From IMG/VR virus record IMGVR_UViG_3300028298_000032, positions 1 to 24,340 of that record: a DNA stretch of 24,340 bases; one strand, written 5' to 3'. The notes below the pieces were generated by a model, which searched no databases, was not told the DNA's origin, and saw only the letters and a program-made list of their open reading frames with translations. How positions within the stretch are numbered: position 1 is the stretch's first letter; each line of letters starts with the position of its first letter. Shown piece by piece: positions 1-24,340 of this stretch. This DNA is from a virus. Made by a program: the position numbers and the translations under genes.

Positions 1-2
1 AT

Positions 3-353
3 TTTATTGATCAGTTGCTTGATGTATGGAAACAACAATATATGAAGTCCAGAGGTATTGAGTATGTGGTTACAAATAAGGGCAAGGAGAGAGCGGCATT
101 AGGAGATATTTTGAATGAAGCAAAACGTAGAAATCCAAATCAAACAACAGAGGAAACCATACAATACTTTGAAGGATTTTTTAAAGCCTGTTTAAGCATA
201 CAAGAGAATTGGTTGTTTAAAAAGATGTCACCCTCAATTATATTAAGCCAGTTTAATGAAATCAATACAATTCTTTCAAATGGAAAAGCCCAACAGTTTA
301 ACACCGCGCAACAATTTTCTGATATCGATTACACAATATTTAACAAAAAGTGA
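3..353 (+). CDS. C-terminal part of a phage replication-type protein (5' truncated)
   Basis: The reading frame is already open at the window edge (in-frame codons from base 3), so this is the last ~116 codons of a longer gene. The TTG at 15 should not be taken as its start. The visible part is mostly helical, with a W-K-Q-Q-Y segment followed by a lysine-rich stretch and two amphipathic helices ending FKKMSPSIILSQFNEI. This layout resembles the C-terminal region of phage replisome-organiser or primosomal proteins, whose N-terminal DNA-binding domain would lie upstream. The next gene overlaps its 3' end by 74 bp, and the DNA-processing genes downstream fit a replication role. No catalytic motif is visible, so the function is inferred from shape and context only. 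Confidence 0.5.
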   Translation, partial: FIDQLLDVWKQQYMKSRGIEYVVTNKGKERAALGDILNEAKRRNPNQTTEETIQYFEGFFKACLSIQENWLFKKMSPSIILSQFNEINTILSNGKAQQFNTAQQFSDIDYTIFNKK

Positions 354-846
354 CATCGAGTTGTTTCAATTTGTTTCAGATGTTACAATCGCTTCGGCGG
401 TTCGTGATGGCAGGTCATTCAACCAGCTTATAAATAAAGATAATGTGGAGCCGGGAACAATTGTAGCTATTGTTTCATCAATTATTAACCGCCTGATCAA
501 TTCGTCTTACAATCTACCAGTGAAGTTGACGCCGTTTATAACTGCCGTAATGGCGAAGAACCTACTCGATTACCCAGAAATGTCAATCGAAGATTCATGT
601 GTTATCATAAAAAAAGGCGTTTTTGGGGAGTTTGGAAAGACATACAATAAGTTCGACCTTGACACATGGAGCGAGTGGATCGATAAGTATTTGGATCAAC
701 GAATTGATGAAGTTGATCGACAATACCGCCAAAATAAAGAAACCGCCGGAACACCGAACCGGGATTCAAGGGTACTGGAAATGACCAGTAAAATGTTAAG
801 CAAATCAAATAAACCACCAGACGAACGAATGTTTGAAAATAAATAA
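280..846 (+). CDS. Putative phage replication accessory protein
   Basis: A 188-aa soluble protein from ATG 280. A start at 256 is also in frame but overlaps the previous gene more. The middle is helical (SSIINRLINSSYNLPVKL). The segment VFGEFGKTYNKFDLDTWSEWIDKYLDQR resembles a G-x-x-G-x-x-Y-x-(K/R)-x-D ... W-(I/L)-x-x-Y-L pattern I associate with proteins beside replication initiators in Bacteroidota phages and conjugative elements. The C-terminal ~40 residues are charged and look disordered. It sits between the truncated replication protein and a methyltransferase, three bases from the latter. A helicase-loader-like role is possible but not shown, because I see no Walker motif. Confidence 0.5.
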   Translation: MEKPNSLTPRNNFLISITQYLTKSDIELFQFVSDVTIASAVRDGRSFNQLINKDNVEPGTIVAIVSSIINRLINSSYNLPVKLTPFITAVMAKNLLDYPEMSIEDSCVIIKKGVFGEFGKTYNKFDLDTWSEWIDKYLDQRIDEVDRQYRQNKETAGTPNRDSRVLEMTSKMLSKSNKPPDERMFENK

Positions 847-848
847 CA

Positions 849-1505
849 ATGCTTGAGCTGAACAAATTATATAACATTGATTGCATGATCGGTATGCGGG
901 ATTTTCCAGATAAATACTTCGATCTTTGCATTTGTGATCCGCCGTATGGGATAGGGGAGGATGGCGGTAAGTGTAGAACAAGGAAAAGTAAAAGAACAAA
1001 TGGAATCGCAAAAACATGGGATAGTAACCCTCCAACAAAAAAATATTTTGATGAAATAATACGAGTTTCAATAAATCAAATCGTCTTTGGTGGGGCTTAT
1101 TTTACAGACAAACTTCCAGTAAATAGAGCCTGGATATATTGGCAAAAAAATATGGGCGGTGATTTTGCGGATGGCGAACTTGCTTGGACAAGTTTTGATA
1201 GGGTATTAAGACAATATCATGGGCGTTCCGAAACATTCAACAGAATCCACCCAACCCAAAAGCCTATAAAACTCTACAAATGGCTTCTCCAAAACTACGC
1301 AAAGCCGGGAGATAAAATACTTGACACCCATGCCGGGAGTTGTTCATCGGTAATTGCCTGTATTGATGGTGAATTCGACTGGATAGCGTTTGAGCTGGAT
1401 GAGGATTATTACAAGGCAGCACTTCAGCGAATTAACAACCATGTGAAACAAGCCGATCTTTTTAACGAAAACAAAGTAAATAACATACAAACCTCAATAT
1501 TTTAG
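849..1505 (+). CDS. DNA N6-adenine methyltransferase, beta class (MTase 1)
   Basis: A 218-aa S-adenosylmethionine-dependent DNA methyltransferase. Catalytic motif IV is DPPY at residues 30-33, HPTQKP lies at about 134-139, and the SAM-binding motif I is DTHAGS at about 160. The IV-before-I order marks the beta class. DTHxGS in place of DPFxGS is a variant I recall from phage-type adenine methyltransferases. The target-recognition part is short, so the protein is compact. The C-terminus carries two clamp-box-like sequences, QADLF at about 201-205 and QTSIF as the last five residues. It starts three bases after the previous gene. No restriction endonuclease partner is adjacent, so it is probably an orphan methyltransferase protecting phage DNA or marking newly replicated DNA. 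Substrate sequence unknown. Confidence 0.88.
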   Translation: MLELNKLYNIDCMIGMRDFPDKYFDLCICDPPYGIGEDGGKCRTRKSKRTNGIAKTWDSNPPTKKYFDEIIRVSINQIVFGGAYFTDKLPVNRAWIYWQKNMGGDFADGELAWTSFDRVLRQYHGRSETFNRIHPTQKPIKLYKWLLQNYAKPGDKILDTHAGSCSSVIACIDGEFDWIAFELDEDYYKAALQRINNHVKQADLFNENKVNNIQTSIF

Positions 1506-1507
1506 AA

Positions 1508-1738
1508 ATGGAAACAACATCACAGAACCGCACCGTTCTCCGGCATTTGTCAAACGGAAACAGCCTGACCCATCGGCAAGCGTCACAACTTTACGGCGTT
1601 GATCGTTTGTCGGCTCGAATCTTTGACCTGAGAAACGGCAAAGACGGAAACCCCGTGACCGGGATCAAGACCACGATCATCGATAACGGGCGCAAACGCT
1701 TTGCACAGTATTCAATCACTAACACAGAAACGAAATGA
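1508..1738 (+). CDS. Small helix-turn-helix DNA-binding protein
   Basis: A 76-aa protein starting two bases after the stop of the preceding methyltransferase. The pattern VLRHLSNGNSLTHRQASQLY-GVDRLSARIFDLRN is a compact winged-helix or helix-turn-helix fold with a recognition helix around RLSARIFDLR, followed by a short hairpin ending in FAQYSIT. It resembles the small HTH domain family HTH_39 (PF14090) common in phages and mobile elements. The stop overlaps the next start (ATGA), so it is translationally coupled to the SSB-like gene. It could be a transcriptional regulator or a recombination accessory factor. Nothing in the sequence distinguishes these. Confidence 0.65.
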   Translation: METTSQNRTVLRHLSNGNSLTHRQASQLYGVDRLSARIFDLRNGKDGNPVTGIKTTIIDNGRKRFAQYSITNTETK

Positions 1739-1983
1739 GCCAGATAATAACGGTTAAAATCAACGTCGATCTAATCGACAAAGAACGCATCTTTGAAGGT
1801 AAAAAAGGGCGGTATCTTGACTTGGTAATGATCCCAACGCCTGAATCCCAGTACGGAGATTTCCTTGTGAAGCAATCGGGCGACAGGGATGAAAAAATGC
1901 CGATCCTCGGAAACGGGAAATATCTGAAGCCGAAAAACGAAGCGGTGCAGAATGATGAACCAGAATCAGACTTACCCTTTTAG
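1735..1983 (+). CDS. Small SSB-like protein with an acidic DLPF tail
   Basis: An 82-aa protein starting within the stop of the HTH gene (ATGA). The N-terminal ~60 residues are beta-strand rich (ITVKINVDLI, IFEGKKGRYLDLVMIPT) with aromatic and basic residues, compatible with a small OB-like nucleic-acid-binding fold. It ends in NDEPESDLPF, an acidic tip closely resembling the DDDIPF tip through which bacterial single-strand-binding proteins recruit repair and replication enzymes. It is about half the length of a normal SSB and lacks the long glycine/glutamine linker. The neighbours (methyltransferases, VRR-NUC nuclease) fit a role on single-stranded or newly replicated DNA. The tail is seen directly; the OB fold is inferred. 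Confidence 0.5.
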   Translation: MSQIITVKINVDLIDKERIFEGKKGRYLDLVMIPTPESQYGDFLVKQSGDRDEKMPILGNGKYLKPKNEAVQNDEPESDLPF

Positions 1984-1985
1984 CC

Positions 1986-2363
1986 ATGAAGCATCCGGAA
2001 GATGACCTATTAATGGCGGCGGTGTACTGGTTTGAATTACAGTATCCGCTACTGAAACACAAACTACACCATTCGCCAAACGAAGGCCAAAGGTCAATGA
2101 AGCGTAACTCCAACGGCGTATATTATTCACCAGAAGCCAGTAGATTAAAAAAGAAAGGCACAAAAGCGGGTTTTCCTGATCTCGAATTATTGCATCCTGC
2201 AAAAGGTTTTCACGGATTATTTGCAGAAGCGAAAGCTGGTAAGGGAAAGCTAAAACAAGAACAGGCCGACTGGTTGCAACAACTTTCAGAGGATAATTAT
2301 TTTACGTTTGTCTTTCGTTCACTTGATGAGTTCATTAAAATCGTAACGAATTATCTAAGATAA
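1986..2363 (+). CDS. VRR-NUC domain nuclease
   Basis: A 125-aa single-domain protein of the VRR-NUC branch of the PD-(D/E)XK nucleases. Visible motifs are an N-terminal acidic helix (HPEDDLLMAAVYWF), a GTKAGFPDLEL segment with the catalytic aspartate at about residue 65, and the E-x-K pair of the active site in FAEAKAGKG (E81, K83), followed by the helix KLKQEQADWLQQL. Stand-alone VRR-NUC proteins in phages are thought to cut branched or flap DNA during replication and recombination. The start is two bases after the SSB-like gene and the stop overlaps the next methyltransferase start by one base (TAATG), so the three genes are likely co-translated. Confidence 0.85.
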   Translation: MKHPEDDLLMAAVYWFELQYPLLKHKLHHSPNEGQRSMKRNSNGVYYSPEASRLKKKGTKAGFPDLELLHPAKGFHGLFAEAKAGKGKLKQEQADWLQQLSEDNYFTFVFRSLDEFIKIVTNYLR

Positions 2364-3157
2364 TGGAACTTAATAAAATATACTGCGAAAACTGTTTAGA
2401 TACCATGTCGAGGATGCCGGATGGGTTTATTGACTTAACGGTAACATCTCCGCCATACGATAATTTGAGGGATTACAAAGGTTATTCGTTTCCATTTCAA
2501 GACATTGCAAAAGAACTTTTTAGAGTAACAAAACAAGGTGGTGTGGTTGTGTGGGTGGTTGGAGATGCAATGATAAACAGGAGTGAAACGGGAACTTCAT
2601 TTAAACAAGCATTGTATTTTATGGAGTGTGGGTTTAAGCTGCATGATACGATGATTTATGAAAAGAACGGGTGTGCTATGCCTACTAATGTAAGATACTT
2701 AGCATCATTTGAATATATGTTTGTTTTTAGCAAAGAAACTCCAATATCATTTAATCCAATTATTGACAGAAAAAACAGATTTACTGAAAGATGGGGAAAG
2801 GGAAGGGTTGTTCGTAAACAAGACGGCACGCTATCGCCTAGAGGTAATTATAAAGCAAACGAATACGGAATGAGGTTTAATGTTTGGAGATATAATAATG
2901 GGTTTGGTTATGGGTCGAAAGATGAAATCACATTTCAACACCCAGCCACATTTCCAGAACAACTTGCAGCAGACCACATCTATTCATGGAGCAACGAAGG
3001 TGATTTAATTTACGATCCTTTCATGGGAAGTGGAACAACTGCTAAAATGGCACATATTTTAAAACGCAACTGGATCGGTAGTGAGATAAGTAAGGAATAT
3101 GTTGATCTGGCAAACAAGAGAATTGATCCTTATTTGAAACAAACCACACTCTTTTAA
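2363..3157 (+). CDS. DNA methyltransferase, beta class, TSPPY type (MTase 2)
   Basis: A 264-aa DNA methyltransferase. Motif IV is TSPPY at residues 28-32 and motif I is DPFMGSGTT at about 218-226, again the beta order. A long central insert (about residues 95-185, including NVWRYNNGFGYG) would be the target-recognition region. TSPPY occurs in both N4-cytosine and N6-adenine enzymes, so the methylated base cannot be assigned. The final residues KQTTLF resemble a sliding-clamp-binding motif at the extreme C-terminus, as in MTase 1. The start codon overlaps the stop of the VRR-NUC gene by one base. No restriction enzyme is adjacent. It is not a close copy of MTase 1; only the N-terminal MELNKIY/MLELNKLY and the core motifs correspond. 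Confidence 0.87.
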   Translation: MELNKIYCENCLDTMSRMPDGFIDLTVTSPPYDNLRDYKGYSFPFQDIAKELFRVTKQGGVVVWVVGDAMINRSETGTSFKQALYFMECGFKLHDTMIYEKNGCAMPTNVRYLASFEYMFVFSKETPISFNPIIDRKNRFTERWGKGRVVRKQDGTLSPRGNYKANEYGMRFNVWRYNNGFGYGSKDEITFQHPATFPEQLAADHIYSWSNEGDLIYDPFMGSGTTAKMAHILKRNWIGSEISKEYVDLANKRIDPYLKQTTLF

Positions 3158-3167
3158 ATAAAACAAG

Positions 3168-3371
3168 ATGACCGACCTCGAAACCTTCTGCAAGCTGGAA
3201 ATAGCAGCAGCCCGGAGAATCGAACGGGCAACGAAAAAAGAACCTTCGTTTAATATGGAAGCTTCGCATAAGCGTGCCTATGCCTACGGAGTGATCGGAG
3301 CCATGTCAAAAGTATTAATTCAAATCAAACAAATCCAAAAAGATGAAAGATCACGAACTCCGCGCCTATAA
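3168..3371 (+). CDS. Small hypothetical protein
   Basis: A 67-aa basic protein, largely one or two helices (LEIAAARRIERATKK; KRAYAYGVIGAMSKVLIQIKQIQKDE). It begins 10 bases after the second methyltransferase and overlaps the next gene by 29 bases in another frame. No known family recognised. Position and the absence of gaps support it being a real gene of the replication operon. Confidence 0.5.
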   Translation: MTDLETFCKLEIAAARRIERATKKEPSFNMEASHKRAYAYGVIGAMSKVLIQIKQIQKDERSRTPRL

Positions 3372-3609
3372 AGACGCCGTTGAAATAAAAAGAAAAAACA
3401 AACGGGTTGCCGTTATTAAAAGTGGAACGCAAAAAGGTACTTATGTTATATGTATCAAAGATTTAAAAGACGATAACCCGTGTGTTGTAAATCATTTTCG
3501 AGGATTGAGAGAGATAAATATTTTCATCTCAGAAGAATCTATCGAAGACATTATAAGGGCTTATATGGGATTGAAACACGTCACTCAAATAAGAACAGAA
3601 ACCAAATAG
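3343..3609 (+). CDS. Hypothetical protein
   Basis: An 88-aa protein with a high-lysine N-terminus (VEIKRKNKRVAVIKSGTQKG) followed by alternating strands (TYVICIKDL, CVVNHF, INIFIS) and a final helix (SIEDIIRAYMGL). The pattern suggests a small alpha-beta domain. The overlap with the gene before it and the two-base gap to the next start (3612) are typical of a compact phage operon. I do not recognise a family. Confidence 0.5.
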   Translation: MKDHELRAYKDAVEIKRKNKRVAVIKSGTQKGTYVICIKDLKDDNPCVVNHFRGLREINIFISEESIEDIIRAYMGLKHVTQIRTETK

Positions 3610-3611
3610 CC

Positions 3612-3866
3612 ATGCCAAAAAAGAAACCACAACTATCAAAACAGGCGATCGGTGGGATCTCATTCTCACCATACTGTGAATTTACGATGAAGCTTCGGGG
3701 CTTCGACATTATAGAACGAGCGACAGATCGAAAGCTGATGAAGGTTGCTGTCTGGGACCGACACAAAAACAGCGCACGAATGACTGACAGGATTAAAAAG
3801 CGTTTGGCTCCTGGGTATCTGTTTGTCCCTCACGACAGGATGAAACGTAAAACAGTGAAGACATGA
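3612..3866 (+). CDS. Small basic hypothetical protein
   Basis: An 84-aa, strongly basic protein. I choose ATG 3612, directly after the stop of the preceding gene at 3609, rather than an upstream in-frame start at 3480 that would bury most of that gene. It opens MPKKKPQLSKQ and ends KRKTVKT, with a hydrophobic/aromatic middle (SFSPYCEFTMKLRGFDIIE, GYLFVPHD). The charge suggests nucleic-acid contact but no motif is recognisable. Its stop overlaps the next start (ATGA), tying it to the DnaA-domain gene. Confidence 0.45.
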   Translation: MPKKKPQLSKQAIGGISFSPYCEFTMKLRGFDIIERATDRKLMKVAVWDRHKNSARMTDRIKKRLAPGYLFVPHDRMKRKTVKT

Positions 3867-4297
3867 AAGAGATCAACGAAGTCATGAGCACCAATAACGA
3901 ATACTCAGACCGACGGTTATACCTTCAGATCAAATCATTCATCCAACGGGTGTATCATTATCGAAATAAGCGGTCTTTTAACTCCTTATTGTTAAGTGAT
4001 GAAGCTATTGAGGCGGCCATTGAATTGGAATACAAAATACCGATCAATAAACTCAGGACAAAATGCAGGTTAAGGAAACTGGTCGAGCCCAGGCAGGTCT
4101 GGGCAACAATGTTATACATGAATGGCGGGATGACACTGAACGAGATCGGAATAATGATTGGCAACTTTGATCATGCAACGGTGTTATATTGCATCCGGCA
4201 GGTTAAGGCGATGTACCAGACCGACAGGGCGTATCAAAAACGACTGAATAGGATACTGAATGAGTTGGATTTTTCACCTGATCAAATGAATTTTTAA
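3863..4297 (+). CDS. DnaA domain IV-like DNA-binding protein
   Basis: A 144-aa protein whose residues ~65-135 match the C-terminal, DnaA-box-binding domain IV of the bacterial initiator DnaA: a basic helix (KCRLRKLVEPRQV), the MTLNEIGIMIGNFDHATV segment that matches the DnaA signature helix-turn-helix (DHATV at 103-107), and the trailing helix. There is no AAA+ ATPase domain (no Walker A or B). The first 60 residues are a different helical region. Such a protein could bind DnaA boxes without ATPase activity, either to recruit the host initiator to phage DNA or to compete with it on the host chromosome. It is the last gene of the replication block, and its stop lies inside a tandem 10-bp repeat preceding a promoter. 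Confidence 0.8.
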   Translation: MKEINEVMSTNNEYSDRRLYLQIKSFIQRVYHYRNKRSFNSLLLSDEAIEAAIELEYKIPINKLRTKCRLRKLVEPRQVWATMLYMNGGMTLNEIGIMIGNFDHATVLYCIRQVKAMYQTDRAYQKRLNRILNELDFSPDQMNF

Positions 4298-4310
4298 CAT
4301 TTTTTAACAT
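4291..4310 (+). repeat. Tandem 10-bp direct repeat (TTTTTAACAT x2)
   Basis: Two perfect copies of TTTTTAACAT lie head to tail at 4291-4300 and 4301-4310. The first copy contains the stop codon of the DnaA-domain gene, and the second runs into the -33 region of the promoter at 4310-4338. It could be a regulator-binding site for that promoter or a simple A/T-rich duplication. Confidence 0.6.
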
Positions 4311-4338
4311 TGTTTATTCAATATATTTATTATATTTG
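4310..4338 (+). promoter_or_regulatory. Bacteroidota-type promoter for the accessory gene cluster
   Basis: TTG at 4310-4312 and TATATTTG at 4331-4338 fit the TTG ... TAnnTTTG consensus of Bacteroidota primary sigma factors with an 18-base gap. The start point would fall near 4345, about 13 bases before the ATG at 4358. It marks the switch from the replication block to the small accessory genes. Its spacing and -33 context differ from the three late-type promoters downstream. Confidence 0.55.
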
Positions 4339-4357
4339 ATAATTAAAAGGAACCGAA

Positions 4358-4849
4358 ATGAGCGCAAAAGAATTTTTTACACAAAGGAATGGAGGGAAAG
4401 ACCCAGATACATCAACAAATCACGGGGAGTTAATAACTCCAATCCATGCAGTAGAATTAATGGAAGAATACGCACAATCCAAACTCCAGCCCCTCACCCC
4501 GAAAGCTATCAGGGAGGAAGCGTTTAAAAGACACGCATTTGACTTTCTAAAAGGAATTGGAACAAATGACCATGACACATTCATCGAAGGAGCAATCTTT
4601 GCCAGCACTCCGAGATTTAAAGAGATTGAGTGGAAGGAAGAAGATGCCTTTTATAAAGGTGAGTGTATTGGCGGATATGACGAGGTTCTAACTATTGAGG
4701 ATAAAGTAATGTACTACCTAAATATCCCGTCATTGACTATTGGCATTAAATCATATAAAGGAAAAGTATCTTTATATGAAACAATCGAACAAGCTAAGTC
4801 AGCAGTTGAAGCCAGTTGGAATGAGTTTTTAACGAAGATAACAAACTGA
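4358..4849 (+). CDS. Hypothetical accessory protein
   Basis: A 163-aa acidic protein, the first gene after the promoter at 4310-4338. The N-terminus (MSAKEFFTQRNGG) leads into a helix AVELMEEYAQSKLQPLT typical of many Bacteroidota phage accessory proteins. The C-terminal part (VSLYETIEQAKSAVEASWNEFL) resembles the tail of a widespread phage family in which a strand is followed by an A-K-x-A-x-(E/A) helix. No catalytic residues are apparent. AAGGAA about 8 bases before the start may act as a ribosome site. Function unknown. Confidence 0.6.
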   Translation: MSAKEFFTQRNGGKDPDTSTNHGELITPIHAVELMEEYAQSKLQPLTPKAIREEAFKRHAFDFLKGIGTNDHDTFIEGAIFASTPRFKEIEWKEEDAFYKGECIGGYDEVLTIEDKVMYYLNIPSLTIGIKSYKGKVSLYETIEQAKSAVEASWNEFLTKITN

Positions 4850-4859
4850 AAGGAGAGAT

Positions 4860-5168
4860 ATGAAAACAAAACTATACTTCGGATTGGATGATGATGAATT
4901 TTGTTATCCAAAACAGCATTTTCTTGAAGAAATGGATATAGATGATTTGACAGGATTGGAAGTTTATGAGGCAGAGCGTGAAGGAATGTCTGATTTCTTC
5001 TGGTGCAAAGAGCATTCTTTTTGTGCTGAAAGAGGTATGGCTGATTGTGGCAGGGAATGCAACGAATACGAACCACGTAACGGAAAGTCAGGATGCTGTA
5101 AACACCATACTAATCAAGTTTATGGATATGGTAAAAAAGTAATAATTAAGAAAGGAGATACCAAATGA
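4860..5168 (+). CDS. Cys-rich small protein, probable zinc binder
   Basis: A 102-aa protein with a strong ribosome site (AAAGGAG, 4849-4855) close to the start. The first half is acidic (FGLDDDEFCYP, DDLTGLEVYEAE). The second half holds about ten Cys/His residues in the order C-x2-H-x3-C ... C-x3-C ... RNGKSGCCKHH. The PRNGKSGCC segment is a pattern I associate with small phage proteins, and metal binding is likely. Its stop overlaps the next start (ATGA). Function unknown. Confidence 0.6.
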   Translation: MKTKLYFGLDDDEFCYPKQHFLEEMDIDDLTGLEVYEAEREGMSDFFWCKEHSFCAERGMADCGRECNEYEPRNGKSGCCKHHTNQVYGYGKKVIIKKGDTK

Positions 5169-5350
5169 ACGAATACGATGTAAAAAGGCTTGCATTAGTG
5201 TTAGCCGTACAAGCAGAGATCGAAGGAATGAAAGCTGAAAATCAAACCGCAAATGCAAATGGACGACCATCTGTATATCACATAGGCTCATTCGATCAAA
5301 AAGCTGAAGAACTGCGTATTTTAGCTTATAAACACAATGATGAACTTTAA
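5165..5350 (+). CDS. Small hypothetical protein
   Basis: A 61-aa helical protein (VKRLALVLAVQAEIEGMKAENQTAN ... FDQKAEELRILAYKHN). It starts at an ATGA overlap with the upstream gene, with AAAGGAGA eight bases before the start. The arrangement of two helices around a short Gly/Pro-containing loop suggests a helical hairpin. No family assigned. Confidence 0.55.
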   Translation: MNEYDVKRLALVLAVQAEIEGMKAENQTANANGRPSVYHIGSFDQKAEELRILAYKHNDEL

Positions 5351-5364
5351 AAAAGGAGACCACA

Positions 5365-5637
5365 ATGAAACTTGAAAAGATGTCAAATGAGGAGTTGCTA
5401 TATCATTTTAGAATGAAATATGATATGCATACAAACGGTGAATTAAGTGGTGATACCAAAGCCATAAAAGCCGAACTCCTGAATAAGATGAACAACCCGC
5501 TTGAGTACAAGAATTGTGGGAATTGTGGATGGGCGAATGAGGGTAGAGGTGTATGTGGAAATCCAATATCAGACACTTTTGACGAATTTATTTACGATTC
5601 AACCCTCTGCAAAGAATGGAAAAAGAAAGAGAAATGA
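5365..5637 (+). CDS. Small protein with SNEELL N-terminal module and Cys cluster
   Basis: A 90-aa protein preceded by AAAAAAGGAG. Residues 1-45 (MKLEKMSNEELLYHFRMKY ... IKAELLNKMNNP) form a helical module that recurs in the protein at 6905-7144. Residues ~49-82 carry C-x2-C ... C ... C (NCGNCGWANEGRGVCGNP ... C), a likely small zinc site. The stop overlaps the next start (ATGA at 5634). Function unknown. Confidence 0.55.
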   Translation: MKLEKMSNEELLYHFRMKYDMHTNGELSGDTKAIKAELLNKMNNPLEYKNCGNCGWANEGRGVCGNPISDTFDEFIYDSTLCKEWKKKEK

Positions 5638-5966
5638 GTAAATTAATACAATATCAAATACCTGCTATATTAGAAAGCATCTATGAGTCAGAAATTCCAT
5701 GTAGACTTGAATGGAGATTTGATGGTGGATTTATATGGAGTATTCAGAATAATGACTATCCTCGATTATGGAAAGATGAACAATCTGAACAAACTGTAAT
5801 GTGCGAAACAACCGAGAATATGTTATTACGAAACAATCCATTATTAGAAAAAGATTGGATTGCGAGAGGAGGATCGTATTCTTTTATGGAGACTGTGGAG
5901 CAATTAGCAGATGAGGTATGTAAATTATTTCCTCAATCTAAATTTGCAAAATGGTATAAACTATAA
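5634..5966 (+). CDS. Hypothetical protein
   Basis: A 110-aa protein. ATG 5634 is preferred because it overlaps the upstream stop as ATGA; a start at 5616 would add six residues. The sequence alternates strands and aromatic residues (CRLEWRFDGGFIWSIQN, WIARGGSYSFMETVEQLADEVCKLFP), implying a small alpha-beta fold with a C-terminal helix. No motif recognised. Confidence 0.55.
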   Translation: MSKLIQYQIPAILESIYESEIPCRLEWRFDGGFIWSIQNNDYPRLWKDEQSEQTVMCETTENMLLRNNPLLEKDWIARGGSYSFMETVEQLADEVCKLFPQSKFAKWYKL

Positions 5967-5977
5967 AACCAAAGACA

Positions 5978-6271
5978 ATGGAAACACTGATTGAGAAGTT
6001 AAAAGATAAAACGGCATTCTGTGATCATCATGGAATAAAGGATGATAAAGAAACAGTTGTTATCCTTACTCCCAACGATATAAAATCTCTCCTGTCAATG
6101 GCAGATGAGAATAAGCGACTTCGGGAGGCACTTGAAGATGCCGTAATGGTAGAAGAATCAACCCGAAAAATGATGGAAGATGTCGGATTGCAAACCGGAT
6201 TGGGAGATACAAATATTCCAAGACTTCCATGGGTAATTAAAGCTATTGAAGCACTAAAACCAGCGAAATGA
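5978..6271 (+). CDS. Hypothetical protein with coiled-coil segment
   Basis: A 97-aa protein. Residues ~33-65 (LTPNDIKSLLSMADENKRLREALEDAVMVEESTRKMME) form a likely coiled coil, followed by a hydrophobic C-terminus (LPWVIKAIEALKP). It begins 11 bases after the previous stop and ends in an ATGA overlap with the YopX-like gene. Probably a small oligomeric phage accessory protein. Confidence 0.5.
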   Translation: METLIEKLKDKTAFCDHHGIKDDKETVVILTPNDIKSLLSMADENKRLREALEDAVMVEESTRKMMEDVGLQTGLGDTNIPRLPWVIKAIEALKPAK

Positions 6272-6687
6272 AAACAAACAAATTTAGAGCATGGGATGGA
6301 GAACGGATGATCTACATCGCAGATAAAAGAAATGACACCAGCATCATCTTCAACGAATGGGGATGGGAAGTAGTGGATCATTTAAAAGGAAGTATGGAAA
6401 GTCTTATACGATCATGGGAGAATAGGGGCGCTGAACTTATGCAATTCGCTGGATTACTTGACAAAAACGGCAAAGAGATTTATGAGGGGGATATTCTGAC
6501 ATATCCAAACCCAGAATGTGTTGGAGTGGTAATGTTTGGCGAATATAAGTTTGGCCGATATGATACTTACCAAAAAGGATGCGGATTTTATCTCGAATCA
6601 GATAATAAAAGTGCTCAGGGAAGTATTGGAAATACTATTGAAATAATTGGTAACATTCACGAAATAGAAGAAAAGGAGAAGCCATGA
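6268..6687 (+). CDS. YopX-family protein
   Basis: A 139-aa protein matching the YopX family (named after a B. subtilis SPbeta prophage gene). It opens KFRAWDGERMIY, carries the diagnostic MQFAGLLDKNGKEIYEGDILTY in the middle, continues with a strand run (GVVMFGEYKFG, GFYLES) and closes with the typical IEIIGNIHEIEE. Length and order fit the full domain. YopX proteins are widespread in phages of Gram-positive bacteria and Bacteroidota, and their molecular role is unknown. The gene is coupled at both ends by ATGA overlaps. Confidence 0.85.
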   Translation: MKTNKFRAWDGERMIYIADKRNDTSIIFNEWGWEVVDHLKGSMESLIRSWENRGAELMQFAGLLDKNGKEIYEGDILTYPNPECVGVVMFGEYKFGRYDTYQKGCGFYLESDNKSAQGSIGNTIEIIGNIHEIEEKEKP

Positions 6688-6908
6688 CACCTGAACCAAT
6701 TAATGTACATCTCTCATTTGCCAACATAGAGTATAATTGCCCTTATTGCGGATGGAAAGGATCAGACAAAGATGACAAACTATTGAATCTCTGCAACAAG
6801 AATAAATCTGGTTATACGAAAGTAATATGTCCTGAGTGTGGTTCACGTCACGGATTCACATACAATTACAAATGTGATGCAGTAGCGTTTAAACTTGAGA
6901 AGCCATGA
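6684..6908 (+). CDS. Small zinc-ribbon protein
   Basis: A 74-aa protein with two CxxC knuckles, C-P-Y-C near residue 19 and C-P-E-C near residue 50, spaced by ~30 residues: a classical zinc ribbon. The ribosome site AAAAGGAG lies just upstream, and both ends overlap neighbours as ATGA. Zinc ribbons often bind nucleic acids or proteins; nothing more specific can be said. Confidence 0.6.
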   Translation: MTPEPINVHLSFANIEYNCPYCGWKGSDKDDKLLNLCNKNKSGYTKVICPECGSRHGFTYNYKCDAVAFKLEKP

Positions 6909-7144
6909 AATCACTGAAAGAAATATCAAATGAGGAGTTGCTGGAAGAACTTGCCAACCAGATATCTAATTATCTCTGGAAGAAACCAGATGCAATTGAA
7001 GAGGCTGAAGCCGAAGTCCTTGAAAGGATGAAACCCCCTGACTGGACTAAGCTGAAAGAACAATTTAAAGAATGGTTCGGCGATAATCCACAGCATGCAA
7101 CATACCACCAAGTATTCTATTTTCTAACTAACCAAAAGGAATAA
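6905..7144 (+). CDS. Small protein with SNEELL N-terminal module
   Basis: A 79-aa acidic helical protein. Its N-terminus (MKSLKEISNEELLEELANQ ... AEVLERMKPPD) shares a module with the protein at 5365-5637, including a 17-bp identical DNA stretch, TCAAATGAGGAGTTGCT. The second half (KLKEQFKEWFGDNPQHATYHQVFYFLTN) differs and lacks the Cys cluster. It looks like a duplicated module joined to a different C-terminus. Function unknown. Confidence 0.55.
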   Translation: MKSLKEISNEELLEELANQISNYLWKKPDAIEEAEAEVLERMKPPDWTKLKEQFKEWFGDNPQHATYHQVFYFLTNQKE

Positions 7145-7148
7145 ATAG

Positions 7149-7256
7149 ATGAAAATAACCAGCTCATACAGTATCACCCGCACCGTTAGCAGTGATAGCC
7201 TAACGGGTGTTAATCAGGTAGAGGTATTCCAGCGTGTTACCCATTGGCGACCCTGA
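7149..7256 (+). CDS. Possible 35-aa small ORF, or non-coding structured segment
   Basis: An ATG at 7149, four bases after the preceding stop, opens a 35-codon frame ending VFQRVTHWRP. The VTHW ending faintly resembles the VTHW tail of DUF551-type phage proteins, so this may be a remnant. The same bases carry nested inverted repeats (see 7157-7266), so a structured RNA is an alternative. Coding status is undecided. Confidence 0.25.
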   Translation: MKITSSYSITRTVSSDSLTGVNQVEVFQRVTHWRP

Positions 7257-7266
7257 ACGGCTGGTT
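7157..7266 (+). other. Segment with nested inverted repeats, possible structured RNA
   Basis: AACCAGC (7157-7163) can pair with GCTGGTT (7260-7266), closing a ~110-base region that is followed by T residues. Inside, CCGTTAG (7183-7189) pairs with CTAACGG (7200-7206), and TATCAC (7172-7177) with GTGATA (7192-7197). The last two helices interleave, so they are either pseudoknotted or mutually exclusive. The gene-poor setting (7145-7283) makes an RNA element plausible but unproven. Confidence 0.35.
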
Positions 7267-7283
7267 TTTAAACAAACAAAACT

Positions 7284-7478
7284 ATGAAACAATTTGACAT
7301 TCATCAAGAGGCAGTCAAGTACGCCCGTACTCACATCGTACCGGAAGACGAGTCGGAAGAATGCGAAACTATCGACCTGGTTAAACACCTGGAGTTATTC
7401 GCCACTCAGATGATCGAACGTAGCCGGGCGAAGGCAGTACATAAAGTAAACTTCGACGATTCATTCAACTTCAAGTAA
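7284..7478 (+). CDS. Small acidic hypothetical protein
   Basis: A 64-aa protein rich in Glu/Asp in its middle (VPEDESEECETIDLVKHLELFATQMIERSRAKA). The helical pattern, with an Asp/Glu cluster followed by an amphipathic helix, is common in small phage proteins. The stop overlaps a following short ORF as TAATG. The leader AAACAAACAAAACT is the A-rich type used in Bacteroidota. No family recognised. Confidence 0.5.
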   Translation: MKQFDIHQEAVKYARTHIVPEDESEECETIDLVKHLELFATQMIERSRAKAVHKVNFDDSFNFK

Positions 7479-7582
7479 TGGAACTGCACTTCGTTGCCGT
7501 TGGGGTTAAAATATTCATCGTTATCGTGATGCAGCTAACCGAAGTTGGCGATTACGAAGCACAAAATTTCAAACTTAAATAA
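7478..7582 (+). CDS. Possible 34-aa small protein
   Basis: ATG 7478 shares its A with the preceding stop (TAATG) and opens a 34-codon frame with a hydrophobic centre (FVAVGVKIFIVIVMQL) and a polar tail. Translational coupling is the main support. The hydrophobic stretch is just long enough to touch or span a membrane. Too short for comparison by eye. Confidence 0.35.
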   Translation: MELHFVAVGVKIFIVIVMQLTEVGDYEAQNFKLK

Positions 7583-7611
7583 ATGTTTAATCGAAGCACA
7601 ATAGTTCATTT

Positions 7612-7644
7612 CAGCACTACACCGCCAATTTTGGTTAGGTGCTG
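7612..7644 (+). repeat. Hairpin at the left edge of the methyltransferase cassette
   Basis: CAGCAC (7612-7617) pairs with GTGCTG (7639-7644), with an inner palindrome CCAATTTTGG (7625-7634) at its tip. It directly abuts the inverted-repeat copy GTTATAAGCC at 7644-7653. No gene covers 7583-7700. The structure could be a recombination-related fold or a transcript-end stem. Confidence 0.5.
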
Positions 7645-7653
7645 TTATAAGCC
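7644..7653 (+). repeat. Left inverted repeat of methyltransferase cassette (GTTATAAGCC)
   Basis: GTTATAAGCC here is the exact reverse complement of GGCTTATAAC at 8532-8541. The two copies bracket the methyltransferase gene 7701-8528 almost tightly, 47 bases before its start and 3 bases after its stop, suggesting a mobile or recombined cassette boundary. Confidence 0.55.
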
Positions 7654-7700
7654 GTTTTTTTAGGCGGATAAATTTTAACTAACAACAAAATAAAAAAAAT

Positions 7701-8528
7701 ATGATTTACAGAGACCATTTTCAAAACTACAAACGCTATACAATTCCAAAAGCACAATTGATTATAGCTGATATTCCTTATAACTTAGGAAATAATGCCT
7801 ATGCTTCAAATCCAGCTTGGTATAAAGACGGAGACAATAGCAATGGAGAAAGTGCTTTGGCTGGTAAAAGTTTTTTTGATACCGATGAGGATTTTCGCAC
7901 TGCTGAGTTTATGCACTTTTGCTCAACTATGCTAAAACATGAAAGCAAACCTAAAAAAGTTGAAGGAGAAGCAAGGCAAAAAGGTGATGCACCTTGTATG
8001 ATTATCTTTTGTGCGTTTGACCAACAAATGTATTTGATTGAACTTGCTAAAAGATACGGATTGAATAATTATATAAACTTAGTTTTTCGTAAAAACTTTT
8101 CTGCTCAAGTGTTAAAAGCAAATATGAAAGTTGTGGGAAATTGCGAATATGGTTTGATTTTGTACCGTGATAGATTGCCAAAATTCAGAAATAATGGAAA
8201 AATGATTTTTAATTGTATGGATTGGCTGAGAGATGAAGAAAACAAAAAGATACACCCAACCCAAAAACCTATTGAATTACTTAAAAGATTAATTGAAATA
8301 TTTACAGATGAAGGAGATGTAGTAATTGACCCTTGTGCAGGAAGTGGAAGCACAATTGTCGCCGCTGAAAGATTGAATAGAAAAGGGTTTGGATTTGAGA
8401 TTAAGAAAGATTTTTGGACTAAAGCAAACCAATGGATTGAAGAAGAAAAACAAATAAAAAAGGATATTCAAGAGTTTGGATTTGCTAAAAGTCAGATGGA
8501 AAAAGGCGCACCTACGCTGTGGTCTTAA
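7701..8528 (+). CDS. DNA methyltransferase, beta class, DIPY variant (MTase 3)
   Basis: A 275-aa DNA methyltransferase. Motif IV reads ADIPYNLG (DIPY at 24-27) instead of the usual (D/N/S)PPY, HPTQKP is at 185-190 and the SAM-binding DPCAGSGST at 210-218, giving the beta order. The long stretch between residues 30 and 180 holds the target-recognition region. N6-adenine is the likely target because of the initial Asp in motif IV, but the base and site are not provable here. The gene looks A/T-richer than its neighbours, has no visible promoter, and is flanked by 10-bp inverted repeats. It lacks the clamp-motif tail of the other two methyltransferases (it ends APTLWS). Probably an independently acquired anti-restriction gene. 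Confidence 0.87.
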   Translation: MIYRDHFQNYKRYTIPKAQLIIADIPYNLGNNAYASNPAWYKDGDNSNGESALAGKSFFDTDEDFRTAEFMHFCSTMLKHESKPKKVEGEARQKGDAPCMIIFCAFDQQMYLIELAKRYGLNNYINLVFRKNFSAQVLKANMKVVGNCEYGLILYRDRLPKFRNNGKMIFNCMDWLRDEENKKIHPTQKPIELLKRLIEIFTDEGDVVIDPCAGSGSTIVAAERLNRKGFGFEIKKDFWTKANQWIEEEKQIKKDIQEFGFAKSQMEKGAPTLWS

Positions 8529-8529
8529 A

Positions 8530-8622
8530 ATGGCTTATAACGTTTGGATAATGGGAGCGTTAATAAGTGATTCAGATGAAATGAGAATCTGGAAAAATAC
8601 AATAGGGAAATTAAAAAACTAA
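8530..8622 (+). CDS. Possible 30-aa ORF overlapping the right inverted repeat
   Basis: ATG 8530, one base after the methyltransferase stop, opens 30 codons (MAYNVWIMGALISDSDEMRI...). Part of it (TTTGGATAATGG at 8543) is repeated at 9136 within the end of the gene at 8955-9158, so it may be a remnant left by the cassette rather than a functional gene. Confidence 0.25.
   Translation: MAYNVWIMGALISDSDEMRIWKNTIGKLKN
8532..8541 (+). repeat. Right inverted repeat of methyltransferase cassette (GGCTTATAAC)
   Basis: Exact reverse complement of 7644-7653, placed three bases after the stop of the methyltransferase. No target-site duplication was obvious outside the pair, and there is no transposase within it, so it is not a self-sufficient transposon. 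Confidence 0.55.
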
Positions 8623-8689
8623 ACAAATGATAGGCAGTGGAATGTATGCAGGCAAAATATATTTAAACATAATCTTAAAGGAATTAACA

Positions 8690-9025
8690 ATGATTGATCA
8701 ACGTAAATATTTCTACAAAGAGGTTTTAATGCCTACACTTGAAGCCAGTAAGCGAACGCTCGACATCTTTGATCTGGTCGGGAGGGAAGGTAAGTTAGAG
8801 CCGAAATTTAAAACAGCAAGTGCAATACATTCAGAACTGACACAACTTGTCATTGATTACGATAAATTAACCTTAATAGAAGCAAATGAAAGATTTAAAG
8901 ACATCATCAGAAGAAACGCTCCTGCCAAACATTCGTTATATCGTACAGTTATCAATGCCTGGAGGAAAGCGTTTTCTGGACGAGTGGGTCGTGCTGGAAA
9001 AAACTCCGACAGCGACAAAAGTTAA
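8690..9025 (+). CDS. Hypothetical helical protein
   Basis: A 111-aa protein. ATG 8690 is chosen over the in-frame ATG 8627 because AAAGGAATT lies upstream at the right distance. The first ~80 residues are helical (YFYKEVLMPTLEASKRTLDIFDL ... AIHSELTQLVIDYDKLTLIEANERF). The last ~35 residues become basic and irregular (GRVGRAGKNSDSDKS) where the gene overlaps the following frame, so the true C-terminus may be altered by a frameshift. Function unknown. Confidence 0.45.
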   Translation: MIDQRKYFYKEVLMPTLEASKRTLDIFDLVGREGKLEPKFKTASAIHSELTQLVIDYDKLTLIEANERFKDIIRRNAPAKHSLYRTVINAWRKAFSGRVGRAGKNSDSDKS

Positions 9026-9158
9026 AGGTCTGGAAGCTGGAATACATTGGTACGATAATTACTGGATTGAACAAACGGCAAAAGTCACATTCCGTATCCC
9101 GTTTGCTAAAGTCAACCTGAGAATGAGGATTAAGTTTTGGATAATGGAGCATTTATGA
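8955..9158 (+). CDS. Small hypothetical protein
   Basis: From ATG 8955, 67 aa; an in-frame ATG at 8886 would give 90 aa. It is strand-rich (KRFLDEWVVLEKTPTATKVKGLEAGIHWYDNYWIEQTAKVTFRIP) with a basic C-terminal helix. Coding is supported by the ATGA overlap with the glycosyltransferase that follows. It overlaps the upstream frame by 71 bases or more, which is unusual here and leaves its start open. Confidence 0.45.
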   Translation: MPGGKRFLDEWVVLEKTPTATKVKGLEAGIHWYDNYWIEQTAKVTFRIPFAKVNLRMRIKFWIMEHL

Positions 9159-9781
9159 AAAACCCCTTTGACCACTTTGACCGGATCTTTTTAATCAATC
9201 TCCCCGAACGCACCGACCGCCTAATGGAGTCGCTGGCCGAATGCGCAAAGGTTGGCATTCAGAACCGCGTTGAGGTAGTGGAAGGGATTAAGAAAGGAAC
9301 CATCGGACTCACCGCTACCGTTTACAACATCCTAAGCAGTATCGATCAATATGAAACGGTACTGATCCTCGAAGATGACATAAAATGGGTTAACAATCCG
9401 CTCCCCTCATTGAGAATCGCAATGGAACAAATATGCTGGGAAGATTGGGATATGTTGTACCTCGGAGCTTTGACAAAGCAACGCCTCAAACTACGTTACC
9501 CGAACTGGTATCGCCTGACATATGGGTATTGTTGTCACGCCGTTGTGTATAACGCAAGAGTGATCCCGGCGGTGTTAACATTGTTACGATCTTATCTCAA
9601 TAAGACCGCCGTAATAGATCGACTGTATGCTGAATACCTACAACCCAATCATTCGTGCTACCTGATCTCGCCAATGATAGCAGACCAGCGACCCTCATTC
9701 TCAAACCTCGAAAACAAGTATGCAGATTACAACCTATTGAAACACTTTGAACAAATGCAGAGTTACAGTAAATCGAGATAA
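9155..9781 (+). CDS. GT25-like glycosyltransferase
   Basis: A 208-aa protein from ATG 9155, which overlaps the upstream stop as ATGA (the TTG at 9137 is rejected). It follows the glycosyltransferase family 25 layout: FDRIFLINLPERTDRL at the N-terminus, an EGI segment, ATVYNILSS, the acidic metal-binding LILEDDI near residue 75, then W-D-M-L-Y-L-G and HAVVYNARV. Family 25 enzymes transfer sugars in LPS or on proteins. In a phage this could decorate a virion protein or alter the host surface to exclude other phages. It sits just upstream of an exported protein and the terminase promoter, so it is probably a lysogeny or accessory gene, not a core virion gene. Confidence 0.75.
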   Translation: MKNPFDHFDRIFLINLPERTDRLMESLAECAKVGIQNRVEVVEGIKKGTIGLTATVYNILSSIDQYETVLILEDDIKWVNNPLPSLRIAMEQICWEDWDMLYLGALTKQRLKLRYPNWYRLTYGYCCHAVVYNARVIPAVLTLLRSYLNKTAVIDRLYAEYLQPNHSCYLISPMIADQRPSFSNLENKYADYNLLKHFEQMQSYSKSR

Positions 9782-9782
9782 A

Positions 9783-10148
9783 ATGAAAAACAGAATTATG
9801 ATTATTGCTTTTATGCTGGCTGGATTAGTAGCTATGGCACAAACACCCGACACAACTACTTACGAATATTGCGAAGTAGTAGCGATAACAAAAAACCTTT
9901 CAGATATTGGTAAGGTGGGTGATGTAAATGTATTTTTAGACTTTGGTGGTCCGTTTCAATTCTCACCAGAAAACCCATTAAAAGACGACAAAGAAAAGGA
10001 CTTGATTTTCGGCTCCCAGGTTGACTGCCTGAATTACCTTGCTATAAAAGGATGGAAGGTAGGCCAAACTGCAATGTACCTTCAGTTGGGTTCGTTAGTG
10101 CAACGAAGTCTTACGAGATATACCCTATCCAGGCCAAAATACAGATAA
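9783..10148 (+). CDS. Exported hypothetical protein (signal peptide)
   Basis: A 121-aa protein from ATG 9783. Residues 1-19 are a signal peptide: basic MKNR, a hydrophobic core (IMIIAFMLAGLVA) and a cleavage site after VAMA, leaving Gln at the mature N-terminus, the form common in Bacteroidota. The mature part has strand and loop character (YEYCEVVAITKNL, DVNVFLDFGG, LAIKGWKVGQTAMYLQLGS) and two Cys residues, with no lipobox. It starts two bases after the glycosyltransferase stop. Function unknown; a periplasmic or surface role such as superinfection exclusion is speculative. Confidence 0.6.
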   Translation: MKNRIMIIAFMLAGLVAMAQTPDTTTYEYCEVVAITKNLSDIGKVGDVNVFLDFGGPFQFSPENPLKDDKEKDLIFGSQVDCLNYLAIKGWKVGQTAMYLQLGSLVQRSLTRYTLSRPKYR

Positions 10149-10159
10149 TGTATTGTAAA

Positions 10160-10190
10160 TTGACAAATGACTGATTTTTAATTATCTTTG
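10160..10190 (+). promoter_or_regulatory. Late-type promoter for the terminase operon
   Basis: TTGACAAA at 10160-10167 and TATCTTTG at 10183-10190 are separated by 15 bases and followed by T. The element is identical in layout to those at 12429 and 21802. The predicted transcription start lies at the ATG of the next gene (10195), implying a leaderless message. Confidence 0.7.
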
Positions 10191-10194
10191 TACT

Positions 10195-10551
10195 ATGCTG
10201 ATAATACCAACCGTACTTGAAAACCTGACCAGTCGAAAGGATGGTACGTGGAAAATTACACTTGGATCGAATGAATTATTACCCGATCAAGTAAAGGAAC
10301 TTGCAGCCGCTTTGAATAAGTTTATTTTCACCGCAATCAAAGTTGATGAATTCCGCTCAGAGGAAAAGGACACGCTGGATCAGCTCGAATCTGGCTTTGA
10401 GGAAACAGGTAAAACACAATCACAACGAATCCGGGCGGTATTATTCCTGCTTTGGAAACAGGATAATAAAGGGTTCACTGAATTTGATACTTATTACAAA
10501 CATTCGACAGAGTTGTATATAAATCACTTGAAAACAAAGATAGACCCGTAA
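10195..10551 (+). CDS. Hypothetical protein upstream of terminase
   Basis: A 118-aa protein. The N-terminus (LIIPTVLENLTSRKDGTWKITLGSNEL) gives two strands followed by DQVKELAAALNKFIFTAIKVDEF. The rest is helical with SQRIRAVLFLLWKQD and an aromatic segment YYKHSTELYINHLKTK. The start is fixed by the promoter lying directly against it and by the lack of another in-frame ATG nearby. It is the first gene of the late operon, so a packaging or regulatory accessory role is possible. No family assigned. Confidence 0.6.
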   Translation: MLIIPTVLENLTSRKDGTWKITLGSNELLPDQVKELAAALNKFIFTAIKVDEFRSEEKDTLDQLESGFEETGKTQSQRIRAVLFLLWKQDNKGFTEFDTYYKHSTELYINHLKTKIDP

Positions 10552-10599
10552 GTGTAAAGAAACGTTACAACTAATGTGTAAAGAAACCTTACACTTATT
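10552..10599 (+). repeat. Two 24-bp imperfect tandem repeats before the small terminase
   Basis: The unit begins GTGTAAAGAAAC and starts at 10552 and 10576. The second copy contains a clean dyad, GTGTAA-N7-TTACAC (10576-10594); the first is the same with one changed arm base. They fill most of the gap between the gene ending at 10551 and the small terminase start at 10620. Candidate terminase-binding (pac or cos-like) site or operator. Confidence 0.6.
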
Positions 10600-10619
10600 T
10601 ACTGGTAATATACTGGGAA

Positions 10620-10925
10620 ATGGCATACAAGAAACCACCGAAAGAAACTCAATTTAAAAAAGGATACGATCCACGTCGGTCAACAAAGGGAAAGCAGAAA
10701 GTTCCTATCGATGTTGCACTAGATCAGGTTGACCCGATTACATTAATCAAGGCAATCAATAAGTTTGCCAACAAAGGTAATATGAAAGCTGCTGAAATGT
10801 TACTCGAGCGCATCTACGGAAAGGTAAATCAGTTGGTTGATCTCACCGTTACCGAGCAGCCTTTTTTCGATATGACAAAAAACATCAAGGAGAAGGATGT
10901 TCCAACCGACGACAGCACTTCATAA
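10620..10925 (+). CDS. terS: Putative terminase small subunit
   Basis: A 101-aa protein directly upstream of the large terminase, overlapping it by 29 bases. The N-terminus is basic and Gly/Pro-rich (ETQFKKGYDPRRSTKGKQKVP), like DNA-packaging proteins of the DUF5681 type. The middle holds ALDQVDPITLIKAINKFANKGNMKAAEMLLERIYGKVNQ, the A-A-x-x-L-(L/D)-R-x-x-G-K pattern typical of small terminase subunits. It would recognise the packaging site and load the large subunit. The assignment rests on that pattern and on position; the family is divergent. Confidence 0.65.
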   Translation: MAYKKPPKETQFKKGYDPRRSTKGKQKVPIDVALDQVDPITLIKAINKFANKGNMKAAEMLLERIYGKVNQLVDLTVTEQPFFDMTKNIKEKDVPTDDSTS

Positions 10926-12069
10926 GATTTGTGAGCTATCAAAAAAGAAACGCATCATTCCCGGCGGCACTTCCGCAGGTAAGACCATAGCTATACTGAT
11001 ATGGTTGATTACATACGCTACAACGTACCCAAACAAAGAGATCAGCGTAATCAGCGAGACCATACCTCATCTTCGCCGTGGGGCTTTAAAAGACTTCCTA
11101 AAGATTATGCAGACCAGCGGCCGCTTCCGTGTGGATGGTTACAACAAGTCGCTTCTCAAATACACATTCTCAAATAACAGTTATATTGAATTCTTCTCTG
11201 CCGATCAAGAGACCAGGCTAACAGGTGCCCGGCGGGATGTGATGTTCATCAACGAAGCGAATAACGTATCATGGGAGGCTTATCATGCCCTGGCAATCCG
11301 GACCAACGAAATCATATTCATTGACTTTAATCCAACGTGCGAGTTCTGGGTGCATACCGAATTGATGAATGATCCGGATAGTGAGACGTTGATATTAACT
11401 TACATTGACAACGAATCACTGAACGAATCAATTAAGTACGATATTGAGACAGCACGAGAGAAGGCAAAAGACTCGCCATACTGGGAAAACTGGTGGCGAG
11501 TGTATGGATTAGGTCAGATCGGAGTAACAGAAGGCCTGATATATCGCAACTGGGCGCAAATAGACGACTCGCAGTTCCCTTTCACCTCGGAGCAGTACTT
11601 TGCTATCGACTGGGGATTTACAAACTCCCCTACGGTCTTAATCCGGGTTGCCTTCATTCGGGACGAAATCTATGTGCATGAGGAAATCTACGAAACAGGA
11701 CTGAGTAACGCCGAACTGATAGGCCGTATTCGTGCCAAACAGATCACACGACAGTTTATTGTTGCCGACTCAGAAGACCCAAAGTCAATCAGCGAGTTAG
11801 CCGCGGCCGGGTTAAATGTGACAGGATCGGTAAAGTTCCCGGGATATGTGAACAAGGCTATCGAGTTGCTCCAACAACGTAAGATACTGGTAACGAAGTC
11901 ATCGACAAACGTGATTAAGGAACTCCGGCAATACCAGTGGATGTACGACAAGAAGTTGAATAAGTATATCAATACGCCGGTCAAGGAGTGGGATCACGGG
12001 ATGGATTGCCTTAAAGATTTGAACTTTATTGTATCACAGCCACAACGTAAGATCAAACAGTGGAATTAA
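10897..12069 (+). CDS. terL: Terminase large subunit (packaging ATPase-nuclease)
   Basis: A 390-aa large terminase, slightly short for the family. ATPase domain: Walker A GGTSAGKT (23-30), Walker B DVMFINEAN (114-122), and the coupling segment IIFIDFNPT (~139-147). Nuclease domain: FAIDWGFTNSPT with D238, a second acidic patch at IVADSEDPKS (D291), and DHGMDCLKD near the end (D366/D370), consistent with an RNase H-like fold. The start ATG 10897 has GGAGAAGG just upstream and overlaps the small subunit. It would translocate phage DNA into the prohead through the portal encoded downstream and cut it. Confidence 0.95.
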   Translation: MFQPTTALHKICELSKKKRIIPGGTSAGKTIAILIWLITYATTYPNKEISVISETIPHLRRGALKDFLKIMQTSGRFRVDGYNKSLLKYTFSNNSYIEFFSADQETRLTGARRDVMFINEANNVSWEAYHALAIRTNEIIFIDFNPTCEFWVHTELMNDPDSETLILTYIDNESLNESIKYDIETAREKAKDSPYWENWWRVYGLGQIGVTEGLIYRNWAQIDDSQFPFTSEQYFAIDWGFTNSPTVLIRVAFIRDEIYVHEEIYETGLSNAELIGRIRAKQITRQFIVADSEDPKSISELAAAGLNVTGSVKFPGYVNKAIELLQQRKILVTKSSTNVIKELRQYQWMYDKKLNKYINTPVKEWDHGMDCLKDLNFIVSQPQRKIKQWN

Positions 12070-12233
12070 TGCGATTTGTAATACTATTCATTGCACTTCC
12101 TTTCATCCTTACTTTTCTTTTGGTGTGGTGGGCCGGGATAATCGTATGCACGTTGGTAATCTTTTTATTAATCCCCTTTACTAAGTTTCGGTTTTTTGCA
12201 ATCCATCCTATATTAAACACCTTTATTCTTTAA
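12069..12233 (+). CDS. Small two-pass membrane protein
   Basis: A 54-aa protein whose ATG shares a base with the terminase stop (TAATG). It is almost entirely hydrophobic: FVILFIALPFILTFLLVWW, then AGIIVCTLVIFLLIPF, then a short basic/aromatic tail (TKFRFF). Two membrane helices are likely. Position next to the terminase and size are compatible with a holin-like protein, but holins of this kind are diverse and no endolysin is visible nearby. Confidence 0.5.
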   Translation: MRFVILFIALPFILTFLLVWWAGIIVCTLVIFLLIPFTKFRFFAIHPILNTFIL

Positions 12234-12260
12234 TCCATCATCATTCAATTCATTATAAAT

Positions 12261-12301
12261 AAGATATGTTCATCATATCTTTATCATATGTTGTACATAT
12301 G
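12261..12301 (+). repeat. Adjacent inverted repeats in the intergenic region
   Basis: AAGATATG-TTCAT-CATATCTT (12261-12281) is a perfect 8-bp stem with a 5-base loop. It is followed by CATATG-TTGTA-CATATG (12285-12301). Neither has a T-run, so they look more like protein-binding dyads than a terminator. They lie between the membrane protein and the promoter at 12429. Confidence 0.5.
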
Positions 12302-12325
12302 GAAAATGAAAATGAAAATGAAAAT
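12302..12325 (+). repeat. GAAAAT microsatellite (4 perfect units)
   Basis: Four tandem GAAAAT units, followed by degenerate copies up to about 12355. The interval 12234-12428 shows no credible ORF (longest ATG frame about 15 codons) and is strongly purine-biased on this strand. Confidence 0.7.
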
Positions 12326-12428
12326 GAAGATAGAAATAGAAGATGAAAATAAAACTGTAAAATAAAGAAAAAAGAAGTCGGCTAAATCATTGTAAGTAGT
12401 TAACAGATAATGAAATAAAAAAAATGTG

Positions 12429-12459
12429 TTGACAAAATTTCAATCTATATTTATTTTTG
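12429..12459 (+). promoter_or_regulatory. Late-type promoter for the virion structural genes
   Basis: TTGACAAA at 12429-12436, 15 bases, then TATTTTTG at 12452-12459 followed by T. The predicted start is near 12466, giving a ~39-base leader to ATG 12505 that contains the dyad TGATT-G-AATCA (12472-12482) and an A-rich ribosome region. Confidence 0.72.
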
Positions 12460-12504
12460 TTTTAAAGTAATTGATTGAATCATTCACTCTAAAACAAAAA
12501 TAGT

Positions 12505-13110
12505 ATGTCATTAACTTGTACTTGCCCGGTAGCCACCGCAATAGGAGACATCGGAGCCTTAACTTGCCCTGAGAACGTTGGACAGATCCAACGTCTTGTA
12601 TTCTGGAGAGGGGGAAACAGTTTTGCCACTGTCGCTGCCTTGATTGTTGAAGCCAGCTGGACCACGCTGTTATCCGCTGCTGACTCCACCCACGCAGTAA
12701 TCACCCCACTGATTGACAACCCCGTCGTTGAGCCCGGAGCTGTGATGGCAATCGGAAGTGGTAATGAAGTCCGTAACGGCATCCCGAAGATCGTTGGCAA
12801 CGAACCAACTTCCTTCACCTTCACAATGCGTAACTATTCGGCCTCAATCATCAGAGCTATCAAAGAGCTGATGTGTGAGCCGTCACTGGAAGTTATCTTC
12901 GTTCAGGAAGATTCAAAGTTTGTTCACCGCCTGGATGGACTGCTCGTAAAAGGATTTATTGTTAATTCTTTGAGAGTATCAGACAAAAAGATCGGCGGAT
13001 TTAATGCTTTAGATGAGCATACATTGGAGTTTAAACTTGCCGAAAACTGGAGCGATTACCTTACAATCACAGACCCAACCGCAAACTTTGACCCATTAAC
13101 AGACTGGTAA
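12505..13110 (+). CDS. Virion structural protein, candidate major tail tube
   Basis: A 201-aa protein with its own strong promoter and leader. It is rich in strands and small residues (GAVMAIGSGNEVRNG, EPTSFTFTMRNYSASIIRAIKELM, LEVIFVQEDSKFVHRLDG) and ends FKLAENWSDYLTITDPTANFDPL. The beta-rich fold with one central helix and the independent promoter suit an abundant virion protein. The tail genes between the connector and the chaperone contain no obvious tube protein, so this is a candidate tail tube placed upstream. A head decoration role is the alternative. Its N-terminus has two Cys (TCTCPVA), but no signal peptide. Confidence 0.45.
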   Translation: MSLTCTCPVATAIGDIGALTCPENVGQIQRLVFWRGGNSFATVAALIVEASWTTLLSAADSTHAVITPLIDNPVVEPGAVMAIGSGNEVRNGIPKIVGNEPTSFTFTMRNYSASIIRAIKELMCEPSLEVIFVQEDSKFVHRLDGLLVKGFIVNSLRVSDKKIGGFNALDEHTLEFKLAENWSDYLTITDPTANFDPLTDW

Positions 13111-13111
13111 G

Positions 13112-13342
13112 ATGACAAAGGAACTTAAAATGACAAGTTCATCCGGTCTGAAACAGTCCTTTGCATTGGCCCATATTCAACGGATACTTGTCTATCAAAA
13201 ATTACATCCAGGCATCAAAGACGTTTGGAGTATTGAAAGTGACGAATACATTTTTGACGACACGAAAGATGAACTTATCCGAAAGCCAAATAAAGCAACT
13301 ATTAAAGAAACCAAGCCACGCGAGGGAACTGTTAGCAAGTAG
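13112..13342 (+). CDS. Small hypothetical protein before portal
   Basis: A 76-aa protein starting two bases after the structural gene. It has a helix (LKQSFALAHIQRILVYQKLHPG) and an acidic-to-basic tail (DEYIFDDTKDELIRKPNKATIKETKPREG). It overlaps the proposed portal start by 74 bases. Possibly a small head-assembly factor; no family recognised. Confidence 0.5.
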   Translation: MTKELKMTSSSGLKQSFALAHIQRILVYQKLHPGIKDVWSIESDEYIFDDTKDELIRKPNKATIKETKPREGTVSK

Positions 13343-14948
13343 GTTGCATCATCAACGGCTCGCTTTCCATTCGGATATTGTTCTTCGACGGGAGCACGCT
13401 TCAAGGTACTACTCTGAAATAATGAGCTGGATTGCGGAGTTACTGCCTGCCGACAAAAAGAACCGTATTGAGCACCTGATGACATTCCCGCTGAGTACTA
13501 ACGAGTTGATGAAGGACATCTTTATGGGGTTGGAGCGCGTCTGGTATGCAAAGAACTTCATTCAGCAGTACACCTTCGCCTCGGATGAATACGAGCACGA
13601 TTTTCTGGCTTATCTCAAACAGATCAAGAGCGATCATATGTGGAGGGTTGAGGCATGGTCATCAATGAAAACAGCTATCGATTCAGTGGTTATCATTGAC
13701 CTGCCTGCCGTACAGAACGGGTTGCGGCCGGAGCCGTACTTCTACTTCATCTCACCGCACGAGATCCTTGACATGGGAGTGGATGGGCGTAACGATATGC
13801 AGTACATCATCTTTGAGCATGATAATGAGGATGGTGTGAACGAGCTAATCGTTTACGACAGTGAACAAATGCGAAAGTATGCTTATGACAAAAAGCAGAT
13901 CGGGGCGTTGATTGCCAAAGTGCCTCACGACTTAGGTTACTGCCCTGCACGTATGTTCTGGAGCGACAAACTTCAAGACGAGAACTATATCAATAAGCGC
14001 AGCCCGGTAACGGACTCACTGGGTGATCTTGACTGGTTACTGTTTTTTAAGACATCGAAGAAGTACCTTGACCTCCATGCGCCATATCCCATTTACATCA
14101 CTTACGAGATCGAATCAGAGAAAGAGAGGGAAGATAAGCCGACGTGGTGGGAAGGACAAGAGCAGACAAAGAAACATACCGGACAAGGATTTATGGGTCC
14201 AGGGTCGTTCTCAACGGTGCCAGTGCCACGCACAGGTGAACCCGATTTGATGGGTAACCCCATTCAGGTGGTAGGTGCCGAGGTGGAGGCTTGTCAATAC
14301 AGTGCCGAAGAGGTGGACCGATTGGCTAATGACATATATCGCAGTTGTGTAGGATCGGATGGGGATCTGTTACGCAAAGAAGCGGTAAATGAAAAGCAGG
14401 TCGATGCTTCGTTCAAGAGCCGCGAAGAAGTGCTAATCAACATAGCGCGTAACTTTGCCGAGATCATGCTATGGACCAACGAAACATTAGCCCGACTGCG
14501 TTACGGGGTGTTCTTTATTGACGGTATGGTTGAGTTCGGAGAGGACTTCTACCTGCAAACAGAACAGGAGTTAATCGCAAGTTATGCCGATGCAAAGAGT
14601 AAAGGAGTGAATCAGGTATTGCTCGATGCGATGGATGAACAGATCATGGACACTAAATTCAAACACAAGAAGCGCGACAGGGAAAGGGCAATGATTTATA
14701 AGGACTTAGATCCAATGCCGGGGATGAGTATAACAGAAGCCGCCGTGTTGGTTGGTAAGGGTGTTTCACTGGCCGACTTGACAATGAAGGTCAATTTACT
14801 TAAATTTGTAAGAAGGTTTGAAATGGAATTTGGCGACGTCGTTGATTTTATGAGTGACGACTACGCTGAGAAAATAGAAATAATTAATTTAAAATTTCAA
14901 GATTATGCAAGGGAACAAGAACCCAACGTACAGCCTCAAGGAGAATGA
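13269..14948 (+). CDS. Phage portal protein
   Basis: A 559-aa protein from ATG 13269 (MNLSESQIKQLLKKPSHARELLASR); the open frame runs up to 13161, and a later ATG at 13422 is also possible. Portal-type features: an N-terminal helical region with HHQRLAFHSDIVLRREHASRYYSEIMSWI, a middle with a wing-like core (YFYFISPHEILDMGVD, MQYIIFEHDNEDGVNELIVYD) and a long helical segment near the end (EEVDRLANDIYRSC, DASFKSREEVLINIARNFAEIMLW). Size and position between terminase and scaffold/capsid fit. It forms the dodecameric ring through which DNA enters. The divergent sequence makes the call partly contextual. Confidence 0.75.
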   Translation: MNLSESQIKQLLKKPSHARELLASRLHHQRLAFHSDIVLRREHASRYYSEIMSWIAELLPADKKNRIEHLMTFPLSTNELMKDIFMGLERVWYAKNFIQQYTFASDEYEHDFLAYLKQIKSDHMWRVEAWSSMKTAIDSVVIIDLPAVQNGLRPEPYFYFISPHEILDMGVDGRNDMQYIIFEHDNEDGVNELIVYDSEQMRKYAYDKKQIGALIAKVPHDLGYCPARMFWSDKLQDENYINKRSPVTDSLGDLDWLLFFKTSKKYLDLHAPYPIYITYEIESEKEREDKPTWWEGQEQTKKHTGQGFMGPGSFSTVPVPRTGEPDLMGNPIQVVGAEVEACQYSAEEVDRLANDIYRSCVGSDGDLLRKEAVNEKQVDASFKSREEVLINIARNFAEIMLWTNETLARLRYGVFFIDGMVEFGEDFYLQTEQELIASYADAKSKGVNQVLLDAMDEQIMDTKFKHKKRDRERAMIYKDLDPMPGMSITEAAVLVGKGVSLADLTMKVNLLKFVRRFEMEFGDVVDFMSDDYAEKIEIINLKFQDYAREQEPNVQPQGE

Positions 14949-15273
14949 GGCTGGCAATTATCACCTCAGAATGACTTTCCAAATACACATTCCGCAGGAG
15001 AAACGGTATGAATCAAACGAGCGCATCGTAAAGGTGTCAGTTAGGGACTTTGCCGCTTATCGCAAACCGGAGACACAAAAAGCAGTTGGATGGACTGAGT
15101 TGGAAGTATTACACGACCCAACGTTTTCAAAGCCTATTCCAACGCAGCCCGTCAAGGCTGTTGATACACCCACAGATGCACCCGAATCAATGCCTGTTAA
15201 GGAGACACAGGGAATAATCAATAAGCCTGCAAGGGCCAAACCAAAACGCAATTCTAAATCTAAATCAAAATGA
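14905..15273 (+). CDS. Hypothetical protein with basic disordered tail
   Basis: A 122-aa protein overlapping the portal by 44 bases. Residues 1-70 form a small strand-rich domain (GNYHLRMTFQIHIP, RIVKVSVRDFAAY, AVGWTELEVLHDP). Residues ~75-122 are Pro/Thr-rich and end in a Lys/Ser run (RAKPKRNSKSKSK), likely disordered and DNA- or acid-binding. Its stop overlaps the next start (ATGA). Function unknown; possibly a capsid-assembly accessory. Confidence 0.5.
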   Translation: MQGNKNPTYSLKENEAGNYHLRMTFQIHIPQEKRYESNERIVKVSVRDFAAYRKPETQKAVGWTELEVLHDPTFSKPIPTQPVKAVDTPTDAPESMPVKETQGIINKPARAKPKRNSKSKSK

Positions 15274-15737
15274 AAAAGTTACTATTAATTTTCGCATTGT
15301 TCCTGCTGGTGGGCTTATCTATGCAGGCACAAAAAATGACTTTCGCAAGTGGAACGGATACGGTCGTTGATGCTGATATTCACTATTATCCGATAACTCA
15401 GTACTTTACCCGTCCCGGATATATTGCGATACAAGTCTACGTTGATCACCTTACCGGATCGACGGACTCTACCCAGATCACATTTCAAGGATCGGCCGAT
15501 TACAGCCATTGGAATACATTAGGCACCGTTCAGGCAGCAGGGTCGTACACTCTTTACACCGCAGCCGCACCGACTACACTTCACGCCGTTACATGGACAA
15601 CGGTCGATGGAGCGTTCTTATGGACACCTACCGCACTAATGACATGGCCTTACATAAGATGTAAGGTACAGCATTATGCAACCGGAACCGTAAGCGTGAC
15701 AGAAGGCATACTGTGGTTTTATCCACTTTACAAGTAA
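15270..15737 (+). CDS. Exported beta-rich protein (signal peptide) inside head genes
   Basis: A 155-aa protein with a signal peptide MKKLLLIFALFLLVGLSMQA and predicted cleavage before Gln. The mature ~135 residues are Thr/Ser-rich with repeated strands (GYIAIQVYVDHLTG, QITFQGSADYSHWNTLGTV, YIRCKVQHYATGTVSVTEGILWFYP), resembling a beta-sandwich such as those on phage receptor-binding or decoration proteins. It is tied to the preceding gene by ATGA and sits between the portal and scaffold genes. A secreted product is unexpected here; it might alter the cell surface or be displayed on it. No lipobox is present. Confidence 0.6.
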   Translation: MKKLLLIFALFLLVGLSMQAQKMTFASGTDTVVDADIHYYPITQYFTRPGYIAIQVYVDHLTGSTDSTQITFQGSADYSHWNTLGTVQAAGSYTLYTAAAPTTLHAVTWTTVDGAFLWTPTALMTWPYIRCKVQHYATGTVSVTEGILWFYPLYK

Positions 15738-15764
15738 TAAATTAATCACATAACAGGAGACGTT

Positions 15765-16676
15765 ATGACAACCAAAGAACAAGCAATAGAATTAATCAAC
15801 AACAGCACCGAGGCGGAGTTTGTGGTTCGTACCGCAGCGGAGGAGCAACAGTTCCTGGCTAACTTCAAGGAGGCCGAAGTTGAACGTGAGATCAAACCAC
15901 ACATTGGTAAGCTACATTCAATGTACGAAGCCGATTGGGAGTCCGTTACTGGTTCAAAGAAGCCCGAAGGAGTAAAGGGGTACAACTGGATCAAGGATGA
16001 AGCCAAGAAGCTGAAAGAATCTGCCGATAAACTTTCGCAGACCGAAAGCAAACTGACGCAACTCGAAGAACAACTTAAGTCAGGTAACACCGATGGGGCT
16101 GCAAAAGCTCGTATCGATGAGCTGACAGGTGAACTGAAGCGCGTCGAGACATTGCATAAGAAAGCGAAAGAAGATTGGAACGCAAGCGTTGAAAAGGAAC
16201 GCACTGAATTCCGTACTACCCGGATCAAAGCTGAGTTAAATCATGCTTTGTTGGGATTCAAATTCCTGGACCGTGCCATAATTGCTGACGATGTGCGAGA
16301 TACGTACATCAACAAGACAATCTCGGAACTGGCACAGATCGCAGACTTTGATGATACGGGGAAGTTGGTATTTCGTGACTCCGAAAAGATGGTAATGCGT
16401 AACAAAGATCAGGCAGTGATGACGCCGGGTGAACTGTTGGAAGCTAAATTGGGATCAATTTTGGACAAAGGCAAACAGCAGTCCGGGTTAGGCTCGAAGG
16501 ATAACGGTAAGGGGCGCACCAATGAAGCGCAGACCGATGTCGTAGTGCCGCAGACTGTAGATACTAAAATGAAACTGACCACATTTCTACGTAAGAACTT
16601 CCCTGATATGTTACCTCAATCAAAGGAATACAAGGACGCTTACGCGAAATATGGGAAGGATTTACCAGTTCAATAG
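15765..16676 (+). CDS. Capsid scaffolding-like protein
   Basis: A 303-aa protein directly upstream of the major capsid gene. The region ~80-165 is a long charged coiled coil (KKLKESADKLSQTESKLTQLEEQLKS, ARIDELTGELKRVETLHKKAKEDWNASVEKERTEF). The C-terminal part is flexible and Gly/Lys-rich, followed by a terminal helix-strand (MKLTTFLRKNFPDMLPQ). This is the layout of GP20-type or other scaffolding proteins that guide capsid assembly and are then removed. Start ATG 15765 has AGGAG upstream. Protease motifs are absent. Confidence 0.7.
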   Translation: MTTKEQAIELINNSTEAEFVVRTAAEEQQFLANFKEAEVEREIKPHIGKLHSMYEADWESVTGSKKPEGVKGYNWIKDEAKKLKESADKLSQTESKLTQLEEQLKSGNTDGAAKARIDELTGELKRVETLHKKAKEDWNASVEKERTEFRTTRIKAELNHALLGFKFLDRAIIADDVRDTYINKTISELAQIADFDDTGKLVFRDSEKMVMRNKDQAVMTPGELLEAKLGSILDKGKQQSGLGSKDNGKGRTNEAQTDVVVPQTVDTKMKLTTFLRKNFPDMLPQSKEYKDAYAKYGKDLPVQ

Positions 16677-16743
16677 CATATCGATGGTGAGGAGAAGCCC
16701 GTGATGCTCAATTATTAACAGGAGCAATAAACTAAAACTAATC

Positions 16744-17772
16744 ATGGCATATTTAGCAGCAACCGTACTCGACGAATATCGCGCGCAGTACTCGGCGCAA
16801 CAGATGGACAAATATGAACATCGCGCCTCTCAATATGGGTGTCTGGATGCTTACATCGCAGACACTCCGAACCTGGTCAACGCCGTTGAACTTGAAAAAG
16901 CAAAGATGGCAGAAGATCATTCAGTAACGATCCCGGTGATCGTCAAAAAGACCTTCACCACTACCACTACCCGGTCATGCACTGGGCTGACAAACTCTAA
17001 CGTATCTGCTTACGTCACCCCGACTTGGGCTACGAAAGCGGTAGGATTCCACATGGTTCCGTCACAGTACGGAAATAACGTGGTTAAGTATCAGGACGAC
17101 TTCAACAAAAAGATGTTGGATATGCAGTTGCATCTCCTCAACGAGTTGGATGCTCTTGCATACACCGACCTCAACACTGACAAGTCGGCCGTGAACAACG
17201 CAGACGGCAACCCTTATACCGTTGCCAGTGACACTATGGGAATACCATACGCAGATCGTGAAACATTCTTCAACGAACTTGGAAGCATTATGTTGCAAAA
17301 CAATCTGAATGGGCCTTACAATGTTGTAGGTTCACCCAGGTTAAATGCTTTAATTCGTCACCTTGCAAATCAAGGGAACGCCAATGCTGAGAACTTTGCA
17401 TATCAGTTCATGGGCTACAACTTCTACTACTCCAACAACTGCACCGTAGCAGCCGGGGATATGGCAACAGCGTTCATCATGCCACAGGGATCTCTTGGAT
17501 TCCTGACATGGATCGATCCTGACAGCCGTATGGGGCTTTCAGGCGGAGGCAAAGAATGGTCAACAATCTTCCTTCCCCTGTTGGGTATCGAAGTTGGATT
17601 GTTATATCAGGCAACCTGCGGAGACAACTCTACCGAAGCCGGAAACGGATACGAAGCATCAATGATTGAGAATTTCAACTTCTCTTTCGACTACTCCTTT
17701 ATTGGAGCATACAACTCGCACACGGCAACCTATCCGGGCACTATCTTTAAGGCTGGTATCAGCAAGACTTAA
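16744..17772 (+). CDS. Major capsid protein
   Basis: A 342-aa protein, large and typical of an HK97-fold capsid. It opens with an amphipathic helix (ATVLDEYRAQYSAQQMDKYEHRASQYG), continues with mixed segments such as SVTIPVIVKKTFTTTTTRSC, a helical spine (YQDDFNKKMLDMQLHLLNELDALAYTDL), and ends in a strand-rich part (FNFSFDYSFIGAYNSH). It follows the scaffold by 67 bases and is followed immediately by a rho-independent terminator, as expected for the most abundant virion protein. The family is divergent, so position weighs heavily. Confidence 0.8.
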   Translation: MAYLAATVLDEYRAQYSAQQMDKYEHRASQYGCLDAYIADTPNLVNAVELEKAKMAEDHSVTIPVIVKKTFTTTTTRSCTGLTNSNVSAYVTPTWATKAVGFHMVPSQYGNNVVKYQDDFNKKMLDMQLHLLNELDALAYTDLNTDKSAVNNADGNPYTVASDTMGIPYADRETFFNELGSIMLQNNLNGPYNVVGSPRLNALIRHLANQGNANAENFAYQFMGYNFYYSNNCTVAAGDMATAFIMPQGSLGFLTWIDPDSRMGLSGGGKEWSTIFLPLLGIEVGLLYQATCGDNSTEAGNGYEASMIENFNFSFDYSFIGAYNSHTATYPGTIFKAGISKT

Positions 17773-17785
17773 TTAATAACGAAAA

Positions 17786-17819
17786 CGGCTGGCTCCTTTC
17801 GGGGAGTTGGCCGCTTTTT
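17786..17819 (+). terminator. Rho-independent terminator after the capsid gene
   Basis: CGGCTGGCTCC (17786-17796) pairs with GGAGTTGGCCG (17803-17813) through 11 base pairs including three G-U pairs, around a TTTCGG loop, followed by CTTTTT. It starts 13 bases after the capsid stop. It likely limits read-through so that capsid mRNA exceeds the downstream connector mRNA. Confidence 0.85.
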
Positions 17820-17837
17820 ACAACTCCCTACGAAGCA

Positions 17838-19151
17838 ATGATGTACGATGTAATAAAGATACAGACAGCGTTCGCGAACCTTGTAGGGTGGCGTTCGCCT
17901 TATAACCCTGACTTCCCTGCCTTGTCGAGCGCAGTAACAACATCAAACTCAGGACTGTATTTTCAGGATCAGATACCTTTCCTTTCGATTGAGAACATGG
18001 ATGCCATTGCCGAGGACTTTGATAACATGGGGTTATCTATTTACGTGGCAGCCACTACATACGGACTCGGAGCAAAGGTAACATACAGCGACAGGGCTTA
18101 TATCTCATTACAAGCAGCTAATACGGGTAAGACACCCGATTCAAACCCTACGTGGTGGCGTACTTTGTTGGAGCAGTTTCTGTTGGATACCAATAAGCAG
18201 GTCGCGTTAATGACTCTGGAAGAGATGCTCACAATGAAGAAACTGAACAATGCAACCAAATCATTATACGATCAAGTGATGGTATTTGAGGGGTCCGGGT
18301 CAATGGCCGAGACTGTCATCAACGAGAGCAGGTTCGTGGGGTTGAAAGTAACACCCGGCAAATTTAATGCCGTTGCCGTGAAGCTGAATTACATTGGATT
18401 ACAATTCACCCAACCGCAAACGGATTTAAAGATTTACGTATTTCACAGCTCACAGATCGACCCAGTGGAGACGATCACGATGTCAACTACAAAGACTGCA
18501 AAAGGGTTTCAATGGATTGAACTCACGGACATCATGCTGTATTACAGTAATATAGACCAATCCACAGTGACTGACCAGGTGGATGCCGGAGGGTGTTACT
18601 TTGTAGGCTACTTTCAGGATGACATCACGGGTCAAGCTATCGACAAGCAATGGGATTACACTAAAGACCCGTGCGGAGACTGCAATAAAGATGAGTATAA
18701 TCGATGGGCATACAATATTTACAACAAGTTCTCAAGAGTAGAACCGTTCTATGTAGAAAGTGACGACCAGAACGGACTGCTGATGTGGGATATTGAGCAC
18801 ACGCAGTACCCTCGGATCGGTAACTTCGGGATGAATCTGAATATCTCGGTGATGTGTGACATGACCGATATTATCATTTCAGAGAAAAAACGCTTTACAC
18901 AGGCCGTCATCAAGCAGATGGGTGTTTATGTTGCCAGGCAGATCATGTACTCAAATAGGGTGAATCGCATCTCGGAGACACTGAAAAAGAACATGGCGTT
19001 GGAGTTAAAGGGAGTCATTGACAGTAACTTCTTTGGATTGGAAACAGAACTACACCGGGAGATCAAAGCTATCGAATTTGACTTCTCAGAACTTGACAGC
19101 CCTTGTTTTCGCAAGACTCCCAACAAAGGAATGAAAGTGAGTTCGATATGA
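17838..19151 (+). CDS. Virion connector-type protein with CBM5/12-like insert
   Basis: A 437-aa protein, the first gene after the terminator. The N-terminus (VIKIQTAFANLVGWRSPYNPDFPALS) and the C-terminal helical part (TQAVIKQMGVYVARQIMYSNRVNRISETLKK) look like a head-tail connector or tail component. Residues ~69-108 (YVAATTYGLGAKVTYSDRAYISLQ...PTWW) match the pattern of carbohydrate-binding modules of family 5/12: a Y-x-x-G pair, a V-x-Y strand, Y-x-(S/A) and a closing W. The middle region (KAVKLNYIGLQFTQP, IYVFHSSQ) resembles a beta-sandwich. A CPGD-like Cys pair (DPCGDCNKDEY) lies near residue 280. Overall role inferred from position. Confidence 0.55.
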   Translation: MMYDVIKIQTAFANLVGWRSPYNPDFPALSSAVTTSNSGLYFQDQIPFLSIENMDAIAEDFDNMGLSIYVAATTYGLGAKVTYSDRAYISLQAANTGKTPDSNPTWWRTLLEQFLLDTNKQVALMTLEEMLTMKKLNNATKSLYDQVMVFEGSGSMAETVINESRFVGLKVTPGKFNAVAVKLNYIGLQFTQPQTDLKIYVFHSSQIDPVETITMSTTKTAKGFQWIELTDIMLYYSNIDQSTVTDQVDAGGCYFVGYFQDDITGQAIDKQWDYTKDPCGDCNKDEYNRWAYNIYNKFSRVEPFYVESDDQNGLLMWDIEHTQYPRIGNFGMNLNISVMCDMTDIIISEKKRFTQAVIKQMGVYVARQIMYSNRVNRISETLKKNMALELKGVIDSNFFGLETELHREIKAIEFDFSELDSPCFRKTPNKGMKVSSI

Positions 19152-19579
19152 TCGAAGATATTGAACGTCGTATTTCACAAATAAAGAGCCTGAGCGCTGA
19201 TCTGAACATTATAATCAACAATTCGATCCGTGCCAATGCAAAATTCGTTATCGATCTCAATGTAAATCAGCAACTCAAAGGATTGAACGCTAAAGGGGGA
19301 AGGATAGGCACGTATGCAGATAGTACAAAGAAGAGCCGCAGGAGAAAGGGATTACAAATTGGATTTGTTGACCTTGAAGATACTAAGAATTACCATCAGG
19401 GATTCGCTATATTTTACGGAACGAATTACATTGAACTGAGCAGCCCTGATACGATGTATAGTATATTCTTAGATAACAGATATAAAGATTTATTTGGAAT
19501 GGATGATGAGAGCTTGGATTTGTTGAGAGAAAAACTAAGAGATTCGATTTATGCAGAAGTAAATAAGAGGTTATCATGA
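19148..19579 (+). CDS. Putative head-tail joining or tail-completion protein
   Basis: A 143-aa protein from ATG 19148, whose first bases overlap the previous stop (ATGA). An upstream frame extension to 19103 is rejected. The N-terminus is helical (IERRISQIKSLSADLNIIINNSIRANA), then basic (KKSRRRKG) and strand-rich (LQIGFVDLEDTKNYHQGFAIFYGTNYIEL), with a charged helix at the end (DDESLDLLREKLRDSIYAEVNKRL). It ends in an ATGA overlap with the next gene. The size and place between connector and tail chaperone suit a completion protein. Confidence 0.5.
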   Translation: MIEDIERRISQIKSLSADLNIIINNSIRANAKFVIDLNVNQQLKGLNAKGGRIGTYADSTKKSRRRKGLQIGFVDLEDTKNYHQGFAIFYGTNYIELSSPDTMYSIFLDNRYKDLFGMDDESLDLLREKLRDSIYAEVNKRLS

Positions 19580-20205
19580 GCAATAGTCAGAAGTTACCGG
19601 GAGTAAATACAACGTTCATTAATGGTATTGAAACCAATATAAATCGGGCGGTAGTTCAGATCACAAATGCACTTGTTCACGAAGCAACGGATTATGGCAT
19701 TACTTGGTACGGGCTGACTGAGCGCAGGGCTGACAAGGACAATAATATATTTCCTGCCCTATTCCAATCAAATACAAAGGATGTAATTAACTGCATGGCT
19801 AACGATATGTGGAAAGGATATGGATTCTTTGACCTCGAAGATCCCGAAACATACAAGGCACTTGATCTAGACGAAGCCATATCAAAACATAGATACTCAC
19901 ATATAAGTCAAGGGCTAAACCTGATCATCTACGGAGACTTGAATCAGCTAGCTTTTAAACAAAGTTTAACCAACCCGGACCATCGGTATATCAAACAGCA
20001 GATCAAAGATATGGTAGTAAGGGTGCTGTCAAGAAAGATCAGAGGAGTGAGAGGATTTTTCAACCTTCAGACAATTTATTCACAACGCATCGAGGATGTG
20101 TTTAAAAGTTATTCTGTAAAAGACAAGGGAGATTATTTATATTTGCCTAAATTTGGTTTTCGGTTTGAAGGTGAACTAACCGTAACAGAACAATGCAACG
20201 AATAA
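19576..20205 (+). CDS. Putative tail terminator/completion protein
   Basis: A 209-aa protein in translational coupling with the preceding gene. It contains an Ile/Asn-rich N-terminus (NTTFINGIETNINRAVVQITNALVHE), a region with WYGLTERRADKDNNIFPALFQ, a helix (QQIKDMVVRVLSRKIRGVRGF) and a closing strand (YLPKFGFRFEGELTVTEQC) typical of proteins capping tails or joining head to tail. It overlaps the following glycosyltransferase start by 13 bases. Assignment by position and secondary-structure pattern only. Confidence 0.5.
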   Translation: MSNSQKLPGVNTTFINGIETNINRAVVQITNALVHEATDYGITWYGLTERRADKDNNIFPALFQSNTKDVINCMANDMWKGYGFFDLEDPETYKALDLDEAISKHRYSHISQGLNLIIYGDLNQLAFKQSLTNPDHRYIKQQIKDMVVRVLSRKIRGVRGFFNLQTIYSQRIEDVFKSYSVKDKGDYLYLPKFGFRFEGELTVTEQCNE

Positions 20206-21053
20206 CAGCCTGCCTGATTGTCAAAAATGAAAGCCGTGTTATTGAGCGATGTTTGAAGTCTTTGAAGGGCATCGATGAGATCGTTGTGCTGGACACCGGA
20301 TCAGAAGATTCAACCCCTGAAATATGTGTAAAGAATAAAGCCCGCGTCTATTATGACGTATGGAGGGATGACTTCTCTGAGGCGCGTAACAAGGCACTGG
20401 AATACTGCACAGGGGATTGGATTTTGTCAATCGACGCTGATGAATACCTGACCGAAGGCGCGGTCCAATACATCCGGGATTTCCTAAAGAAAAACAAGAA
20501 GCAAGTTTATTCCTGTTACGTACGTACTAATGGGACGTTGAGTGTGCAGCCTCGATTGTTTCGTCGTGACTTGAAGCGTACTTATTGGAAGGGAGCAGCG
20601 CATAACTACCTGAATCGTTCTGCTGACGGGCACTTGAATCTGGAGATTACTTCGACGAGCGAAGGATGGAGCCACAATAATGACCCGGATCGGGGCGTTC
20701 GCATACTCTCAAACTACCTGAAGAAAGAACCCAACGCATCACGGGAGATGTACTATCTGGGAAAGGAATACGCAGCCCGGTGCCAATATGAACTGGCTGT
20801 ATTTTGGTTATCGGAGGCGTGTGATATTTATCCAAACTTGCAGTCAAAGGCGGACATACATCTCAGTATCGCGAAGTGTTACATCCATCTCAAACGCTTC
20901 CGTAAAGCTATCAACTGTTTGCATGAAGCTATAAAGGTCGATCCTGATCTACGTGAAGCATACAAGCTGTTGCATCTACTGACAAAAAAGAACGTTTACG
21001 AACTTATGGCAAAGCAAGCAAAGAATACCAACGCTGTAGTTATTGATATATAA
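20193..21053 (+). CDS. GT2-type glycosyltransferase with C-terminal TPR region
   Basis: A 286-aa protein. Residues 1-115 match a GT-A family 2 glycosyltransferase: ITACLIVKNESRVIERCLKSL, the nucleotide-binding VVLDTGSEDST (32-41), the ARNKALE helix, and the metal-binding DADE (81-84). The remaining ~110 residues show repeated helix pairs with TPR spacing (MYYLGKEYAARCQYELAVFWLSEACDIYPN, HLSIAKCYIHLKRFRKAINCLHEAIKVDPD). The gene overlaps the tail-completion gene by 13 bases and shares a base with the tail chaperone start (TAATG), so it is part of the tail operon. It probably glycosylates a virion or host protein using a nucleotide sugar; the TPR may hold the acceptor. Confidence 0.85.
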   Translation: MQRITACLIVKNESRVIERCLKSLKGIDEIVVLDTGSEDSTPEICVKNKARVYYDVWRDDFSEARNKALEYCTGDWILSIDADEYLTEGAVQYIRDFLKKNKKQVYSCYVRTNGTLSVQPRLFRRDLKRTYWKGAAHNYLNRSADGHLNLEITSTSEGWSHNNDPDRGVRILSNYLKKEPNASREMYYLGKEYAARCQYELAVFWLSEACDIYPNLQSKADIHLSIAKCYIHLKRFRKAINCLHEAIKVDPDLREAYKLLHLLTKKNVYELMAKQAKNTNAVVIDI

Positions 21054-21469
21054 TGGAAACAATAACTAAAGGCAAACACAAAGTAGTCATCTACGACGAT
21101 CCTGAGTGCCTGCCGGCCGATAACTATTACAAACTGAACAAGTACCTGTTGCTGGAGGGATCGATAGGTTCATCAGTTGAGGACTTCTCGGCAAAGCACC
21201 TGAACGTATTGTACACACTTATCAACAATGATAAGAAAGCCGAAGCGATCACTCAGATCAACAACCTCAGACAGTTGTTTCATATGACCGTTAACGAGAT
21301 CAACGTGGCTCAGTTGGCTTTCGCCTGCCTGGTGCATTCAATTGACGGGGTAAAAGTTGAAGATTACTCCGAGAGCGGCCTGAAAGAAATCTCCCATCAA
21401 ATAGGAGCATTGAGTTTCACTCAAAAGGAATTAAAAAAAAAACAACTGAAGTATCGGCTCACGTCGTAA
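21053..21469 (+). CDS. Tail assembly chaperone, short (0-frame) product
   Basis: A 138-aa mostly helical protein (YNLL-type core KYLLLEGSIGSSVEDFSAKHLNVLYTLINN, AEAITQINNLRQLFHMTVNEINVAQLAFACLVH) just before the tape measure gene. It ends in a run of Lys codons over ten A residues (21433-21442) followed by QLKYRLTS and stop. Position, size and the slippery run identify the G-type chaperone whose C-terminally extended form is made by -1 frameshifting. The start shares a base with the glycosyltransferase stop. Confidence 0.75.
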   Translation: METITKGKHKVVIYDDPECLPADNYYKLNKYLLLEGSIGSSVEDFSAKHLNVLYTLINNDKKAEAITQINNLRQLFHMTVNEINVAQLAFACLVHSIDGVKVEDYSESGLKEISHQIGALSFTQKELKKKQLKYRLTS

Positions 21470-21485
21470 CACAAATTTCGATACT
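21433..21485 (+). promoter_or_regulatory. Programmed -1 frameshift site with downstream stem
   Basis: Ten A residues at 21433-21442 contain the slippery heptamer A-AAA-AAA in the 0 frame. Seven bases later, AGTATCG (21450-21456) can pair with CGATACT (21479-21485) in a 7-bp stem with a 22-base loop. The -1 frame is open from 21361 to 21801 and has no ATG or GTG start in its first 60 codons. Confidence 0.75.
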
Positions 21486-21801
21486 ATTCCCTGAAGTTTA
21501 CAGCAACATTGAAGAGAAGCAATATCAACGATACCTGAAAAAATACTGCTGGTTGATCGCACAAACCGTTATTGATGACATCCCGCGCGATGACGAGATT
21601 AAGAAACTGGAGCGTTACTTTGTTTCTCAGATCAAACCTAAAGAGTTTACGGGATCGGGAAGTGTGGAGTTAAAGATAGAGCGCGACTTCGAGAAGCTGG
21701 TCATCGTGATGGAGAAGCACACCACGCGCAACGTAAAACAAATGACAGTCAAGGAGTTTTATGCTTTGTTGAATCACATAAAAGAGACGAAACCTCAATA
21801 A
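21442..21801 (+). CDS. Tail assembly chaperone C-terminal extension made by -1 frameshift
   Basis: A 119-codon segment read in the -1 frame after slippage at 21437-21442, giving a fusion of about 249 aa with the product of 21053-21469. It contains VVTQISILFPEVYSNIEEKQYQ, YLKKYCWLIAQTVIDDIPRDDE, a strand-helix domain (SVELKIERDFEKLVIVMEKHT) and the helix QMTVKEFYALLNHIKE. Without slippage, only a TTG at 21553 could start it, and nothing resembling a ribosome site precedes it. This is the GT-type product that usually bridges to the tape measure protein and is absent from the virion. Confidence 0.75.
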   Translation, partial: TTEVSAHVVTQISILFPEVYSNIEEKQYQRYLKKYCWLIAQTVIDDIPRDDEIKKLERYFVSQIKPKEFTGSGSVELKIERDFEKLVIVMEKHTTRNVKQMTVKEFYALLNHIKETKPQ

Positions 21802-21832
21802 TTGACAAAAAGCGAGTTTCTTTGTAAATTTG
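21802..21832 (+). promoter_or_regulatory. Late-type promoter for the tape measure gene
   Basis: TTGACAAA at 21802-21809, 15 bases, TAAATTTG at 21825-21832 followed by T. It lies immediately after the stop of the frameshift extension. The predicted start near 21839 leaves a 12-base leader before ATG 21851. The overlapping tandem TTTGTAAA at 21821-21836 may create a second, weaker register. Confidence 0.68.
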
Positions 21833-21850
21833 TAAAACAACCTACATATC

Positions 21851-24340
21851 ATGCCCCCTCTGTTTCATTCAGACATAGCAGCCGTTGAAGAACTTAGAAA
21901 GTTACTTATTGAACTTACTACCACATACGAAAAGCTAATCGCAGAGGCGAAGTCAGGAATGAAAGCGTTGCAGACCGATACGCAGAACACGACGAAGGTC
22001 ACAGCTGAACACGCGACGGTAGTAAAGCAGGAAAAGGATAGATATACCGAACTTGTTGAAGCTCAAAAGAAGATCCTCAAGGCCACAGTTGATAATGAAA
22101 AGGCTGTAAACAAGGCAACCGCCGCACGTAAAAAGCAGGTTGTCGCCATACGTGAAGCCAACACGATAGCACAGCAAGAAGCCCGTACAATCGACGAGAT
22201 GCGTAAAAAGGTATCTGCACTCAATTTGCTTTGGAAGAACTCTGGCATCGGAACGAAACAACAAAAGGAACTTGCTGATCAATTAAAAAAGACCACTGCT
22301 GAACTAAAAAAACAAGAACAGGCCGTTGGTATTCATGGTCGAAACGTAGGTAACTATGCCAGTGCGATAAGTTCAGCCAGGATGAAGATAATCGGGTTTA
22401 CCGCTGCAATAGCTGGTACGATAGCTGTCATTAAAAAATGGGTTAACCTTCATTCGCAGATGTCGGATGCAATGGCTGACGTTCGCAAAACGACAGGACT
22501 AACTCAGGATGAAATTAATGGACTAAATAGCGAGCTAAAGAAATTAAACACAAGGACGGCTCAACTTGCATTGCTTGACCTTGCTTATGTAGCTGGTAAA
22601 TTAGGTGTCAAAGGAACTGAAAATGTTTTGGGGTTTGTAAGGGCGGCGGATCAAATCGGCGTTGCATTAGGCAGGGATTTAGGAAATGTCGAAGAGGCGA
22701 CTAAATCCATTGGAAAATTAGCAGAGCTTTTTAATGTCACCGGGAAGTATAGTCTGGAAGAATCAATGATCCGGGTCGGGTCTGCTATCAACTCACTGGG
22801 ACAGTCATCTACAGCAAGCGAGGCCTATATCGTTGAATTTACGAAACGACTTGGAGGTATTGCAAATCAGGCAGGTATCAGTATTCAGGACGTGCTTGGA
22901 TTTGGGAGTGCGTTAGATCAGCTTGGTCAACAAAGTGAAACATCTGGCACGGCATTATCACAACTTATTGTAAAGTTATTTCAAGACCCTGCAAAGTTTG
23001 CTAAAATAGCCGGACTGGAAGTAAGGGCGTTTGGTCATTTACTACAAACAGATGCTAATGCCGCATTGTTACAATTCATTAGCGCATTGGCAAAAAGCGA
23101 CAGTGGGCTTATTGAAATGGCGGCACAGTTTAAAGATATGGGGTTAGATGGGAGGCGCTCTATTGGGATTATAACATCGCTTGCAACAAATATAAATATT
23201 GTTGAAGATGCCCAGAGATTATCGAATGATGAATTTGAAAAAGGAACATCAATAGCAGATGAGTTTGCAATAAAAAATGAAAACCTTGCGGCAAATATCG
23301 ATAAATTAGGAAAATCGTTCACTAACTTTTTTCAAAGTAGCTGGGTAGAACGTTTCTTGACTGCGGCATCTTCAGGATTAAGTAAATCTATTGACATAAT
23401 TTCTGGAGCTGAATCAGAGGTAGATAAATTACGTAGTAAATTAGACTTCTATCGAGATATGGAGGGTGCAGACTGGGATAAAAGACGCAAAGATATACAA
23501 GATGAGATTGATTTAATTATACGGAGGGAAAAAGCGAATCAGAAATATATCGGTAGGGAAAAGATAACAGCGGAAGACTTTACTATAACAAGGCCCGATG
23601 AATCAAAGAAAAAGATTATTATTATTGAGGATGAAATAACGGATGACAAAAAAGATGAATTAAAGAAACGACAAGCCGCTGCAAAAAAACAAGCCGAAGA
23701 CGAGATAAAATTAGCGAATAAGAGGAATAAAGAGCTGTACGATTTAGCACAAAAAGAACTTGCGGATGAAGTGAAGTTGAAAGAAGACGCCTTTAAATTA
23801 AGCAAGGAACTTGGAATAGCATCATATCAGGAGGTTTATAGTTATGAACTTGAAAAGATAACTGAGAGTGCCGCTTATCGGTTATTAATTGAGGGAAAGA
23901 CGGCAATCGAAGTTGCTCGTATATGGAAAGAAGCATCTAACAAAGCGGCAAAGGCCGCACAAGGGTTTACAGTATCCGGGCTTCCAGCGCAAGCGGCGGA
24001 GTCTGATGGCCAGGGTGACTTCATGGGCACGATGTCGGCAAATATGCAAATAAATCCGGACGATGTATTACAACCGGCAACATGGGAAGAGACGTTTAAT
24101 ACAATTGCGGGTTACGCGCAAACCTTTGGGGGGATCATTACGGATGTCCTTGGCATGATCTCTGAATCGAATCAGAGACAAATGGAACAAGAGATGCAGG
24201 TCGTTGAGGATAGGTACACAAGTGAATCAGCACTATTAGATGAGCAACTCAGAAACAAAACGATTAGCGAGGTTCAGTATAATGCACGAAAAGCAGCACT
24301 GGAGCAGAAGAAACAAGCGGACGAAGCGAAGTTAAAAAAG
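21851..24340 (+). CDS. Tail tape measure protein (3' truncated by window)
   Basis: An open frame of 830 codons from ATG 21851 that runs off the window, so the total length is unknown. The N-terminal ~170 residues are a helical coiled-coil region (YEKLIAEAKSGMKALQTD, RKKQVVAIREANTIAQQEARTIDEM). A hydrophobic segment (IIGFTAAIAGTIAVI, ~178-195) follows, then a TP901-type tape measure domain: DAMADVRKTTGLTQDEI, LGVKGTENVLGFVRAADQIG, EATKSIGKLAELF, EFTKRLGGIANQAGISI. Residues ~600-690 are Lys/Glu-rich coiled coil (KKRQAAAKKQAEDEIKLANK), and a second coiled coil is starting at the window end. It sets tail length and is probably ejected with DNA. Confidence 0.9.
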   Translation, partial: MPPLFHSDIAAVEELRKLLIELTTTYEKLIAEAKSGMKALQTDTQNTTKVTAEHATVVKQEKDRYTELVEAQKKILKATVDNEKAVNKATAARKKQVVAIREANTIAQQEARTIDEMRKKVSALNLLWKNSGIGTKQQKELADQLKKTTAELKKQEQAVGIHGRNVGNYASAISSARMKIIGFTAAIAGTIAVIKKWVNLHSQMSDAMADVRKTTGLTQDEINGLNSELKKLNTRTAQLALLDLAYVAGKLGVKGTENVLGFVRAADQIGVALGRDLGNVEEATKSIGKLAELFNVTGKYSLEESMIRVGSAINSLGQSSTASEAYIVEFTKRLGGIANQAGISIQDVLGFGSALDQLGQQSETSGTALSQLIVKLFQDPAKFAKIAGLEVRAFGHLLQTDANAALLQFISALAKSDSGLIEMAAQFKDMGLDGRRSIGIITSLATNINIVEDAQRLSNDEFEKGTSIADEFAIKNENLAANIDKLGKSFTNFFQSSWVERFLTAASSGLSKSIDIISGAESEVDKLRSKLDFYRDMEGADWDKRRKDIQDEIDLIIRREKANQKYIGREKITAEDFTITRPDESKKKIIIIEDEITDDKKDELKKRQAAAKKQAEDEIKLANKRNKELYDLAQKELADEVKLKEDAFKLSKELGIASYQEVYSYELEKITESAAYRLLIEGKTAIEVARIWKEASNKAAKAAQGFTVSGLPAQAAESDGQGDFMGTMSANMQINPDDVLQPATWEETFNTIAGYAQTFGGIITDVLGMISESNQRQMEQEMQVVEDRYTSESALLDEQLRNKTISEVQYNARKAALEQKKQADEAKLKK

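Follow-up and report, generated by a model that had tools for sequence, protein, structure and literature searches.

Probable transcriptional slippage on a conserved A-run in the tail assembly chaperone genes of Bacteroidota phages

The chaperone locus

The window, that is, the whole analysed stretch of viral DNA (24,340 nucleotides), contains the following features at its right end.

21053..21469, + strand: short ORF encoding the candidate short form (gpG-like), the N half of phrog_8914 (PHROG match E=3.8e-32, profile positions 1-129 of 250)
21433..21442, + strand: run of ten A's (A10), the candidate slip site where the N and C halves meet (phase A AAA AAA AAA)
21442..21801, + strand: C half in the -1 frame, 119 codons plus stop (PHROG match E=3e-18, profile positions 128-245 of 250)
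21450..21485, + strand: stem of 7 bp with a 22-base loop, probably not functional (z -1.4; pairing lost in the relatives L002 and L004)
21851..24340, + strand: tail length tape measure protein, incomplete at the end of the window (phrog_25337, E=6.6e-57; Pfam PhageMin_Tail, E=1.3e-20)

The run is read in the 0 frame as TTA AAA AAA AAA CAA. The in-phase A_AAA_AAA near the end of the short ORF, noted in the preliminary description, is present, in two overlapping copies. The product of the short ORF has 138 aa (15.7 kDa). The -1 frame is free of stops from 21361 until the stop codon at 21799. The lack of a plausible start in this frame, also noted earlier, was borne out: only ATT codons (21409, 21430) precede the homologous domain, and the earliest ATG, GTG or TTG is a TTG at 21553, internal to the C half. 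The two frames match consecutive parts of the same family, phrog_8914, and thus together represent one protein of about 250 aa. Judging by these matches, the long form of the window is the full-length phrog_8914 protein, with a predicted length of 249 aa (28.8 kDa), the junction ...ELKKKTTEV... and a 119-codon extension. An A10 run as such is unremarkable, as 0.92 such runs per window are expected from composition alone. What is far beyond chance is the conservation of the run, described below, and the match of the -1 frame to the second half of the same family.

The gene is a tail assembly chaperone, as follows from the annotation of its relatives and from its position: it lies immediately upstream of the tape measure gene both in the window, as originally described, and in the annotated relatives. 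The chaperone reaches the cut-off of no Pfam or NCBIfam model, no significant match was found in PDB either by sequence or by fold, and the viral matches to named chaperones are only weak (E 0.26-0.46). By analogy, the short and long forms would work like gpG and gpGT of phage lambda, where the tape measure is bound by gpG and the T extension brings in the tail tube protein (PMC5009743). An in-frame relative was modelled with AlphaFold at high confidence (pLDDT 93.6). In this model the lysines encoded by the run (KKK, residues 132-134) are in the middle of the helix 121-142 between the N-terminal and C-terminal helical regions, and thus the short form would end within that helix.

The arms of the stem, AGTATCG (21450-21456) and CGATACT (21479-21485), are indeed complementary. 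However, the stimulatory role initially assigned to this stem was not supported: its folding energy does not exceed chance expectation (z of -1.4 in a 50-nt span and +1.0 in an 80-nt span), and it cannot be formed in the close relatives L002 and L004 (best fold -1.8 kcal/mol, compared to -7.2 kcal/mol in the window). It was therefore rejected as a candidate stimulator. A downstream stimulatory structure is not required at every site of the lambda type. A search against Rfam produced no match.

Several other genes of the window were noted. A family 2 glycosyltransferase with TPR repeats (phrog_13126, 20193-21053) lies between the tail genes and the chaperone; in this position several relatives have a small ORF of about 85 aa (DUF1360 in Parabacteroides phage PDS1). 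Three separate N6/N4 DNA methylase genes (Pfam N6_N4_Mtase) are found within 24 kb (849-1505, 2363-3157, 7701-8528). The protein encoded at 3863-4297 contains the DnaA C-terminal DNA-binding domain (Bac_DnaA_C) but not the ATPase part, and possibly is a replication-origin binder.

Conservation of the run in the family

A nucleotide search of phage records and a search of viral contigs with the N half as a single query produced no matches. Relatives were gathered using profile-derived patterns from the N half, not from the junction, and thus the collection was not selected for the run. The census comprised 137 distinct genes having both halves. All 137 contain 8-11 uninterrupted A's at the junction (A10 in 98 genes, A9 in 28, A11 in ten and A8 in one), so that the run is A9 or longer in 136 of 137, and AAG codons are absent throughout the run. 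At the same time, the halves are in frame in 117 genes, in the -1 relation in 18 and in the +1 relation in two. The latter are the genes of P2559S (A8) and Bacteroides phage BF8P1 (A11). The +1 members and some single -1 cases could be homopolymer sequencing errors. An additional -1 member with A10 (G294) was found in a bacterial genome.

The closest relatives of the window are four IMG/VR contigs (L002-L005) from four other metagenome sets, with 75% identity in the N half and 69% (121 residues) in the C half. The alignment of the run in close relatives, suggested in the preliminary description as a check, gave A10 in the same phase with the same -1 break in all four. The homologue in Flavobacterium phage 1/32 (KJ018210, F132_37/F132_38) also has A10 and the -1 relation, and its record already gives a joined CDS under the name tail assembly chaperone. 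The named hosts of the isolated relatives are Bacteroidota; the host of the window itself is known only through these relatives. Two homologues of the -1 type (L209, L211) come from contigs in MAGs assigned to Clostridia and Bacillota, but these contigs have the look of Bacteroidota phages or prophages that were misbinned. The run is missing from L220 (1501-2292), a very distant in-frame homologue that is a single ORF in a Bacteroidota genome. No obvious tape measure gene adjoins it, and it could be a domesticated tail-like system.

Near-identical phages of the B40-8 type differ by a single base in the run: BF8P1 (1894-1904) has A11 and B40-8 has A10. Because of the A11 run, the BF8P1 gene is annotated as two hypothetical proteins. 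The extra base may be an error of sequencing or an indel that is tolerated. A candidate A10/A11 polymorphism in F. psychrophilum phages was dropped, as the A10 run of FPSV-D22 is cut by the record end.

Mapped on a protein tree built without the junction columns, the frame arrangement changes at least ten times, with seven changes forced by well-supported branches, whereas the run is present on every tip; this is a quick tree in which some long-branch joins are unsure. The frame state of some single tips may be due to homopolymer errors, but this is unlikely for groups seen more than once (the clade of the window; the pair L144 and L146).

The length of the run is not explained by lysine codon usage. 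Elsewhere in the gene 56% of lysine codons are AAA, and thus A9 encoding KKK is expected in only about 31 of 137 genes. Long A-runs are strongly avoided in these loci except at the junction: the 598 kb of sequence contain four other A9 runs and no other runs of A10 or more, whereas the first-order model predicts about 63 runs of A9 or more and about 27 of A10 or more.

Slippage of the polymerase or of the ribosome

The two types of slippage predict different positions of the stop that ends the short product of in-frame members. With a -1 slip of the ribosome the short product would end in the -1 frame, and with the loss of one A during transcription it would end in the +1 frame. In the in-frame members the median distance from the run to the stop is one codon in the +1 frame and two codons in the -1 frame. 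A +1 stop within five codons occurs in a fraction 0.92 of 48 representatives (below 60% identity), compared to 0.68 +/- 0.06 in synonymous shuffles, none of 500 being as high. The excess persists with 27 representatives below 50% identity (P=0.004), whereas the -1 frame shows no excess of early stops over synonymous shuffles (P about 0.6-0.9). The shuffles treat the representatives as independent, and all these P values are approximate. A common in-frame form is ...AAA AAA AAA ATA GAn, where the loss of one A creates TAG immediately after the lysine codons. The excess of ATA at the codon following the run is modest (binomial p 0.006, 0.011 and 0.06 at three thresholds).

The run stays at A9 or longer whatever the frame, stops follow in the alternative frames, and no stimulator is conserved; this combination fits programmed transcriptional slippage. 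Indeed, a published criterion for purposeful slippage is that a 9A run is conserved among homologues (PMC1088944; PMC5009743). That slippage occurs at the polymerase rather than at the ribosome is suggested by features read directly from the sequences: the family spans two frames, the run is conserved independently of the frame relation, and +1 stops are selected. Thus we consider transcriptional slippage on the A-run to be the likely source of two forms of the phrog_8914 chaperone, with a probability of about 0.7. It is also probable that this holds for the whole family in Bacteroidota tailed phages, with an obligatory run of A9-A11 and a near-neutral frame relation that flips.

The proposed mechanism is as follows. 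The RNA polymerase, most likely that of the host, would slip on the conserved A9-A11 run and produce mRNAs with one A more or one A less. In the window, the short form of 138 aa would be translated from the templated A10 mRNA, and the long form of 249 aa from A11 (or A8) mRNAs. In the in-frame relatives the templated mRNA would encode the long form, and the mRNA lacking one A would contain a stop at the run or just after it, yielding the short form. If slippage supplies both forms, the frame relation in DNA is nearly neutral and can be switched repeatedly while the run is kept.

In phage lambda the short and long chaperone forms are needed in a set ratio. Unless slippage is efficient enough to balance them, the form that predominates in the in-frame members would be the minor one in the -1 members, and vice versa. 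It may be that these phages tolerate a varying ratio, or that slippage brings the two forms close to equal amounts.

Besides this question of the ratio and the possible homopolymer errors in the +1 and some single -1 members, two observations stand against transcriptional slippage. One is the distant homologue L220 that lacks the run, yet seemingly it is not before a tape measure gene. The other is A_AAA_AAA in the -1 members, which is a good site for -1 ribosomal slippage too. Programmed -1 ribosomal frameshifting, the mechanism named in the preliminary description, would act on this site as in lambda G/GT; in the in-frame relatives its product would be the short form, a situation known from E. 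coli dnaX. It is the usual mechanism at this gene position (PMC5009743). The slip site is in phase, and the -1 relation is retained in the clade of the window and in Flavobacterium phage 1/32 with its annotated join. However, such a site needs just seven A's, whereas A9 or more is kept in almost all members and AAG never occurs in the run. The run-bearing homologues have 0, -1 and +1 relations alike, the two +1 members included, and the early stops of the in-frame members are selected in the +1 frame, not in the -1 frame. As to stimulators, the stem is not conserved. An AGGA(G) motif occurs upstream of the run in the clade of the window; however, Shine-Dalgarno sequences are not recognised by ribosomes of Bacteroidia (PMC9976891), so that the usual stimulator upstream of the site is unavailable. 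Ribosomal slippage accounts for the -1 members taken by themselves, but it leaves the run length, the +1 stops and the two +1 members unexplained, and as the mechanism in this family it is unlikely.

Another possibility is that the polymerase and the ribosome both slip on the same run. Either machine can slip on a long A-run, and the data do not separate this mixture from pure transcriptional slippage. However, the comparative data are explained without ribosomal slippage, and we regard joint action as quite improbable.

The gene of the window might be a single ORF with A11, broken by a sequencing or assembly error or by decay. A11 runs with the halves in frame are indeed present in the same larger clade (L175, L176, L177, L179, L180, L206), and single-base differences do occur, as between BF8P1 and B40-8. 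On the other hand, the same A10 break is seen in the four contigs at 69-75% identity, in Flavobacterium phage 1/32 and in other lineages, which makes a sequencing error in the window very unlikely, and we give this explanation as a whole very little weight. Finally, a separate gene for the C half starting at the TTG codon (21553) is hardly credible, as 37 codons of the conserved C half precede this codon, homology is continuous across the junction, and one ORF holds both halves in 117 relatives.

Implications and comparison with known systems

Tail chaperones made in two forms are a textbook example of ribosomal frameshifting. A literature search in which subscription journals were thinly covered returned no paper describing transcriptional slippage for a tail chaperone of a phage. 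If the proposed mechanism is correct, the G/GT pair would be obtained in three ways, the two others being ribosomal frameshifting and separate genes, and selection would maintain the pair of forms rather than the ribosomal mechanism. The one-gene annotations of Bacteroides phages B40-8 and B124-14 and Parabacteroides phage PDS1 would then hide a short form. The family may serve as a natural assay of A-run handling by the RNA polymerase of Bacteroidota. It is also a warning for annotators neither to mend nor to split the chaperone gene at the run.

The arrangement resembles lambda gpG/gpGT in its position before the tape measure gene, a short form accompanied by a C-terminally extended form, and a slip site shortly before the short ORF ends. 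However, here the run is kept in the 0, -1 or +1 relation, so that the direction of the shift is not uniform, there is no conserved stimulatory element, and no sequence or fold match to G/T was found. The homologue of Flavobacterium phage 1/32 shares A10, the -1 relation and the joined CDS, but it is annotated as a single frameshift case, and the run common to the in-frame relatives is not mentioned in the record.

The in-frame members are similar to dnaX of Thermus thermophilus (A9), where transcriptional slippage produces the short form from an in-frame gene (PMC1088944, PMC5009743). In both cases a long A-run within a single ORF is accompanied by nearby stops in other frames, and short and long products are predicted from mRNAs of mixed length. 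However, here the gene is a phage tail gene, and the DNA of some members, including the window, encodes the short form. The -1 members are similar to Shigella mxiE and spa13, which are precedents for out-of-frame transcriptional slippage (PMC5009743; PMC1088944), and to Citrobacter tssM; in all of these a homopolymer run also joins a short ORF to an out-of-frame extension. These are cellular secretion genes, whereas in the phages considered here the run is a family-wide trait, and the in-frame and split arrangements interchange.
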